A stretch of DNA of 64,000 nucleotides from Pedobacter polaris (GTDB lineage Bacteria; Bacteroidota; Bacteroidia; Sphingobacteriales; Sphingobacteriaceae). Positions 1-64,000 of this stretch are shown in pieces (the first letter of the stretch is position 1; the number at the start of each line of letters is the position of its first letter). Both the position numbers and the translations under genes were made by a program. Where the stretch lies: contig NZ_SWBR01000002.1 of NCBI RefSeq assembly GCF_005116505.1, positions 620,314 to 684,313 on the forward strand, in the 5' to 3' direction. Below the pieces are notes generated by a model. It worked only from the letters and a program-made list of their open reading frames with translations, had not been told where the DNA came from and did no database searches.

Positions 1-53
1 TAGATGATAGACAGCTTAACAAACACAGGATGATGGTAATTTTTCGCATAATT

Positions 54-551
54 TTATTTTAAAGTTCCTGTTTTAACAATTGCATTCTGATATACAGGTA
101 AATTCAGATCGTCAACTACAACACCTCTGGTAGTGGAGGCATGTACAAAAAAATCGTTATTTAAATAAACGCCAACATGATCTACTTCATTGCCTCCAAA
201 TGAGAAAAAGATGAGATCGCCCTCTTCTAGATTGCTTTTGCTCCTTTTTTTAACCGCTTCTGCTTGATCCTTAGATCTCCTTGGCAAAGTAAAACCGTAA
301 ATATTTTTTTCAAGTAATAGCGCAAAACCAGAACAATCAATTCCACTTTTATCTAAGCCACCTAAACGATATTTTACACCAGTCCAATCGGTAATGAAGC
401 GATATAAACCCTTGTTTTTTAAATTAGCCATAGCATCAGCTGCTTTAGCGGCTTTGGTATTAGATTTTGCAGTATACTTTCGCGTACCACATGAAGATAA
501 AAATAATGCTAACAATAAAATGAATAAACAATTTAGCTTAAAATTTTTCAT
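54..551 (-). CDS. NlpC/P60 family lipoprotein (cell-wall peptidase)
   Basis: 165 aa. The N-terminus is a lipoprotein signal with lipobox LSSC (Cys21), so the mature protein should be membrane anchored. The rest is one NlpC/P60 domain: DCSGF with catalytic Cys73, DHVGVYL with His125, and a third polar residue His137. The family cleaves D-Glu-diaminopimelate-type bonds in peptidoglycan peptides. There are no SH3 targeting domains; about 30 Lys/Ala-rich residues link the anchor to the domain. It starts 2 nt after the mutS stop codon, so it is probably co-transcribed as the distal gene, although the functions are unrelated. The fold is clear; the exact substrate cannot be read. Confidence 0.9.
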   Translation of the reverse strand: MKNFKLNCLFILLLALFLSSCGTRKYTAKSNTKAAKAADAMANLKNKGLYRFITDWTGVKYRLGGLDKSGIDCSGFALLLEKNIYGFTLPRRSKDQAEAVKKRSKSNLEEGDLIFFSFGGNEVDHVGVYLNNDFFVHASTTRGVVVDDLNLPVYQNAIVKTGTLK

Positions 552-553
552 AC

Positions 554-3163
554 TTATGTTTTTATCAGTCTTTGTATTTCATCCAATTTTAACAAAGCTT
601 CAACAGGTGTTAATACGTTAACATCAAGGTTATTTAGCGTATCTCTAATTTTTACTAAAACTGGGTCATCAATAGCGAACATTTGCAATTGGTAAGCCTG
701 GTTCTGTACTTTCTTAATACTGTCTTTTATGCTTTGCCCCTCTGTTCTATCAATTTCTAAACGTTTTAAAATTTCATTAGCACGATTAATCAATTTAGAA
801 GGCATACCAGCCATTTTAGCTACATGAATACCAAAACTATGCTCACTCCCACCCGGCACCAACTTACGCAAGAAAATAACCTTATTGCTCATTTCTTTAA
901 TAGTTACATTAAAGTTCTTAATCCGAGGCATGGTATTTTCAAGTTCGTTTAATTCATGATAATGTGTAGCGAATAAAGTTTTTGGTCTAGCCGAAGGATG
1001 CTCATGTAAAAATTCGGCAATTGCCCATGCTATAGAAATACCATCATATGTACTTGTTCCACGACCAATTTCATCTAATAAAATTAAACTTCTATCAGAT
1101 ATGTTATTTAAAATGCTGGCTGTTTCATTCATTTCTACCATGAATGTACTTTCACCAGATGATAAATTATCTGATGCACCTACTCTAGTGAAAATTTTAT
1201 CAATTAGTCCAAAAGTTACATCTTTGGCAGGAACAAAACATCCCATTTGGGCCATTAAAACAATTAAAGCTGTTTGCCTTAATATTGCCGATTTACCGGA
1301 CATGTTTGGACCAGTAATAATGATAATTTGTTGGGTATCATTATCTAAAAAAACATCATTTGTAATATATTCTTGGCCAATTGGTAGTTGTTTTTCTATA
1401 ACTGGATGGCGGCCACCCTTAATATCCAGGTCTTTTTTATGGTTTAGGTGAGGTTTTACATAATGATTTTTAACCGCTAATTGAGCGAAACACAATAACA
1501 CATCTAACTTGGCTATTAAGTAGGCATTTAACTGAATTGGTTTAATAAATTGGGCAACTTGATACATCAATTCGCCATATAAACGCACTTCAATTGTTTG
1601 TATTTTCTCTTCTGCACCTAAAATTTGTTCTTCGTATTCTTTTAGTTCTGGCGTAATATATCGCTCTGCATTTACCAAAGTTTGCTTACGGATCCAGCTT
1701 CCTGGTACTTTATCTTTATGGGTATGGGTAACTTCTAAATAATAGCCAAACACATTATTAAAAGAGATTTTTAAGGATGGAATTCCTGTACTTGCAGCTT
1801 CTCTTTTCTGAATTTCAACTAAGTACTCTTTTCCACCAAAAGCTATTTTACGTAAACGATCCAATTCATCATCAATTCCATCTGCAATTACATTTCCCTT
1901 AATTAACAAAGCTGGAGGATCTTGATTTAGCTCTCTTTCTAATTTTTCTTTAATGCTTAAGCAAGGGTTTAATTGTGATGCTAACACAGTTAAAAATTGG
2001 TTTCCGGTTTTTTCGGCTAATAACTTTACCTCTTCTATATGTGAAAGCGCCCTTTTCAATTGAACCAATTCCCTTGGACCCGCTTTTTGTAAACCAACTT
2101 TAGAAATTAGCCGTTCTAGGTCTCCAATAGGTTTAATGTGATTTAAAAATGCCTGCAACAAATCATCATGACCTACTAAATACTCTACCATTCCTAGTCG
2201 TTCCTGGATAGGTTTAAGCTCTTTTAATGGCATGATAATCCATTTATGCAGCATTCTGGCTCCCATTGGGGTTGATGTTTGATCAAGTACATCAAAAAGG
2301 GTTACCCCATTATCATTTGCAGTACTTACCAATTCTAAATTGCGAATGGTAAAACGATCTAACCACATGTAACGGTCTTCCTCTAACCTAGAAATAGAAG
2401 AAATATGTTGCAAGTTTCGGTGTTCGGTTTCTCCTAAATAATAAAGCACAACGCCAGCTGCTACAATACCAGATTGCAATTTATCAACCCCAAAACCTTT
2501 TAAAGAATTAACTTCGAAATGTTTGGTCAATATTTCATTCGCATAGTCATTGGTAAAAGCCCAATCATCAAGCGTATAGGTGTAAAATTTATCACCAAAT
2601 AGGTTTAAAAACTCTTGTCGTTTATTTTTCTGAAAAACAACTTCTGTTGGCCTAAAGCCCTGCAAAAGCTTATCTATATATTCTGCATTGCCTTGAGCAA
2701 CTAAGAATTCTCCTGTAGAGATATCGCAAAAAGCAACACCTAAATTTTGTTTATCAAAAAAAACTGCAGCTAAATAGTTATTAGATTTTTGACTTAAAAT
2801 ATTGTCATTGTATGCAACACCTGGCGTAACCAATTCGGTAACTCCACGTTTTACAATTGTTTTAGTTGTTTTTGGGTCTTCTAACTGATCGCAAATGGCT
2901 ACTCTTTGCCCTGCTCTAACCAATTTAGAAAGATAGTTCTCTAAAGAATGATGCGGAAAACCAGCCAACTCTAAAGCTCCATTAGGACCAGTACCTCTTT
3001 TGGTTAAAACTATACCTAAAATATTAGCTGTTTTTACTGCATCCTCACCAAATGTTTCATAAAAATCCCCTACTCTAAATAACAATAATGCACCAGGATA
3101 TTTCGCCTTAATGGTATTGTATTGCTGCATTAATGGTGTTACAGTTTCTTTTGCTTTGGCCAA
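554..3163 (-). CDS. mutS: DNA mismatch repair protein MutS
   Basis: 869 aa, full length for MutS1. The mismatch-reading Phe-x-Glu motif is at F34-Y-E36 ([10 protein letters not shown]). A connector and lever/clamp region follow. The ABC-type ATPase has Walker A GPNMSGKS (about 618-625, Lys624), Walker [12 protein letters not shown] near 700, then FATHYHEL. It recognises mismatches and recruits MutL after replication. The start used is a TTG at 3161-3163, because [14 protein letters not shown] resembles the N-terminus usual in this group; the first in-frame ATG is residue 12. A TATATTTA box on the minus strand (3186-3193) could be the promoter. Confidence 0.97.
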
Positions 3164-3321
3164 AATCTTGATAAATTACTAAGGTGTAAATATAGCATCT
3201 TGAGACTTAGCGTTGAAGTTTTTGTGGATAAATTATTAAAATGTTAAGAGGTAAAAATTTATTAGATTTTTTGGAAATCAGTTTCATCACTTTTTTAAAA
3301 GTTAGTCCTGCTGTACATTAT

Positions 3322-3351
3322 AGCCCTCTCCGCCAAGGCGGATTCAGGGCT
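3322..3351. repeat. GC-rich dispersed hairpin
   Basis: Inverted repeat AGCCCT-CCGCC / GGCGG-AGGGCT in the 245-nt gap between the 2H phosphoesterase and mutS. It is markedly GC-richer than its surroundings. It shares the CCGCC..GGCGG core with sequence near 46730-46760, which suggests a dispersed intergenic element. It may end transcripts reaching it from the right, but no T-tract follows directly. Nothing else is visible in the gap. Confidence 0.55.
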
Positions 3352-3408
3352 GTCATTTCCATCAGGTTTAAAAAGCAAAGCTTGTAAAACTATTAATGGG
3401 TTGGGCAC

Positions 3409-3984
3409 TTAAAACAAACTCTGCTGAGGATTTGGTTTAGGTTCAACCCCAAGAAACTTGAAATCCTCAGAAAAAATTTCATATTGCCTTTTATTCGGAT
3501 TGAATTTCCTGAGCACAAGATTGGCACAATCAAAATCAAGTTTAACATCAGCAAACATTTGTAAGGCAATTTTAACATTTTGCTCACTTAATTTCCTCCC
3601 TATAGACATATGTGGATCTTTGCTATTATATGAGTTTTTGATGTCCAAATTCTTTTGGATTCTTTTCATTAAACTGGTTAAAGTTATTTTGGTTTGTTCA
3701 TCTGGAGCTAAAAAAACCGCACCATTAGCATAACTATTTACTCCATCAAAATTTAAATGAATTGGATTTTCATAACTAACTACTTCTTTTAGATGGTTTA
3801 TGATTCGATTGACTTCATCTTCATGAGTTACAAATTCGCTTATGGTAATATGAGCATCAGAATTTCTACTATTATACCATCCTATTTCTGAATATAAATC
3901 ATTCTTTAATTTGGCAACAAATTCAATTCCATTCTGTAAAGGCATTATCGCGATTGAGTATTTATCTTCTAACAAGGTCATCAT
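3409..3984 (-). CDS. 2H phosphoesterase / 2'-5' RNA ligase-like protein
   Basis: 191 aa. Two HxT/Sx motifs mark the 2H phosphoesterase superfamily: H45-I-T47-I and H125-M-S127-I, with spacing normal for 2'-5' RNA ligase-like (LigT/ThpR) proteins. These enzymes act on 2'-5' or cyclic phosphodiesters of RNA or nucleotides; the true substrate here cannot be inferred. The C-terminus PKPNPQQSLF is polar and probably flexible. The gene is divergent from the histone-like gene, with about 115 nt between starts containing GAGCCGAAT repeats that could affect both. Two adjacent ATG codons give alternative starts one residue apart. Confidence 0.8.
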   Translation of the reverse strand: MMTLLEDKYSIAIMPLQNGIEFVAKLKNDLYSEIGWYNSRNSDAHITISEFVTHEDEVNRIINHLKEVVSYENPIHLNFDGVNSYANGAVFLAPDEQTKITLTSLMKRIQKNLDIKNSYNSKDPHMSIGRKLSEQNVKIALQMFADVKLDFDCANLVLRKFNPNKRQYEIFSEDFKFLGVEPKPNPQQSLF

Positions 3985-4010
3985 ACTTAAAATTAGTAAA
4001 TCTAAATTGT

Positions 4011-4065
4011 GAGCCGAATAAAAAGTATAATCGGCTCATTAATTGCCATTTTCTGAGCCGAATAG
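4011..4065. promoter_or_regulatory. GAGCCGAAT repeats, candidate operator
   Basis: GAGCCGAATA (4011-4020) faces TCGGCTC (4031-4037) as an inverted pair, and a third direct copy GAGCCGAATAG lies at 4055-4065. The copies sit between two divergent genes and end 7 nt before the TATATTTG box of the histone-like gene. The layout suits binding by a dimeric regulator; none is identified. Confidence 0.45.
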
Positions 4066-4072
4066 TAATACC

Positions 4073-4080
4073 TATATTTG
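4073..4080 (+). promoter_or_regulatory. -7 promoter box of histone-like gene
   Basis: TATATTTG matches the Bacteroidota -7 consensus TAnnTTTG and lies 19 nt before the ATG at 4100. It rules out the further upstream in-frame ATG at 4043. No exact TTTG -33 box is seen at the right distance; TTCTG at 4051 is nearest. Confidence 0.6.
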
Positions 4081-4099
4081 CAAAACATTAAAAAATCAA

Positions 4100-4663
4100 A
4101 TGGCAATTTTACATCATAAAGAAGAAAAAATACAGGTAGTGCTAGGTAGGTTGCCTAAAAAATACACACACGAACAATTCGTTGAAATGTTCATTAAATT
4201 ATATTCTAAAGATTGGGGCAAAATTAAAGCTGCTTATATTAAACAATCTCAAGATAAAGAACCGGGAACAGTAATCAATATGCCTAAACCAGATCTTTAT
4301 TTAAAGCAAATCCTAGATACCTATATTATTGCTAACCCTCCAAAAGCAGAAGAAATAAAGGAAAAAGCAGTAAAAGTTGAAAAATCTCCAGTTACTAAAG
4401 CTGCTCCTAAGAAAAAAGTAGATTTAATTGTAGCTGAAGAGCCAGTTAAAAAACCAAAAGTTGTGGCTAAAAAGAAAACTGATGCAGTTGATAAAGTTGA
4501 AATGGTTAAAAAGCCAAAAGCTGTATCAAAAAAGAAAGTGGAAATAGAAGAAACAGTTGAGCCAACTGCAACAGCTAAGAAAAAGGTTCCTGCTAAAAAG
4601 AAAATTGAAGAAGAAAAAATTGCTCCTGCTAAGGTAAAAAAGGCAAAAACTACAGAGAAATAA
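4100..4663 (+). CDS. Histone H1-like lysine-rich protein
   Basis: 187 aa from the ATG at 4100, chosen because the promoter box lies just before it. Residues 1 to about 85 look folded (FVEMFIKLYSKDWGKIKAAY). From about residue 90 the chain is a low-complexity Lys/Ala/Pro/Val/Glu tail with repeated KKPK, AKKK and SKKK blocks. This resembles eukaryotic H1 tails and bacterial H1-like proteins, so DNA or nucleoid binding is a reasonable inference, but the N-terminal domain is not a recognised DNA-binding fold. The tail is mixed with many Glu residues, so it is less basic than true H1. It is followed by a strong terminator and appears monocistronic. Confidence 0.65.
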   Translation: MAILHHKEEKIQVVLGRLPKKYTHEQFVEMFIKLYSKDWGKIKAAYIKQSQDKEPGTVINMPKPDLYLKQILDTYIIANPPKAEEIKEKAVKVEKSPVTKAAPKKKVDLIVAEEPVKKPKVVAKKKTDAVDKVEMVKKPKAVSKKKVEIEETVEPTATAKKKVPAKKKIEEEKIAPAKVKKAKTTEK

Positions 4664-4680
4664 AAAATTAGTGACTAATA

Positions 4681-4722
4681 ACGGGGATCAAATCATACCG
4701 ATTGATCCCCGTTTCTTTTTTT
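4681..4722 (+). terminator. Intrinsic terminator
   Basis: Perfect 11-bp stem ACGGGGATCAA / TTGATCCCCGT with a 10-nt loop, followed by TTTCTTTTTTT. It ends the histone-like gene. Confidence 0.9.
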
Positions 4723-4761
4723 ATAAATATTTCAACGTCTTTTTCAGGCTAATATTCTGTG

Positions 4762-5574
4762 TTATTTCGCTTTAAACCTTAGCGGTAAATTCGGTGCAGC
4801 ACCATTTAGCTTAACTTTATACCTATAACCGTTATTAAAAGTATCTTCCTCTTTTAAAAGCTCTTTATTCTTTTTACTGATCCAAAAACGTTGAACAAAT
4901 TTATTCCCGTTAAAATCCGATTCGTTCCTTAAAATCCAGCAGTCTACTTTTTGCAGATCGTTTGTTTCTAGTATTTCGCTACCTTCTACTTTATATAACA
5001 CATATTTTGGCGTTGAATATCCTGCATCATAAAAGTTAATAGCAAAAGTTTTTCCCTCTGCAAGAGGCAACATTTCAAATGTTTCAATATCCAAGTTCCA
5101 ATTAAAACAAGGCCCAGTAAAATCCTGTTTAAAATCTTTTTTCAGGTTTTGCGCTACGGTATCAGCTCCTTTTATTTGTTTAGAATCCCAATTGTAAGCA
5201 CTTAACTTGATTCCAATCTGCTCTGAATGATAAATAGGGGAAAAATCTTTGGCGTTATTTACAGAATATACTTTGCGGTACATTGCAGTATCATTTGAAT
5301 ACCATTGCTGATTAATCACAAATACATCTTGGCCATTTCTCTTTTCTTTTTTAATATCTCTCAACCATAAAGACATCATTAATGTTTTAGCTTGTTTTGG
5401 CATCTGAAAATAAACCAGGTATTGTTTTAGCCCAGGTTTTAATGCAGCGGTGTTGAGTTTTCCTTTGCCAATTTGAATAGTATCTATTTTTTGAGCAGAT
5501 ACGGGATTAAACAGGCAACAAAGCATCATTACCGTTAATAATGCAAAAGGATAATTGAAATTTATTCTTTTCAT
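4762..5574 (-). CDS. Secreted protein of unknown function
   Basis: 270 aa. A signal peptide ends near PVSAQ (about residue 28), so the protein is exported, probably to the periplasm. The mature part is rich in beta-strand-like segments and aromatic residues and contains paired sequences such as QQWYSNDTAMYRKVYSV and DFNGNKFVQRFWISKK. This recalls Bacteroidota secreted proteins that report on substrate or lipoprotein handling, but I do not recognise the family. It is monocistronic, convergent with the histone-like gene and divergent from the sensor kinase at 5787. No lipobox or catalytic motif was seen. Confidence 0.6.
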   Translation of the reverse strand: MKRINFNYPFALLTVMMLCCLFNPVSAQKIDTIQIGKGKLNTAALKPGLKQYLVYFQMPKQAKTLMMSLWLRDIKKEKRNGQDVFVINQQWYSNDTAMYRKVYSVNNAKDFSPIYHSEQIGIKLSAYNWDSKQIKGADTVAQNLKKDFKQDFTGPCFNWNLDIETFEMLPLAEGKTFAINFYDAGYSTPKYVLYKVEGSEILETNDLQKVDCWILRNESDFNGNKFVQRFWISKKNKELLKEEDTFNNGYRYKVKLNGAAPNLPLRFKAK

Positions 5575-5786
5575 GTTTGAAAGGTTTTTATGTAAATAAT
5601 GAACCTAAAATTTGTACTATTATCTTATCTCTTAAAACTTTTTCAACGGTTAGTGTCTTATTTTTAATGCTTAGTCGTTTTTAAACTATTCATATTTTAC
5701 AAGCATTTTTAAGCAATTGATTGAAAATAATAGGCAAATGGTTTAAAGAAACTAAGCAGAAAAGGATAAGCTTTGTATATTTAAAA

Positions 5787-6800
5787 ATGAATTTTTTGAA
5801 CTTAAAGAAGATCACCATAAAACAGCTGCAGTGGCTAGCATGGATTGCTATTTTTTTAGTTTCATTTTTTTCTATGGTTACTGTAGATGCCTTCACTTGG
5901 TCTCTTACCTATAGTTTAATTAACACGGGCTTTTATGCCATTATAATTTATGGCAACATTAACTGGCTATTTCCACGCTACTATGAGCGCAATAAAAAGT
6001 TTATCTATGTTATTTTGGTAATTGTGTTTTTAACGCTCTGTGGTTTTGGGAGAGGTTATTTAATTACGTTTGTGTATAATACTTTCTTTAGTATTAAGCC
6101 AATTACTATAGAATGGTATAGGTTAATTTATTTGAGCATTAGCGGTATCGTTATTTTTATATTGAGCTTTATGTTGAGGATAGTTTTGGCGTATTTTGTT
6201 TTGAAGCAACAAACCGAAGATATTTTGCTGCAAAAAACTACAGCAGAACTTAATTTATTAAAATCACAAGTACAACCTCATTTTTTATTTAACACCTTAA
6301 ATAACATTTATTACGAAGCTTATTTAGAAGCACCTAAAACTGCCGAGTTAATTGAACGTTTAGCTGCGATGATGCGTTATTTTGTAGATGAAAGTCCAAA
6401 AACAGAGGTAACCATATCTACAGAACTTAATTTTTTAGAAAACTACATTGCATTAGAAAAAATCCGCATTAGGCATCAGATTTCTATTAACTTTATTAAA
6501 GATTATTCTACTGATCATTTATTACCTCCAATGTTGATGATGACTTTTGTTGAGAATATTTTTAAACATGGGATTGATAAATTGAGCGATAAAAATCAAA
6601 TAGAGATTACGCTTACAGCGTTAGATGGAAATCTCTTATTTAAAACAGTAAATAGCAGTAACAAAAACACGGTAGATAAAGGTGGTTTTGGTATTGAGAA
6701 TTTAAAGAAACGCTTAACCATTTTATACGGAAATCGGTTTGAATTACATACTGAACTTATAGCTAATTGCTATACCGCTTACTTTAAAATCCCAATCTGA
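5787..6800 (+). CDS. LytS-type sensor histidine kinase
   Basis: 337 aa from the ATG at 5787; an in-frame ATG at 5721 would add 22 charged residues before the first membrane helix and seems less likely. Four membrane segments fill about residues 10-145. A short coiled linker follows, then a His_kinase domain with PHFLFNTLNN (phosphorylated His165), an N-box FVENIFKHG and GGFGIENLKKRL. Such kinases pass phosphate to LytTR regulators. The cognate regulator starts 1 nt after this stop codon. No extracellular sensor domain exists, so the signal is probably sensed within the membrane. Confidence 0.88.
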   Translation: MNFLNLKKITIKQLQWLAWIAIFLVSFFSMVTVDAFTWSLTYSLINTGFYAIIIYGNINWLFPRYYERNKKFIYVILVIVFLTLCGFGRGYLITFVYNTFFSIKPITIEWYRLIYLSISGIVIFILSFMLRIVLAYFVLKQQTEDILLQKTTAELNLLKSQVQPHFLFNTLNNIYYEAYLEAPKTAELIERLAAMMRYFVDESPKTEVTISTELNFLENYIALEKIRIRHQISINFIKDYSTDHLLPPMLMMTFVENIFKHGIDKLSDKNQIEITLTALDGNLLFKTVNSSNKNTVDKGGFGIENLKKRLTILYGNRFELHTELIANCYTAYFKIPI

Positions 6801-6801
6801 T

Positions 6802-7515
6802 ATGAGTTTAAGTTGCATGATTATAGATGACGAACCCAATGCAGTTGGCTTGTTAACCGTACTTATTAAGGAAACTACTACCTGGAATTTAGTTGCCTCA
6901 TGTTACAATGCGCTTGAAGCACTTTCATTTCTAAAAAATAACACAGTAGATTTTGTCTTTCTAGACATAAACATGCCCTTATTAAGTGGAATGGAATTGG
7001 CTGAACTCCTACCCCAAAATATTAAAATAGTTTTTACTACAGCCTATACTGAGCATGCTGCCGAGAGCTATAATTACCAAACAATAGATTATTTATTAAA
7101 GCCCATAACACTTAAGCGTTTTTTAGCGGCAATAAAAAAAATTGAATTCTATTTTCAAAATCCTAATCAAAACATACAAAATGATAATGGTAATAACAGT
7201 GACGAATATTTTTTTGTTAAATCTGGTAAAACCTTAAGCAAAATATCGTTGGCCAATATCTTATATTTTGAGGGTGAAAAAGAATATGTAAGATTAGTTA
7301 CCCCATCAGAACAGCTGTTAATTTATAAGAGGTTAAAAGACATTGAATGCCAATTAAAATTACCTTTTGTGAGAGTGCACAATTCTTATATTGTAAACAT
7401 TAACCAATTGCATAAAATACAAGATAACCACCTATTTATCGCTGATAAACAAATCCCCATCAGTGATAAGTTTAGAGATTATTTTATGACCCTGATTAAA
7501 GAACGAATCTTCTAA
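6802..7515 (+). CDS. LytTR-family response regulator
   Basis: 237 aa. Receiver domain about 1-120 with acidic pair D9/D10, phosphoacceptor D55 (FLDINMP) and the conserved Lys in LLKPIT. A LytTR DNA-binding domain follows (about 130-237), with ILYFEGEKEYVRL and FVRVHNSYIVNI. It starts 1 nt after the kinase gene, so the two are co-transcribed and form a cognate pair. LytTR proteins usually bind paired repeats upstream of cell-surface or adjacent genes; no target was identified. It converges on a paralogous regulator only about 30 nt away. Confidence 0.9.
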   Translation: MSLSCMIIDDEPNAVGLLTVLIKETTTWNLVASCYNALEALSFLKNNTVDFVFLDINMPLLSGMELAELLPQNIKIVFTTAYTEHAAESYNYQTIDYLLKPITLKRFLAAIKKIEFYFQNPNQNIQNDNGNNSDEYFFVKSGKTLSKISLANILYFEGEKEYVRLVTPSEQLLIYKRLKDIECQLKLPFVRVHNSYIVNINQLHKIQDNHLFIADKQIPISDKFRDYFMTLIKERIF

Positions 7516-7544
7516 ATTGATTATCAAATACTTAAAAAGAGAAG

Positions 7545-8261
7545 CTAATAATCCTTTAAATTTTTAAGAATTTTAAATACATACTCTTTATAATTAGTAC
7601 CTATCGGAATTTCTTGGCTACCTATTTCAATATCATTGATTGTAAATGCTGTTATTTTTTGCTGATTAACTATATATGATCTATGGATACGTAAAAAGTT
7701 AAATGTTTTTAGCTCTATTTCTATGTCACTTATTTTATACTTAGCGTTTATCTTTTGATTCTTACAATGGATCAACACATAGTCTTTTAAGCTTTCTACA
7801 TATAAAATATCATCAATATAAAGCTTATGGAACTTGCCACCAGTTTTAATATAAATAAACTGATTAGTAGTACTTTGTATGGCAGTTAATTTTGGATCTT
7901 GTGTTTGTACAGTTCGGAGATAGCGATCTATTGCTTTAAAAAAGCGATCAAAAGTGATGGGTTTCAAAAGATAATCCACTATATCTAAGTCATAACCATC
8001 TAAGGCAAACTCTCTGTAGGCAGTAGTAATAATTACTGCAGGTGGATTTTTAAGCGACTTTAAAAAGTCAATTCCAGTAAGTAGAGGCATTTTAATATCA
8101 AGAAATATAAGGTCGATAGTTTTAGACCTAAGCACTTCTAACGCTTTTATTGCATTACTACAAGTGTCTACCACTTCAAACATTTCTAATTGTGCCAAAT
8201 GGTTTTCTACTAGCTTAATGGCTAAAGGTTCATCATCTACTAAAAGACATCTTACTTTCAT
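7545..8261 (-). CDS. LytTR-family response regulator (second system)
   Basis: 238 aa. Same architecture as the convergent regulator at 6802: D9/D10, phosphoacceptor D55 (FLDIKMP), Lys in LLKPITF, then a LytTR domain with ILYVESLKDYVLI and FLRIHRSYIVN. The receivers and LytTR domains of the two genes align without major gaps, which points to paralogues. The partner kinase lies 14 nt upstream. The DNA-contact regions differ (RIHRSYIVNQQ against RVHNSYIVNIN), so their targets probably differ. Confidence 0.9.
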   Translation of the reverse strand: MKVRCLLVDDEPLAIKLVENHLAQLEMFEVVDTCSNAIKALEVLRSKTIDLIFLDIKMPLLTGIDFLKSLKNPPAVIITTAYREFALDGYDLDIVDYLLKPITFDRFFKAIDRYLRTVQTQDPKLTAIQSTTNQFIYIKTGGKFHKLYIDDILYVESLKDYVLIHCKNQKINAKYKISDIEIELKTFNFLRIHRSYIVNQQKITAFTINDIEIGSQEIPIGTNYKEYVFKILKNLKDY

Positions 8262-8275
8262 TTATAGGCTAAACT

Positions 8276-9346
8276 TTAAGGATTAATAGATTCGATTAAT
8301 TTTATTGTAAGTGTAGTTATAAAGGTACTTTCCTCAATTACGATATTGAATTGGTGATTTCCTGGATAAATCATTTCTAATTGCCTGCGAATATTATCTA
8401 GCCCTATTTTATTATTTCCAATTTGCTCCTTTTTTGATAAGAAAGTATTAGAAACCCTAAAATGAAAATCATTTTTAATCAATTTGAGATCAATGTTGAT
8501 AATTGGTTTGCCGATGTCTTCGCTTGCGCCATGTTTAAAAGCATTCTCTACAATAGATAGTAAAATTAGTGGTGCAATAGGCTTATCATCATCTATGTAA
8601 TGCGTAAAATTAACCATTAATCGATCATCGTATCTCAATTTCTCTAGACCTATGTAATTTTTCAATAAGGCAATTTCTGTAGATATGGGGACATAAATAT
8701 CATTACATCGATAAAGAATATGGTCTAAAATCTCTGATAAGCCAGCAATAGATTTAGAGGTAATAGGTGAATTAACCAATGAAAGTGAATAGATATTATT
8801 GAGTGTGTTAAATAAGAAATGAGGATTAAGCTGTGCTTTTAAAATTTTCAGTTCCGACTCTGTTTTTTCTTTCTCCAACAACAATGTCCTCTGCTTTACC
8901 AAATACTGATCTTTAAGCAACTTTATAAAGCCAAAAATCCAAGCAAGCGAAAAATTCTGTAAAAAATAAACTGTAAAAAGTACATGAATGTCTGTTAATA
9001 TTTCAAAAATTGATTCTTGATTAAAAGGTGGTGTACGTACAATAGGCTCTAATACATGCACTACCGCTATTCTTAAAAAAGCACTAATAATATAACCACC
9101 AGCAATAAAATAAAGAATAACCAGCAAGTAATTTTTACCACGTAAGAGTTTAGGGATGATAAAATAGGCAACAAAATAAGAAGCAAGCATGTAAAAAAAA
9201 ACATAGAATATGTTTTCAATCAGCATATTTCGGAAACTCACTCCTTCTTGATACTGAGGAACAATAAATACAACCAGCCAAAATAAAAGGTGGCTAGATA
9301 CCCTATAAACAGAGCTGAAACGTATTATTCTATCGAAAATTGACAT
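8276..9346 (-). CDS. LytS-type sensor histidine kinase (second system)
   Basis: 356 aa. About four membrane helices in the first 150 residues, a short coiled coil (QRTLLLEKEKTESELKIL), then PHFLFNTLNN with phosphorylated His176, an N-box SIVENAFKHGASED and IGLDNIRRQLEMIYPG. It is the partner of the regulator downstream. The gene is divergent from the serine hydrolase at 9571, so that hydrolase and its barrel partner are natural candidates for its regulon; this is inferred from position only. Confidence 0.88.
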   Translation of the reverse strand: MSIFDRIIRFSSVYRVSSHLLFWLVVFIVPQYQEGVSFRNMLIENIFYVFFYMLASYFVAYFIIPKLLRGKNYLLVILYFIAGGYIISAFLRIAVVHVLEPIVRTPPFNQESIFEILTDIHVLFTVYFLQNFSLAWIFGFIKLLKDQYLVKQRTLLLEKEKTESELKILKAQLNPHFLFNTLNNIYSLSLVNSPITSKSIAGLSEILDHILYRCNDIYVPISTEIALLKNYIGLEKLRYDDRLMVNFTHYIDDDKPIAPLILLSIVENAFKHGASEDIGKPIINIDLKLIKNDFHFRVSNTFLSKKEQIGNNKIGLDNIRRQLEMIYPGNHQFNIVIEESTFITTLTIKLIESINP

Positions 9347-9570
9347 CTGTTCTCAAATATACCATTCGTTTGAATTCAAATGGTCGTTATAGACGAATAT
9401 CAAAAAAAAACAGCCGAATAGGTTAAAAACACCTATCAAACTATTTTAGGCATTAACATAACTCATATAAGTGCATTTCTGATGTATAAAACATGTATTT
9501 ATTTTTTGAATGTAACAGCAATTCATCTTTGAGGTAACAAACAGAAAATTAAATAAACCAAATAAAATAC

Positions 9571-10755
9571 ATGAAAAATATTTTCACATTTACGCTCGCT
9601 TTAGTTGTCATTTTCCAGTCCCAAAGAGCAATCAGTCAAACTAAAAGCACAACAAGCAATATTGATGAGCTAATTGAAACAAGACTAAAAGAGACAGGTA
9701 TAGTTGGACTTGGTGCAGCCATTATAGTAGATAAAAAATTAGTATGGACTAAGGGATATGGCTATGCAGATAGAGACTTAAAAACTCCATTTACTCCAAA
9801 CACCATCATGAATGTTGCTTCAACTGCTAAAGCTTTTACTGGCGTTTCTTTGATGCGTCTTGTTGAAGAAAACAAGATATCACTTGATGAAGATATCAAT
9901 ACCTATTTGCCCTTTAAAGTTATCAATCCAAATTTCCCAAATGAAAAAATCACTTTAAGGCATTTGGCAACTCATACCTCTGGTCTTATAGATCGCTATC
10001 CTTTTTACGACAGCACATATGTTGTTCCAGGTAAACCAAGAGAATCTTTGGGAGAATTTCTGAAAAATTATTTTGTACCAGGTGGCAAATACTATTCAAA
10101 AGATAATTTCTTAAAATCAAAACCTGGTACCTATCGTAGTTATGGCAATTTTGGTGCAGGTTTAGCAGGTTATATTGTTGAGTTGAGAACAGGAAAAAAG
10201 TTAAATGAATATACCAAAAAGTACATTTTTAATCCTCTAAAAATGGATAATTCAGGTTGGTTTTTATCAGAGGTCAATGTAAAGAATCACACGAAACTTT
10301 ACAACAAAGAAGGAAAAGATATTAAGCAAATTGATTTGTATGAAGGTATCACTTATCCTGATGGTGGCTTACGTACCACTGTAAATGAATTATCAAGATT
10401 CTTTATTGCCTTATTGAATGAAGGAGTATATGGCAAAACAAGCATCCTGAAAAAAGAATCAGTTAAAAATATGCTTCAATTTCAGCATACACCTATAAAT
10501 AAGCCAGAAAACGTGAATTTAGACAAGCTCAATTCTGGAATTTTTTGGGCAACAAAAATAGGTGCTACTACAATTGGCCATAATGGATCAGATCCAGGCG
10601 TAAGAGTTTTTATGCTCTCTGACCTAAATAAAGAAGTAGCTGTTATATTTTTCGCTAACACTTCACTTACTGATTCTGAAGAAGGAGTATACTTTGATAT
10701 CTATGAAGATCTCTACAAATATGGCTTAACATTAAAAAAAGCCCAAACTAACTAA
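9571..10755 (+). CDS. Secreted serine hydrolase, beta-lactamase class C family
   Basis: 394 aa. Signal peptide ending near AISQ (residue 23). The beta-lactamase/penicillin-binding-protein fold shows S84-T-A-K87 (nucleophile and general base), Y191-G-N193 and H337-N-G in place of the usual KTG. With His replacing Lys in the third motif, this is more likely an esterase or D-amino-acid peptidase type than a true AmpC enzyme. It is periplasmic or surface-exposed. It is followed after 52 nt by a barrel receptor, probably one transcript. The 224-nt upstream gap ends in TTTG (9505-9508) and CATCTTTG (9524-9531), a promoter-like pair with short spacing. Confidence 0.85.
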   Translation: MKNIFTFTLALVVIFQSQRAISQTKSTTSNIDELIETRLKETGIVGLGAAIIVDKKLVWTKGYGYADRDLKTPFTPNTIMNVASTAKAFTGVSLMRLVEENKISLDEDINTYLPFKVINPNFPNEKITLRHLATHTSGLIDRYPFYDSTYVVPGKPRESLGEFLKNYFVPGGKYYSKDNFLKSKPGTYRSYGNFGAGLAGYIVELRTGKKLNEYTKKYIFNPLKMDNSGWFLSEVNVKNHTKLYNKEGKDIKQIDLYEGITYPDGGLRTTVNELSRFFIALLNEGVYGKTSILKKESVKNMLQFQHTPINKPENVNLDKLNSGIFWATKIGATTIGHNGSDPGVRVFMLSDLNKEVAVIFFANTSLTDSEEGVYFDIYEDLYKYGLTLKKAQTN

Positions 10756-10807
10756 AATAGAAATAGTAAGTAAGATTTAACAGAAAATACAATCTAAAAA
10801 CATAAAC

Positions 10808-13171
10808 GTGAAGAAAAAACTAATCTTTATTTTGCTCTTAATTTGCACTTTACAAAGTTTTGCGCAAAACACAAAAAGCATCACTATCAAAGGAAAAATT
10901 ATTGAGGCCCAAACTAAACAACCCATAGAAAATGCAGGGATAACTGTATTGTCAAGCATCGACCAAAAGTACATCAAGGGTATTGCAACAAATAAAAATG
11001 GAGAATTTACATTGACAATCCCGCCAGGAAAATACCATATCAGAATAGAATTTATATCTTTCAAGTCCATCTTGTTAGAAAATAGACAGATTGATTCAGA
11101 TTTAGACTTAGAAATCATCTCTTTAAAAGAAGACACTAAACTTTTAAAAAGTGTTGAGGTAATTGGAGAGAAATCTACCTCTGAACTTAATTTAGATAAA
11201 AAGGTATTTAATGTAGGTAAGGATCTCATGTCAAAAGGCGGAAGTGCAAATGACATATTAAATAATGTGCCTTCAGTAAATGTTGATGCAAATGGGGCTA
11301 TTAGTTTAAGGGGAAATACTGGAGTAAGGATATTAATCAATGGCAAACCTTCAATGATGTCCATGAATAATGGTTTGCAGCAAATTCCGGCAAGTAATAT
11401 CGAGAAGATAGAAGTCATCACCAATCCATCAGCTAGATATGAGGCCCAAGGCGGTGCTGGAATTATTAATATCGTTTTAAAGAAGAACAATTTAACAGGA
11501 CTTAATGGTTCTATACAAGCGGGTATGGGTGATCCTACCAATTATACTAGTAATATCAATCTAAGTTATAAAACAGAAAAGATTAACTTATTTACCAATT
11601 TTGGTTTACGTTTAAGAGATTTCATAATCAATGACGAAAGGAAACAGACTACCTTAAACAATTCGATAAAAAATGTATTGTTCCAGAATAATGTTACCAA
11701 TAGAACTGATGAATCTTACGATTTTTACATTGGAGGGGATTATTACATTGATGCAAAAAACACTTTAACAGGTAGTTTTTATCATAGCACCTTAATTATC
11801 AATAACAAGATTGATTACAACTATAATTATTTTAATGCAAATAATACAAGAGATAGCACTATCTACCGTTTTGAACATTATAAAGAACCAAAAAAGTATA
11901 ATCAACTTGAATTATACCATGTTAAAACCTTTAACAATAAAAATAAAAAATGGGCAACCAGCTTACAATATGATTTTTGGAATGATGATGAAAATCAAAA
12001 CATCAACCAACAAAAGATCTTCCCTATTGCAAATCCCATCAATAATTTAATTTCAAAGAACATTGAGAGTAGTAATGATATTTTTATACAAAGCGATTTT
12101 ATAACAACTTTTGGTGAAAGTGGTAGGTTTGAGACAGGAATTAGAAGTGATCTTAGAGCTATTAGAAGTGACTATTTGGCAAAATCAAATGATGTATTGT
12201 TAACGCAATACAACAACAAACTCAACTATGATGAGAACTTATTTAGTGGATATTTTCAGATTGGAAATAAAATTAACAAGTTCAATTATCTTTTAGGCTT
12301 AAGATCTGAGCTGTCTATAATTGGAATATCTGATCGTGCTGGAACATTTAGAGATCATAAAGAGTATATCAACTTATTTCCAACGGCACATTTTATTTAT
12401 AACCTACAGAAAACAACAGATTTACAGCTAAGTTATAGTAGGAGAATTGACAGACCACAGTTTTGGCAATTGAATCCTTTTGGAGGGCTTTCTGATACGC
12501 GTAACCTAACAATCGGTAATCCAGACTTGGACCCTACCTATACCAACTCTTTTGAGTTTGCCTTATTAAAAAAATGGACAAAGTTTACAATTACTCCATC
12601 AATTTATTATTCAAGTACTAAAAATTATTTTCAATATGTACTTAAACAATTGGCAGATGGGAGCTTTTTAAGGACGCCCGTGAATTTAGATTTTGAAGAA
12701 AGGTATGGCCTTGAAGTATCAAGTAGTTATAATCCTTTTTCTTGGTGGCGTTTATCATTGAATTTTAATTATTATGGCTTTAAACAGGAAGGAGAGTTTG
12801 AAGGAAAACGCTATAATTCTGATGATAAAACGTGGACCACTCAAATAAATACCAGAATCAAACTTCCAAAAAGCCTAGCAATTGAATCTCTCTTTAGCTA
12901 TAGAGGGAGGTTTAAAGATATACAATCTATTAACAAGGCGGTTTATAGAGCAAATATTGCCATAAGTAAAGATTTGTTTAAAGAAAAAATGACATTTAAC
13001 ATAGCTGTTAACAACATATTCAATTCAAACATTGATAGGCAAGAACTTAATACACCAACCTACCAACTGGAATCTACTTTTAGATCAATTCGTAGAGCGG
13101 TAAACTTAGGAATTGTATATAGGTTTAATAGAAAGAAAGGCGAAAAAGATCGTTTGCCAGGTGAAAATTAA
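10808..13171 (+). CDS. TonB-dependent receptor-like outer-membrane barrel protein
   Basis: 787 aa, GTG start chosen because it gives a clean signal peptide MKKKLIFILLLICTLQSFAQ. A CarboxypepD_reg-like domain follows (about 23-110, KGKIIEAQTKQPIENAGITV), then a plug (about 130-225, NVPSVNVDANGAISLRGN, VEVITNPSARYEAQGGAGIINI) and a barrel of the type found in outer_membrane_beta-barrel proteins. These are TonB-linked importers of unknown ligands. Downstream of the serine hydrolase, it may import that enzyme's product; this is inference. It ends in KKGEKDRLPGEN rather than a terminal aromatic residue, as many family members do. Confidence 0.88.
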   Translation: MKKKLIFILLLICTLQSFAQNTKSITIKGKIIEAQTKQPIENAGITVLSSIDQKYIKGIATNKNGEFTLTIPPGKYHIRIEFISFKSILLENRQIDSDLDLEIISLKEDTKLLKSVEVIGEKSTSELNLDKKVFNVGKDLMSKGGSANDILNNVPSVNVDANGAISLRGNTGVRILINGKPSMMSMNNGLQQIPASNIEKIEVITNPSARYEAQGGAGIINIVLKKNNLTGLNGSIQAGMGDPTNYTSNINLSYKTEKINLFTNFGLRLRDFIINDERKQTTLNNSIKNVLFQNNVTNRTDESYDFYIGGDYYIDAKNTLTGSFYHSTLIINNKIDYNYNYFNANNTRDSTIYRFEHYKEPKKYNQLELYHVKTFNNKNKKWATSLQYDFWNDDENQNINQQKIFPIANPINNLISKNIESSNDIFIQSDFITTFGESGRFETGIRSDLRAIRSDYLAKSNDVLLTQYNNKLNYDENLFSGYFQIGNKINKFNYLLGLRSELSIIGISDRAGTFRDHKEYINLFPTAHFIYNLQKTTDLQLSYSRRIDRPQFWQLNPFGGLSDTRNLTIGNPDLDPTYTNSFEFALLKKWTKFTITPSIYYSSTKNYFQYVLKQLADGSFLRTPVNLDFEERYGLEVSSSYNPFSWWRLSLNFNYYGFKQEGEFEGKRYNSDDKTWTTQINTRIKLPKSLAIESLFSYRGRFKDIQSINKAVYRANIAISKDLFKEKMTFNIAVNNIFNSNIDRQELNTPTYQLESTFRSIRRAVNLGIVYRFNRKKGEKDRLPGEN

Positions 13172-13183
13172 ATTTGAATATAT

Positions 13184-13212
13184 AAAGGTTTAGAATTTAA
13201 ATCTAAACCTTT
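13184..13212. terminator. Bidirectional terminator
   Basis: Stem AAAGGTTTAGA / TCTAAACCTTT with a 7-nt loop. It lies between the convergent barrel receptor and mqnA, with T or A tracts on both sides, so it can serve both strands. Confidence 0.8.
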
Positions 13213-13231
13213 ATTCAACTTTTTAATATTA

Positions 13232-13957
13232 CTAAAGTTGTTCTATATAGTTTAAAAACAATGCTAACGCCTTTCTTTTGTCTGCTGTCAATTCAAAATC
13301 AAGCTTATTAAAAAGGTAATCTTCTAAATCAAAGTTTGATATTTTTGGTAATTCTCTTAAAACTTCTTTTCTATTAGCTAAGCCAAATTTTAAAGCCTGA
13401 TCAAAATCTTCAATAAATGATTTTGAAATAGTTTTATTTGCAACCCAAGCTGCATATACAAAGGGCAAACCAGTAAACTTCATCCACTCCTCTCCCATAT
13501 CATAGGCATATGCAAAATCAGCTTTTCGACCAAATGTTCGATCACCAATTAAAACCATAGCATCAGTATTTATAGCTGAATCAGTAATAAATTCTACATC
13601 AGTTTTAAAGTGAAATTTCAATAATACTTTAGCTAAATTATTTGAGGTACGCGATTGCGAATCTAGTTTTAAAGTCTTGATTTCTGCTACAGGAACTTTA
13701 GAAAAAATGAAAACAGAATTTACAGCTCCAACTGAACCGATACAGTAAGAACCTATAATATTTGCATTAGGTACAAAAGGAATTGCTGCTATCGGAATTA
13801 AACCTATATCAACTTGATTATTAATTAATTTAGTAGCACAATCTGAAGGGATATCTAAGCTTAAATCTATTTGATTATAAACTTCACTTCTTTCAATCCC
13901 GTAAATAAATGGTTTGGTATTGGTATAGGAAACTGCTGATATTTTTATCTTACTCAC
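13232..13957 (-). CDS. mqnA: Chorismate dehydratase MqnA (futalosine menaquinone pathway)
   Basis: 241 aa. A two-lobed periplasmic-binding-protein-like fold with N-terminal SAVSYTNTKPF and LDSQSRTSNNLAKVLL, which fits MqnA better than the related MqnD. MqnA dehydrates chorismate to 3-[(1-carboxyvinyl)oxy]benzoate, the first step of the futalosine route. MqnE, the next enzyme, is encoded upstream on the same strand, with a histidine phosphatase between them. The first-lobe motif SVGAVNSVFIFSK is retained. The protein is cytoplasmic and has no signal peptide. Confidence 0.88.
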   Translation of the reverse strand: MSKIKISAVSYTNTKPFIYGIERSEVYNQIDLSLDIPSDCATKLINNQVDIGLIPIAAIPFVPNANIIGSYCIGSVGAVNSVFIFSKVPVAEIKTLKLDSQSRTSNNLAKVLLKFHFKTDVEFITDSAINTDAMVLIGDRTFGRKADFAYAYDMGEEWMKFTGLPFVYAAWVANKTISKSFIEDFDQALKFGLANRKEVLRELPKISNFDLEDYLFNKLDFELTADKRKALALFLNYIEQL

Positions 13958-13982
13958 TTGTTATTTCTACTTTATATTTCGT

Positions 13983-14041
13983 AACCCTGAACTAATTTCA
14001 AAGGCTATTCATTAAGATGCTAAAATAATTCAGCATGACGA
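13983..14041. repeat. Dispersed intergenic repeat remnant
   Basis: CCTGAACTAATTTCA followed by AAGATGCTAAAATAATTCAGCATGACG. The right half forms an imperfect hairpin (GATGCT / AGCATG). It belongs to the CTGAA..TTCAGCATGAC type of intergenic repeats common in this phylum and lies between the phosphatase gene and mqnA. Confidence 0.5.
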
Positions 14042-14046
14042 ACTCA

Positions 14047-14664
14047 TTATTTTAAATCTTTTAAATGCACTGTATTGTTAAAATCTATTACTGCGAATTT
14101 ACCATTTTCGTAACTCATTCTGTACAGCGTTGTATTCTGATGAGGAAAATCACCCATTTCGCAAAGCTCTTTTTCTAATAGCAAACAAAGCAACAAACGC
14201 ATTGCTCTACCATGCATACAAACCAGCACTAAATTTTCATCAGTATGATCTGTTATCACTTTAAGTGCCTCTAATAACCTTACCTTAACCTGATTAGGGC
14301 TTTCACCACCTTCAAAACCAGCTTCATAATTGCCACCTTGCCATTTTTCCATTATTTCTTTAAAGGCCATTCTAGCTTCTTCGGTATTTGGTTTTCCTTC
14401 CCAAACTCCCCAAGCCAATTCGTCTAAGCCAGTTAATTGCTCCCAGGGAAGCCCTAAGTCTATAAAATGTTGTACAGTTTGGTGTGTTCTCTTTAATACA
14501 GATGTATATATTTTATCGAATTTTAAGTTTTTATAGTGATGGTAAAAAGCTTTGGCTTGTGCTCTTCCAGTATCGTTTAAATCGCTGTCTATACCTCTTC
14601 CTTGTACAATTCCTAAACGGTTTAACTCTGTCTCGCCATGGCGGATGATATATATTTCTTTCAT
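14047..14664 (-). CDS. Histidine phosphatase family protein (phosphoglycerate mutase-like)
   Basis: 205 aa. N-terminal IIRHGETELN carries the phosphoacceptor His9 in the RHG motif; Arg8, ELAWGVWEG and the later His of CMHGRAMR complete the catalytic set. Members dephosphorylate small molecules; an isomerase role is less likely at this length. It lies between mqnE and mqnA on the same strand (31 nt after mqnE, 89 nt before mqnA). A role near menaquinone synthesis is possible but unproven, as known futalosine steps need no phosphatase. Confidence 0.87.
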   Translation of the reverse strand: MKEIYIIRHGETELNRLGIVQGRGIDSDLNDTGRAQAKAFYHHYKNLKFDKIYTSVLKRTHQTVQHFIDLGLPWEQLTGLDELAWGVWEGKPNTEEARMAFKEIMEKWQGGNYEAGFEGGESPNQVKVRLLEALKVITDHTDENLVLVCMHGRAMRLLLCLLLEKELCEMGDFPHQNTTLYRMSYENGKFAVIDFNNTVHLKDLK

Positions 14665-14695
14665 AATTAAGCGAATTCACTAACTAGCTTATTAG

Positions 14696-15880
14696 CTAAT
14701 TTATTACCGGCAATTTATAATAAGAAGGTTTTGCTTCATTTTCAAAAATAACATCTGTATAATCAGTAACTACATTATACAGCGTATCTCTTTCAATTGG
14801 TTTACGACCAACTTGTTTAATCAAATTTACCAATTCTTGAGTACTCATAGCGGGATTTTGCTCCTCTGCGCCTGCCATAGAATAGATTTTAGTGGTATCA
14901 TCTAAAGTACCGTCAATATCATCAACCCCAAAATTTAAAGACATTTGTGCAGTTTCTCTACTGATCATTGCCCAATATGCTTTAATATGGTCGAAGTTAT
15001 CTAAATAGATTCTTCCAATTGCATAATTTCTTAAATCTTCAATTACAGAAACCTCTGCAACATTACTCATTTGGTTATGTTGGTTTCTGAATTTTAAAGG
15101 AATAAATGTTTGAAAACCTCCTGTTTTATCTTGTAACTGGCGAAGTTGTTCCATGTGATCTACACGATGCTCAAATTTTTCAATATGACCATATAACATT
15201 GTAGCATTAGAACGCATCCCTAATTTATGCCATTCTTCATGAATAGCCAACCATTGATCGCCTGTACACTTATCTTTTGCAATTTGTTCCCTAATTTCAG
15301 GATGAAAAATTTCTGCACCTCCTCCAGGTATTGATTCTAAGCCAGCATCTTTCATTAATTTCATTCCAGTAGCATAATCAATCTTAGCCTTTTTAAAAAT
15401 ATAATGATACTCTACTGGAGTTAAGGCTTTAACATGTAAATCTGGACGGTGTTTTTTAATAGCAGTAAATAAAGCAGAATAAAAAGCTACATCATACTGT
15501 GGCAAAACTCCACCAACAATATGAACTTCAGTAACTGGTTCCTCATCATACTTTTTAACCACATCAAGCATTTCTTCCATTGTTAATGCCCAACCCTCTT
15601 CCTTCTGCTTAATTAAGCGAGAATAAGAGCAGAATTTACAATCGTAGACACAAAGATTTGTTGGTTCTAAATGAAAATTGCGGTTAAAATAAGTTTTGTC
15701 GCCATGCTTATCTTCTCTAATAAAATTAGCCAAAACACCTAAATAACCTAATTCAGCATGTTCGTATAAATATACTCCTTCATCAAAACTAATACGTTGA
15801 TGGGTTGCAACTTTCTGAGCTATAGCTTTTAAGGGAGTTGAAATATTTTGATTGTTAAGAAGAATATCTAAGGCCTGCAC
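14696..15880 (-). CDS. mqnE: Aminofutalosine synthase MqnE
   Basis: 394 aa radical SAM enzyme. The cluster-binding motif is CVYDCKFC (Cys-x3-Cys-x2-Cys) inside LEPTNLCVYDCKFCSYSR. Further family signatures are VHIVGGVLPQYD, GGGAEIFHPEIREQI and GVDDIDGTLDDTTKIY. MqnE joins carboxyvinyloxybenzoate and SAM-derived adenosine to give aminofutalosine. The paralogue MqnC is excluded by length and the GGGAEIF context. It heads the mqnE-phosphatase-mqnA group, with a TACTTTTG promoter box on the minus strand at 15903-15910. Confidence 0.93.
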   Translation of the reverse strand: MQALDILLNNQNISTPLKAIAQKVATHQRISFDEGVYLYEHAELGYLGVLANFIREDKHGDKTYFNRNFHLEPTNLCVYDCKFCSYSRLIKQKEEGWALTMEEMLDVVKKYDEEPVTEVHIVGGVLPQYDVAFYSALFTAIKKHRPDLHVKALTPVEYHYIFKKAKIDYATGMKLMKDAGLESIPGGGAEIFHPEIREQIAKDKCTGDQWLAIHEEWHKLGMRSNATMLYGHIEKFEHRVDHMEQLRQLQDKTGGFQTFIPLKFRNQHNQMSNVAEVSVIEDLRNYAIGRIYLDNFDHIKAYWAMISRETAQMSLNFGVDDIDGTLDDTTKIYSMAGAEEQNPAMSTQELVNLIKQVGRKPIERDTLYNVVTDYTDVIFENEAKPSYYKLPVIN

Positions 15881-15902
15881 AGTGATTCTTTAATAATTTA
15901 AG

Positions 15903-15910
15903 CAAAAGTA
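15903..15910 (-). promoter_or_regulatory. -7 promoter box of mqnE
   Basis: CAAAAGTA on the plus strand reads TACTTTTG on the minus strand, an exact TAnnTTTG match 22 nt before the mqnE start. No clear -33 box is visible. Confidence 0.6.
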
Positions 15911-15967
15911 CAATAATGCCCTAATTGTAAATCATTTTCTTGTAAAAATGGCTTATTTAGAAACAAT

Positions 15968-15994
15968 AAAAGCCCTGAAATTTTCAGGGCTTTT
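15968..15994 (-). terminator. Intrinsic terminator
   Basis: Near-perfect palindrome AAAAGCCCTGAAA / TTTTCAGGGCTTTT just after the stop of the lipoprotein gene at 16017. It separates that gene from mqnE. Confidence 0.9.
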
Positions 15995-16016
15995 AAAACA
16001 ATGTTGTTGATTATAA

Positions 16017-16511
16017 TTATTTAACTGCTTTTGTAAAATTCATTACAACATAAGCTGTTCTTCCACCATATTCAATAGGCGATTTAATTACCATGTTAGC
16101 ACCATCAGCGCTAGCTAATGCTAATCGATGACCGTCTGTTACATCTTTTGCTTTATCACCTTCAAATAATTTTTTAAATTGGAAAGTTCCATCGGCTGGA
16201 CTAACTGACCAAAAAATAGTTTGGGTTTTAGCGGCACAACTAGCACTACTTGGCAAGCTATAGCTACCATTACCACTATTTGTTAAAGTCCATGCACTAC
16301 CAACAAAGCATTTATAAGAACTTTCACCCAAGAAAGATTTTACGGCAACTTCAGGTATACCATCAAAAGTGATGTCATTAACAACCCAATTACCAGATAC
16401 ATCACCTCTTTTTGCTGCTACAGCACCAGATGTTGTTGTTTTCGGAGAACAGCTTTGTAACACTATTAATGAACTACAAATTAAAGCTGCTATTAAAAAT
16501 ATTCTTTTCAT
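16017..16511 (-). CDS. Lipoprotein, lipocalin-like
   Basis: 164 aa. Lipobox LQSC with lipidated Cys21, then a short disordered linker. The mature part begins GDVSGNWVVNDITFDG and has alternating strands with two Cys in the middle (YKCFVGSAW, SASCAAK), similar to Bacteroidota lipocalin-like lipoproteins that start with a GxW motif. Ligand and role are unknown. It is a single-gene unit ending in the palindromic terminator, divergent from the trans-sulfuration gene. Its position beside the sulfur genes gives no functional clue. Confidence 0.75.
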   Translation of the reverse strand: MKRIFLIAALICSSLIVLQSCSPKTTTSGAVAAKRGDVSGNWVVNDITFDGIPEVAVKSFLGESSYKCFVGSAWTLTNSGNGSYSLPSSASCAAKTQTIFWSVSPADGTFQFKKLFEGDKAKDVTDGHRLALASADGANMVIKSPIEYGGRTAYVVMNFTKAVK

Positions 16512-16616
16512 ATACTTGTTTTTTGATAAGCTAATTACATAAATCTTGCCAAAACAGATTATTTGCTTAAGATTTTAATTTAGCTTTGTTTAATCCGTAA
16601 CAATCAGCATAAAAAA

Positions 16617-17732
16617 ATGAAAACAGAAACTATAGCGATACATGCTTTAAATTTAGTTAAAAGTGCTACAGGCGATGTAACCATGCCTATTAGTCTATCC
16701 ACTACATTTTTACGTGATGAAACAGGTGGTTATCCTGGCGGGCATATGTATAGTAGAGTGAGCAACCCAAATCGTGCTGCTTTAGAACAAGTAATTACCG
16801 AGTTAGAGTTTGGTGAAGAGACTTGCACTTTTTCTTCTGGAAATACTGCTGGTATGTCCATTTTTCAGGCCTTAAAATATGGAAGCCATATTATAGCACC
16901 TGATGATATGTATTGGGGATTAAAAAAGCAGTTACTTAGTTTTTTTGCCGATAAACTTACCTTTGATTTTATTGATTTAACTGATGTTGATAAAGTAGAA
17001 AGTTTCATCAAACCCAATACGGAAATGGTTTGGGCAGAAACACCATCCAACCCATTACTTAAAATTACAGATATTGAGGCATTGGCAAAAATTTGCAAAG
17101 CAAATAATTTAATATTTGCTGTTGATAGCACATTTGCTTCTCCTATGTTACAAAATCCAATTCTTTTGGGAGCTGATATTGTAATGCACTCTACCACCAA
17201 ATATATTGGCGGCCATAGTGATGTTTTAGGTGGCTCATTAACTACGGCAAGTAAAAATAAATTTTGGGAAAGAGTTAGAGATATACAACAAACAGGAGGA
17301 GCAGTTCCCTCGCCATTTGATTGCTTTTTACTACTTCGTAGTATTAAAACTTTAGCTTATAGAATGAAGGGGCATTGTGAAAATGCAATTCAATTGGCTA
17401 AATATTTAGAAAACCATCCAAAAATAGAGGCAGTTTATTACCCAGGATTAGCTTCTCATGCTCAACATCAAATTGCAAAAAACCAAATGAAAAATTTTGG
17501 CGGAATGTTATCAATACTTGTAAAGGGAGATGCGGTAGATGCCCGTAAAGTGGTGAATAGTGTGAAGATATTTGCACAGGCAACAAGTTTAGGTGGGGTT
17601 GAAAGTTTAATAGAGCACCGCGCCTCTGTAGAAGGACCAGATACTAAAACGCCACAAAATTTAATTCGGATATCTGTAGGCTTAGAACATATTGATGATT
17701 TGATTGCTGATTTAGAGCAAGCTTTGGGGTAG
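16617..17732 (+). CDS. Trans-sulfuration family PLP enzyme (cystathionine gamma-synthase/lyase type)
   Basis: 371 aa, full length for the Cys/Met-metabolism PLP family. The PLP lysine is Lys195 in HSTTKYIGGHSD; YSRVSNPNRAALE and SSGNTAGM give the cofactor phosphate and ring contacts, and SLGGVESLIEHRAS is the C-terminal signature. The family includes cystathionine gamma-synthase, gamma-lyase and beta-lyase, which sequence reading alone cannot separate. The nearby cysE-cysM and metX-hom genes favour gamma-synthase or a lyase in methionine/cysteine exchange. It stands alone on its strand between divergent and convergent neighbours. Confidence 0.85.
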   Translation: MKTETIAIHALNLVKSATGDVTMPISLSTTFLRDETGGYPGGHMYSRVSNPNRAALEQVITELEFGEETCTFSSGNTAGMSIFQALKYGSHIIAPDDMYWGLKKQLLSFFADKLTFDFIDLTDVDKVESFIKPNTEMVWAETPSNPLLKITDIEALAKICKANNLIFAVDSTFASPMLQNPILLGADIVMHSTTKYIGGHSDVLGGSLTTASKNKFWERVRDIQQTGGAVPSPFDCFLLLRSIKTLAYRMKGHCENAIQLAKYLENHPKIEAVYYPGLASHAQHQIAKNQMKNFGGMLSILVKGDAVDARKVVNSVKIFAQATSLGGVESLIEHRASVEGPDTKTPQNLIRISVGLEHIDDLIADLEQALG

Positions 17733-17770
17733 TTTGGTCATCATCAACTCGAGTGGTAGTAGCAACTTCT

Positions 17771-17855
17771 TTTGTCACTTCGATTTATGGAGAAATCTTT
17801 GAGACTACACTTTCTCAAAGATTCTTCATTACATTATGAATAGTCGAAATGATGA
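17771..17855. repeat. Dispersed intergenic repeat (TTTGTCAT family)
   Basis: TTTGTCAC at the left and GATTCTTCATTACATT..GAATAGTCGAAATGA at the right match the arms of copies at 35846-35916 and 22725-22751. Internally AAATCTTTGAG faces CTCAAAGATT as a hairpin. It lies between the convergent trans-sulfuration gene and cysM and may act as a weak terminator. Confidence 0.6.
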
Positions 17856-17863
17856 ATTGGTAC

Positions 17864-18736
17864 TTACCCAAACAAATTGCTACTTAAATATCTATCTCCT
17901 CTATCGCAAGCAATAAAAACGATCAAACCGCTTTCTAGTTCTTCAGCTAGTTGTAAAGCACAATGCAAAGCACCACCACTACTCATTCCAGCAAAAACAC
18001 CTTCTTTTCTTGCTAAATTTCTTGAAGCTATAATTGCATCTTGCTGAGAAACATCCATAATTCTGTCTACACGTTCAGGCTCATAGATCCTTGGCAAATA
18101 CTCAATAGGCCATCTTCTAATACCAGGAATAGATGATTCTTCTGTTGGCTGACAACCCACAATTTGAATAGCTGAATTTTTCTCCTTTAAATACCTGGAG
18201 TTCCCCATAATACTACCTGTAGTACCCATACTACTCACAAAATGCGTAATCCCACCCTTAGTATCATTCCAAATTTCGGGTCCAGTAGTTTTATAATGTG
18301 CTAAATAATTATCTGGATTAGCAAATTGGTTCAATAAGAAATAACCGGGTTGTATCCCTTTCTCTTCTGCATAATCTCTACAAACCTCAATAGATTCAAG
18401 TAAAGTTACTTTAGCTCCGAAAGCTTCCATAGTTAAAGTGCGCTCTCTTGTAGAGCTTGCAGGCATTACCAATTCTATCTCAATTCCGTAAATAGAAGCA
18501 ATCATCGCCAATGCAATTCCCGTATTTCCACTGGTTGCCTCTATAAGTTTGGTGTTTTTATCAATTTCCCCTCTCTCCATCGCACTGCGTATCATATTCA
18601 AAGCTGCTCTATCTTTTACACTGCCACCAGGATTATTGCCTTCTAGCTTGGCGTAAATTTTAACATTAGGGTTTGAATTAAGATATCTGATTTCTGCCAA
18701 TGGTGTATTTCCAATGCAATCTATAATCGTCATCAT
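17864..18736 (-). CDS. cysM: Cysteine synthase CysM/CysK family
   Basis: 290 aa. O-acetylserine sulfhydrylase fold: PLP lysine Lys41 in GGSVKDRAALNM, the phosphate loop TSGNTGIALA (about 69-78), and the C-terminal SSGGALHCALQLAEE. It makes cysteine from O-acetylserine and sulfide. The length and GNTPLAEI N-terminus resemble the shorter CysM type. It overlaps the end of cysE by 4 nt, so translation is coupled and substrate passes directly from CysE. Two adjacent ATG codons leave the start uncertain by one residue. Confidence 0.9.
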   Translation of the reverse strand: MMTIIDCIGNTPLAEIRYLNSNPNVKIYAKLEGNNPGGSVKDRAALNMIRSAMERGEIDKNTKLIEATSGNTGIALAMIASIYGIEIELVMPASSTRERTLTMEAFGAKVTLLESIEVCRDYAEEKGIQPGYFLLNQFANPDNYLAHYKTTGPEIWNDTKGGITHFVSSMGTTGSIMGNSRYLKEKNSAIQIVGCQPTEESSIPGIRRWPIEYLPRIYEPERVDRIMDVSQQDAIIASRNLARKEGVFAGMSSGGALHCALQLAEELESGLIVFIACDRGDRYLSSNLFG

Positions 18737-19542
18737 GCTTTTTTAGTCTCCTTAATTTTAATTTCTGACTGGTGATAAACCGTTGAATTTTCTGGAACAC
18801 TAACCGTTAACCACACGTTTCCACCAATAATACTATGATCGCCAATAATAGTAGAACCACCTAAAATAGTTGCTCCAGAATAAATAATAACATGGTTACC
18901 TATTGTTGGATGCCTTTTGATATTTGACTTAGACTTATCGACACTTAAAGCACCTAAAGTTACACCCTGATAAAGTTTTACATGATCTCCAATTACGGTA
19001 GTTTCACCAATTACCAAACCTGTTCCATGATCGATGTACAAATATTCGCCTATGCTAGCCGCTGGATGGATGTCAATACCTGTAATGGTATGTGCATATT
19101 CTGTAATAATACGGGGAATGTGAGGCACTTCTAGCAAGTGTAATTCATGCGCAAAGCGATACATGGAAATGGCAAAAAAACCAGGATAGCACCTAATAAT
19201 TTCGAACTCACTTTGTGCTGCAGGATCCCCATCTACGAGAGATGTCAAATCCGTATTCAGCTTTCTATATATTTCAGGCAGCCTATTAAAAAAAGTATCT
19301 GAAATTTCTTTATAATGCGTTTTATTACATGCTTTAGTCGATTTCAAAATTAACTGAAGTTCTTCTTTAAGTTCAAAAAATACGCCTTTAAGTATCTCGT
19401 GATTGTAATTTGTTGAAGCTCCACGTTCTGGAAAAATCAGATCAAGTAAAGCCTGTGCCCAATTAGCAATCGTCTGATTTGAAGGTACTACTTGTTGCTG
19501 GTTTTGGCGATAGATAATACTATCTAAAAATTTTGAATCCAA
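18733..19542 (-). CDS. cysE: Serine O-acetyltransferase
   Basis: 269 aa. An N-terminal helical region (1-150) is followed by a left-handed beta-helix of hexapeptide repeats: GIDIHPAASIGEYLYIDHGTG, IGETTVIGDHVKLYQGVTLGA, then HPTIGNHVIIYSGATILGG. DIHPAASIG and DHGTGLVIGE carry the active-site His/Asp of the family. It acetylates serine using acetyl-CoA for cysteine synthesis. It leads the cysE-cysM unit. A TAACTTTG promoter box lies at 19567-19574 on the minus strand. Confidence 0.93.
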   Translation of the reverse strand: MDSKFLDSIIYRQNQQQVVPSNQTIANWAQALLDLIFPERGASTNYNHEILKGVFFELKEELQLILKSTKACNKTHYKEISDTFFNRLPEIYRKLNTDLTSLVDGDPAAQSEFEIIRCYPGFFAISMYRFAHELHLLEVPHIPRIITEYAHTITGIDIHPAASIGEYLYIDHGTGLVIGETTVIGDHVKLYQGVTLGALSVDKSKSNIKRHPTIGNHVIIYSGATILGGSTIIGDHSIIGGNVWLTVSVPENSTVYHQSEIKIKETKKA

Positions 19543-19566
19543 GGGTATAAAAAATTGTTTATACTA

Positions 19567-19574
19567 CAAAGTTA
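19567..19574 (-). promoter_or_regulatory. -7 promoter box of cysE
   Basis: CAAAGTTA on the plus strand reads TAACTTTG on the minus strand, a full TAnnTTTG match 24 nt before the cysE start codon. Confidence 0.6.
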
Positions 19575-19686
19575 GTATTTATTTTGCCCCATCTACCCGT
19601 TGCTATTGGCTAAATCAAATAAATTCATTTCTAGAACAATTTAAATAGCTAATAATCAAATCATTAATATATATTCAGAATTTTAT

Positions 19687-19718
19687 TTTGCATTAATTAT
19701 AATTTCACACTATATTTG
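19687..19718 (+). promoter_or_regulatory. Promoter of the metX leader transcript
   Basis: TTTG (19687-19690), 20 nt, then TATATTTG (19711-19718): the full two-box Bacteroidota consensus with ideal spacing. Transcription should begin near 19724, about 40 nt before the riboswitch. Confidence 0.8.
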
Positions 19719-19765
19719 AAACATTATTTGGAAGAACCAAGTAAAAATCAATTCCTTAGGTATTG

Positions 19766-19876
19766 ATTTATAAAGAAGTGGCGAGAGACAGGCTCTTAGA
19801 CCCACTGGCAACCCTCCCTAATGGAGAAGGTGCCAATTCCTGACCACTCAACATGGTGTTGATTGGAAATATAAAT
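19766..19876 (+). promoter_or_regulatory. SAM riboswitch (S-box, SAM-I type)
   Basis: Conserved S-box core: GGCAACC (19807-19813) and GGTGCCAATTCC (19829-19840). The four helices can be drawn: P1 ATTTATA/TATAAAT (19766-19772 with 19870-19876), P2 AGTGG/CCACT, P3 CTCC/GGAG, P4 TCAAC/GTTGA (19848-19852 with 19858-19862). SAM binding should stabilise P1. No terminator follows directly; instead a short ORF starts 8 nt after P1. It controls the downstream metX-hom genes of methionine synthesis. Confidence 0.9.
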
Positions 19877-19883
19877 TAAGAAG

Positions 19884-20021
19884 ATGAAAATATTAAATTC
19901 AATTTCGCTCATTAGCGACAATCTTAACTCAAAACTCAGCAGGTCGGTTTCACGCTTAAAAATGAATCTATTTTGTTGTAATACGCAGTCGATGAACTGT
20001 ATGTGCTATCGCATATACTAA
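19884..20021 (+). CDS. Cys/Met-rich leader peptide ORF
   Basis: 45 codons, ATG at 19884, TAA at 20019-20021. It starts 8 nt after the riboswitch P1 helix, preceded by AAGAAG. The first half is Ser/Leu/Asn-rich; residues 27-41 hold four Cys (31, 32, 39, 41) and three Met (27, 37, 40), as in CCNTQSMNCMC. Such clustering of the end products of the pathway is what a ribosome-stalling leader peptide would need. It is too short for standard gene calling and may be expressed only as a regulatory peptide. Conservation is untested here. Confidence 0.6.
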   Translation: MKILNSISLISDNLNSKLSRSVSRLKMNLFCCNTQSMNCMCYRIY

Positions 20022-20100
20022 TTCAAAAATCTTCCTTTTTGTACTTCAATCCGGAAGGTCCTGAAAAATCGGGATACGCTTGCAACTATCAGACTCCAAA

Positions 20101-20112
20101 CCCCTTAAGGGG
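20101..20112 (+). repeat. Palindrome before metX
   Basis: CCCCTTAAGGGG, a perfect 12-bp palindrome followed by ATTT, 26 nt before the metX start and 79 nt after the leader ORF. It could fold back on itself or pair with an upstream strand as part of an attenuator. There is no long T-tract, so it is not a standard terminator. Confidence 0.5.
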
Positions 20113-20138
20113 ATTTAAGCAATTTAGCATAAAAGAAC

Positions 20139-21236
20139 ATGTCAACTAATATAAATAGAGAAAATTCAAAGTCACTTTCTGGAGAGTTAGGGATTTATAA
20201 ACACCCAAAAATTTTTAAACTAGAGAATGGTAAGAAATTACGCAATCTTGAAATTGCTTACCAAACATTTGGTAAACTAAATGAAAAAAAAGACAATGTA
20301 ATTTGGGCTTGCCATGCACTTACTGCAAATGCTGATGTACTTGATTGGTGGAAGGGCTTATTTGGTAATAATGACTTATTTAACCCAGAAGAACATTTTA
20401 TCATTTGTGCAAATATTATAGGTTCAAATTACGGAACAACAAATCCATTGAGTGAAAATCCAGTTACTGGACAGCCTTATTATTTATCTTTCCCTGAATT
20501 CACAATCAGAGATTTAGCTACTGCTCACCAATTATTAGCTACACATTTAGCAATCAGTAATATTAAAGTTTTGATTGGCGGTTCTTTAGGTGGACAACAG
20601 GCTTTAGAATGGTCTTTGGCAAAAACGCAAACTATTGAAAATCTTATCCTAGTTGCCACAAACGCTGTTCATTCTCCTTGGGGAATTGCGTTTAATGAAA
20701 GCCAGCGTTTAGCAATTAGTGCAGACAGAACTTTCTATGCTAATAACCCTCAAGGTGGCTTAAAAGGTTTAAAAGTTGCACGGAGCATTGCTTTACTTTC
20801 TTACCGTACTTATCAGGCTTATGCTGATACACAAATAGAGAGTGTAAATGATAAAACAACGGGTTATAGAGCCTCATCTTATCAAAACTATCAGGGAGAA
20901 AAATTATGCAAACGCTTTAATGCTTATAGTTATTGGTATTTAAGCAAAGCGATGGATAGTCATAACGTTGGTCGTGGTAGAAAAAGCATCGTTGCAGCAT
21001 TGGCTGAAGTTAAAGCCAATACATTAGTAATTGGCATTGAAAATGACATTTTGTTCCCTATTAGCGAGCAAAAGTTTTTAGCAGAAAACATTACTAATGC
21101 ACAATTTAGTAGTATTAACTGTGCTTATGGCCATGATGGATTTCTAATTGAAACCGATAAATTAACAAACATTATTGGCAATTTCTTAAAAGATAGTGCG
21201 AATAAAAAAATCATAAAATTAAACAGAACAGCTTAA
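20139..21236 (+). CDS. metX: Homoserine O-acetyltransferase
   Basis: 365 aa, alpha/beta hydrolase fold. The nucleophile elbow is GGSLGGQQALEWS with Ser149; the acid and base lie in IENDILFPISEQ and AYGHDGFLIE near the C-terminus. WACHALTANAD and the NIIGSNYGTTNP loop are typical of MetX. It acetylates homoserine with acetyl-CoA, the first committed step to methionine. The long leader with SAM riboswitch and Cys/Met-rich ORF indicates feedback control. Homoserine dehydrogenase, which supplies its substrate, follows after 64 nt in the same direction. Confidence 0.95.
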   Translation: MSTNINRENSKSLSGELGIYKHPKIFKLENGKKLRNLEIAYQTFGKLNEKKDNVIWACHALTANADVLDWWKGLFGNNDLFNPEEHFIICANIIGSNYGTTNPLSENPVTGQPYYLSFPEFTIRDLATAHQLLATHLAISNIKVLIGGSLGGQQALEWSLAKTQTIENLILVATNAVHSPWGIAFNESQRLAISADRTFYANNPQGGLKGLKVARSIALLSYRTYQAYADTQIESVNDKTTGYRASSYQNYQGEKLCKRFNAYSYWYLSKAMDSHNVGRGRKSIVAALAEVKANTLVIGIENDILFPISEQKFLAENITNAQFSSINCAYGHDGFLIETDKLTNIIGNFLKDSANKKIIKLNRTA

Positions 21237-21300
21237 AGGCAATAAAACAATAAACAGATAAATCGGTGAAATCATTTTATCTGGTAATCAAAATTAAAAA

Positions 21301-22542
21301 ATGAGCAAGAAACTTAAAATAGGATTATTTGGATTTGGAGTAGTAGGTCAAGGCTTACATGACATTATTCGTGGGCAAAACTTAAATTTAGAGGTAGTTA
21401 AAATTGCGATTAAAAACCCTGAAAAAAAACGCAGTTTAGATGCCCATCTTTTTACAACTTCACATGATGAGATTTTAAATGATCCAGAAATAAACACTAT
21501 AGTTGAATTAATTGACGATGCAGATGCGGCTTTTATAATTGTTAAAAAAGCTTTAACCAGTGGTAAAAATGTGGTATCAGCTAACAAAAAAATGATTGCT
21601 ATCCATTTAGAAGAACTAGTAAAATTACAGTTGGAAAATGGTACGTCATTATTGTATGAAGGTGCTGTTTGTGGTAGTATCCCGATTATTAGAAATTTAG
21701 AAGAATATTATGATAATGAACTTTTACATGGCATTAGTGGAATTTTTAATGGTTCATCAAACTATATTCTATCAAAAATATTCAATGAAGGCTTAGCCTA
21801 TTCAACAGCATTAAAACAAGCTCAAGATTTAGGTTTTGCAGAAACTGATCCTATTTTAGACGTTGGAGGCTATGACCCTAAATTTAAACTAACTATTGCT
21901 ACAGCACATGCTTATGGATTGTTTATTAATCCTGATCAAATATTAAACGTTGGTATTCAAAATATTTCAGATGCTGACATTCAATATGCTAAAGAGAAAA
22001 ACTTCAAAATCAAACTTGTACCAACTGCTCGAAAAATCAGCACAAAACAAGTAGTTACTTTTGTATTGCCAAAATTTGTTAAACCTGATGATTTTCTTTA
22101 CAACGTTGAAAATGAATACAATGGAGTAACTGTTCAAGCGGCATTTGCAGATAAACAATTCTTCTTCGGAAAAGGCGCAGGCGGCCACCCTACCGGTGCT
22201 GCAGTGCTTTCGGATATTGCTGCGCTTCGCTATGATTATCGTTATGAATATAAAAAATACAATCAAAATAATGGCTTAATTCATACCGATAAAGTAAGCA
22301 TTGAAGTTTATTTGCGCTATGTACATGAGTATACAGTAGAAAAGCTGCAAGTAGAAAATATTTCTGAACGTTTTTCTCGTAACGATTATAAATATGTGAT
22401 TGGTAGCATCAGTTTAAAAAGCTTAATTGCCAACCGAGATTTACTTTTAAATAAAGACGTATTTATTGCGCAGACTGGAAAGTTAACTTATAGTCAACAA
22501 GATATTGCAGCAATTGCCGAAGAGGCTGTATTGCTAAATTAA
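21301..22542 (+). CDS. Homoserine dehydrogenase
   Basis: 413 aa. NAD(P)-binding Rossmann motif GLFGFGVVGQG at residues 8-18, then the catalytic domain with ANKKMIA, YEGAVCGSIPIIRNL, GIFNGSSNYIL and GFAETDPILDVGGYDPKFKL. It reduces aspartate semialdehyde to homoserine. The C-terminal 80 residues after the catalytic domain could be a small regulatory (ACT-like) domain but I see no clear signature. It follows metX by 64 nt and probably shares its riboswitch-controlled transcript. A terminator lies at 22572-22604. Confidence 0.92.
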   Translation: MSKKLKIGLFGFGVVGQGLHDIIRGQNLNLEVVKIAIKNPEKKRSLDAHLFTTSHDEILNDPEINTIVELIDDADAAFIIVKKALTSGKNVVSANKKMIAIHLEELVKLQLENGTSLLYEGAVCGSIPIIRNLEEYYDNELLHGISGIFNGSSNYILSKIFNEGLAYSTALKQAQDLGFAETDPILDVGGYDPKFKLTIATAHAYGLFINPDQILNVGIQNISDADIQYAKEKNFKIKLVPTARKISTKQVVTFVLPKFVKPDDFLYNVENEYNGVTVQAAFADKQFFFGKGAGGHPTGAAVLSDIAALRYDYRYEYKKYNQNNGLIHTDKVSIEVYLRYVHEYTVEKLQVENISERFSRNDYKYVIGSISLKSLIANRDLLLNKDVFIAQTGKLTYSQQDIAAIAEEAVLLN

Positions 22543-22571
22543 TTATTTTTTGTTTTGTTTTGATTGCAAAG

Positions 22572-22604
22572 AGCCTTGATGAAAATCGAGGCTTTTGCTT
22601 TTTA
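22572..22604 (+). terminator. Terminator of metX-hom
   Basis: Stem AGCCTTGAT / ATCGAGGCT with loop GAAA (one G-T pair), followed by TTTTGCTTTTT. Confidence 0.8.
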
Positions 22605-22619
22605 AGATTAATCGTCTTA

Positions 22620-22751
22620 CTCCGATTTATCGGAGAGGAACGACGAAACAATCCTTTATTGATTACTATAAGTTAACCGCAAAGACACAAAGAGCGCAAA
22701 AACATTTAGTGCAGTTGAAAAAGTATTCTTCATTGCATTAAGAATGACAAA
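22620..22751. repeat. Intergenic repeat remnants
   Basis: A small hairpin CTCCGAT/ATCGGAG (22620-22635), then AACCGCAAAGACACAAAGAGCGCAAA of the tandem CAAAGACGCAAAG type. At 22725-22751 ATTCTTCATTGCATTAAGAATGACAAA matches the right end of the TTTGTCAT-family elements. It fills the gap between the two convergent terminators; no gene is visible. Confidence 0.5.
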
Positions 22752-22759
22752 AAGCAAAA

Positions 22760-22780
22760 AGGTCTGTGAAACACAGACCT
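22760..22780 (-). terminator. Terminator of the E2 gene
   Basis: Perfect 9-bp stem AGGTCTGTG / CACAGACCT with a 3-nt loop. On the minus strand it is followed by TTTTTGCTTTTTG. Confidence 0.85.
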
Positions 22781-22813
22781 AAGCAATAATATTTTTATAA
22801 TAGTCCAAAAGAA

Positions 22814-24148
22814 CTAACTAATCTTTCTATTAATATCCCAATTCTCTAAATAATCTGCTACTCGGCGAACAAAAGAACCTCCTAGTGCACCATCAACAAC
22901 TCTATGGTCATAAGAAAGTGAAAGGAACATCATATGTCGAATTGCAATTACATCGCCAAATTCTGTTTCTAAAACTGCAGGTTTCTTTTTAATTGCACCT
23001 ACAGCTAATATTGCGACTTGAGGTTGATTGATAATTGGAGTTCCCATTACATTTCCAAAAGAACCAACATTGGTTAATGTAAATGTACCATTCTGAGTTT
23101 CGTCTGGTTTTAATTTAGAGTTACGAGCTCGTGATGCTAAATCATTAACAGCTTTTGTTAAACCTACTAGATTTAATTGATCTGCATTTTTAATTACGGG
23201 TACAATTAAATTACCGCTTGGTAAAGCTGCTGCCATACCTATATTAATGTCTTTTTTCTTAATGATTTGAGTTCCATTTACAGTTACATTAATCATCGGA
23301 AAATCTTTTATCGCTCTACTTACTGCTTCAATGAAAATTGGCGTAAAGGTTATCTTTTCATTTTCACGTTGTTCAAATGCTTTTTTCACTTTATCTCTCC
23401 ACATCACCATATTAGTCACATCAGCCTCAACAAATGAAGTTACATGCGGAGAGGTATGCTTGCTCATCACCATGTGCTCGGCAATAAGTTTACGCATTCT
23501 ATCCATTTCTATAATTTCGTCCCCACCATTTAAACTTGGTGCAGGAGATTGTTGTTTTACGGTATCAGTTGGTTTTTGAATTGGAGGTGGGGTTTGGATA
23601 ACAACCTCTATCACTTTTTCAGGAGTATTAGTATTTTTGCCGATGTAATTTAATAAATCATCTTTTGTTAAACGCCCATCAGCACCACTTCCTTTAATCT
23701 GATCTAGTTGTGCTAAAGATATATTCTCTTGAGCAGCAATGCTTTTAACTAGAGGTGAATAAAAGCGATCTGAACTTTTTAAATCTTGTGGTTGATTTAT
23801 TGTGTCATCAACTTGTAGTTGGTTAATCCCTGGAATTTGCTCAGCTACTGGTGCAGCCTGAACAGTTTCTTCCTTTACTTGAGGAGCTGCTATAGTTTCT
23901 TCACCACCTTCTGTTTCGATAATTGCAATTACAGCACCAACCTGAACAACATCATCAGTAACAAAAAGTTGTTTTATTAATTTACCTGCTACAGGAGATG
24001 GAACCTCAGAATCCACTTTATCAGTTGCGATTTCTAAGATGGTATCATCTAGTTGAATTGTATCCCCTGGTTGTTTAGTCCATTTGATAATTGTTGCTTC
24101 TGCAACGCTCTCGCCCATTTTTGGTAACAATAATTCGTATTGAGCCAT
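22814..24148 (-). CDS. 2-oxo acid dehydrogenase E2 (dihydrolipoamide acyltransferase)
   Basis: 444 aa. Lipoyl domain 1-77 with lipoylated Lys44 in EIATDKVDSEVPSP; an Ala/Pro/Gln linker; a peripheral E3-binding domain about 130-166 (SPLVKSIAAQENI..GADGRLTKDDLL); then the acyltransferase core with SYDHRVVDGALGG and catalytic His415. It transfers the acyl group to CoA. The single lipoyl domain and sequence type fit branched-chain or generic 2-oxo acid E2; E1 is not in the window, so the substrate is unknown. It lies downstream of cinA with its own TACTTTTG box. Confidence 0.92.
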   Translation of the reverse strand: MAQYELLLPKMGESVAEATIIKWTKQPGDTIQLDDTILEIATDKVDSEVPSPVAGKLIKQLFVTDDVVQVGAVIAIIETEGGEETIAAPQVKEETVQAAPVAEQIPGINQLQVDDTINQPQDLKSSDRFYSPLVKSIAAQENISLAQLDQIKGSGADGRLTKDDLLNYIGKNTNTPEKVIEVVIQTPPPIQKPTDTVKQQSPAPSLNGGDEIIEMDRMRKLIAEHMVMSKHTSPHVTSFVEADVTNMVMWRDKVKKAFEQRENEKITFTPIFIEAVSRAIKDFPMINVTVNGTQIIKKKDINIGMAAALPSGNLIVPVIKNADQLNLVGLTKAVNDLASRARNSKLKPDETQNGTFTLTNVGSFGNVMGTPIINQPQVAILAVGAIKKKPAVLETEFGDVIAIRHMMFLSLSYDHRVVDGALGGSFVRRVADYLENWDINRKIS

Positions 24149-24182
24149 ATTGTTGGTATGTTTTATAATTGGTAACTAGGCG

Positions 24183-24190
24183 CAAAAGTA
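24183..24190 (-). promoter_or_regulatory. -7 promoter box of the E2 gene
   Basis: CAAAAGTA reads TACTTTTG on the minus strand, 34 nt before the E2 start codon and inside the 57-nt gap after cinA. It suggests independent transcription of the E2 gene. Confidence 0.55.
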
Positions 24191-24205
24191 CGCCTTTTTA
24201 ACCAT

Positions 24206-25453
24206 TTAATTCAAATCTTGTTTCAATAGATTTAGCAGCATAGTTAAAGCAGCTGTAGCAGAACGTTCTATGTTTTGTATTCTTTTATTGCTAAATGTAA
24301 ATAGTTTCGCAACTGTTTTATCTTTTGATGCAATAGCAACCCAAACTGTACCAACAGGTTTACCTGGCATGCCACCATCAGGGCCAGCAATACCACTTAC
24401 GGCAATTGAATAATCAGTTTTAAAATGGGTAATTGCTCCTGCTGCCATTTCCTTAACAGTTTGCTCGCTAACGGCTCCAAACTCTGTTAAAGTTTCATGT
24501 TTTACTCCCAAAACAGCTTCTTTTAAATCGTAAGAATATGCAACTGCCCCACCTACAAAAACTGTAGACGAACCTGCATGCTGTGTAATTAAGTGAGAAA
24601 TATAACCTCCTGTACAACTTTCAGCGGTTGAAAGTGTAAGGTTTTTTGCCTTCATCATATCTAAAATGGCTTTTTCTAAAGGAACATCTTCTTCTGCAGC
24701 TATATATGCTTTAGCTCTTTCAATAATTTGCTGTGCATATATATTCATTTCAATTTTAAGTTTCAACTCATCCTTTCCGGTTGCGCTTAACCTAAGTCTC
24801 ACCTGGCCTAGTTTAGGTAAATATGCAAGCTTAATATGGCTTGGCAAACTATCTTCGATATCTTCAATTTGTTGTGCAAGAAATGATTCTCCCTGACCAA
24901 CAGTTAGGATGGTTTTGTGTACAATAAAAGGTAAATCAAAGTTGTTTTTAAGGCGTGGCAAAATCTCTTCTTCCATTAAGTACATCATTTCAAAAGGCAC
25001 TCCAGGCATAGAAATAAAGGTTTTTCCATTAACCTCAAACCACATACAAGGTGCAGTGCCATTTTTATTCTGAATAACAGTACAACCATCGGGAACATCA
25101 GCTTGCCTAATGTTTACATCAATCATTGGTCTATTAAATTTAGCAAATAGCGCTTCTACATGATCTAATGTTACTTTATCTCGCCTCAAAGGCATATTAA
25201 AGTATCTAGAAAGTGTAAGCTTTGTGATATCGTCTCTTGTAGGACCTAGGCCACCGGTAATAAGTATAACATCAGCTCTTTTTTGCGCCTCATCTAAGGC
25301 TTCAATAATATGGTCTGCATTATCAGAAACTGATGTAATTTGCTTTACTCCAATTCCTATTTTATTTAATTCTCGGCCCATCCATGCAGAATTGGTATCT
25401 ACTATCTGACCAATAAGTATTTCGTCTCCAATGGTAATGATTTCGGCAAGCAT
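24206..25453 (-). CDS. cinA: CinA family protein
   Basis: 415 aa, two domains. Residues 1 to about 170 form a MoaB/Mog-like domain (IITIGDEILIGQIVDTNSAWM, VILITGGLGPTRDDITK, FISMPGVPFEM), linked to nucleotide or ADP-ribose hydrolysis. Residues about 255-415 form the PncC-type nicotinamide mononucleotide amidase domain (LSTAESCTGGYISHLI, SGIAGPDGGMPGKPVGTVWVA). It recycles NAD by-products. It begins 8 nt after the lptD-like gene and is therefore co-transcribed with it. Confidence 0.92.
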   Translation of the reverse strand: MLAEIITIGDEILIGQIVDTNSAWMGRELNKIGIGVKQITSVSDNADHIIEALDEAQKRADVILITGGLGPTRDDITKLTLSRYFNMPLRRDKVTLDHVEALFAKFNRPMIDVNIRQADVPDGCTVIQNKNGTAPCMWFEVNGKTFISMPGVPFEMMYLMEEEILPRLKNNFDLPFIVHKTILTVGQGESFLAQQIEDIEDSLPSHIKLAYLPKLGQVRLRLSATGKDELKLKIEMNIYAQQIIERAKAYIAAEEDVPLEKAILDMMKAKNLTLSTAESCTGGYISHLITQHAGSSTVFVGGAVAYSYDLKEAVLGVKHETLTEFGAVSEQTVKEMAAGAITHFKTDYSIAVSGIAGPDGGMPGKPVGTVWVAIASKDKTVAKLFTFSNKRIQNIERSATAALTMLLNLLKQDLN

Positions 25454-25461
25454 ATAAAATT

Positions 25462-28206
25462 TTAATATTTGGTGTAGTAACCTTTACGTTTACTCAATTT
25501 AAGATCTTGAAGTATTGATGCCTTTACTTTAATGTCTATAGAATAACTTTGATATAGACCAAAAGGAACCCAAGTTGCACTCAAATCCCAACAATGTAAA
25601 TCTCTGTATATTGTAAATGAGGTTGGAGAAATTTCAGTTCTTTTAAAATCGAAACCAGAAGTAAATTGAATCTTCCACTTTGGTGTTAGATTAAAATCGC
25701 CATTTATGGATAAACTATTACTCACCGTTCTTGATTCTTTTCGACCTAAAGGATTACTGTAATTAAAACTATAACCAAGTGCTATATTCCAAGGGATATT
25801 AAAATCTACAAAAGCATTAGGATCCCTACTTATCATGGCAAGCTGTTCAATTTGCTCCTGCGTTTTATTGCCATTATTAGCTTTATCTGTTGCTCCCTTT
25901 ACAGCATCCATATTTTCATTACGCTTTTTTAGGGCATCTGGATTAAAACTAAAATCAGTAGAAAAATTAAATGAGGTTAATCTTGGCAATTTCCCATCTT
26001 TCCAAACATATCTATCAACCTCTTGGTAACTATAGGTAGTTACTTGTGTAGTACCAGCCCCATAAGTTGTAGCAATATTGTCTACTGCATAAGGACTAAA
26101 AACACCACCAAAATTAAAACCTAATTTATCAGTAAACTGTGAGCGTCCGCTAAAACTAATAGGTGCTAATTTTTTTTCTTTCGCAACAAAATTATATGAA
26201 CTAGCAAATGATAAACCTTGTATAATTGGTATTTTCTTCTCTCCAGTACCTGTTGTATCTTTAGTTGATAAAACTTTTAATTCTACGTTGTTATCAATTG
26301 AAAAGTTTAAACCTGCATATTTTCCCGCAGAAGGCCCGCCAAATGCAGCTTGTTCAAATATTGAATATTTTAATGGTTTACCATCACTACCCCTAATAAT
26401 TTCCGAGCCATCGTTTGCAATAGGAACACTTTTTCCTGGTCTGATATCATTTGTATAATAAACTTGCTCTTTGTAATAACCGTAATTACTGCTAGAGAAA
26501 TCTGGTTTATATGAAAACCCAATATTTGGAGTAATTACATGTCTAATAGCTGAAATATTACCAATAGGTTTTTTAAATTCTTTCTTTCCATACAACTTGG
26601 TAGACATCCCCATGTTTAAACTGTACTCACCCGCTCTTTTAAAGCCACTTACAGTATCAATTCTTGTACTATCAGAAGTTGGCAACCGAATAAATCTCTT
26701 TTCAATAGTCTGAAAATACCATTTTTCAGAATAATTAACACTTGTATTAAAGTTAAGAAACTGGAGCACGTTAAAGGGCAAACTTATAGGCACATTATGT
26801 TGAATTCCATTTTGAAAACGGCTAAGGCCTCCCTTTTTAAAAACTAAACTTTCTTTATCACTTACAAAATTCTTTGCTTCTAAACTATATCCAACAGTTA
26901 GTTTCTGATAGAATTTTTGCGGTCCAACTCTATCTTTCGAATCAAATGGATTTATTGTCGACATATTTAAACTAACTGTAGGTAAGGTTAGCGTAATGGT
27001 TTTGGTACTAGTTTCTTGAGAATGGGTTAATGCTGATGTTAAATTGAATAATCCATTTCCAAATACTTTTCCGTAAGCTATACTTGAACTTAACGTGTTT
27101 TGGGCAATTTGATTAAAGTCATTGGTTGCCATTGCTCCTGTAGTTCTAAAATAGGTGCTCGTTCCTGCATTTACCGAGGCACTAAAAGTTGTACCAGGCC
27201 TAGCATTTGGATTTTGAGAATGTGTCCATCCAATGTGGAAGTTTTTTTGAGGAGTATACTCAGGCGTTCCCTCTAGACCGTTCCTTGTGCTTGAATAGGC
27301 TAGGTTAAAGTTACCAGTGAATTTATATCTTTTGATATAATTGGTTGCTAAACTCAAGTCATAAGAACCGTTTGTAAAAATATTACCTGTAAGCTTTGCG
27401 TCCCAATAATCATTTAAAGCAATATAATATCCACCGTTGGTTAGAGAAAAGCCTTTTGTAGCATCTTCACCAGGTGTAGGCAAGATAAAACCAGAGGATT
27501 TTTTATTGGGTTTTGGAAAAAATGCAAAGGGCAAACCAAGCGGCATCGGAATTCTCTCAAATTCCATATATAGCGGTCCGGTAATAATTTGATTTTTAGT
27601 AATGATTGCTTTTGTAAAATGAATTCCAAAATGTGGTTCTGGTAAATTACAAGTACTAAATGTTTGTCCAAGTGAGTGTATTTCTTCATCAGGCTGTATT
27701 TTAGCTATACCTCCAGAAAAAAAGCCTCCTTCTTGTTCTGTAGATACACCATATACAATTCCCTTACTCATTTTTGTATTATAAGTTAACGAATCGGCAA
27801 TAGATGTTCCATCTTTACCCATCTTAAAAATTGGCCTACCAAAATATTTTCCTTTATCATTTTTTACACCTCGAGCAAAGATGGTGTTGTTTCTAGAATC
27901 AAATCTGATATATTCTGCATCTAATTCAAAGTCTTCATAAATTACACGGGCACTACCGTACAGTTGCATTACACCATTCTTTCTATCAATAGCTGTTGTG
28001 TCTTTAGCGTAATATTCTAGTTTATCATCTAAACCACCACCACCTTTAGTCATTTTTTTACCTACCTTGGCAGTATCTTTCTTAGAAGAATCTGTTTGTT
28101 TAGTTATTTGTTGAAAGGAAAAATTGGATAGCGCAAAAGCCTTGTTACCAACAGATGTTAGTAAAAGAGCGCAAATAAAAAAAATGATATACCGTAAAAG
28201 TTTCAA
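25462..28206 (-). CDS. LptD-like outer-membrane LPS assembly protein
   Basis: 914 aa. Signal peptide about 1-25 (cleavage near KAFA). An OstA/LptA-like strand domain (about 60-200, YYAKDTTAIDRKNGVMQLYGSARVIYEDFELDAEYIRFD) is followed by a large beta-barrel with PLGLPFAFFPKPNKKSSGFILPTPGED and many alternating strands, ending SKRKGYYTKY. LptD inserts lipopolysaccharide into the outer leaflet. The Bacteroidota form lacks the Cys pairs of E. coli LptD, as seen here. It is the first gene of the lptD-cinA unit and divergent from the amidase. Confidence 0.85.
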   Translation of the reverse strand: MKLLRYIIFFICALLLTSVGNKAFALSNFSFQQITKQTDSSKKDTAKVGKKMTKGGGGLDDKLEYYAKDTTAIDRKNGVMQLYGSARVIYEDFELDAEYIRFDSRNNTIFARGVKNDKGKYFGRPIFKMGKDGTSIADSLTYNTKMSKGIVYGVSTEQEGGFFSGGIAKIQPDEEIHSLGQTFSTCNLPEPHFGIHFTKAIITKNQIITGPLYMEFERIPMPLGLPFAFFPKPNKKSSGFILPTPGEDATKGFSLTNGGYYIALNDYWDAKLTGNIFTNGSYDLSLATNYIKRYKFTGNFNLAYSSTRNGLEGTPEYTPQKNFHIGWTHSQNPNARPGTTFSASVNAGTSTYFRTTGAMATNDFNQIAQNTLSSSIAYGKVFGNGLFNLTSALTHSQETSTKTITLTLPTVSLNMSTINPFDSKDRVGPQKFYQKLTVGYSLEAKNFVSDKESLVFKKGGLSRFQNGIQHNVPISLPFNVLQFLNFNTSVNYSEKWYFQTIEKRFIRLPTSDSTRIDTVSGFKRAGEYSLNMGMSTKLYGKKEFKKPIGNISAIRHVITPNIGFSYKPDFSSSNYGYYKEQVYYTNDIRPGKSVPIANDGSEIIRGSDGKPLKYSIFEQAAFGGPSAGKYAGLNFSIDNNVELKVLSTKDTTGTGEKKIPIIQGLSFASSYNFVAKEKKLAPISFSGRSQFTDKLGFNFGGVFSPYAVDNIATTYGAGTTQVTTYSYQEVDRYVWKDGKLPRLTSFNFSTDFSFNPDALKKRNENMDAVKGATDKANNGNKTQEQIEQLAMISRDPNAFVDFNIPWNIALGYSFNYSNPLGRKESRTVSNSLSINGDFNLTPKWKIQFTSGFDFKRTEISPTSFTIYRDLHCWDLSATWVPFGLYQSYSIDIKVKASILQDLKLSKRKGYYTKY

Positions 28207-28222
28207 ATTTGTGTGTGAATGT

Positions 28223-28230
28223 TATTTTTG
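28223..28230 (+). promoter_or_regulatory. -7 promoter box of first amidase
   Basis: TATTTTTG fits TAnnTTTG and lies 32 nt before the ATG at 28263. It shows that the in-frame codons at 28209 and 28236 are probably not used as starts. Confidence 0.55.
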
Positions 28231-28262
28231 CAATAATGTTTATCACAAAACGTTCAAAATTA

Positions 28263-29141
28263 ATGAAAAATATACCATTGCTTAGGTCAAATAAAATTTT
28301 GATGCTATTTATTTCTGCATTAACCCTACTATGCATTGACAATCAATTACTTGCACAAGAGTATAAAATAAAAACAATTGTGATAGATGCTGGTCATGGA
28401 GGGAAAGATGGCAGTACACGTGGCGAATATTCTACTGAAAAGGATGTTGCACTAAAAACTGCACTTCGATTAGGAAAGTTAATTCAGGAAAATTTAAAGG
28501 ATGTAAAAGTAATTTTCACACGTAGTGACGATACTTTTATCCCATTATATGAGCGTATAGGAATTGCAAATAATGCTAAGGCAGATTTGTTTATCTCTAT
28601 CCATTGTAATGATATGCCAGTATATAGTACTCGTTATATTAGTAGTTATACTAGAAATAAAAAAGGCAAAAAGGTTCCTGTTTATAAAACCAGATATACT
28701 AAAAGTACATCAACTAGAGGAGTAGAAACTTTTGTATCAGGTAGTGGAAGAATAAACGAGCAAGATGCTGCAATTAAAAGAGAAAATGCTTCCATCTTTT
28801 TAGAAGACAACTATAAAGAAAATTACGATGGTTTTAATCCAGACGATCCAGAATCGGCAATTATCCTGTCATTAATGAAAAACACTTTTAGAACCCAAAG
28901 CTTAAAATTTGCTAAAATGGTTCAAGATCAATATGTAAGTGTGGGGCGAATAGATAGAGGTGTTCAAGAAAAAAGTTTGGCAGTATTGGCCAGAGCAGGT
29001 ATGCCTGCTATTTTAACAGAAATTGGTTTTATCAGTAATCCAGGAGAAGAAGATTACATGAACTCTGAAGCTGGCCAAATAGAAATTACCAATTGTCTTT
29101 TAAAAGCAATACAAGCTTATAAAATAAGTGTAGAAATTTAG
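28263..29141 (+). CDS. N-acetylmuramoyl-L-alanine amidase (AmiC type, first copy)
   Basis: 292 aa from the ATG at 28263, which gives the signal peptide ending LLAQ. Amidase_3 domain: zinc ligands His45 (DAGHGGKDG), Glu59 (STEKDVALK) and His114 (ISIHCNDMP), and the catalytic Glu in LTEIGFISNPGEEDYM. It cleaves the bond between muramic acid and the stem peptide in the periplasm. Compared with the second copy it has about 30 extra Tyr/Thr/Arg/Lys residues after IHCNDMP (SSYTRNKKGKKVPVYK). No LysM or AMIN domain is present. It sits directly upstream of its paralogue. Confidence 0.9.
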   Translation: MKNIPLLRSNKILMLFISALTLLCIDNQLLAQEYKIKTIVIDAGHGGKDGSTRGEYSTEKDVALKTALRLGKLIQENLKDVKVIFTRSDDTFIPLYERIGIANNAKADLFISIHCNDMPVYSTRYISSYTRNKKGKKVPVYKTRYTKSTSTRGVETFVSGSGRINEQDAAIKRENASIFLEDNYKENYDGFNPDDPESAIILSLMKNTFRTQSLKFAKMVQDQYVSVGRIDRGVQEKSLAVLARAGMPAILTEIGFISNPGEEDYMNSEAGQIEITNCLLKAIQAYKISVEI

Positions 29142-29157
29142 TTTATTATTTTTATTA

Positions 29158-29165
29158 TAAATTTG
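29158..29165 (+). promoter_or_regulatory. -7 promoter box of second amidase
   Basis: TAAATTTG, a full TAnnTTTG match, 17 nt before the ATG at 29183 and in the 41-nt gap between the two amidases. The second copy may therefore be transcribed on its own. Confidence 0.55.
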
Positions 29166-29182
29166 CAGGAAAATAAGCTTAA

Positions 29183-29956
29183 ATGAGATTAAAAAACATC
29201 CTATTTTTTATATTAATACTCTCTTCGTTTCACATAAATATTGCAAAAGCCCAAGGTTATAAAATAAAAACCATAGTAATTGATGCGGGTCATGGCGGTG
29301 TTAAACCCGGTGCTGCTGGCAAATACTCTTTAGAAAAAAACGTGGCTTTAAAAGTAGCACTTAAGCTTGGTAAAATGCTTGAAGAAGAATTACCGGGTAT
29401 TAAAATATTACAAATAAGAAAAACAGATGTTGATGTAGATTGGTACAGAAGAGCAGAAATTGCAAATGATGCAAAAGCAGATTTATTTATCTCTATTCAC
29501 TGTAACTCTATGCCTAAAGGAAATAATACAACCAGAGGAACGGAAACCTTTGTAGGCGCTTATCGTCGTATTAACGAAATGGATGCCGGCATTAAAGAAA
29601 ATGAAGACATTATAAAAGATAAAGATTATAAAAAGAAAGGTGCATATAATCCTACTGATCCTGAAGAATTAATTATGTTATCTTTGTATAAATCTCTATT
29701 TAGAACCAAAAGCCTTGCATTGGCTAAAATGATTCAGAAAAACTATACTGAAGTAAACAAAAGGGTTAATAGAGGTGTTAAAGAGCAAGGGTTATTAATT
29801 TTACAACGCTGCGCAATGCCATCGGTATTAACAGAAATAGGTTTTATTTCTAATCCAGCTGAAGAAGATTACATGAACTCTGAAGATGGGCAAAAAGAGA
29901 TTGTTACTGCAATTGTTGATGCGATAAAACAGTATAAGAAACAAATAGAAAACTAA
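29183..29956 (+). CDS. N-acetylmuramoyl-L-alanine amidase (second copy)
   Basis: 257 aa. Signal peptide ending IAKAQ. Zinc ligands His37 (DAGHGGVKPG), Glu51 (SLEKNVALK) and His106 (ISIHCNSMP), with catalytic Glu in LTEIGFISNPAEEDYM. Almost identical motif order and C-terminus to the gene before it (NPxEEDYMNSExGQ), so the two arose by tandem duplication. It lacks the basic insertion of the first copy and is nearer the usual minimal length. Both probably act in septal peptidoglycan splitting or turnover. Confidence 0.9.
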   Translation: MRLKNILFFILILSSFHINIAKAQGYKIKTIVIDAGHGGVKPGAAGKYSLEKNVALKVALKLGKMLEEELPGIKILQIRKTDVDVDWYRRAEIANDAKADLFISIHCNSMPKGNNTTRGTETFVGAYRRINEMDAGIKENEDIIKDKDYKKKGAYNPTDPEELIMLSLYKSLFRTKSLALAKMIQKNYTEVNKRVNRGVKEQGLLILQRCAMPSVLTEIGFISNPAEEDYMNSEDGQKEIVTAIVDAIKQYKKQIEN

Positions 29957-30041
29957 ACAAACACCAAACAACTTGAAATTATCATAACATACTGAGAATA
30001 TCTATGATAACTTCATTACTATTAAAAGACATTTTACACAA

Positions 30042-30995
30042 ATGAAAATAAAAAACGAAACTAAGGTTGGCGTATTAGCTGCATTTGCTATCGCCTTGTT
30101 AATCATTGGCTATAACTTTTTAAAGGGAAATTCTATTTTCTCTAGTGAAACAGAGCTATTTGCAATGTATACTCAGGTAGATGGTCTTGGAGTTTCAAAA
30201 CCAGTGTTAATTAATGGCTTTCAGATTGGAAGGGTTGATAAATTAGAGCTACAAGCAGATGGTAGAATTAAAGCAACCTTAAAAATTAAAGACGAGTATC
30301 AAATTCCTATAAATACTGTTGCAAGACTGGAAAGTACAGATTTGTTAGGCGGCAAAGCTGTTGTTATGATTCTTGGCAATAGCAAAGAATATGCAGAAGA
30401 TGGTTATGTTTTAAATGCTAATGTTGAAAGAAGCTTGATGGAATCTGTTCAGCCGGTACAAAAGAAAGCTGAACTGATCATTACCAAAATGGATTCTATT
30501 TTAACAAGTGTTAATTCAATCCTTAATCCTAGTTTCCAAAAAAATGTAGACAAAAGCTTTACAAGTATTGCCTCTACTTTAGGCGCTTTAGAAGCAACAT
30601 CTAAAAAGGTTGACGCTTTGGTAGGTTCTGAGAGTTCTAAACTATCTAGTATCTTATCTAATGTTGAAGCAATAACTGCTAACTTTAAAAACAATGGTGC
30701 TAAAATTGATGCCGTTTTAACAAATTTAAACACAGTTACAGATAATGTTGCTGCTTTAAACTTTAAAAGCACAATTGATAATGCAAACAAAGCAGTGGCC
30801 GATTTACAAGTAATGGTTTCAGATCTTAAAGCAGGAAAAGGATCATTAGGTAAATTACTTAATGATGAAGAAATGTACAGAAACTTAACTAGTGCTTCTA
30901 AAAACCTAGATGCATTGATGATTGATCTTAAAGCCAATCCTAAACGCTATGTTCACTTCTCTGTATTTGGCGGTGGTAATAAAACTGATAAATAA
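30042..30995 (+). CDS. MCE-domain lipid transport protein (MlaD-like)
   Basis: 317 aa. One N-terminal membrane helix (about 8-27, VGVLAAFAIALLIIGYNF) anchors the protein in the inner membrane. A single MCE domain follows (about 38-110, TQVDGLGVSKPVLINGFQIGRVDKLEL, LLGGKAVVMI), then a long helical tail (about 130-300) that can form coiled coil. MCE proteins form hexameric rings that move phospholipids between membranes. The partner ATPase and permease are not next to it. It follows the second amidase by 85 nt and is ended by a hairpin at 31017. Confidence 0.9.
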   Translation: MKIKNETKVGVLAAFAIALLIIGYNFLKGNSIFSSETELFAMYTQVDGLGVSKPVLINGFQIGRVDKLELQADGRIKATLKIKDEYQIPINTVARLESTDLLGGKAVVMILGNSKEYAEDGYVLNANVERSLMESVQPVQKKAELIITKMDSILTSVNSILNPSFQKNVDKSFTSIASTLGALEATSKKVDALVGSESSKLSSILSNVEAITANFKNNGAKIDAVLTNLNTVTDNVAALNFKSTIDNANKAVADLQVMVSDLKAGKGSLGKLLNDEEMYRNLTSASKNLDALMIDLKANPKRYVHFSVFGGGNKTDK

Positions 30996-31016
30996 GTAAA
31001 ACGATATTTATTTAAG

Positions 31017-31060
31017 CCGCAGATGCGCAGATTATTCTTCTGTACATCTGCGGTTTTTTA
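31017..31060 (+). terminator. Terminator of the MCE gene
   Basis: Stem CCGCAGATG / CATCTGCGG with a 19-nt loop, followed by TTTTTTT. Confidence 0.85.
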
Positions 31061-31079
31061 TTTAGAAAGAAAATTGGAG

Positions 31080-31195
31080 TTTCTTCATTCCCACGCAGGT
31101 GGGAACCACGATTGCTCAGCGCAGCTAATCTTAAAGCGGAAAACATAAATTATGGTGCATTACGATACCCAATCGAGTTGGGTATGACGACCTAC
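31080..31195. repeat. Dispersed intergenic repeats
   Basis: CATTCCCACGCAGGTGGGAA (CCCAC/GTGGG hairpin) and ATACCCAATCGAGTTGGGTATGACGA (ATACCCAA/TTGGGTAT hairpin) lie in the gap between the MCE gene and rnz. Both resemble short palindromic repeats spread through genomes of this group. No gene is visible here. Confidence 0.5.
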
Positions 31196-31235
31196 CAAAA
31201 TATTATTCTGATCACAAATCAAAAAATTATTTTAA

Positions 31236-32147
31236 TTATATCTCAAAGGTTAAACCTTCTATTGCTAATTCTGTTTTGGGGAAAACAGTTCTTGCTTCAT
31301 CTAATAATTCAACAAGCGTTTTGTAACGAGATGAAAAATGACCAATGAGCAATTTCTTTGCTCCTACCGTTTGAGCAACCTCAGCGGCTTGTAAGGCGGT
31401 GGTATGATGTGTTTCTTTTGCTCTCTCTATCATCTCATGTAAAAAAGTAGCTTCATGATAAAGTGTATCACAACCTCTTATACTTTCGAAATACTTCGAA
31501 TCATATAACGTATCTGAGCAATAAGCGTAAGATTTTGGTGTAGCAGAATCAGTAGTGTAATCAATGTTTTTTATCACATTACCATTTGGCAAATCCAGGT
31601 CTACTCCTCTTTTTAATAGTGGATACAGTTCGATTGGGATTTCATCTTGTTCAAGTTTCTCAATGAGTAATTTCCTTAAACGTTTTTTCTCAGTAAACTT
31701 AAATCCCGTGCAAGGAATACGGTGATTTAATATAATCGTTTGTACACTTACATCATTGTTTTCAAAAATAACTTCTGATTTTGTCGGATCGATTGCAAAA
31801 TAGATCAGTTCATATTTCAAATTCGTATCAGAATGTTTAAACTGAAGTTCTAATATTTCTTGGATCGCTTTAGGTGCAAAAATATGCAATGGCTTTATAC
31901 GCCCATTTAAATGCAGACTAGAAAGCAAGCCAATTAATCCAAAATAATGATCGCCATGCAAATGACTAATGAATATATAATCTATTTTAGACGCTTTGAG
32001 GCCAAATTTTATCAATTGTTGTTGCGTTCCTTCTGCACAATCAATTAAGTAAAACTTATCATTGCAATTTAATAGTTGCGATGTTGGATTTCGATTAAAT
32101 ATGGGAGTAGCAGAGCTGCTACCTAAAATGGTTACCTCAAATGTCAT
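31236..32147 (-). CDS. rnz: Ribonuclease Z
   Basis: 303 aa metallo-beta-lactamase fold. Zinc motif H62-L-H64-G-D66-H67 (SHLHGDHYFGL), GSSSATP at the N-terminus, and later YCSDTLYD, HEATF and IGHFSSRY complete the tRNase Z set. It cuts the 3' trailer from precursor tRNAs that lack an encoded CCA. That fits the tRNA-Ser in this window, which has no encoded CCA. It is 5 nt downstream of the STAS gene and co-transcribed with it. Confidence 0.93.
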   Translation of the reverse strand: MTFEVTILGSSSATPIFNRNPTSQLLNCNDKFYLIDCAEGTQQQLIKFGLKASKIDYIFISHLHGDHYFGLIGLLSSLHLNGRIKPLHIFAPKAIQEILELQFKHSDTNLKYELIYFAIDPTKSEVIFENNDVSVQTIILNHRIPCTGFKFTEKKRLRKLLIEKLEQDEIPIELYPLLKRGVDLDLPNGNVIKNIDYTTDSATPKSYAYCSDTLYDSKYFESIRGCDTLYHEATFLHEMIERAKETHHTTALQAAEVAQTVGAKKLLIGHFSSRYKTLVELLDEARTVFPKTELAIEGLTFEI

Positions 32148-32152
32148 TAAAA

Positions 32153-32539
32153 TTATCCCTTATCTACGCTACCACGTAATTCTTTCTCTATTTCTTCCAT
32201 AAAGATCAAATCTGTAGCCTCATCTAACTTATTTACAAATGTAATTGATTGATGAAGATTAGACATTTTAACAATATTAGCGATTGAATTGTTTACACTA
32301 GAAACCACAAAAACACCTCCAGCACTCTTACAAAGTCTATCACCCACTAATAGGCAACTCAGGTCTTGAGAATCATTGCATTCTTCTACCATCGACAAAT
32401 CAAGTACGATATTACGGTATCCTTCAGTATTTAATAAGATAAATTCCGATTTTAAAGCTGGTGTATTGTTATTGGTGAACCTAGGTTCATCCAATTTTAA
32501 AACAACATATTTTTCGTGTTTATCTGTAGAGAATTTCAT
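32153..32539 (-). CDS. STAS-domain protein (anti-sigma factor antagonist-like)
   Basis: 128 aa, a single STAS domain. Strand-helix pattern VVLKLDEPRF, NIVLDLSMVEECNDSQDLSCLLV, GGVFVVSSVNNSI. The loop N55-D56-S57-Q58 stands where SpoIIAA-type antagonists carry the phosphorylated serine, so Ser57 may be phospho-regulated. No kinase or sigma factor is nearby. It lies between purC (37 nt upstream) and rnz (5 nt downstream) on the same strand, so it probably shares a transcript with rnz. Confidence 0.8.
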   Translation of the reverse strand: MKFSTDKHEKYVVLKLDEPRFTNNNTPALKSEFILLNTEGYRNIVLDLSMVEECNDSQDLSCLLVGDRLCKSAGGVFVVSSVNNSIANIVKMSNLHQSITFVNKLDEATDLIFMEEIEKELRGSVDKG

Positions 32540-32576
32540 GCTTGTATATATTTATGTAAAACGAAAGTAGCTATTT

Positions 32577-33530
32577 TTATCTTGATAATAAATCGTTAAT
32601 CGCATTATTAACATTTGTTTCTATTCTATTTACAATGTTTGATGATGAATTTTTAACGAATTGATCACCTGTTATTTGTTCATATAGCTCAATGTAACGC
32701 TCTGATATAGAATTAACAATCTCTTCAGTCATTAAGGGAACAACTTGTCCATCCTTACCTTGAAAATTGTTTTCTATTAACCATTTCCGCACAAATTCTT
32801 TCGATAATTGTTTTTGAGGTTCTTTTTTTTCTTGTCTTTCTTCGTACCCATCAGCATAAAAGTAACGCGACGAGTCTGGTGTATGAATTTCATCAATTAG
32901 ATAAATGGTGTCTCCTATTTTACCAAATTCATATTTAGTATCAACTAAAATTAGGCCTCGCTCAGCAGCTATTTCTGTACCACGTTTGTAAAGGGCATGG
33001 GTATATTCTTCTAGTTTCTCATAATCGAGCATAGAAACAATCCCTTTCGCCAAAATATCTCCTTTAGAAATATCTTCATCGTGCCCAACAGCTGCTTTTG
33101 TAGTTGGTGTAATAATTGGCTCTGGCAATTTATCGTTTTCACTTAATCCTTCTGGCAAAGCAACTCCACAAACACTTCTTTTGCCTAAACTATACTCTCG
33201 AGAAGCATGACCAGCTAAATAACCTCTAATTACCATTTCTACTTTAAATGGTTCGCAAATTCTACCAATGGTAACCATTTCATCTGGGGTAGACAAAACC
33301 CAATTAGGAACGATATCATGTGTAGCAGCTAAAAATTTAGCCGCAATTTGATTCAAAACCTGGCCTTTAAAAGGAATGGCTTCTGGTAATACAACATCAA
33401 ATGCAGATATTCTATCTGTTACAACCATTGCCATTAATTGGTCATCAATTGTATACACATCACGAACTTTACCTTTATAAAAACTGGTTTGTTTCGGAAA
33501 ATTAAAGTGGGTTTCTTTGATTGCTTTCAT
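32577..33530 (-). CDS. purC: SAICAR synthase
   Basis: 317 aa, the longer form of Pur[29 protein letters not shown] is the ATP-binding N-terminus; [34 protein letters not shown] and LVDTKYEFG follow in normal order. It joins aspartate to CAIR in purine synthesis. No other purine gene is nearby. The first gene of the purC-STAS-rnz strand block. No promoter box was identified with confidence. Confidence 0.95.
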
Positions 33531-33573
33531 TGGCTATAAAAATACGATTTTTATTAAAAAGCAGAGAAATTAT

Positions 33574-33648
33574 TAGGTTAATAGTTAATGGTCATTGGTT
33601 CATAGATTTACAAACCACTAACTATCAACCATAAGCTATTAACTAATT
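33574..33648. repeat. Imperfect inverted repeat
   Basis: GGTTAATAGTTAATGGTCATTGG opposes CCACTAACTATCAACCATAAGC and TATTAACTAAT, forming a long AT-rich imperfect hairpin in the gap between the 91-aa protein gene and purC. It is probably a member of a dispersed family; it could slow transcription from the phoH side. Confidence 0.45.
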
Positions 33649-33649
33649 A

Positions 33650-33925
33650 TTATAAATTATCTAACACGTTCTTAAAATCATTTGTTGATATAATAGCGCT
33701 TGGTTTGTTTTTAATTACAACCTCGATAATTTCATTGCGTTTATGTAGCTGCAATCGTCCTTTAAAAATATTAATCTCATCGGCTTTCAAGAAATTTTGT
33801 AAGTTTTTATAAGTTTCTTTTCTACAAACTAACTCCATATCAGCTTCTGAAATAATTAACCTTACCCCTTTATCCAAAGTTTCAAAAGATAAAGTTAATT
33901 TCTCATTGAGGATGATTTGCCGCAT
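33650..33925 (-). CDS. Small conserved-looking protein of unknown function
   Basis: 91 aa, no signal peptide or membrane helix. The pattern is beta-rich: ILNEKLTLSFETLDKGVRLIISEADMELV, then KGRLQLHKRNEIIEVVIKN. It contains one Cys and no known motif. It lies 42 nt downstream of phoH on the same strand and is probably co-transcribed. I do not recognise the family; it could be a small RNA- or protein-binding adaptor, but this is speculation. Confidence 0.55.
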   Translation of the reverse strand: MRQIILNEKLTLSFETLDKGVRLIISEADMELVCRKETYKNLQNFLKADEINIFKGRLQLHKRNEIIEVVIKNKPSAIISTNDFKNVLDNL

Positions 33926-33967
33926 TATATCTAACTATTAAATACTTAATTTAAATACTTGCTCCTA

Positions 33968-34927
33968 TTACTGAATATCTCCGTAAGCTTTTAGTATTGC
34001 TTTAACCAATTTATGTCTAACCACATCATCACCATTTAGATAAATAATGTCTATACCTTTAATCTCTTCTAAAATTCGAAGCGCATTATGCAATCCAGAC
34101 TGCGCTTTTCTTGGTAGATCTATTTGAGTTACATCACCAGTTACAATAAATTTAGCCGTTGGCCCCATACGCGTTAAAAACATTTTTAACTGTAAATCTG
34201 TAGAGTTCTGGGCTTCATCTAATATTACAAAACAGTTATCTAACGTACGTCCACGCATAAATGCTAGTGGAGCAATTTCAATTGTTCTGTTTTCTAAATA
34301 TAATTTTAGTTTTTCTGGCGGAATCATATCATCAAGTGCATCATAAAGCGGACGTAAATACGGGTCTACCTTTTCTTTTAAGTCACCAGGTAAAAAGCCT
34401 AAACTCTCTCCTGCTTCAACTGCGGGCCTTGTTAAAATAATTCTTTTAATTTCTTTATTCTTTAAAGCTCTTACTGCTAGCGCTACTGCGGTATAGGTTT
34501 TTCCCGTTCCTGCAGGGCCTATAGCAAACAAAACATCATTTTTACCAATGCTATCTACCATTTTACGTTGGTTTGCAGTACGGGCTTTAATCATTAAACC
34601 ATGATTACCAAATACAATTACCTCACCTGTATTAATGGCCGCTGTTGGTGTTTCTTCTGTTTTTGTCGCAGTTTTTTTTGATCCTAAGATAGATTCTACG
34701 TCATTATGCGAAAGTGTTCTATACTTTTCTAAATGGGCAACCAATTGTTCGAACTTTTGCTCAAAAGCCTTAAGCTCAGCCTCATCTCCCAATGCTTTTA
34801 CGTCATTTCCTCTTGCTACGATTTTTAATTTTGGAAAAGCAGTTTTAACTAACTCATAGTGCTCATTGTTAGCACCCCAAAATTGTACCTGGTCTGTTGT
34901 TTCTAATGTTAGCTTTAGTTCGTTCAA
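33968..34927 (-). CDS. phoH: PhoH family protein (ATPase)
   Basis: 319 aa. The N-terminal third (about 1-100) resembles a KH-like RNA-binding region (KIVARGNDVKALGDEAELKAFE). The RecA-like ATPase has Walker A GPAGTGKTYTAVA and Walker B FVILDEAQNS, with the family signature LTRPAVEAGESLGFLPGDLKEK. PhoH proteins are cytoplasmic ATPases associated with RNA metabolism. Cytoplasmic, full length for the short form. It leads a two-gene unit with the 91-aa protein. Confidence 0.93.
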   Translation of the reverse strand: MNELKLTLETTDQVQFWGANNEHYELVKTAFPKLKIVARGNDVKALGDEAELKAFEQKFEQLVAHLEKYRTLSHNDVESILGSKKTATKTEETPTAAINTGEVIVFGNHGLMIKARTANQRKMVDSIGKNDVLFAIGPAGTGKTYTAVALAVRALKNKEIKRIILTRPAVEAGESLGFLPGDLKEKVDPYLRPLYDALDDMIPPEKLKLYLENRTIEIAPLAFMRGRTLDNCFVILDEAQNSTDLQLKMFLTRMGPTAKFIVTGDVTQIDLPRKAQSGLHNALRILEEIKGIDIIYLNGDDVVRHKLVKAILKAYGDIQ

Positions 34928-35029
34928 AATATTGTATTTTTATTTTAGGAGTGTATTTTTGATTTAAAAATTGAATATTTGTAGGCGCTTAGCCTCTACA
35001 CAAGAATAAGAATAAATATTGAATTTTTA

Positions 35030-35809
35030 ATGGCCATAATTACATTAACAACAGACTTAGGTTCTAAAGATTTTTATCAGGCTGCTTTAAAAGGCAGTAT
35101 CCTGAATATCTTACCGACAGCCAATATTGTGGACATTACTCATGAAGTTCCATCATTCAATATTTCTTATGCAGCTTTTGTACTTAAAAATGCTTATCCA
35201 TATTTTCCTAAAAATACAGTACACCTAATTGGGATTGATTCTGTGTTTAGTGAAAATACAAAATACATAGCTCTGCGCTATAAAGATCATTATTTTGTTG
35301 GTGCCGATAACGGGATTTTCTCTCTCTTGTTAGATGAAAAACCAGACGAGTTGGTAGAGCTGAATATTATGCAAGACTTAAAATATTTGCATTTTCCACT
35401 GGTAGATATTTTTGTAAAAGCAGCCATTCATTTAGCCAAAGGCGGAAAATTAAAAGACATTGGCTTACCTACAGGAGAGATTGAACACAGGATGCTTTTA
35501 CATCCTGTTATAGAGAGAGATATAATTAGAGGAAGTGTAATTTATATTGATACTTTTTGTAATGTAATTACCAATATTACCAAAGACCTGTTTACAAAAA
35601 TACAACGTAACCGCGACTTCACTTTGTACTTTAGAAAAAGCGAAACAATTACCCAGTTAAGCTGGCATTATAACGAAGTACCAGAGGGAGAAAAGTTATG
35701 CTTATTTGGTATTAGTAACCATTTAGAAATTGCAATTAACAAAGGCAAGGCAAGTGGTTTACTAGGTTTACATCTAAGTGATATTGTGAGAGTGGAGTTC
35801 CATCCTTAA
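35030..35809 (+). CDS. SAM hydroxide adenosyltransferase (DUF62 family)
   Basis: 259 aa. N-terminal TLTTDLGSKDFYQAALKGSIL and IVDITHEVPSFNISYAAF, FVGADNGIFSLL and YIDTFCNVITNI are signatures of the SAM-dependent fluorinase/chlorinase superfamily. The chain lacks the insertion loop characteristic of true fluorinases, so it is expected to split SAM with water into adenosine and methionine. This is the general bacterial role. Divergent from phoH. Together with the SAM riboswitch it means SAM turnover is represented twice in the window. Confidence 0.87.
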   Translation: MAIITLTTDLGSKDFYQAALKGSILNILPTANIVDITHEVPSFNISYAAFVLKNAYPYFPKNTVHLIGIDSVFSENTKYIALRYKDHYFVGADNGIFSLLLDEKPDELVELNIMQDLKYLHFPLVDIFVKAAIHLAKGGKLKDIGLPTGEIEHRMLLHPVIERDIIRGSVIYIDTFCNVITNITKDLFTKIQRNRDFTLYFRKSETITQLSWHYNEVPEGEKLCLFGISNHLEIAINKGKASGLLGLHLSDIVRVEFHP

Positions 35810-35845
35810 AGGAAAAGCTGAAAGACTAAGAGAATGAAAGTTAGA

Positions 35846-35916
35846 TTTGTCATGCAGAGAGAAGCGTGGCACCTAATTAAACTAAAGAGATTCTTCACTG
35901 CGTTCTGAATGACAAA
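35846..35916. repeat. Dispersed repeat, TTTGTCAT family (full copy)
   Basis: Terminal inverted repeats TTTGTCAT (35846-35853) and ATGACAAA (35909-35916), 71 bp overall. The inner right arm GATTCTTCACTGCGTTCTGA is shared with the copies at 17771 and 22725. It sits 37 nt after the SAM hydroxide adenosyltransferase stop. Confidence 0.65.
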
Positions 35917-35931
35917 TTAAAAAACACTTCT

Positions 35932-36216
35932 ATGCTGGTTCGTATTGTAAAAATGCACTTTACCCCTTCATTTATTGAAGATTTTAAGGTTCTATTCAAT
36001 GGTGTAAAGTCAAAAATATCAAATTTTGAAGGATGTAAAAGCGTCCAACTATTACAACATGAGAGCGATCCAGGTATTTTTTTCACAATTAGCAATTGGC
36101 AAAGTGCAGAAGATTTAGATAACTACCGTAAATCTGAATTATTTATTGAAACTTGGGCACAAGTAAAACCTAATTTCTTAAGTAAAGCTGAGGCATGGAG
36201 TTTGCTTGAACATTAA
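35932..36216 (+). CDS. Antibiotic biosynthesis monooxygenase-fold protein
   Basis: 94 aa, single ABM/dimeric alpha-beta barrel domain: VRIVKMHFTPSFIEDFKVLFNGVK, GCKSVQLLQHESDPGIFFTISNWQSAEDLDNYRKSELF. YgiN-type members oxidise quinols or act as small cofactor-free monooxygenases; some only bind haem. The conserved W and the DLDNYRKS helix support the fold. Substrate unknown. 11 nt separate it from the coiled-coil membrane protein downstream, so the two share a transcript. Confidence 0.82.
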   Translation: MLVRIVKMHFTPSFIEDFKVLFNGVKSKISNFEGCKSVQLLQHESDPGIFFTISNWQSAEDLDNYRKSELFIETWAQVKPNFLSKAEAWSLLEH

Positions 36217-36227
36217 AAACAAAGAAC

Positions 36228-36761
36228 ATGATCAACAAAACAATCTTTCTACTTTTACTTTTTCCATTTCTTTTAACGAATATTTATGCACAAGATACAT
36301 CTGCTTATGAAATTCAGCGTGCAAAAATCAATGCACTCTTAGCCGAAAGAAGTGCAAAATTTGGTCAATATGATGAAAGTTTAAATGCTAGAACAGGTAT
36401 TTTCGGTTTCCAAACCAAGCGAGATATCAAAAATTCTAATGAAATTTTAAGGCAAATTGCAATTAACGACAATGAGATATTTACGCAATTAAAGGTTTTA
36501 ATGGATTATAAAGATTTACAGGCAGAACAAATTAAAACTGCAGCAAACAGTAACTCTGAAAGCATACAGAACTATAGAAAAACGATTAAAGATCTTCAAG
36601 AACAAAATCAGATCCTAGCAGATAATCAAGATAAAAAAGATAATGCAAAAGATTTAGCCTATTTATTAATGTTTATTTTTTTAATTGGTTGTGCTGTGTT
36701 AGGCTACTTTTTAAATCTAAAAAATAAACAAATTAAGCAATATGAAAAGACAGCTGTTTAA
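36228..36761 (+). CDS. Membrane-anchored coiled-coil protein of unknown function
   Basis: 177 aa. Signal peptide ending NIYAQ (about residue 22), a helical periplasmic part with coiled-coil segments (about 50-140, SIQNYRKTIKDLQEQNQIL), and a C-terminal membrane helix (about 145-163, AYLLMFIFLIGCAVLGYFL) with a short basic tail. The shape suggests a periplasmic spacer or scaffold. No known family recognised. The last 20 nt overlap the start of the 48-aa ORF downstream. Confidence 0.6.
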   Translation: MINKTIFLLLLFPFLLTNIYAQDTSAYEIQRAKINALLAERSAKFGQYDESLNARTGIFGFQTKRDIKNSNEILRQIAINDNEIFTQLKVLMDYKDLQAEQIKTAANSNSESIQNYRKTIKDLQEQNQILADNQDKKDNAKDLAYLLMFIFLIGCAVLGYFLNLKNKQIKQYEKTAV

Positions 36762-36888
36762 GTTTTTAGTAAAGCTAAATAAATTAATTTTGCCAAGTTA
36801 TTATCAAAAAGATCCAATGAAGTTAACCACATTTCAAAAGGCTATTTTAGCTTTTAGGTATTGGGCATTGACTAATTCGTTAGCCTAA
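36742..36888 (+). CDS. Small basic protein, 48 aa
   Basis: ATG at 36742 inside the previous gene, in a different frame; TAA at 36886-36888. The protein begins MKRQLFKFLVKLNKLILPSY, passes KDPMKLTTFQKAIL and ends RYWALTNSLA. The pattern (basic amphipathic N-terminus, KDPMKLT, AF/WRYW) resembles a small conserved Bacteroidota family that I recall from Sphingobacteria and Flavobacteria genomes, sometimes misnamed SsrA-binding protein. It has no signal peptide; it may bind membrane or RNA. Its overlap with the upstream gene suggests translational coupling. It ends 1 nt before the convergent DUF1015 gene stop. Confidence 0.7.
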   Translation: MKRQLFKFLVKLNKLILPSYYQKDPMKLTTFQKAILAFRYWALTNSLA

Positions 36889-36889
36889 A

Positions 36890-38125
36890 TTAGCTATTAA
36901 AATAGTGGCTTAATAAGCCTACTAAAAATTTAGGCTCTACCCAAGTGGATTTGGGAGGCATAACCTGATTTGCATCAGCCACCTCGATTAATTGATCAAT
37001 TGAGGTAGGAAATAGTATAAATGCAACAGTATCCAAGCCATTATCTACCCTACTCTCTATTTTTTTTGTTAAACCTTTACCACCTTCAAACGTAATTCTA
37101 GAATCAGTTCTTGGGTCGTTAATATTTAAGATTGGAGCTAATATAAAATCCTGTAATATAGTAACATCCAATACACTAACTGGATTATCCGTATAAGTTT
37201 GTGGCTTAGCAACCAAAGTGTACCATCCCGATTTAAGATACATTGCAAAATGATGCAGGGTTGTTGGTATCACCAATTGTTCTACTCTTTTAACTTCAAA
37301 ATATACAGCAATCTTTACAATAAATTCTTCTTCGGTTAATCCCGCTAAATCTCTTACTAACCTATTGTAAGCTAATATTTTTAATTGTTGTGTGTCCATA
37401 TACACTGTAGTAAAATAGTTAAAAGCAGCATTTTCGTCAGTTGAAACCGTTTTTTTGTGTAAACACATTTTTGCCATTGAGGCTGCCCTATGGTGTCCAT
37501 CTGCAATGTATACGGTTGATATATCATCGAATGCTTTAACCATAATATCCAAATCCTCTTCTTTATCTATTCTCCAAATTCGATGTTGTGTATCATCTAC
37601 ATAATCCAAATCGATAGTAGGTTTTAATGCTATATATTTTTTAATGATAGATTGAATAATTTGATTTGGATGATAAGTAATTAAAACAGGATTTGCATCT
37701 AAACCTGTTTGTTGTAGATATTCTGCCAGTAATTTTTCTCTTCTTTCTACAGTTAATTCGTGCTTTTTAATATTTCCTTGTAAATAATCATTAATATGTG
37801 TTAGTGTCCATATCCCTGTTTGCACTAATCCATCATGTTTTACTTCATAAATATAAATAGAGGGGGTTTCCTCTAGTATTAATATTTTATCTTCGATAAA
37901 AGCTTCTAAATTATCGCCAATTGTTTTATAAACCAACTCTTGACGTGATCCACGTAGGTAGGGATTATCAAGTTCTGGACTTATTAAGTGCAAAAAACTA
38001 GTTGGGTTCTCAGATGCCATTAATCTAGCTTCTCCCAAGCCATAATATTCAAGAGGTCTAGTAACTACATTATTAAGCAAAGCTGGTGCTGCTTTTAGGG
38101 CGCAAAATGGCTTTATTTTTGGCAT
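36890..38125 (-). CDS. DUF1015 family protein
   Basis: 411 aa from the ATG at 38125 (MPKIKPFCALKA), since the extra upstream in-frame residues look noncoding. The DUF1015 pattern includes LEYYGLGEARLMASENPTSFLHLISPE, SIYIYEVKHDG, TVYIADGHHRAASM (about 220-233) and the C-terminal VMPPKSTWVEPKFLVGLLSHY. DGHHR resembles the ParB/sulfiredoxin-type kinase motif, as in free-serine kinases. It follows serC-serA on the same strand in an arrangement common in this phylum, which suggests a serine-related role. I cannot confirm one from sequence. A terminator lies between it and serA. Confidence 0.85.
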   Translation of the reverse strand: MPKIKPFCALKAAPALLNNVVTRPLEYYGLGEARLMASENPTSFLHLISPELDNPYLRGSRQELVYKTIGDNLEAFIEDKILILEETPSIYIYEVKHDGLVQTGIWTLTHINDYLQGNIKKHELTVERREKLLAEYLQQTGLDANPVLITYHPNQIIQSIIKKYIALKPTIDLDYVDDTQHRIWRIDKEEDLDIMVKAFDDISTVYIADGHHRAASMAKMCLHKKTVSTDENAAFNYFTTVYMDTQQLKILAYNRLVRDLAGLTEEEFIVKIAVYFEVKRVEQLVIPTTLHHFAMYLKSGWYTLVAKPQTYTDNPVSVLDVTILQDFILAPILNINDPRTDSRITFEGGKGLTKKIESRVDNGLDTVAFILFPTSIDQLIEVADANQVMPPKSTWVEPKFLVGLLSHYFNS

Positions 38126-38263
38126 TAAAGATTTATAAATGGTTAGGACGAAGATAGGTTTGATCTCTATCCATTTCAAAATAAAATTTAAGTTATTTTG
38201 TTATTATTTCTAACCCCTAGCAATGTGATATTATTCATTATCAACTCTGCTTTAATTTTTAGT

Positions 38264-38296
38264 CAAAAAAAAAACCTCCAGCAATGCTGAAGGTTC
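38264..38296 (-). terminator. Terminator after serA
   Basis: Stem AACCTTCAGC / GCTGGAGGTT (one mismatch) on the minus strand, loop ATT, followed by a run of ten T. It separates serC-serA from the DUF1015 gene. Confidence 0.9.
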
Positions 38297-38314
38297 AAAT
38301 TATTTAGCGTAAAA

Positions 38315-39268
38315 CTATTTTTTATTAAAGTGAGCTATAATTAAATTAGCCAATTCTGTACCAACACGTTCTTGTGCCTCATTTGTAGATGCACCAATAT
38401 GTGGTGTTAAAGAAACCTTCGGATGATTTAATAGTTCTTTTAATGGTGTTGGTTCATTATCAAAAACATCCAATCCTGCAAAAGCAACTTTACCTGAATT
38501 TAGAGCCTCAATTAAGGCTGGTTCATCAATTGTACCTCCACGAGAACAGTTTACAATACCAACACCAGGTTTCATTGCAGCAAATTCATCTGCCCCTAAA
38601 ATAGGTTTATCTGCAAATGGAGTGTGAAGTGAAATAAAATCACTCAGTGAAATTACCTCTGCTAAGCTTACTGTTTCTACTGGGATATCAACTTTGACCC
38701 CACCTTGAAGATTTAAAGTAATACTACCAACAAAAGGAAATAAATCATAAGCTAAAACATTCATACCTAAGCCTAAAGCAACAGCCGCAGTTTCTCTACC
38801 TATTCTACCAAAACCAATTATACCTATAGTTTTACCACGTAATTCTATACCTTTTGCATAAGCTTTTTTCAAATCGTTAAATTTTGTACCGCCTTCTAAA
38901 GGCATTTTACGATTTGCATCATACAGAAAGCGAACTCCTGAAAACAAATGAGAGAAAACCAATTCTGCAACTGATAATGAGGAAGCAGCTGGTGTATTTA
39001 CTACATTTACGCCTTTACTACGAGCATAATCAACATCAATATTGTCCATGCCTACTCCACCTCTACCTATTAGTTTAATATTAGGGCAAGCATCAATTAA
39101 TTCTGCTCTAACTTTAGTAGCGCTACGAACTGTAATTGCATCATAATTTAACAATGCTTCTGCTAATTGATCTTGAGGAATTGTTTGTGTATCGACTGTA
39201 AAACCAGCTTCTTCTAATAATTGTTTTCCTATTGGGTCTATGCCATCGTTGGCGAGTATCTTGATCAT
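38315..39268 (-). CDS. serA: D-3-phosphoglycerate dehydrogenase (short form)
   Basis: 317 aa from the ATG at 39268; a start five codons earlier also reads in frame. Two-domain D-2-hydroxyacid dehydrogenase: N-terminal substrate domain (ITVRSATKVRAELIDACPNIKLIGRGGVG), NAD domain with GIIGFGRIGRET, catalytic Arg/Glu/His in NCSRGGTIDE, PTPL and HIGASTNEAQ. It oxidises 3-phosphoglycerate in serine synthesis. No ACT domain, so no classical serine feedback through this chain. 55 nt downstream of serC, one transcript. Confidence 0.92.
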   Translation of the reverse strand: MIKILANDGIDPIGKQLLEEAGFTVDTQTIPQDQLAEALLNYDAITVRSATKVRAELIDACPNIKLIGRGGVGMDNIDVDYARSKGVNVVNTPAASSLSVAELVFSHLFSGVRFLYDANRKMPLEGGTKFNDLKKAYAKGIELRGKTIGIIGFGRIGRETAAVALGLGMNVLAYDLFPFVGSITLNLQGGVKVDIPVETVSLAEVISLSDFISLHTPFADKPILGADEFAAMKPGVGIVNCSRGGTIDEPALIEALNSGKVAFAGLDVFDNEPTPLKELLNHPKVSLTPHIGASTNEAQERVGTELANLIIAHFNKK

Positions 39269-39323
39269 ACGATATGATTTCACTAATTAAATTGATTACA
39301 CAGCTTATGCAATCAATAATATG

Positions 39324-40403
39324 TTAATTTATTTTATTTTTATTTTGGTTCTCTTCAAAAGTTTGCATTAAATCTATTAATGCATGAACGCTAGTAATAG
39401 GAAGTGCATTATACATTGAGGCTCTAAAGCCACCAACACTTCTATGTCCTTTTAAACCTTCAAAACCATTATCATCTGCAAATTTGGCAAATGATTTTTC
39501 TAGTTCAGGTTTTTCCATTACAAAACAAACATTCATTCTTGAACGGTCTTCAACCGCACAGGTTCCTTTGAACAATGGATTTCTATCTATTTCTTTGTAC
39601 AAAGCATCAGCTTTTGCTTTATTTTCTTTTTCAATTTCGGCAATGCCACCTTTAGATTTTAACCAATTTAGGTTCAGCATAGCTACATAAATTGAAAATA
39701 CAGGCGGTGTATTGTACATTGAGTCATTATCCTTGTAAGATGCATAATCTAACATAGATGGAATTGCTCTTCCGCTTTTGCCTAAAATATCATCTTTAAC
39801 AATTACAATTGTTAATCCGGCAGGGCCAATGTTCTTTTGAGCACCAGCGTAGATTAAATCGTATTTAGAAACATCTATTTCACGGCTCATGATATCAGAT
39901 GACATGTCACAAACTACAGGAACTTTAGTAACTGGTAAAGTAAATAATTCTGTTCCGTAAATGGTGTTATTTGAAGTGTAGTGAAAGTATGCACTATCTT
40001 CAGGAATTTCATAATCCTTTGGAATAAAAGTGAAATTAGCTTCTTTAGAGGTTGCAACTACGTTTGCTTTTCCAAAATTTTTAACTTCTTTAATTGCTTT
40101 ATTTGCCCAAACACCAGTTTCTAAATAAGCAGCTGTTTTTCCTTCTGGTAATAAGTTCATTGGCACCATTGCAAACTGCAAACTTGCACCACCTTGTAAA
40201 AATAAAACGGAATAACCAGATGGTACATTTAAAAGTTCCTTAACCAATTTGTTTGCTTCAGCCATCACTTCCTCAAACTCAGGACTACGATGCGAAATTT
40301 CTAAAATTGATAAACCGTCTTTAAAATCTAAAACCGCTCTAGAAGCTTGTTTAAATACCTCTTGTGGTAAGATACAAGGGCCTGCACCAAAATTATGTCT
40401 CAT
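39324..40403 (-). CDS. serC: Phosphoserine aminotransferase
   Basis: 359 aa. Class V aminotransferase: N-terminal [13 protein letters not shown], phosphate-binding [16 protein letters not shown] lysine Lys190 in [12 protein letters not shown], and the substrate-arginine region near [15 protein letters not shown]. It makes phosphoserine from phosphohydroxypyruvate and glutamate. It leads the serC-serA unit. No dedicated phosphoserine phosphatase (SerB) occurs nearby. The 179-nt upstream gap contains a perfect inverted repeat at 40495-40536. Confidence 0.95.
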
Positions 40404-40494
40404 TTTTTATTGTATAAATTATTAATATTTTGTTTATGATTTTCATTTGTATTAATGAACTCGTAAACTCGGTTTGTTTTTAATGGTAATAAAG

Positions 40495-40536
40495 CTATCA
40501 TGATTTAATAGTTAGCTAATTGGGTAATCATGATAG
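40495..40536. repeat. Inverted repeat upstream of serC
   Basis: CTATCATGATT (40495-40505) and AATCATGATAG (40526-40536), perfect 11-bp arms 20 nt apart. No T-tract follows on either strand, so an operator or a hairpin in the serC leader is as likely as a terminator for the TonB receptor gene. Confidence 0.45.
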
Positions 40537-40582
40537 TTATATTTAAGTTTTAATGAGCGTAAATCTAGTAAATCAGTAGCAC

Positions 40583-43024
40583 TTATTGATGATTTTTAAA
40601 CTTTAAAATTAATTTAAAATTAAACTGACGACCAGTTAAATAATTAGGTACAGCATATTGAATGTTATCTACATCTTTTAGCCATAAATATGATACAGTA
40701 TTATTGATATTTAGCAAATTAAATACTTCGATATAAGCCGTGAACGAATTAAAATATTTTTCTAATAATTTAGGTTTTCTTAAGGCAAAATCATCTAAAA
40801 AATCTTTAGAAAATCCGATGTCAACTCGCTTATAGGCAGGGATTTGAAAATCATCACTGTAATGGTCACTTTGTGGAGCACCAATTGGCAATCTAGAGCC
40901 ATACAGCATAGTTAAGTGCACTTTATAGGTAGGACTTTTAAGAAGTCTATCTTGGAAAAATACAGAAAAATTAATTCGCTGATCTGTTGGTCGTTTTAAA
41001 TAGCCGGGATAAATAGTAGTTTGTTGGCCTACTGCGTTTTTCATTACATAAGAATCGCCAATAATGTCTTGGTTGGCCTTCATGAAAGAAATTCTAAAAT
41101 AAGAAACCAAATCCTTTACAAATTCGCCTCCTATGCTAAAATCTGCACCGTAGGTATGCCCTTTGGCCGTTTCAGAAGACAGGTATTTTATTCTAACATT
41201 ATCTATAATATAAGGAACTAACCTATCAGAATATTTAAAATAAGCCTCAGAACTAAATTTTAATCGGGTACCCAAACCATCAAATGCATAATCAAATCCT
41301 ATAGAAGAATTGTAAGAACGTTGTGCTTTTTGCGTAAGATTTAAATTTCCATCAAAGGCTCTAATGCTTCGATAAGTTGGCGCTTGCTGATAGATTCCTG
41401 CTGTAAAACGAATAATTTGTTTGTTGTTTGTGGGCCTATAGGCTAGCAATAATCTAGGACTAACCAATAATTGTTCTGTTAGGCTATTATAGCTTCCTCT
41501 TACCCCCAGTTGCAGGGTGGTGTTTTTTGATAAACTGTAACTGTCTTGAGCAAAGGCACTATAATTATCTATATCTATTTCGTTTGCTTTTTGAATAGAT
41601 TGCTCTAAATAAAACTTTTTAGAATCATATGGTAAAATATATCCTGCAGAATCTGTTAAATGATATTCACTTAACTCATCCTTAAATCTACTTTTTTCAA
41701 ATCTTATACCCCATGAAAAAACATGATTATCGAAATTTTGATCGGCTTTTATTTCTGAGCTTAAAGTTTGGGAATTTAAACTGTTACGAGCATAATTTAA
41801 ATAGGTACCTATACCCCTATTAATTCTAACAGATGTAAACCTATTAGAACTAAGACCAGTTTCTAGCTCATCAAATATATATCTCCCCTCAATATCAAAA
41901 CGTTCTCTTTCTTTTGTATTGAAATAACTATTGATCCACTTAATAACTAAATTGGGTTGAGGACTAAATGTTGCCGTTACAGCTGCACCAGCAGTGCGAT
42001 AACTATCAATTTCTTGACCATTATATGCTATGTTTAACCTAAGTTGGGTACTAAGTGTACCAAATTGAGTTTCTCTGTCTTCAGGTATTAACTTAAATTG
42101 TCCAATGTTAAAATTACCTAAGGCACTTAAACTAAATTTATCAGAAAAATTATATTGATATAATAATTGAGCATCCGCAAAATTTGGATTATAACTTCCT
42201 TTATTATCTTGCTTATTTAATACGCTACTATTGTTTTTATACCTTAAGCCAGCTAAAAAAAAACTTTTATCTGCTACATGTTTAGCGCTAAATGATGTAC
42301 CCAAAAAACCTGTAGTTAAAACGATTTGATTACTATCTGGCCTATCATATTTTACATCTAGTACAGAAGAAAGTTTGTCTCCGTATCTAGCTTCAAATCC
42401 TCCAGCTGAGAATTTTGCTCTAGTTACAAGATCTCCATTGATAAAACTTAAACCTTCTTGCTGACCATTTCTAATTAAAATTGGCCTGCTAATTTCTACA
42501 TCGTTCACATAAATTAGGTTTTCATCAAAATTACCACCTCTAACACTATATTGCGAGCTCAGTTCATTGTTGGTAGAAACACCAGGAAGTGTTTTTAAAA
42601 TTGCCTCAAAATTCCCTGATACAGATGGTAAAGATGACAAATCAGCAATATTAATAGTACTAGTATTACTTAATTGATTTTGCTTATTAGTTACCGTAAC
42701 CTGTTCAAGTTCATTGATATTGGGTATGAGAATTAAATCTATAACAATTCTACCAGCAGCTTTTTCATTTACTTTTGAAATTACAGGTTTATAGCCCAAT
42801 AAGTTAAATTTTAAACTGAAAGATGTTGTTTTAGAATAGATGGTATAGTCGCCATTTAAATCTGTTAATGTTGATTCTTGCTGACCTAAAACAGACACCG
42901 TTACCTGTTGTAAGGGATTAGATTTTGGGTCTAAAATTTTGCCTGTAACCCTCACTAAAGGTTGTGCATTTACAAAAGTAAAGCCCAATACAAAAGCCAA
43001 TATCAACAGATAAACTTTATGCAT
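40583..43024 (-). CDS. TonB-dependent receptor with CarboxypepD-like domain
   Basis: 813 aa. Signal peptide ending FVNAQ (about residue 20), CarboxypepD_reg-like domain (about 23-105, VTGKILDPKSNPLQQVTVSVLGQ), plug (about 110-225, LPGVSTNNELSSQYSVRGGNFDENLIYVND), then a 22-strand-type barrel ending FNFKLILKFKNHQ. It has no partner SusD, so it is not a polysaccharide-utilisation SusC; a smaller ligand such as a siderophore or metal chelate is typical for this group. It begins 9 nt after rpe and probably shares its transcript. Ligand unknown. Confidence 0.9.
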   Translation of the reverse strand: MHKVYLLILAFVLGFTFVNAQPLVRVTGKILDPKSNPLQQVTVSVLGQQESTLTDLNGDYTIYSKTTSFSLKFNLLGYKPVISKVNEKAAGRIVIDLILIPNINELEQVTVTNKQNQLSNTSTINIADLSSLPSVSGNFEAILKTLPGVSTNNELSSQYSVRGGNFDENLIYVNDVEISRPILIRNGQQEGLSFINGDLVTRAKFSAGGFEARYGDKLSSVLDVKYDRPDSNQIVLTTGFLGTSFSAKHVADKSFFLAGLRYKNNSSVLNKQDNKGSYNPNFADAQLLYQYNFSDKFSLSALGNFNIGQFKLIPEDRETQFGTLSTQLRLNIAYNGQEIDSYRTAGAAVTATFSPQPNLVIKWINSYFNTKERERFDIEGRYIFDELETGLSSNRFTSVRINRGIGTYLNYARNSLNSQTLSSEIKADQNFDNHVFSWGIRFEKSRFKDELSEYHLTDSAGYILPYDSKKFYLEQSIQKANEIDIDNYSAFAQDSYSLSKNTTLQLGVRGSYNSLTEQLLVSPRLLLAYRPTNNKQIIRFTAGIYQQAPTYRSIRAFDGNLNLTQKAQRSYNSSIGFDYAFDGLGTRLKFSSEAYFKYSDRLVPYIIDNVRIKYLSSETAKGHTYGADFSIGGEFVKDLVSYFRISFMKANQDIIGDSYVMKNAVGQQTTIYPGYLKRPTDQRINFSVFFQDRLLKSPTYKVHLTMLYGSRLPIGAPQSDHYSDDFQIPAYKRVDIGFSKDFLDDFALRKPKLLEKYFNSFTAYIEVFNLLNINNTVSYLWLKDVDNIQYAVPNYLTGRQFNFKLILKFKNHQ

Positions 43025-43033
43025 TCAAGAAGA

Positions 43034-43705
43034 TTATATTTGATTAGCAGTAATATCTATTTTTTTCATATCTGAAATCATATGAGCAGGATTTTCCGCT
43101 GCGAAGATTGCATTACCAGCTACAAAAGCATTTGCACCTGCTTTAATTAGGCTGTCAATATTGGAAATACTTACCCCACCATCAACTTCAATTATAAGTT
43201 GGGGATGAATCTCATTAGCCATTCTCCTTAGCGCTGTTATTTTATTTAAAGATTGATGAATAAACTGCTGACCACCAAAACCCGGGTTTACAGACATGAT
43301 TAAAACCATATCTAAATCATGTAAAATATCTTTAAGCAAATTAACAGGTGTATGCGGATTTAAAGCTACACTTGCCTTACAGCCAGCATCCTTTATCATT
43401 TGTATTACTCGATGTAAGTGTGTGCAAGCTTCATAATGTACAGTAATGATATCCGCTCCTCCTTTTGCAAATTCTTGGATATATTTTTCTGGATTTACAA
43501 TCATTAGATGCACATCTAAAGGCTTTTTAGCATATTGTTTAACTGATTTTAAAACCGGGAAGCCAAAAGAAATATTTGGTACAAATACCCCGTCCATTAC
43601 GTCAACATGAAACCAGTCTGCTTCACTATTATTGATCATTTCGATATCGCGTTGTAGGTTGGCAAAATCAGCAGAAAGTATAGATGGAGCTATGATGTGT
43701 TTCAT
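43034..43705 (-). CDS. rpe: Ribulose-phosphate 3-epimerase
   Basis: 223 aa TIM barrel. IAPSILSADFANLQRDI, DWFHVDVMDGVFVPNISFG (metal ligands His/Asp), DVHLMI, VMSVNPGFGGQQF and IEVDGGVS are all present in order. It interconverts ribulose-5-phosphate and xylulose-5-phosphate. It is followed 9 nt later by the TonB receptor gene, an unusual partner. No signal peptide, cytoplasmic. Confidence 0.95.
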   Translation of the reverse strand: MKHIIAPSILSADFANLQRDIEMINNSEADWFHVDVMDGVFVPNISFGFPVLKSVKQYAKKPLDVHLMIVNPEKYIQEFAKGGADIITVHYEACTHLHRVIQMIKDAGCKASVALNPHTPVNLLKDILHDLDMVLIMSVNPGFGGQQFIHQSLNKITALRRMANEIHPQLIIEVDGGVSISNIDSLIKAGANAFVAGNAIFAAENPAHMISDMKKIDITANQI

Positions 43706-43828
43706 TTGTTATTCGGTTATTTTATTATTTCGTCATTGCGACTTCTTAGAAATGCAATATACAAAACAAGCTTGAAAATCCGTATATAACGAACTTTCTA
43801 AAGGCAAATTTCCGTTTGTAACTAACAA

Positions 43829-44022
43829 AAAAACTCCCAGTAAACTAAAAGGGTTAGTTTATTAATCAAGTTTTGTCATTCCGAGGAACGAGGAATCTAT
43901 CGAGTTAGATCCTTCGACTGCGCTCAGGATGACAAATCTCAAAAACAAAAAACCCTTCCAGTAAAACTGAAAGGGTTTATATAACTTCCGACTTTCCGAC
44001 ATACGGACTTTCGGACTTTTTT
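43829..44022. repeat. Composite repeat region between rpe and pnp
   Basis: The 319-nt gap holds no gene. Contents: a degenerate copy of the pnp terminator (AACTCCCAGTAAACTAAAAGGGTTAGTTT near 43830-43858); a full TTTGTCAT-family element with arms at 43872-43879 and 43929-43936 and interior CGAGGAACGAGGAATCT; the true pnp terminator; and four CCGAC/CGGAC units (43986-44018, TTCCGAC, TTCCGAC, CGGAC, CGGAC) that can form a hairpin. Confidence 0.6.
43950..43978 (-). terminator. Terminator of pnp
   Basis: Minus-strand stem AAACCCTTTCAGT / ACTGGAAGGGTTT with loop TTT, followed by TTTTGTTTTTG. It ends the rpsO-pnp unit. Confidence 0.9.
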
Positions 44023-44024
44023 AA

Positions 44025-46160
44025 TTATGCTTGTGGAGCTGTAGGTTTTTCAGGTCTTGGCAATAAAACTTTACGAGAAAGTTTCATTTTACCTTGTTTA
44101 TCTACATCTAACAATTTAACTTCTATTTTATCGCCTTCTTTAAGTACACCATCCATAGTTTCTAAACGTTCCCATGAAATTTCAGAGATATGTAATAAAC
44201 CATCTTTACCTGGCATAATTTCTACAAATGCACCAAATGGCATGATAGATTTTACTTTACCTTGGTAAGTTGCACCAATTTCTGGCTTAGCAGCAATTGC
44301 ACTTATACGAGCAACGGCAGCATCAATTGCAGCTTTATTATCAGCAAAAATTTCAACGATACCTTTGTTACCAACCTCTTCAATAGAGATAGATGCACCA
44401 GTTTCTCGTTGCATTTCTTGAATAATTTTACCACCTGGGCCTATTACTGCACCAATAAATTCTTTATCAATACTTAATGAAACAATACGAGGAGCATGTG
44501 GTTTTAAATCTTCATTAGGCTTAGCGATGGTTTTCTTCATCTCACCTAAAATATGTAAACGACCTTCCTTAGCTTGTAATAAAGCTTTAGTTAATACTTC
44601 ATATGATAAACCATTGATTTTTAAGTCCATTTGACAAGCAACAATACCATTTTCAGTACCAGTTACTTTAAAGTCCATATCACCTAAATGATCTTCATCA
44701 CCTAAAATATCTGAAAGGATAGCATATTTACCAGTTTTCTCATCAGTAATTAAACCCATTGCAATACCAGAAACTGGAGATTTGATTTTAATACCTGCAT
44801 CCATTAATGCTAATGTACCAGCACAAACAGTTGCCATTGATGATGAACCATTAGATTCTAAAATATCAGAAACAATACGAATTGTATATGGATTTTCTTC
44901 ACCTTCAGGTAATACTTTCTTTAATGAACGTTGTGCTAATGCACCGTGTCCAATTTCTCTACGTCCAGCACCTCTATTAGGTCTAACCTCTCCAGTTGAG
45001 AAACCAGGGAAATTATAGTGTAATAAGAATTTGTTGTAACCATTAACAAAAGCACCATCAATCATTTGCTCATCATCTTTGCTACCTAAAGTAACTGATG
45101 TTAAAGATTGAGTTTCACCACGTGTAAATACCGCTGAGCCGTGAGCTGCAGGTAAATAACCTACTTCACTCCAAATTTTACGAATTTCAGTTGTTTTACG
45201 ACCATCTAAACGGATACCTTCATCTAACAATAGATTTCTAATCGCATCATACTGCACATCATGGTAATAATGTTTAGCCATTGCTTTGGTTAAATCTGCA
45301 GTATCTTCAGGCATTGCCTCAAAAAACTCATTGATGATATCAGTAAAACCTTTTTTACGAACATCTTTATCACCACCAGCTTTCGCTACTGCGTAAACTT
45401 TATCATAAGTATCAGCATAAACCTTCGCTTTTAAATCAGCATCATGATCTTCGTGGTTATACTCACGTTTTACAGTTTTGCCTGTAGCTTCAGTTAATTC
45501 AACCTGAATAGCACATTGAACTTTAATTGCAGCATGTGCAAATTTTAAAGCCTCAACCATTTCATCTTCTTGAATTTCATCACACTCACCTTCAACCATA
45601 CCTATATCGTTAGCTGAACCAGCAACCATAAACTCTAAAGTTGCACGCTCTAATTCGCTAGCTAATGGATTGATTACCAATTTACCATCAATTTTAGCTA
45701 CACGTACTTCAGATATCGGGCCATTGAAAGGAATATCAGAAACTGATAAAGCTGCAGATGCTGCTAAACCAGCTAAACAATCTGGCATGATATCTTTATC
45801 AGCCGAGATCAATGAAATCATTACTTGTGTATCAGAGTGATAATCACTTGGGAACATAGGGCGTAAAGCTCTATCAACCAAACGAGAAATTAACACTTCA
45901 TAGTCAGATAATCTTGCCTCACGACGTAAAAATCCTCCTGGAATACGGCCAGTAGCCGCATATTTTTCTTGATAATCTACCGATAATGGTAAAAAATCTG
46001 TACCTGGTTTGGCACCAACTGTAGATACTACTGTTGCTAACAACATTGTATCACCCATTTTAACTACAACAGCACCATCAGCTTGTTTAGCTAATTTACC
46101 TGTTTCAATTTCTACAATTCTACCATCGCCCAAATCGAACGATTTTTTTATTACATTCAT
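44025..46160 (-). CDS. pnp: Polyribonucleotide nucleotidyltransferase
   Basis: 711 aa, full length. Two RNase PH-like domains (about 1-220 and 310-540, with [18 protein letters not shown] and [20 protein letters not shown]), a KH domain with [16 protein letters not shown] (about 560-620) and an S1 domain (about 625-695, [27 protein letters not shown]). It degrades RNA 3' to 5' by phosphorolysis. It follows rpsO, the classic rpsO-pnp arrangement, with a hairpin between them that may be an attenuator or processing site. Confidence 0.97.
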
Positions 46161-46235
46161 ATTTTAATGTTGTGATCTGTTTTTCCTCTTTCGAACAGAT
46201 CGAGTTTATATTTTATTTTCGAGTATTAAACTAAA

Positions 46236-46264
46236 AAAAGCCACTCTAAAAGAATGGCTTTTAT
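46236..46264 (-). terminator. Hairpin between rpsO and pnp
   Basis: Minus-strand AAAAGCCATTCT / AGAGTGGCTTTTTTT. It has terminator form but lies inside the rpsO-pnp operon, so it may reduce read-through or act as an RNA processing point. Confidence 0.75.
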
Positions 46265-46268
46265 AACA

Positions 46269-46553
46269 TTACACCGATTTGATGATATCTCTTAGCTGTA
46301 AGGCTTTGATGATAGCACGATAACGATTAATATCTTTTTTAAATAAGTACGCCAAAATACCGCGACGTTTACCTACTAATTTTTGAAGTGACAACTGAGT
46401 AGAGAAATCTTTACGATTTTTCTTTAAGTGTTCTGTTAAGTGCGCAATACGGTATGTAAATAACGCTACTTGACCTTCTGCAGAACCAGTGTTGGTTTCT
46501 ACTTCGCCGTGTTGTTTAAAGATTTCGGCTTTCTTTTCTGGACTTAAATACAT
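46269..46553 (-). CDS. rpsO: 30S ribosomal protein S15
   Basis: 94 aa, normal length for S15. EIFKQHGEVETNTGSAEGQVALFTYRIAHLTEHLKKNRKDFSTQ and GKRRGILAYLFKKDINRYRAII are the conserved helices that bind 16S rRNA. It is the first gene of the rpsO-pnp operon. A full two-box promoter precedes it at 46593-46624. Confidence 0.98.
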   Translation of the reverse strand: MYLSPEKKAEIFKQHGEVETNTGSAEGQVALFTYRIAHLTEHLKKNRKDFSTQLSLQKLVGKRRGILAYLFKKDINRYRAIIKALQLRDIIKSV

Positions 46554-46592
46554 TCTTGAATAATATTAAAGTTAAAATTAATTAATGTGGCG

Positions 46593-46624
46593 CAAAGATA
46601 AGCTAAGTTTAGTATAAAAACAAG
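46593..46624 (-). promoter_or_regulatory. Promoter of rpsO
   Basis: On the minus strand CTTG (46621-46624), 20 nt, TATCTTTG (46593-46600). The -7 box is a full match and the -33 box is one base off TTTG. Start of transcription should be near 46587, about 35 nt before the rpsO ATG. Confidence 0.75.
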
Positions 46625-46628
46625 TATT

Positions 46629-46673
46629 GTCATCGGATGAATATATCCATTTTACAAATATTCATCCGATGAC
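46629..46673. repeat. Long perfect inverted repeat
   Basis: GTCATCGGATGAATAT (46629-46644) and its exact complement ATATTCATCCGATGAC (46658-46673), 16-bp arms with a 13-nt loop. It lies 5 nt upstream of the rpsO -33 box and overlaps the stop of the broken nucleotidyltransferase. As a hairpin it may end that gene; as DNA it may bind a regulator of rpsO. Confidence 0.6.
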
Positions 46674-47000
46674 TAGTTTTTAGTTAAATGTTTGAAAATC
46701 AGAAGTACTAAGTCTTCGGCAATTTCAGTCCCGCCCTCGCTTCTGCCGTGAAGGCGGCATCTCGCTAAGTCGGGTTTATTTAACAAAGGAATTGGTTCTT
46801 TTGAAATGTCAATTTCCCCTCGGCATTTACAAGATTTAAATAACTGAGGATTTGAAATCTCGGTTCTAAAGGTCTGGATCGCAAATCCAAACCAAATAGC
46901 GTCTTTAAGGTAAATATCTAAATCTCCAGTTGTGCGATTATAACCATATCGATTGACTGCAAAACCACCAACAATTAAATAATGTACATGGTATACAAAA
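46673..47000 (-). pseudogene. Remnant of a nucleotidyltransferase (MNT/AbiEii-like)
   Basis: The minus strand has an open frame ending in TAG (46673-46675) that contains YLIVGGFAVNRYGYNR and TTGDLDIYLK, the GG...DxD motif of small Pol-beta-type nucleotidyltransferases used as MNT or AbiEii partners. No ATG or normal N-terminal helix precedes it in frame. After DIYLKDA the sequence stops resembling the family; a dispersed GC-rich repeat (CCGCCTTCACGGC region) appears inside the C-terminal part. It is therefore best read as a decayed or truncated gene with a repeat insertion. Frame and motif are seen; family is inference. Confidence 0.5.
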
Positions 47001-47075
47001 ATTACATCGAATAATAAAACACACTAGTCGAAATTTTAAACGCAAATCTAACCAATTCAGAGTGAATCACCACAA

Positions 47076-47174
47076 GTTCACCGTCCGTATAGGCTCGGTA
47101 TACCGTCGGTTCACCGTCCAAATAGGCTTTTCGACGGTGAACCGACACAGGATTGACGGAGCGCCGACGGTGAA
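47076..47174. repeat. GC-rich TTCACCGTCC repeat cluster
   Basis: TTCACCGTCC occurs at 47077-47086 and 47110-47119, each followed by ATAGGC after 2-3 nt. GTCGGTTCACCGTC (47105-47118) pairs exactly with GACGGTGAACCGAC (47133-47146). A further inverted piece CCGACGGTGAA is at 47164-47174. Composition differs sharply from the AT-rich flanks. It lies just upstream of a thioesterase promoter. Function unknown; no coding potential seen. Confidence 0.6.
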
Positions 47175-47184
47175 AATGCATTAT

Positions 47185-47218
47185 TTTGACATTCTAAATA
47201 ATAAATCATTTACTTTTG
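47185..47218 (+). promoter_or_regulatory. Promoter of the thioesterase gene at 47225
   Basis: TTTG (47185-47188), 22 nt, TACTTTTG (47211-47218). The -7 box ends only 6 nt before the ATG, implying a leaderless or nearly leaderless transcript. Confidence 0.65.
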
Positions 47219-47224
47219 CTGCTG

Positions 47225-47644
47225 ATGGAAAAAAATCAATTCAGCATCTTCGAAACAGTGTTAAATGTTCGTCCAGACGATATAGATATGTTTAACCATG
47301 TGCATAACAGCAAATATTTAGATTATGTATTAGCAGCCCGTTATGAGCAAATGGAAAAATTTTATGGCATGAGTTGGGAAAAATTTTCTGAACAAGGTTT
47401 TGGGTGGGTTGTAGCAAAAGTTAGTATCAATTTTAAACGTCCTTTAAAAATGGGCGATCAAATGATAGTGAGAACCGGGATTTTAGAAATGAATGAAAAA
47501 GGTAGTAATGTACAATTTGAAATCATTAATAAAACAACAGGTAAAATTTCTTCAGATGGGGTTTTTGAATATGTAATGATTGATTTAAAAACTCAGCGTT
47601 CTTGTAAGGTTACTGAAGAAATGATTAAAGCTTATAGTATTTAG
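47225..47644 (+). CDS. Acyl-CoA thioesterase, hotdog fold
   Basis: 139 aa from the ATG at 47225; TTG codons just upstream are excluded by the promoter box overlapping them. 4HBT/hotdog family signature VRPDDIDMFNHVHNSKYLDYVLAARYEQME, followed by FGWVVAKVSINFKRPLKMGDQM. Asp and His in DIDMFNHVHN are the expected active-site residues. It probably hydrolyses acyl-CoA or acyl-ACP thioesters; substrate unknown. Monocistronic. Confidence 0.85.
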   Translation: MEKNQFSIFETVLNVRPDDIDMFNHVHNSKYLDYVLAARYEQMEKFYGMSWEKFSEQGFGWVVAKVSINFKRPLKMGDQMIVRTGILEMNEKGSNVQFEIINKTTGKISSDGVFEYVMIDLKTQRSCKVTEEMIKAYSI

Positions 47645-47707
47645 AAGTTGATTTCACAGATTTTAGGTGAATTTCATAGATTTTAGATGATTGCACTGGT
47701 TCAGGGC

Positions 47708-48805
47708 TTACACTGATAATTCTTTTAAGTCTAAGCTATTGTAATTCCAAAAGAAAATAATAGTGGAAAGAATAATAACAGCTAAACTAAAGGGTAAATA
47801 ATACCCACCAAGAATAGCAAACATACTTACAAAGAAAAAGAACAAAAGATACTGTAAATACCTATCCGTGTTTGCCTTTAATAAATATACTAGGGCTTGC
47901 AGAACTAATATAGAACCCAAGCAAAACAAAACACAATTAGCAAATTGTAATGGGGTAATTCCGGTAGAAACTACAAGCAATATCAATTCTGGAATTAACA
48001 ACAAACCAAACACAAAAACCCAATAAGTCAACCTCTTAATTGCATTAATGGGTAAGTTTTTAGCAAAGGAGTTATAGAAAGCATCAAATTTTGTGAGGTT
48101 CAAAATCAGTATGGCGTGACTTAAAACCACAGCTAACAAAGCAGTTAAATAAATCCTAATGTCATTAGGTATGTCTGCAAAAACCAATAAGATAGCCTTA
48201 AAAGCCAAAAAAGAAACGATTTTACAAATCAATAGCATTATTCGTTGTTCGTTTAACAAATACCAAATTGGCCAAGACCAAAATGGTTTATTAATTTTAA
48301 GATTAGGGAAATTTAACCAAGCTTTTGAAACATTAAAATTGAAATTGCTAGAGCGATAGGTATAAATAGCTAACGATATCATTACTAAACCTAACATCGC
48401 AATGGTAGCAAAAAAGCTAAAGAAATACTGATGAACAATTGAGGTAATTATAACTAAACCTGCATAACACAAAACTGGAACAAGAAGAAATGAATAAACC
48501 TTAATCCATATAATGATTTGTGCTTTTTTAGAAACAGCTGTTAATTCTTTTGCAAAACCATAATCTTCTTGAGAAAGCTTTTGCCTTACAAAAAGCAAGG
48601 ATTTTAACGAATATAAAATCCAAATACCAAATAGAATTAAAAGATTTAATGGCGAAGAACAAATGGAAAGCAACAAAGCTTTATGAAATAGAATTAAGTC
48701 ATAACCTTGTATCATGCCGAATAGTAAATAGAAAATAACCAAAAACAAACCAACATGCCGTTGGTAAAAAGTTGCGCCTATTGTTCTAATTAATAGCTTT
48801 AGCAT
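47708..48805 (-). CDS. ABC transporter membrane subunit, putative
   Basis: 365 aa with about ten hydrophobic segments and little else. Positively charged loops (SLKSLLFVRQKLSQED, KAWLNFPNLKINK) separate the helices. It overlaps the preceding ATPase gene by 7 nt, so the pair is co-translated and should form an exporter. I do not recognise a conserved permease motif. No binding protein is present, which supports export rather than uptake. Substrate unknown. Confidence 0.65.
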   Translation of the reverse strand: MLKLLIRTIGATFYQRHVGLFLVIFYLLFGMIQGYDLILFHKALLLSICSSPLNLLILFGIWILYSLKSLLFVRQKLSQEDYGFAKELTAVSKKAQIIIWIKVYSFLLVPVLCYAGLVIITSIVHQYFFSFFATIAMLGLVMISLAIYTYRSSNFNFNVSKAWLNFPNLKINKPFWSWPIWYLLNEQRIMLLICKIVSFLAFKAILLVFADIPNDIRIYLTALLAVVLSHAILILNLTKFDAFYNSFAKNLPINAIKRLTYWVFVFGLLLIPELILLVVSTGITPLQFANCVLFCLGSILVLQALVYLLKANTDRYLQYLLFFFFVSMFAILGGYYLPFSLAVIILSTIIFFWNYNSLDLKELSV

Positions 48806-49428
48806 ATCATTACTTTTTTGTTTTCGATTACAAAAACACCATCAACCTTTAATTTAGCTGCATCAATTTCTTGATGAGATGAGATTAAAAAACTTTTCCC
48901 TTGCTCCGATTTTTCAATTATTAATCGGTACAATTTATCAGCCGATGCTGTATCAATGGTAATTAAGGGTTCATCTAAAATGTAAAGCGATACATCGCCA
49001 ATAAACACACAGATTAAAGAGAGTTTCTTTAACATTCCGCTAGAATAATCTCCAATTTTTTGATTTAAATAAGCTGTCATTTCAAACAAATCAGTTAACG
49101 AATCTATGTCGCTTTGACTGGCCTTTCTTATAGCCGCATAAAAATTGAGTAATTCTTTCCCTGTAACAAATAATGGATATTGTGGTTCAGCTTCTGCATA
49201 GCTAATTTTTGAACGGAAATTAGTTGGCTGTTTTTTCAGATTTATCTCATTTAATAAAACAGTTCCCTCAAATGGAGTTTGACCAGATATAATTCTAAAC
49301 AGCGTAGTTTTCCCTGTTCCATTTCCACCTTTTAGCCAGTAAATTCCCGAATTGATTTTCCATTCATCAAATTCTAAAACCGTATGGCTACCATACTTTT
49401 TGCAGATATTATTTAAGGTTAAATTCAA
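48799..49428 (-). CDS. ABC transporter ATP-binding protein
   Basis: 209 aa, one nucleotide-binding domain: Walker A GGNGTGKT (residues 34-41), Q-loop region, signature YSSGMLKKLSL and Walker B LYILDEPLITID. The signature is degenerate (SSGM in place of SGGQ), which occurs in small exporter ATPases. It overlaps the membrane-subunit gene by 7 nt. Together they resemble bacterial exporters made of one ATPase and one large permease. Confidence 0.9.
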   Translation of the reverse strand: MNLTLNNICKKYGSHTVLEFDEWKINSGIYWLKGGNGTGKTTLFRIISGQTPFEGTVLLNEINLKKQPTNFRSKISYAEAEPQYPLFVTGKELLNFYAAIRKASQSDIDSLTDLFEMTAYLNQKIGDYSSGMLKKLSLICVFIGDVSLYILDEPLITIDTASADKLYRLIIEKSEQGKSFLISSHQEIDAAKLKVDGVFVIENKKVMIC

Positions 49429-49509
49429 TTAGTTTAGTTTTATTGTTTTGATAAAAATTAGCAATTCTTGTTACAGCAATCTCTTAACAAACTGATAATC
49501 AAGTTAAAT

Positions 49510-49539
49510 TTTGCTGTTTAAATTTATTTTATATTTTTG
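49510..49539 (+). promoter_or_regulatory. Promoter of the MATE gene
   Basis: TTTG (49510-49513), 18 nt, TATTTTTG (49532-49539). Transcription from here leaves a leader of about 130 nt before the ATG at 49675. Confidence 0.65.
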
Positions 49540-49561
49540 CAACATTAAATTCTACTGAACC

Positions 49562-49594
49562 ATGATAGTATCGAGGGAAAAATTTGGCTGTTAA
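49562..49594 (+). other. Short leader ORF and hairpins before MATE gene
   Basis: ATG at 49562 opens a 10-codon frame (MIVSREKFGC) ending TAA at 49592-49594. It is followed by two small hairpins in the leader (TTTGGCT/AGCTAAA near 49583-49603 and GATGCT/AGCATC near 49629-49651). An upstream ORF with hairpins in a drug-exporter leader could attenuate expression. Support is weak: no ribosome binding site is clear. Confidence 0.35.
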
Positions 49595-49674
49595 TAAGCT
49601 AAATCCACATTCTTTTATCAAATAGTTGATGCTTTACAACAAGCATCTAATGGTTTATATCTTAATTTTTTATA

Positions 49675-51099
49675 ATGTTACAATCTTCAAAAACTAAAAA
49701 TAGTTTTACTAATTTTTTTACTGTTTTATGGCAAGCAATTATTGGCAAGGAAACAGATTATACAACTATTAGCATTCGCAAAGCAATTTTTCTGTTGGCA
49801 ATTCCTATGATGCTAGAAATGATGATGGAATCTGTATTTGCCTTGGTAGATCTTTACTTTGTAGGTCATTTACCAAATAGCAGTAATGCCATACAAACAG
49901 TTGGTTTAACAGAATCTGTTTTAACCATTATTTATTCACTGGCTATAGGCATGAGCATGGCGGCTACAGCTGTAGTTGCTCGCAGAATTGGCGAGAAAAA
50001 TCCAGAGGCGGCTGCAAAAGCAGGAATGCAGGCAATTGTGATTGCTGTATTTGTAAATGTAGTAATCAGCATTGCGGGATTAATTTATGCAAAGGAAATT
50101 CTCTTGCTAATGGGTGCTACAGAAACTACAGCTGTACAAGGCACTACTTTTGTTCAAATAATGATGAGTAGTAGTGTGATTATCATGCTATTATTTTTAA
50201 TTAATGGGATTTTTAGAGGAGCTGGAAATGCTTCTATCGCCATGCAAAGTTTAATTATTGCAAATGTTGCGAACTGTATTTTATGCCCAATATTTATTAG
50301 AGGCCTTGGTCCTATCCCAGCATTTGGGTTAACAGGTGCCGCAATAGCAACAACTATTGGAAGAGGTCTTGGTGTTTGTTATCAAATATTTCATTTAGCC
50401 AGGGGAAACAGTGCGTTGAAAATTAAATTATCTTATTTTAAACCACATTGGGAACAAATTAAGGCGATTGTTAAAATAGCTGCCCCAGCAATTTTACAGT
50501 TCGTTATTGCTTCTTGTAGTTGGATATTTTTAGCAGAATTGGTAGCTACTACTGGCGGAGATCATGGATCGGCAGGTTACCAAACAGCATTACGTTTAAT
50601 GATGTTTTTTATGCTACCAGCATGGGGCTTAAGTAATGCAGCAGCCACATTGGTCGGCCAGAATATGGGTGCAGGGCATATGGATAGGGCAAAACAATCT
50701 GTATTTGTAACCATGAAGTACTCCGTTATATTTATGGCTTGTGTTACTATATTGTTTTTAACCTGCGGTAAATATTTTGCTGCTTTCTTTACTACAGATG
50801 AGCAAATAAAAGTTGTAGCTATTGAAGCCCTAAGAATTTTAAGTTATGGCTTTGTGCTATATGGCATAGGGATGGTATTGGTAAGTGCCTTTAATGGTGC
50901 TGGTGACACTTGGACACCAACAAAAATTAATGTAATTGCATTTTGGTTGTTCCAAATTCCATTTGCTTTCTTTTTAGCGAAATATTTAAACATGGGCCCA
51001 ACAGGAGTTTTCATTGCTATACCAGTAGCAGAAGTTGGAATTACCATAGCCGCATTTATTTTATTTAAGCGAGGTAAATGGCAGAAAACAATAGTATAA
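49675..51099 (+). CDS. MATE family efflux transporter
   Basis: 474 aa, about 12 membrane helices in two similar halves. AIPMMLEMMMESVFALVDLYFVGHL and GLTESVLTIIYSLAIGMSMAATAVVARRIGEKNPEAA are the N-half signature; QNMGAGHMDRAKQSV is the equivalent of the second half. MATE proteins export cationic drugs or metabolites using Na+ or H+ gradients. A long leader and its own promoter suggest regulated, single-gene expression. It ends at a bidirectional terminator shared with ddl. Confidence 0.92.
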   Translation: MLQSSKTKNSFTNFFTVLWQAIIGKETDYTTISIRKAIFLLAIPMMLEMMMESVFALVDLYFVGHLPNSSNAIQTVGLTESVLTIIYSLAIGMSMAATAVVARRIGEKNPEAAAKAGMQAIVIAVFVNVVISIAGLIYAKEILLLMGATETTAVQGTTFVQIMMSSSVIIMLLFLINGIFRGAGNASIAMQSLIIANVANCILCPIFIRGLGPIPAFGLTGAAIATTIGRGLGVCYQIFHLARGNSALKIKLSYFKPHWEQIKAIVKIAAPAILQFVIASCSWIFLAELVATTGGDHGSAGYQTALRLMMFFMLPAWGLSNAAATLVGQNMGAGHMDRAKQSVFVTMKYSVIFMACVTILFLTCGKYFAAFFTTDEQIKVVAIEALRILSYGFVLYGIGMVLVSAFNGAGDTWTPTKINVIAFWLFQIPFAFFLAKYLNMGPTGVFIAIPVAEVGITIAAFILFKRGKWQKTIV

Positions 51100-51105
51100 A
51101 AAATA

Positions 51106-51139
51106 ATAATCCTATAAGGTTAAAACCTTATAGGATTAT
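51106..51139. terminator. Bidirectional terminator between MATE gene and ddl
   Basis: ATAATCCTATAAGGTT / AACCTTATAGGATTAT, perfect 16-bp stem with a 2-nt loop, A/T tracts on both sides. Confidence 0.85.
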
Positions 51140-51145
51140 ATTAAC

Positions 51146-52129
51146 TTAAATTGATTCTTCAATAACTTGAGTATAAAACTCCTTTAATTCCATGCCCATA
51201 GCCGCCACTTGTTGAGGAATAAAACTTGTTGCTGTTTGACCCGGAATGGTATTTATTTCGATAAAATAAAAGTTATCGGTATCGTTCTCTAAAAAGTAAT
51301 CGATACGAACAATACCATTACAATTTAACTTCTCGTAAACTGCTGTAACAACTGTTTCAACTCTACTTTTTTCTTCATCAGACATTCTACCTGGAGTGAT
51401 TTCTTCAGTAGCTCCCGGCGTATATTTAGCTTCGAAATCAAAGAATTCATTTGCAGGAATCACCTCGGTAGCTGGTAAAACAATTATTTTGCCTTTGGTT
51501 TTAAAAACACCAACCGAAAACTCTCTTCCTTCTACAAATTCCTCTATTAATACCTGATTATCTTCGTTAAAGGCTTTATCTAATGCTACTTTTAAATCAT
51601 CTGCATGTTTTACCTTGCTCATGCCTATGCTACTGCCCCCATTATTAGGTTTAACAAAATAGGGTAGTTTTAATTGATTTTTAATATCCTCAATTGAGTA
51701 AGTAGCATTTTTAAATATTTGAATAGACTTTGCAACTTTCAAATCTTTAATCCCATCAACAATTGCTTTTGTATAGCCTTTATTCATGGTAATGGCAGAT
51801 GTTAACGCGCTACAAGTAGTATAAGGAATACCCAACATATCGAAATAACCCTGTAGTTTTCCATCTTCACCTGGCGAACCATGAATGGCAATAAAAACAC
51901 CATCAAATTTTATCTTTCTACCATTTATTGTCAATGAGAAATCGTTTTTATCTATATCAATTTTAACAGAATCTGAAGGTTCATAAAACCAACCATTTTC
52001 ATTAAGCATAATTTTATATACCTCGAATTTAGTTGTATCTATGTTCTGAGCTATTGTTGCAGCGCTTTTTACTGAAACAACCCACTCACCTGTTGTGCCT
52101 CCTGTTAATAATGCAATTGTTTTCTTCAT
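51146..52129 (-). CDS. ddl: D-alanine-D-alanine ligase
   Basis: 327 aa ATP-grasp enzyme. FIAIHGSPGEDGKLQGYFDMLGIPYT, YFVKPNNGGSSIGMSKV, LIEEFVEGREFSVGVF and FYFIEINTIPGQTATSFIPQQ are Ddl signatures in order. It makes the D-Ala-D-Ala end of the peptidoglycan stem peptide. Divergent from the PASTA-mltG group; all act on cell-wall metabolism. Minus-strand promoter box TATTTTTG at 52149-52156. Confidence 0.95.
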   Translation of the reverse strand: MKKTIALLTGGTTGEWVVSVKSAATIAQNIDTTKFEVYKIMLNENGWFYEPSDSVKIDIDKNDFSLTINGRKIKFDGVFIAIHGSPGEDGKLQGYFDMLGIPYTTCSALTSAITMNKGYTKAIVDGIKDLKVAKSIQIFKNATYSIEDIKNQLKLPYFVKPNNGGSSIGMSKVKHADDLKVALDKAFNEDNQVLIEEFVEGREFSVGVFKTKGKIIVLPATEVIPANEFFDFEAKYTPGATEEITPGRMSDEEKSRVETVVTAVYEKLNCNGIVRIDYFLENDTDNFYFIEINTIPGQTATSFIPQQVAAMGMELKEFYTQVIEESI

Positions 52130-52148
52130 TGATGTTAAATTTTACATC

Positions 52149-52156
52149 CAAAAATA
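52149..52156 (-). promoter_or_regulatory. -7 promoter box of ddl
   Basis: CAAAAATA on the plus strand reads TATTTTTG on the minus strand, 19 nt before the ddl start. Confidence 0.55.
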
Positions 52157-52209
52157 TAAATTAGTTGATGCAGATTTGATTTTAATTGAGATAAAATATT
52201 TTTTTAAGC

Positions 52210-52217
52210 TAAATTTG
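52210..52217 (+). promoter_or_regulatory. -7 promoter box of the PASTA-mltG operon
   Basis: TAAATTTG fits TAnnTTTG, 30 nt before the ATG at 52248. A -33 TTTG at the normal distance was not found. Confidence 0.55.
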
Positions 52218-52247
52218 AACTGTTAACATCAATCCTAAAGAAAAATA

Positions 52248-53021
52248 ATGGGCAAATTTATTGCATACCTTAAAACAAAATCTTTCAGAAACAACCTCAT
52301 TGCTGCTGTATGTACAGTTGCAGCTATTTTATTAATCGCATTTTTTAGTTTACGTTATTACACCAAACATGGCGAGGGCTTAAATGTACCAGAAGTTAAA
52401 GGTTTAACGTTAGCACAAGCAGTTAGCAAACTAGAAGACTTGGGTTTACGTTATGAAATTGATTCGGTTTATATTATGGATAAACCTCCTGGTATTGTAA
52501 CCGATCAAGATCCTGATGCTAACACTTTTGTAAAGGGAAATAGAACTATCTATTTAACTATTAATACTGCACAAGCTCCAAATGTTAAATTTCCAGATAT
52601 TGAAAATAAATCTTTAAGAGAAGCACAAGCAATATTAGAAAGTTACCGTTTAAAGTTAGGTGATACGACTTACAAACCAGATGTAGCAAAAGATGTAGTG
52701 CTTGAAACTTTCTTTGGCGGTCAAATAATTAGAACTGGTGAAGTTTTACCTACTGGTTCTATTATTAACTTAACGCTTGGAGATGGTCGTGGTGCCGAAG
52801 ACATTGAACTGCCTAACTTAACAGGATTTACAATTGACGAAGCTAAATTCTCTTTAAGAGGCTCTATGTTAACTCTTGGCACCATAACTTGGGAAGGTGA
52901 AATTACAGATTCTGCAACTGCAGTTATTGTAACCCAATTTCCTTTAGTAGCTGATACTTTAGTAAAAGTTAAAATAGGTACACCAGTAAATATTACACTA
53001 TCAAACAAACCAAAAAATTAG
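52248..53021 (+). CDS. PASTA-domain membrane protein
   Basis: 257 aa. One membrane helix (about 15-35, NLIAAVCTVAAILLIAFFSL) with the rest in the periplasm. Three PASTA domains follow: about 45-108 (VPEVKGLTLAQAVSKLEDLGLRYEI), 112-180 (FPDIENKSLREAQAILESY) and 185-255 (LPNLTGFTIDEAKFSLRG). PASTA domains bind muropeptides or uncrosslinked peptidoglycan. There is no kinase domain, unlike PrkC/StkP. Placed between ddl and mltG, it is probably a cell-wall sensor or scaffold. It is the first gene of a four-gene unit. Confidence 0.88.
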   Translation: MGKFIAYLKTKSFRNNLIAAVCTVAAILLIAFFSLRYYTKHGEGLNVPEVKGLTLAQAVSKLEDLGLRYEIDSVYIMDKPPGIVTDQDPDANTFVKGNRTIYLTINTAQAPNVKFPDIENKSLREAQAILESYRLKLGDTTYKPDVAKDVVLETFFGGQIIRTGEVLPTGSIINLTLGDGRGAEDIELPNLTGFTIDEAKFSLRGSMLTLGTITWEGEITDSATAVIVTQFPLVADTLVKVKIGTPVNITLSNKPKN

Positions 53022-53031
53022 TAATACCAAC

Positions 53032-54087
53032 ATGATTTTAGAACACGATAAAAAAGCGAAGAAAAGCACAAAAATTATATTAGCCATTCTCTTAATTCTT
53101 TTAATTATAGGGGGAACTTATGGATTTAACATTTATAAAACTTACTTAGCAGCAAACATTATTGGAAACCAAAAGTATATTTATGTGAATACTGGTATGA
53201 CCTATGATGGATTTTTACATAATTTATTAGAAAAAGGTATCTTAAAAAATCCGGATGCGTTTAAGGAAGCAGCTGAAAAGATGGGATTGCCTAAAAGTTT
53301 AAAACCTGGTCGTTATGCTGTAAAGGAAGGAATGAATAACCGTACTTTAATCAACAAATTAAAGGCCGGCAATCAGGATGCAGTAAAACTGAAATTTCAA
53401 AATATAAGAAAGAAAGAAAACTTTGCCGCTTATCTTGCTAAAAACATGGAAGCAGATTCATTGGCATTTATTAATGTTTTAGATTCTGCCGCATTGGTAG
53501 AGAAGTATGGTTTCAATACCGAAAACATTTATACCATGTTTATTCCAAACACTTACGAGATGTATTGGAATAGTAGCCCAACAGACTTTTTTGAGAAAAT
53601 ACAAAAGGAATATGCTAAATTTTGGACAGCCGAACGCAAGAAAAAAGCAGCAGCATTAAACCTTACACCTATCCAAGTTTCCATTTTAGCATCAATAGTA
53701 GATTCTGAAGCGCTTTACGACAAAGAAATGCCAACCATCGCAGGTTTATATTTAAATCGCTTAAATCGTGGCATTTTATTACAGGCAGACCCAACAGTAA
53801 TTTTCGCTAATGACGATTTTACTATTAAAAGGGTACTTAATTCGCATTTGGCTTTAGATTCTAAGTACAATACTTATAAATACGCTGGTTTGCCTCCTGG
53901 ACCAATCATGATGCCTAGTATAAATGCCATTGACGCTGTTTTAAATAGAGAGCAAAATAACTTTATTTACATGTGTGCAAAAGAAGATTTTTCTGGCTAT
54001 CATGCCTTTGCAGAAACCAGAGAACAGCATGAAATTAATGCAAATAAATATAGGGCTGCAATGAACAAACGTAACATTTATAAATAA
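53032..54087 (+). CDS. mltG: Endolytic transglycosylase MltG
   Basis: 351 aa. A short cytoplasmic N-terminus, one membrane helix (about 14-35), then the YceG domain: a LysM-like part (YVNTGMTYDGFLHNLLEKGIL, LKPGRYAVKEGM) and the catalytic part with ILASIVDSEALYDKEMPTIAGLYLNRL, catalytic Glu226, and LQADPTVIFA. MltG cuts nascent glycan strands and sets their length. It is 10 nt after the PASTA gene; its stop overlaps the ATG of the next gene (TAATG). Confidence 0.94.
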   Translation: MILEHDKKAKKSTKIILAILLILLIIGGTYGFNIYKTYLAANIIGNQKYIYVNTGMTYDGFLHNLLEKGILKNPDAFKEAAEKMGLPKSLKPGRYAVKEGMNNRTLINKLKAGNQDAVKLKFQNIRKKENFAAYLAKNMEADSLAFINVLDSAALVEKYGFNTENIYTMFIPNTYEMYWNSSPTDFFEKIQKEYAKFWTAERKKKAAALNLTPIQVSILASIVDSEALYDKEMPTIAGLYLNRLNRGILLQADPTVIFANDDFTIKRVLNSHLALDSKYNTYKYAGLPPGPIMMPSINAIDAVLNREQNNFIYMCAKEDFSGYHAFAETREQHEINANKYRAAMNKRNIYK

Positions 54088-54497
54088 TGTTTGTATACGA
54101 AAGCAAAGTAAAGGTTAGGTATGTAGAAACTGATCAAATGGGTGTTGTACACCACAGTAACTATGCACAATATTACGAGCTTGCAAGAACAGAATGTTTT
54201 GAAGCATGCTCTGGGATGACCTATGAAACTATGGAAAGCGAAGGTGTCATGTTGCCTATATTAGAATTACAATCAAAATTTTATAAGCCAGCTTTATACA
54301 ATCAGGTATTAACCATAAAATCTATAGTAAAAGATCTACCAACTGTTAGATTAACTGTAGATTACGAGATATACAATGAAACACAGGAATTGATTAATAC
54401 GGGTAAAACGGTTTTGGTTTTTGTAAACAAGCAAACAAGACGGCCATGCCAACCACCAGAAAACTTCATGCAACAAGTTCGTCAATACTTTAAATAA
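54087..54497 (+). CDS. YbgC/FadM-type acyl-CoA thioesterase
   Basis: 136 aa hotdog protein: VRYVETDQMGVVHHSNYAQYYELARTE contains the Asp and His of the YbgC active site, and KFYKPALYNQVLTIKS is the family strand. In many bacteria YbgC lies in the tol-pal cluster, but here it is within the mltG unit. Its start overlaps the mltG stop, and the YihY gene starts on the next base after its stop, so translation is coupled along the operon. Confidence 0.88.
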   Translation: MFVYESKVKVRYVETDQMGVVHHSNYAQYYELARTECFEACSGMTYETMESEGVMLPILELQSKFYKPALYNQVLTIKSIVKDLPTVRLTVDYEIYNETQELINTGKTVLVFVNKQTRRPCQPPENFMQQVRQYFK

Positions 54498-55487
54498 ATG
54501 GATTGGGTTCATAAACAACTGTTAAAAATTGGATTATACAGATTGTTCATTTCATGGACAAAAGTTTGTGTACTGCCAGGTTTTAGCCCACTACCACTTT
54601 ATACAGTAGCAACTTTCTTCTTTAAAGAGATTGGAAAAGAAGCTCTGGTAAACAAAGCCTCTTCATTATCTTATAATTTCATGTTGGCTATCTTTCCTGC
54701 CATCATTTTCTTGTTCACCTTAATTCCATATATACCGAAAAGCATAGGCTTTCAAGATACCTTAATGTCTTTATTGGCTTTGGTACTGCCAAATAACGCC
54801 TATTTAGCATTTGAAACAACCATTATTGAAATTGTTAACATTCAAAATGGCAGTTTACTATCTGTGGGTTTCTTGCTATCACTATTTTTTGCTACAAATG
54901 GTGTGCATAAATTGATGGTTGCTTTTAATAAATCATCGCTTATTGTAGAAACCAGAACTTGGTTTAAGCAAAGGATGGTTGCTGTAGTTTTAACAGTAAT
55001 TATTGCCTTATCTGTTATAGTTTGCATTGTAGCGATGGCAATTGGTGAGATTTTATTAAAATATTTGCAAAAAGAGTTACACTATAAAGGTGGCATTACA
55101 CTTTTTACTATTCAGTTTACTCAGTGGACATTGTTAGGTGTCTTGTACTTCATAACAGTTTCTATTTTATACCGCTACGGACCAGCCCATGCCAAAAAGT
55201 GGAAGTTTTTCAGTGCAGGTTCTTGGTTTGCCACTATCCTTGCTTTTTTAACCATGTGGGGATTTTCATTTTATATTAATCATTTTGGCTCTTACAATAA
55301 AATTTATGGTTCAATTGGAACCTTGATTGTAGTGATGATTTGGCTATACTTAAATTCTTTAATTTTATTGATCGGTTTTGAGTTAAATGCGAGTGTAGAT
55401 TTATCAAAAAGAAGTGTTAAAATTATACGTCCAAACTTCAATCTCTTCAAAAAACCACTTCCAGTAGAAGATAAATTGGAAAAATAA
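54498..55487 (+). CDS. YihY/BrkB family inner-membrane protein
   Basis: 329 aa with about six membrane helices. VNKASSLSYNFMLAIFPAIIFLFTLIPYIP is the family N-terminus, and YGSIGTLIVVMIWLYLNSLILLIGFELNA the C-terminal signature. Once thought to be RNase BN, the family is now seen as envelope proteins of unknown function. It is the last gene of the PASTA-mltG-thioesterase unit and starts immediately after the previous stop. Confidence 0.9.
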   Translation: MDWVHKQLLKIGLYRLFISWTKVCVLPGFSPLPLYTVATFFFKEIGKEALVNKASSLSYNFMLAIFPAIIFLFTLIPYIPKSIGFQDTLMSLLALVLPNNAYLAFETTIIEIVNIQNGSLLSVGFLLSLFFATNGVHKLMVAFNKSSLIVETRTWFKQRMVAVVLTVIIALSVIVCIVAMAIGEILLKYLQKELHYKGGITLFTIQFTQWTLLGVLYFITVSILYRYGPAHAKKWKFFSAGSWFATILAFLTMWGFSFYINHFGSYNKIYGSIGTLIVVMIWLYLNSLILLIGFELNASVDLSKRSVKIIRPNFNLFKKPLPVEDKLEK

Positions 55488-55549
55488 GAAATTTTTATTG
55501 CTCTGTTATAGGCATTTAGCCAGTTTCTTCAAAAAAAAGCTATTCATAG

Positions 55550-55580
55550 TTTGCAGATTTAAAGAGGATTTGTACTTTTG
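55550..55580 (+). promoter_or_regulatory. Promoter of tRNA-Ser
   Basis: TTTG (55550-55553), 19 nt, TACTTTTG (55573-55580). The -7 box ends 4 nt before the mature tRNA, so there is almost no 5' leader. Confidence 0.75.
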
Positions 55581-55584
55581 CGGC

Positions 55585-55671
55585 GGAGAGTTGGCAGAGT
55601 GGTCGATTGCGGCAGTCTTGAAAACTGTTGACTTGTCAAAGGGTCCGCGGGTTCGAATCCCCCACTCTCCG
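55585..55671 (+). tRNA. tRNA-Ser (anticodon UGA)
   Basis: 87 nt. Acceptor arms GGAGAGT / ACTCTCC, G discriminator at 55671, anticodon loop CTTGAAA giving UGA, a long variable arm (TTGACTTGTCAA) typical of class II serine tRNAs, and T-arm GCGGGTTCGAATCCCCC. No encoded CCA. Its 3' end is duplicated 1.66 kb downstream as the far border of an insertion. Confidence 0.96.
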
Positions 55672-55681
55672 CACAATTAAA
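55664..55681 (+). repeat. attL-like direct repeat
   Basis: Exact 18-bp repeat covering the last 7 acceptor-stem bases, the discriminator and 10 downstream bases. Confidence 0.75.
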
Positions 55682-55712
55682 GCCTTTAGTAAACTACTAG
55701 AGGCTTTTTTAT
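55681..55712 (+). terminator. Terminator after tRNA-Ser
   Basis: AGCCT-TAGT / ACTA-AGGCT interrupted stem followed by TTTTTTATTTTT. Confidence 0.75.
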
Positions 55713-55974
55713 TTTTATAGTTTAGTCAACAAGTTTTCATCAATAAATCAATTTGGTTGATATTGATTGGATTTTGGATATGAGTTAATATTTGTCATTG
55801 TGATCGTTTAGATTATTTAGGTTATATATAAAATGATTTAAAAAATTGGGAAATATGGTAATGGGTACAAATACTTTTAAATAATGTCTTGTTAATTTGA
55901 TTTCAAAATAATAGATTGCATTGTAAACCAAATCTCACATAAAGTAGGAAAATATAATATGTCATTAATTATTG

Positions 55975-55982
55975 TACCTTTG
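55975..55982 (+). promoter_or_regulatory. -7 promoter box of the three-gene cassette
   Basis: TACCTTTG, an exact TAnnTTTG match, 38 nt before the ATG at 56020. It rules out the in-frame TTG at 55972 as a start and makes the ATG at 55993 unlikely, because a transcript would have almost no leader. Confidence 0.6.
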
Positions 55983-56019
55983 CACCTTCAAAATGAGATT
56001 AAAAAACTATATAATCTTA

Positions 56020-56442
56020 ATGTCTAATTGGCTCTCCAAATCCATTAATTCTTTCGCCATTGCAAACAATGCTGGACTCAGTGTGTTTAATGATAACCGC
56101 GTCCATTGCTTTTACTATGGATGTGTACAATTATTGAAACATGTAGTCCTAAATAATTTCAATGGTATGGATGTTGAGCAGGTTGAAAATGAATGTAACC
56201 CTAAAAAGAAGCCAGAAAATAAGGGTACTCATCAATACCTTAAACTGAAAATAAAAGAAGATTTAAATAATAGATCTGAAAGGTTAGTTAGTGTTGATTT
56301 TAACTCAAAATTATTGGCATTACAAAATCTGAGAACCAAAGCTGATTACGGCATTGACAATATTTCACAACTGGAAATTGAAAATGCAAAACAGTACTCA
56401 GATTTAATTAATAATACATTAAATAAATTTTATAAAATCTAA
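56020..56442 (+). CDS. HEPN/UPF0332-like protein
   Basis: 140 aa from the ATG at 56020. The pattern follows the HEPN (UPF0332) helical fold: NNRVHCFYYGCVQLLKHVV (about 25-43, the AYYA-like helix), GTHQYLKLKI around His71 (the THxG position), and LQNLRTKADYGID with Arg105 and Asp109-Tyr110, the RxxADY signature, then a final helix EIENAKQYSDLINNTL. HEPN proteins are often RNase toxins or partners of small nucleotidyltransferases. The strict RxxxxxH nuclease motif is not evident, so catalysis is uncertain. 2 nt before the next gene. Confidence 0.65.
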   Translation: MSNWLSKSINSFAIANNAGLSVFNDNRVHCFYYGCVQLLKHVVLNNFNGMDVEQVENECNPKKKPENKGTHQYLKLKIKEDLNNRSERLVSVDFNSKLLALQNLRTKADYGIDNISQLEIENAKQYSDLINNTLNKFYKI

Positions 56443-56444
56443 AG

Positions 56445-56810
56445 ATGACTATCAAAGATTTTTTATTAGAGCAAGCTAATGCAGTTGTAACCAAATTCGA
56501 CGATATTAGAATTAGGTTGTCATACAACGAGCTTTCAGATATACATTTTATGGAGATTCATCCGGAATCAGCATATAATGATGAAATTAAGTTGTTTTTA
56601 TCATATGTGATGGATGATTTTTATAACATCTTTCCTGAAGATTCCTTATCTTTTGTTACTGAATGTGATTTAATAGATTCTTCTTCTACTGATGAATGGG
56701 TTACAGGAGAAAATTTCCAAATGGATTGGAACTTATGGTTTGAAAATACAGCTTCCGAGTTTATTGTCGAGCCTGTTTATGCAGATGATTCATATTTTAT
56801 AGCCGCATAA
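56445..56810 (+). CDS. Acidic protein of unknown function (candidate antitoxin)
   Basis: 121 aa, strongly acidic. The N-terminal half has SDIHFMEIHPESAYNDEIKLFLSYVMDDFYNIFPEDSLSF, suggesting an alpha-beta domain, and the end is unusually aromatic and hydrophobic (WNLWFENTASEFIVEPVY, SYFIAA). No family is recognised. In SecB-dependent toxin-antitoxin-chaperone systems the antitoxin carries an exposed hydrophobic C-terminal segment that the chaperone binds; the C-terminus here would suit that. It sits 2 nt after the HEPN-like gene and its stop overlaps the SecB-like start (TAATG). Confidence 0.5.
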   Translation: MTIKDFLLEQANAVVTKFDDIRIRLSYNELSDIHFMEIHPESAYNDEIKLFLSYVMDDFYNIFPEDSLSFVTECDLIDSSSTDEWVTGENFQMDWNLWFENTASEFIVEPVYADDSYFIAA

Positions 56811-57274
56811 TGACTAAAATAGCAGAACTACATGGATCTCCATTTGCTTTAAACCAATTTCACATTGACGAATTTAGCATTAAAAGAAATCCTGTAAAAC
56901 CAGGGAAACCAATATTTACATTCAATCCTTCCGGGTTGATTGATTACGACACTAGTGGATATGTTTTAACTATTGATTTTGAAGTTAAAGACGCTAATGA
57001 TGCGTTTACAATTAAATGTAATTGTATTGGATATTTTAAATTTAAAGTTGAAGAGGGGAAAAGTGCAGATCTTAAAAGTTTTTTTTATCTAAATGCCCCA
57101 GCTATAATATTTCCTTATATAAGATCATATATTGCTTCTGTAACAGCATTATCTGGGCTAGAAGCTGTGAATCTTCCTCTGATAAATTTTCCAAAATCGA
57201 TAGCTGAAAACTTAATGCAGAACACAAAAACTAGAGAGCCAAATAACTCCGATGTAACAACTAGCCAAGCATGA
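56810..57274 (+). CDS. SecB-like chaperone
   Basis: 154 aa. The C-terminal half has the SecB pattern NAPAIIFPYIRSYIASVTALSGL (residues 95-117, compare APALLFPYARE in SecB) followed by LPLINF (122-127, compare PPLLL-P-F). The N-terminal half is beta-rich with alternating strands (YVLTIDFEVKDANDAFTIKCNCIGYFKF) as in SecB-like chaperones. Bacteroidota mostly lack classical SecB; isolated SecB-like proteins typically serve toxin-antitoxin-chaperone cassettes. The start overlaps the previous stop, so the three genes form one operon. The tail KTREPNNSDVTTSQA is disordered. Confidence 0.72.
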   Translation: MTKIAELHGSPFALNQFHIDEFSIKRNPVKPGKPIFTFNPSGLIDYDTSGYVLTIDFEVKDANDAFTIKCNCIGYFKFKVEEGKSADLKSFFYLNAPAIIFPYIRSYIASVTALSGLEAVNLPLINFPKSIAENLMQNTKTREPNNSDVTTSQA

Positions 57275-57325
57275 TAACATTTATGTTGTTTTTGGTATTT
57301 TCATAAGAATACGTAGAGCAATCTA

Positions 57326-57343
57326 ACTCTCCGCACAATTAAA
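57326..57343 (+). repeat. attR-like direct repeat
   Basis: Second exact copy of the 18-bp tRNA-Ser 3' sequence; preceding bases (AATCTA) do not match the tRNA, so it is not a second tRNA gene. Confidence 0.75.
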
Positions 57344-57378
57344 TGCTATTAGTCGAAAGATTAATAGCATTTTTGTTT
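57341..57378 (+). terminator. Terminator at element right border
   Basis: AAATGCTATTA / TAATAGCATTT, perfect 11-bp stem, 10-nt loop, then TTGTTT. It may be the original tRNA terminator, moved away by the insertion. Confidence 0.8.
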
Positions 57379-57425
57379 AATATATAAACTCAATTTCGCA
57401 TTTTTATTTCTAATAACAGGTTCAA

Positions 57426-57734
57426 ATGATCTACGCGAATAAAAAAGTAACAGGTAAAGTTAATTTAGCACAACAAACTGCTAAAATTATCGCCAACGTA
57501 CTAGAGTTAGAAAGCAAAAACCTAATTAGATTAGAAGCAGATACTATTTTCTTGTATCCACAGCTATGGAAAGATAGAATTTCAGCTATTAATTGGATCA
57601 ATTGCCTCCATCATTACTACTGCTTAAAAAAACAATTAAAAAGTAGTCAACCGCTTTATTTTAAAAACATTGAAACTGAAGAATTAATTGGGAATATGGT
57701 AAATAAAAAACCTAAAGTTTTAATCTTTAATTGA
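57426..57734 (+). CDS. Protein of unknown function, 102 aa
   Basis: 102 aa, cytoplasmic, mixed charge. Contains INWINCLHHYYCLKKQL with clustered His/Tyr/Trp and Cys, and a Lys-rich end. No recognised family or motif. It lies outside the element, between its right border and the DUF1624 gene 37 nt downstream, so it may be in one transcript with that gene. It could be a small regulator; nothing in the sequence says so. Confidence 0.5.
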   Translation: MIYANKKVTGKVNLAQQTAKIIANVLELESKNLIRLEADTIFLYPQLWKDRISAINWINCLHHYYCLKKQLKSSQPLYFKNIETEELIGNMVNKKPKVLIFN

Positions 57735-57771
57735 TTATTGTAATTTTAAGTTAAATCAACCAAGCGCTCTC

Positions 57772-58959
57772 ATGACAACTGACAAAAAACGCATCCTCTC
57801 TATAGATATTTTGAGGGGATTAGTGATGGTAATTATGGCCTTAGACCATACCCGTGATTTTTTTCATAACAATGGAAACATGATGAGCGACCCAATGAAT
57901 CCAGAAACAACAAATCTGTTTTTGTATTTCACAAGGTTGATTACCCATTTCTGTGCCCCTACTTTTGTTTTCTTATCTGGCATTTCTGCTTACCTATCAG
58001 CTAAAAATAAGGAACCAAAACAAGCCAGTAATTTTTTAATAAAGCGTGGTTTATGGCTGTTATTTGTAGAAATCGTATTAATTACATTTGGTTTAACTTT
58101 TAACCCATTCTATAATTTTATTGTATTACAGGTAATTTGGGCAATTGGCTGGAGCATGATTTTATTAGGGATATTGAGTAGAATTTCTCATCGGTTGGTT
58201 TTAATAGTCGGCTTAATCTTATTTTTTGGTCATAACTTATTAAACTACCTACAACTTCCTGCACCTGATACGCTTAGCGGAGGCTTGTTAGCTGCATTAT
58301 TCACCACAAGAGGTACATTTATCCCACTAGGAACCAACCATTTAATTGGGCTATTTTATGCAATTTTACCATGGACAGGCGCCATGTTATTAGGCTTTTC
58401 CATTGGTAACTGGTACAATTCAAATTTCGATGCCAACAAAAGAAAACGCTTACTATTTTACAGTGGATTAAGCCTCCTTTTATCTTTCCTTATTTTACGT
58501 TATTTTAGTTTGTATGGTAACCCAGATCCAAGAACAGCACATACAGATCAACTAAAAACCATTTTCGATTTCTTTAATGTGAGCAAGTATCCGCCATCAT
58601 TGCAATATTTCGGAATGACTTTAGGCCCTGCATTAATGCTCTTATCCGGTATAGAAAACGTTAAAAATTGGTTTAGTAGGATAATGATGGTGTACGGAAA
58701 TGTGCCATTCTTTTATTATGTATTACACTTTTATGTAATTCATATTGCACTTGTGGTATTCTTTTTTGCAAGTGGGTATGGCGTAGACCAGATTAGCACA
58801 CCACAATCACCATTCTTGTTCCGTCCTAATGATTTTGGATATACCCTACCAATAGTGTACGTAATTTGGCTTGGAGTTGTAGCAATCCTTTATATACCTT
58901 GTATTTGGTTTCAGAAATATAAAGCTACGCATAGACAATGGTGGCTTAGGTATTTGTAA
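57772..58959 (+). CDS. DUF1624 membrane protein (heparan-alpha-glucosaminide N-acetyltransferase-like)
   Basis: 395 aa, about ten membrane helices. The N-terminus RILSIDILRGLVMVIMALDHTRDFF, with His26 in ALDHTRD, is the catalytic signature of the DUF1624/HGSNAT acyltransferases, which move an acetyl group across the membrane to sugars. NHLIGLFYAILPWTGAMLLGFSIG is a typical later helix pair. It ends exactly where the GntR regulator gene ends on the opposite strand. It is probably involved in surface sugar modification. Confidence 0.85.
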   Translation: MTTDKKRILSIDILRGLVMVIMALDHTRDFFHNNGNMMSDPMNPETTNLFLYFTRLITHFCAPTFVFLSGISAYLSAKNKEPKQASNFLIKRGLWLLFVEIVLITFGLTFNPFYNFIVLQVIWAIGWSMILLGILSRISHRLVLIVGLILFFGHNLLNYLQLPAPDTLSGGLLAALFTTRGTFIPLGTNHLIGLFYAILPWTGAMLLGFSIGNWYNSNFDANKRKRLLFYSGLSLLLSFLILRYFSLYGNPDPRTAHTDQLKTIFDFFNVSKYPPSLQYFGMTLGPALMLLSGIENVKNWFSRIMMVYGNVPFFYYVLHFYVIHIALVVFFFASGYGVDQISTPQSPFLFRPNDFGYTLPIVYVIWLGVVAILYIPCIWFQKYKATHRQWWLRYL

Positions 58960-59991
58960 CTATAAAGAGTTTCGAAGGGTTAGATAGAACGGAATTTCTA
59001 TTTTTTCTGTTTTATTTTCGAGGATCAGTTCAGCTGCTTTACTGCCTAATTGTATGAAATCTGTCGAAATGGTAGTGATACCGTCTAAAATAATCCGTTT
59101 TAATGGGGTTTCGTTATAAGAGATTACACCAACATCTTTACCTATCTTTAATTTTAAAGCAATTAAACGTTCAATTAAAATCACTAGATCATCTTCCATT
59201 AAGTTGATATAAACTTCGCCAACATTAATTTCTTCATCTTTAATATTATGAATCACTTTGTGATTAAATGCATATTGCTGACAGAATCTATAAAAACCTG
59301 TTAATATTTCTTGGGGGAAATAGCTGTTCTTAGGAAAGATAATTTTTATCGTATCATAATTAGCTAATTTAGCTAAAGCTTGCTCTAGGGCGCTGTAAAT
59401 ATCTTGTGCGAAGTTTTCATAGGCTGCAGCATAATCTCCAATAATACCCGGCAAAAGCTTATCTACGATAATTAATTTTTCTTTCGGAATGGTATTGATG
59501 ATATCATGTGCATTTTCTCCCCCCTCGTTAAAATGAGGAATAATTACAAAATGAGAATAATCATTGCTTTTGCTAATTAGCATTTTTTTAAACAGCGCAA
59601 AATCATTGTTGTAAATATAAAAATCTACCATCGCTTGTTCACCAATTGATTTGATGAACGAATCGTATATAATTTTTTTGTGCGTACTTAACTTATTGAA
59701 CAATAAGCAAATTTTAAGTTTACGAGCAAAATCTACATTTACAATGAAAAAACCTTTTCCAGGTACAGATTCTACAATCCCTAGCTTACGCAGGTGTCGA
59801 TATCCTTTTTCTGCAGTATCCCTTGAGATTTCGAGTTTAAAACTTAACTCATTAATTGAAGGCAAAAGACTGTTTTTCTTCAGCTTACCACTAGAAATAG
59901 CCGATAATATAGCATTTGTTAATTGCTTATATTTTGGTGTGGAAGAATATTCATCTACAAGAATATGTGCTATAAGGTCTTCTGGTTTCAA
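58960..59991 (-). CDS. GntR-family regulator with sugar-binding-like domain
   Basis: 343 aa. Winged helix-turn-helix at about 15-85 (YKQLTNAILSAISSGKLKKNSLLPSINELSFKLEISRDTAEKGYRHLRKLGIVESVPGKGFFI positions, only key parts quoted) followed by a LacI-like periplasmic-binding-type domain (about 95-343, NKLSTHKKIIYDSF, GVISYNETPLK, IQLGSKAAELIL). This is the form used for sugar regulation in Bacteroidota. It lies directly behind rhaB-rhaI and is likely the rhamnose regulator. A TACCTTCG box, one base off consensus, lies at 60014-60021 on the minus strand. Confidence 0.88.
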   Translation of the reverse strand: MKPEDLIAHILVDEYSSTPKYKQLTNAILSAISSGKLKKNSLLPSINELSFKLEISRDTAEKGYRHLRKLGIVESVPGKGFFIVNVDFARKLKICLLFNKLSTHKKIIYDSFIKSIGEQAMVDFYIYNNDFALFKKMLISKSNDYSHFVIIPHFNEGGENAHDIINTIPKEKLIIVDKLLPGIIGDYAAAYENFAQDIYSALEQALAKLANYDTIKIIFPKNSYFPQEILTGFYRFCQQYAFNHKVIHNIKDEEINVGEVYINLMEDDLVILIERLIALKLKIGKDVGVISYNETPLKRIILDGITTISTDFIQLGSKAAELILENKTEKIEIPFYLTLRNSL

Positions 59992-60054
59992 AACGATATC
60001 ATTAAGGCTCTTTCGAAGGTAACAATAATTAACTAGTGTATAACCAATATTTTG

Positions 60055-61434
60055 CTAAACTGTACGCTGAATAGATGAATAATATTTAAGCTCAATAATA
60101 TCTGTTGGAATTGGGTTTTTATTCCATGCTTCATTGATAGCTAATGCTGTACCAATGGCTGTTGCCTGTGAAACTGAAGATGCATACACTTCGATATGAG
60201 GAATTGAAATAGCTAACAGATGCATATAGATTGCATTTTTTCCAAATCCACCATCCACAAAAATTCTGGTAACCCCAGGATTTAAAATTAATTTTAATGA
60301 ATAAATTTGTTGTTTTACTAGGTCATAGATCAGTTGATGATAGGCTTCTTCTGCAGTTCTAAATAAGTTTAAATCTCTTTCGGAAAATGCAGATACAGTT
60401 GAAAATTTAAGTTGTGGTTCTTGATTTTCTGGCACTTTAGCTGCCAATTTTAAAAACAAACCAGGGTTAAACTTTAAATGTTTAAAGAGATAAGCTGCTC
60501 TATCAAAATGATCTGCAATACGTTTTAGCTGTTGCTCATGCTCATAACCTGCAAAAATACGTGATGCCTTTACTGCTTTTCCTTTAAAATGCATGTAACA
60601 AAGGCAATCTTGCTTTAACTCTTCTGCTGTTAGCGGTTGTTGATTAAAAGGGTTTAAGCTGATGCACCACGTTCCTGTTGACAGTAACACAAAAGGAGTT
60701 GAGAAATTTGCCAGATATGGTATAAGCGCAGCTGAGCTATCATGTAAGCCAACTCCTACTTTATAGCTAATCCCCTCATAATTGGTTTCTAAACTAGAAT
60801 CTGCCGGTGTAAATTCTCCCAGCTTTTCTGCTAAGCCTTCTTCTATCACCCATCTATGGTATTGATTTTTGGTAAAATCCCACAAATGAGTATGGCAACC
60901 AATACTTGTAATATCTGCAAGTGCCTTTCCGGTAATTAAATAACTTAGGTACTGAGGTAGATGTAAGGCATATTTTACCTTTTCAAAAACTTCAGGTTTT
61001 TCTTTTTTAAGTCGATATAACTGCAAACCTGAATTTAAGCTTCCTAAAATCGGAGAAGCTGTTTCTTGGGCAATTTTTTCTTCACCCCCATATTTCGCAT
61101 AAAATGCTGCGCTTAACTCTTCAGGGTAAGCTTTTAAATAATTGTAAAGCGGTGTTAACGGTTTTCCTTTTTCATCAAGATAAACAAAGCTTGCACCATA
61201 GGTAGAAAAATTGATGGCTTTGATATCAAATTCTTGCATTTTCTGAACTTGATGTAAAGAATCATGAACAGAAGAAATTAGACTTTCTAAATTTTCGCAA
61301 GGTTCTCCATCTTCATCTAACGTTTCTACAAAACGGGCAGAACGTTCGTACACAATATGATACTCTTCATCTATAAGGAATAACTTTTTATTCGTTTTCC
61401 CAACATCAAATATGGCAATTACAGGTTTAGGCAT
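60055..61434 (-). CDS. rhaB: FGGY carbohydrate kinase, probable rhamnulokinase
   Basis: 459 aa, FGGY fold. FDVGKTNKKLFLID is the N-terminal phosphate-1 loop, INFSTYGASFVYLD, GVGLHDSSAALIPYL with the catalytic Asp, LLSTGTWCISLNPF and VDGGFGKNAIYMHLL the ATP-binding end. It phosphorylates a ketose; between rhaI and the regulator, rhamnulose is the likely substrate. L-fuculose kinase is the main alternative. 9 nt downstream of rhaI, single transcript. Confidence 0.85.
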   Translation of the reverse strand: MPKPVIAIFDVGKTNKKLFLIDEEYHIVYERSARFVETLDEDGEPCENLESLISSVHDSLHQVQKMQEFDIKAINFSTYGASFVYLDEKGKPLTPLYNYLKAYPEELSAAFYAKYGGEEKIAQETASPILGSLNSGLQLYRLKKEKPEVFEKVKYALHLPQYLSYLITGKALADITSIGCHTHLWDFTKNQYHRWVIEEGLAEKLGEFTPADSSLETNYEGISYKVGVGLHDSSAALIPYLANFSTPFVLLSTGTWCISLNPFNQQPLTAEELKQDCLCYMHFKGKAVKASRIFAGYEHEQQLKRIADHFDRAAYLFKHLKFNPGLFLKLAAKVPENQEPQLKFSTVSAFSERDLNLFRTAEEAYHQLIYDLVKQQIYSLKLILNPGVTRIFVDGGFGKNAIYMHLLAISIPHIEVYASSVSQATAIGTALAINEAWNKNPIPTDIIELKYYSSIQRTV

Positions 61435-61443
61435 TTTATTAAA

Positions 61444-62727
61444 TTATAATCCTGTTGCTACAGTATTTTGTCCACGTTGCCCAATTAATGTTTTTCTACA
61501 AGCTAGATCTCTATATAAATTTAAGGGAGCTAATGCAGCACCGGCTCTTAATCTTGCTTCGGCAACTATTGCTCTCAAATCGCTACGAAAAGTATATTGT
61601 AATATCTCTTGACAAAGTACAACATCATTATTTTCTTGTGCTGCAACTAATGCTTTTCTGTCTACCAATAAAGCTTGCGCATAGGCAATCATGATTGCTT
61701 CAATTGACTGTAATAAATCTTCTAAAGGATCTTTTACGTTGTGAGATGCATCAATCATCCAGCCTAAACCAGTTGCGTGATCCATACCTTTTGCATCCAT
61801 TCCTTCAACCAATTCGTTAAAGATTAAAAACAATTGATAAGGTTTGATACTACCTGTAGTTAAATCGTCATCGCCATATTTAGAATCGTTAAAATGGAAA
61901 CCACCTAATTTACCTTCCATTAATAATAAAGAAACAATTTGCTCAATATTTGCATTTGGTAAATGGTGACCTAAATCAACCAAAGTATAAGCTTTATCTC
62001 CTAATTTATTAGCGTATAATAAAGATTGACCCCAATCTCCAACAGTTGTTGAATAGAAATTAGGCTCATAAGCTTTATATTCTACAAACATTTTCCAGTT
62101 TGCTGGCAAAGCCGAATAAATCTCTTGTAAACTTGCTAAAGTATTTTCAAATGCTTGTCTGAAGTTCAATTGACCTGGAAAGCAAGAACCATCTGCCAAC
62201 CAAACGGTTAAAGATTCTGAACCTAAGGCAACACCTTGTTTAATTACTTCGATGTTATGCTCAATAGCTTGCTTGCGAACTGCTTTATCTACGTGTTGCA
62301 AAGAGCCAAATTTATAACTTACTGGAGAACCAGGTTGGTCTTGAAACGTGTTTGAGTTTACCGCATCGAACTTTAATCCATAACTAGCTGCTAAACTTTT
62401 AATCTGATCTGGGTTTTGAGGAATATCCCATGGAATATGGAGAGAAATAGCTCCACTAGAATTATTTAAAGCATGTAAAAGGCCAACATCTTCAATTTTC
62501 TGTTCAAGATTTGTTGGTTCTCCACCACCAGTCGCAAAACGTCCAAAACGTGTACCTCCAGTTCCTAAAGCCCAACTTGGAATGGCAATTTGAAAGTCTA
62601 CTAACTTTTTAATTACAGCTTCAATATCAATATGTGACCACTCGCTTTTTAGGTTATTCAGTTTTTGTTGGTGTTTGCTGATTAGCGAATCGTTATGTTG
62701 TTCTATTTGGTTTTTCTCAATGTTCAT
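61444..62727 (-). CDS. rhaI: L-rhamnose isomerase (Pseudomonas type)
   Basis: 427 aa TIM barrel. IAIPSWALGTGGTRFGRFATGGGEPTNLEQKIEDVG is the signature of the P. stutzeri-type isomerase, with VDLGHHLPNANIEQIVSLLL and GGFHFNDSKYGDDDL giving the metal ligands. It converts L-rhamnose to L-rhamnulose; this class is broad and also acts on other aldoses. It differs from E. coli RhaA. It lies between the aldolase/dehydrogenase fusion and rhaB, all on the minus strand. Confidence 0.92.
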   Translation of the reverse strand: MNIEKNQIEQHNDSLISKHQQKLNNLKSEWSHIDIEAVIKKLVDFQIAIPSWALGTGGTRFGRFATGGGEPTNLEQKIEDVGLLHALNNSSGAISLHIPWDIPQNPDQIKSLAASYGLKFDAVNSNTFQDQPGSPVSYKFGSLQHVDKAVRKQAIEHNIEVIKQGVALGSESLTVWLADGSCFPGQLNFRQAFENTLASLQEIYSALPANWKMFVEYKAYEPNFYSTTVGDWGQSLLYANKLGDKAYTLVDLGHHLPNANIEQIVSLLLMEGKLGGFHFNDSKYGDDDLTTGSIKPYQLFLIFNELVEGMDAKGMDHATGLGWMIDASHNVKDPLEDLLQSIEAIMIAYAQALLVDRKALVAAQENNDVVLCQEILQYTFRSDLRAIVAEARLRAGAALAPLNLYRDLACRKTLIGQRGQNTVATGL

Positions 62728-62757
62728 GAGTACGGTTAGGTTATAGGTTTAATATTA

Positions 62758-62825
62758 AACCACAGATTACACAGATAAACACAGATTTAATTTCTTATCT
62801 GTGTCCATCCTTTTTATCTGTGGTT
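62758..62825. repeat. Inverted repeat inside the rhamnose operon
   Basis: AACCACAGAT (62758-62767) and ATCTGTGGTT (62816-62825) as outer arms, with ACACAGAT and ATCTGTGT inside. It is a member of the ACACAGAT intergenic repeat type common in genomes of this group. In the 109-nt gap between the fusion gene and rhaI it may reduce or stabilise downstream mRNA. Confidence 0.6.
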
Positions 62826-62836
62826 ACATTTATTAT

Positions 62837-64000
62837 TTATCTAGCAAATGCCATTGCCACACCACCATCAACATTTAACATGTTTCCTGTTGATTTACTT
62901 AGCAAGCCACCTACAAAAGCAAAACAAGCGTTTGCAATATCTTCTGGTAATATAATTTGGTTTAACAAGGTACGTTTTGCATAATAAGCAGGCAATTCTG
63001 CAACGGTAATTCCGTATGCTTTTGCTCTACCTTCTGCCCAACCACCTGCCCAGATATTACTATCGCTAATTACAGCGTCTGGATTTACCACATTTACACG
63101 GATACCATCTGCACCTAATTCTGCAGCATTTAAACGACTTAAATGTAATTGAGCAGCTTTTGCACTGCCGTAACCTGCATTATTTGGTCCGCTAACTAAA
63201 GCATTTTTACTTACAATATTAATAATATCTCCGCCAATATGCTGCTTTTGCATCACACTTGCTGCTGCTTGAGTTACAAAAAATTGTCCTTTTACTAAAA
63301 CATCATACAATAAGTCCCAGTCTTTTTCACCATGATCAGCAATTGATTTAGAGATTGATAAACCTGCATTATTAATTACAATATCAATTCCTCCAAAAGC
63401 TAAAGCTGCAGAATCGAATGCGGTATTGATATCATTAGCGCTAGTTACATTTAAAACTGCTGTACTGTATGCGTCTTTGCCATATAATTTTTCAAATTCT
63501 GTTCCTGCTTCTGCTAATCGCTCTGCATTCATGTCATTTAAAATAACTACACCACCTTCAGCAATGAATTTTTTAGCAATTGCTTTTCCAATTCCGCCAG
63601 CACTGCCCGTAATTAAAGCAATTTTACCAGTTAATGGTTTTGGTTTAGGCATACGTTGTAATTTCGCTTCCTCTAATAACCAGTATTCGATGTTAAATGC
63701 TTCTTGGTGTGGTAGTGAAGTATACTCTGAAATAGCTTCAGCACCTTTCATTACGTTAATGGCATTGGTGTAGAATTCTGCAGCTACCCTAGCCGTTTGT
63801 TTATCTTTAGAAAAAGTAAACATTCCAATACCTGGATATAAAATTACAACTGGGTTAGTATCGCGAATTGCTGGACTATTTGGATGTTTACAAGTCTCGT
63901 AATAATCAGTATACATTTGTCTGTATGCTTCAAATGCTGGTGTTAAACTAGCTTTTAAAGCAGCTACATCAGTTAAATCAGCATCACTGGCTAAATCTAA
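62837..64000 (-). CDS. Bifunctional rhamnulose-1-phosphate aldolase / dehydrogenase (partial, C-terminal part)
   Basis: The frame stays open to the window edge, so the 5' part is missing; the ATG at 63916 is internal. The visible part begins with the end of a class II aldolase-like domain and its linker (AEFYTNAINVMKGAEAISEYTSLP), then a short-chain dehydrogenase from about 63640 down: GKIALITGSAGGIGKAIAKKF (Rossmann GxxxGxG), NNAGLS, GYGSAKAAQ with catalytic Tyr/Lys and NVVNPDAV. These fusions split rhamnulose-1-phosphate and oxidise the lactaldehyde formed. It is upstream of rhaI on the same strand. Confidence 0.87.
   Translation of the reverse strand, partial: LDLASDADLTDVAALKASLTPAFEAYRQMYTDYYETCKHPNSPAIRDTNPVVILYPGIGMFTFSKDKQTARVAAEFYTNAINVMKGAEAISEYTSLPHQEAFNIEYWLLEEAKLQRMPKPKPLTGKIALITGSAGGIGKAIAKKFIAEGGVVILNDMNAERLAEAGTEFEKLYGKDAYSTAVLNVTSANDINTAFDSAALAFGGIDIVINNAGLSISKSIADHGEKDWDLLYDVLVKGQFFVTQAAASVMQKQHIGGDIINIVSKNALVSGPNNAGYGSAKAAQLHLSRLNAAELGADGIRVNVVNPDAVISDSNIWAGGWAEGRAKAYGITVAELPAYYAKRTLLNQIILPEDIANACFAFVGGLLSKSTGNMLNVDGGVAMAFAR

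Follow-up and report, generated by a model that had tools for sequence, protein, structure and literature searches.

Our analysis suggests that the leader RNA of metX-hom in Pedobacter polaris, and of metY in most of its relatives, carries two sensors in series: a SAM-I riboswitch that would gate translation of a short leader ORF, and the leader ORF itself, which would read Cys/Met charging. We give this reading a probability of roughly 60%. The comparison of homologous leaders shows a conserved ORF with a Cys/Met-rich end, a restriction to sulfide- and sulfate-related genes, a lack of intrinsic terminators, an overlap of the riboswitch helix P1 with the predicted initiation region and a covarying hairpin (H3) behind the ORF.

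The leader ORF and its locus

The features of the locus are collected in Table 1, in coordinates of the window, that is, the whole stretch of 64,000 nucleotides that was analysed. The leader ORF translates as MKILNSISLISDNLNSKLSRSVSRLKMNLFCCNTQSMNCMCYRIY*. The sequence-only reading had described a 45-codon ORF beginning 8 nt after P1, with four Cys and three Met codons between codons 27 and 41 and metX-hom downstream; the ORF, its codons and the two genes were found as described, while the spacing from the last P1 base to the AUG is 6 nt, with the SAM-I end given by Rfam. Binding of SAM by the aptamer is predicted from its match to the Rfam sequence and structure model. The first regulated gene was assigned to metX with a TIGR01392 score of 330.9 bits, short of the 500-bit curated cut-off. 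Considering their spacing and common strand, metX and hom are presumed to form an operon.

Table 1. Features of the metX-hom leader region (positions in the window).
Feature	Position	Strand	Remarks
Probable Bacteroidota-type promoter	19687-19718	+	TTTG (19687-19690), 20 nt, TATATTTG (19711-19718)
SAM-I (S-box) riboswitch aptamer	19765-19877	+	Rfam RF00162, 76.5 bits (gathering 44.4); aptamer fold
P1 helix of SAM-I	19765-19772 with 19870-19877	+	solely A-U and G-U pairs
Leader translation initiation region (predicted)	19870-19883	+	P1 3' strand over -14 to -7 of the leader AUG
Leader ORF, 45 codons	19884-20021	+	Cys codons 31, 32, 39, 41; Met codons 27, 37, 40
Hairpin H1, over the last codons, within the Cys/Met codons	19999-20018	+	GUAUGUGC-UAUC-GCAUAUAC
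Hairpin H2	20031-20057	+	CUUCC ... GGAAG; 99.3% of cells paired in 28 sequences
Hairpin H3	20058-20075	+	GUCCUGA-AAAA-UCGGGAU; abuts H2, conserved UACGC follows
metX, homoserine O-acetyltransferase family, first regulated gene	20139-21236	+	TIGR01392, E 8.8e-99
hom, homoserine dehydrogenase, second gene of presumed operon	21301-22542	+	NF004976, 306.8 bits, above cut-off

In the window genome and a few relatives, metX is the gene behind riboswitch and leader, and metY comes first in most Pedobacter; a close metY is absent from the window genome, the best match having 36% identity over the N-terminal 100 residues. The predicted leader keeps company with the riboswitch even where the downstream gene changes. 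Upstream of the aptamer lies an element that we take to be a promoter from its fit to the general Bacteroidota consensus. Of the 131 homologous riboswitches, 105 have a TAnnTTTG at most 100 nt 5', usually between -58 and -66. The genes cysE and cysM are divergent and lie 5' of the riboswitch (17864-19542, minus strand), the intergenic region being common to genes of Cys and Met synthesis. Elsewhere in the window, a Flavo-1 RNA match on the minus strand (3300-3373) scored barely over the gathering score (45.0 vs 42).

Coding signal and spread of the leader

SAM-I leaders were gathered from genome contigs, GTDB genomes and whole-genome matches by their riboswitch sequence and not by the ORF. An ATG ORF was present close behind P1, mostly at 8-13 nt, in 130 of the 131 distinct leaders of the window subtype, the sole exception being L184, where metY lies directly 3' of P1. 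These ORFs are followed by metY, metX, cysH or an OsmC gene. For the window ORF, none of 20,000 dinucleotide shuffles reached the six Cys and Met codons of its last 16 codons, and only 7% of the shuffles stayed open. Across 117 non-redundant homologous leaders, the last 16 codons held 618 Cys and Met codons compared to 136 +/- 10 in shuffles, with Cys at 20.5% and Met at 12.6% (0.7% and 0.3% in the codons upstream), and the enrichment sits in frame 0. Substitutions favour synonymous sites, with a pN/pS of 0.60 for the whole ORF and 0.46 for the last 16 codons, values that are descriptive only, the sequence pairs counted not being independent.

These comparisons confirmed that the Cys/Met-rich ORF behind SAM-I is a real and general observation, in line with the conserved coding leader tied to the S-box that had been proposed from the window alone. 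The same proposal had named a lack of conservation, or of a coding pattern, in homologous S-box leaders as evidence against it; neither was found, and the richness persists in several families. The coding-type substitution pattern is nevertheless of moderate strength, and constraint on the RNA in part overlies it. A conserved short ORF that is rich, towards its end, in codons of the regulated amino acid characterizes a ribosome-mediated attenuator, and the leader has this form. Conservation of the ORF and of its Cys residues would also be expected if it encoded a functional small Cys-rich protein, for metal binding or redox, and not a regulatory leader, but this seems very improbable to us considering that it ranges in length between 19 and 52 codons, that the number and spacing of the Cys residues are variable, that Cys is replaced by Met or Arg in sister lineages, that three members searched gave no Pfam match and that the ORF always lies between the riboswitch and sulfur genes.

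We also considered that the ORF could be a passenger of RNA structure, TGTATGTGC...GCATACA and CGAATGCG being kept as a hairpin or switch with the Cys/Met codons as a by-product. In Pedobacter, the terminal TGT ATG TGC TGT TGC shows no synonymous variation, so that part of the conservation of these Cys codons reflects RNA structure, namely H1, which in the window has a stability of -9.5 kcal/mol (z -5.1) and in Pedobacter leaders is more stable than synonymous recodings (mean z -1.9). Similarly, CGAATGCGYTAG of Sphingobacterium is nearly invariant while the Cys codons vary. However, the leaders of the Mucilaginibacter-like group, of Chitinophagales and of other families are rich in Cys and Met although they use other codons and share no structure, and their last eight codons fold no better than recodings. 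Moreover, in the Pedobacter type, Cys codons 28-29 are either TGT or TGC, and the ATG of H1 is in frame in 62 of 62 leaders, as is the enrichment itself. A pure by-product is on this evidence improbable; for the last codons of Pedobacter, coding and RNA constraints overlap.

The richness is not uniform, as 16 of the 117 leaders have at most two Cys and Met codons among the last 16, mostly Sphingobacterium leaders ending in RMR; amino-acid sensing would therefore not be universal in the leader class. Some Sphingobacterium leaders have lost the Cys codons and kept the ORF and an RNA structure, and in the leaders ending in RMR perhaps the act of translation alone matters. Cys-free leaders of this genus (e.g. 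L165, L180, L182) retain the RMR end, a UAG stop and the TCGTY/RACGA helix described below; they may have lost amino-acid sensing and kept a translated switch.

Distant Bacteroidia families with unrelated leader sequences keep polyCys ends (...CCMCICCPCC, ...CCCMCCCC, ...STCCCCCC). Gene specificity was assessed in a class-wide control sample of Bacteroidia SAM-I riboswitches and Sphingobacteriaceae matches, taken irrespective of the ORF. A Cys/Met leader was found at 12 of 14 metY loci and at none of 119 other SAM-I loci (Fisher p 2e-15), a count slightly favourable by construction, as the 119 exclude metY loci as well as eight leader-bearing loci listed by hand (seven of the metY class, and L295 before a CarboxypepD-like gene), and which becomes 1/120 with L295 added back. 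A looser window on the same sample gave one spurious metH case. In this sample, the leader was missing before metH, metB/C-like, cysteine desulfurase, hom, peroxiredoxin and thioredoxin-like genes, and the 0/119 rules out that it is a trait of every SAM-I riboswitch. The predicted leader tracks sulfide-fixing or sulfate-reducing genes and not methyl transfer, which argues for Cys as the signal, Met being possible. The original proposal of Cys and Met as joint signals consequently holds mainly for Cys, also considering the polyCys ends of distant families, and is less certain for Met.

Several loci carry variants of this arrangement. An OsmC-like gene is preceded by SAM-I and a Cys-containing leader at L090, L139 and L143 (Sphingobacterium) and at L091 (a Chitinophagales MAG), and represents a second site of the riboswitch-leader module in Sphingobacterium. 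At L291 (G207:C1:2029300-2030423), SAM-I is followed by an intrinsic terminator, a polyCys leader (MKKTTTFPSKTTVANAFKFAAACCCCQKFAACCCKC) 112 nt 3' of P1, and cysH, the same principle in modular form. A 37-codon ORF ending in CCCCC, 101 nt 5' of a phytanoyl-CoA dioxygenase-like gene at L338 (Pedobacter, G015), has no visible SAM riboswitch pattern and is possibly a stand-alone Cys leader. A search of the window genome for Cys-rich codon runs gave 821 matches and was uninformative, and matches to polyCys followed by a stop in relatives were mostly non-leader.

P1, terminators and hairpins

A strict scan found an intrinsic terminator behind P1 at 41 of the 119 ordinary Bacteroidia SAM-I loci (0.95 in shuffles) and at none of 117 in the leader class. 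Between ORF and gene, terminators were found in 2 of 116 leaders vs 2.45 in shuffles, and in the window there was none on the plus strand between leader and gene, so that classical attenuation with an intrinsic terminator is not supported. The leader would thus act in an attenuator-like manner but not as the classical terminator type.

The 5' strand of P1 contains on average 0.15 G/C of 8 in the leader class vs 2.5 in other SAM-I, a contrast inflated for that set because the search pattern fixed part of this strand, so that a P1 made solely of A-U pairs could be an artefact of sampling. Among eight independently found leader loci, the strand had 0-1 G/C in seven and 4 in one. The enrichment of A at -3 and -12/-13 of the leader AUGs equals that of main genes; in Flavobacterium johnsoniae, A at these positions and low secondary structure promote initiation (PMC6847099). 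As the A-U-rich 3' strand of P1 in the window covers the positions given in Table 1, including A-12/A-13, the most economical interpretation is that SAM stabilises P1 and so probably blocks translation of the leader ORF. The two stacked controls proposed from the window alone stand insofar as a Cys/Met leader is joined to an S-box; because this riboswitch class is devoid of terminators and P1 overlaps the initiation region, the analysis suggests that the sensors are nested and not merely stacked.

Alternatively, the ORF could be a Cys (Met) attenuator stacked independently, with the riboswitch acting otherwise, for example by Rho entry or an unseen terminator, and no gating of the leader. The modular order of L291, with its terminator between SAM-I and the polyCys leader before cysH, speaks for this arrangement, and so does the stretch from stop codon to gene, where C is abundant and G scarce (C 0.21, G 0.12; 0.175 and 0.179 in the control stretch from riboswitch to gene). 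Rho entry sites tend to be C-rich and G-poor, and the stretch would fit Rho without proving it, composition by itself being weak evidence. Considering on the contrary the absence of terminators in the metY/metX class (0/117) and an AUG that adjoins P1 in every lineage seen, we regard independent stacking as rather unlikely and retain the series of a SAM gate and a Cys-reading leader.

In Pedobacter, H2 begins about 10 nt 3' of the leader stop codon and is nearly invariant among 28 sequences, hence its little covariation. In H3, five of the seven pairs change on both sides, with a covariation above that of all 500 shuffles (28 Pedobacter leaders). H1 and the Cys codons lie at an almost invariable distance from H2; a few leaders have extra end codons, and there the stop codon has shifted rather than this spacing. 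The H2-H3 motif occurs at most once per genome searched, ruling out a generic genomic element. Behind the ORF, the H2-H3 region gave no Rfam match, and no T-box was among the matches up to E 5 in 19700-20200. The covariation scan detected conserved hairpins but no conserved long-range pairing of the ORF with H2/H3 or of UACGC with the ORF, and no mutually exclusive alternative pairings. Sphingobacterium uses another design, in which ...CGAATGCGYTAG-TCGTY pairs with a downstream RACGA, C-G/T-A being concordant in 24 of 24, although this helix was spotted by direct inspection and counted afterwards, so was not chosen blind; for this genus, the RNAalifold structure from an unanchored alignment was poor. 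The structures 3' of the ORF thus appear conserved, covarying, lineage-specific and terminator-free.

Two sensors in series and their relation to known leaders

We infer from these features a translated ORF that is gated by SAM and in which ribosomes stall. When SAM is plentiful, the nearly all A-U P1 would be stabilised and the A-rich stretch needed to start the leader ORF would be covered; when SAM is low, the leader ORF would be translated. If charged tRNA-Cys is then short, ribosomes would slow down or stall at the terminal Cys (and Met) codons, and their position would decide the folding of the conserved hairpins at and behind the ORF and in this way the expression of the sulfur-incorporating gene. 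The output would presumably be Rho-dependent termination, mRNA stability or metX translation. More tentatively, the start of the leader ORF may be the sole output of this SAM-I class, giving a nested two-input gate in which low SAM permits reading of the leader and low charged tRNA-Cys sets the outcome, with a previously undescribed output structure, terminator-free and replaced lineage by lineage.

Both parts are of known kinds, and what appears new is their combination, especially a riboswitch gating a leader ORF. Cys-rich attenuation ORFs are indeed known in mycobacteria, as the sequence-only reading stated: polycysteine leaderless sORFs, predicted earlier (PMC1262725), are Cys-responsive and lie upstream of sulfur genes (Canestrari et al. 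2020, as described in PMC9031893). As far as that description goes, they share with our leader a short ORF, Cys codons near the stop, a position upstream of sulfur genes and no apparent intrinsic terminator, but they are leaderless, actinobacterial and without a riboswitch, whereas here a SAM-I aptamer touching the initiation region, and a probable promoter, lie 5' of the ORF. uORFC-8-2, the cysS leader of Rhodobacterales controlling cysteinyl-tRNA synthetase, is likewise a Cys-codon uORF inside a hairpin for which ribosome-mediated attenuation was proposed, although that motif has an intrinsic terminator at its end and lacks a riboswitch (PMC8632094).

The closest logic is that of tandem SAM-I/T-box(Met) leaders, NOT A AND B gates of which nine examples are described, metX and metY being named, and which couple SAM sensing to tRNA-charging sensing before homocysteine/methionine genes (PMC9481103). 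Their second sensor is a T box binding uncharged tRNA-Met (PMC9481103), whereas here it would be a translated Cys-codon-rich leader, in a phylum in which we saw no T box. Ordinary Bacteroidia SAM-I riboswitches, for example before metH, belong to the same RF00162 aptamer family but often have an intrinsic terminator and a G/C-containing P1, and no leader ORF. In the same phylum, leader-peptide attenuation was proposed for amino-acid operons of Flavobacterium psychrophilum, the available part of that report stating no combination with a riboswitch (PMC9723704). A literature search covering few subscription journals found no SAM riboswitch combined with a Cys leader peptide, Bacteroidota included.

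If our reading is true, Bacteroidota join the sensing of an end product (SAM) with that of a precursor and its charging (Cys) in one leader, at the genes where sulfide is split between Cys and homocysteine synthesis. It would be a case of a metabolite riboswitch steering a leader peptide rather than a gene, in a phylum without Shine-Dalgarno initiation. Moreover, more than 100 unannotated small ORFs and new output structures are predicted, which are testable in culturable Pedobacter and Sphingobacterium.
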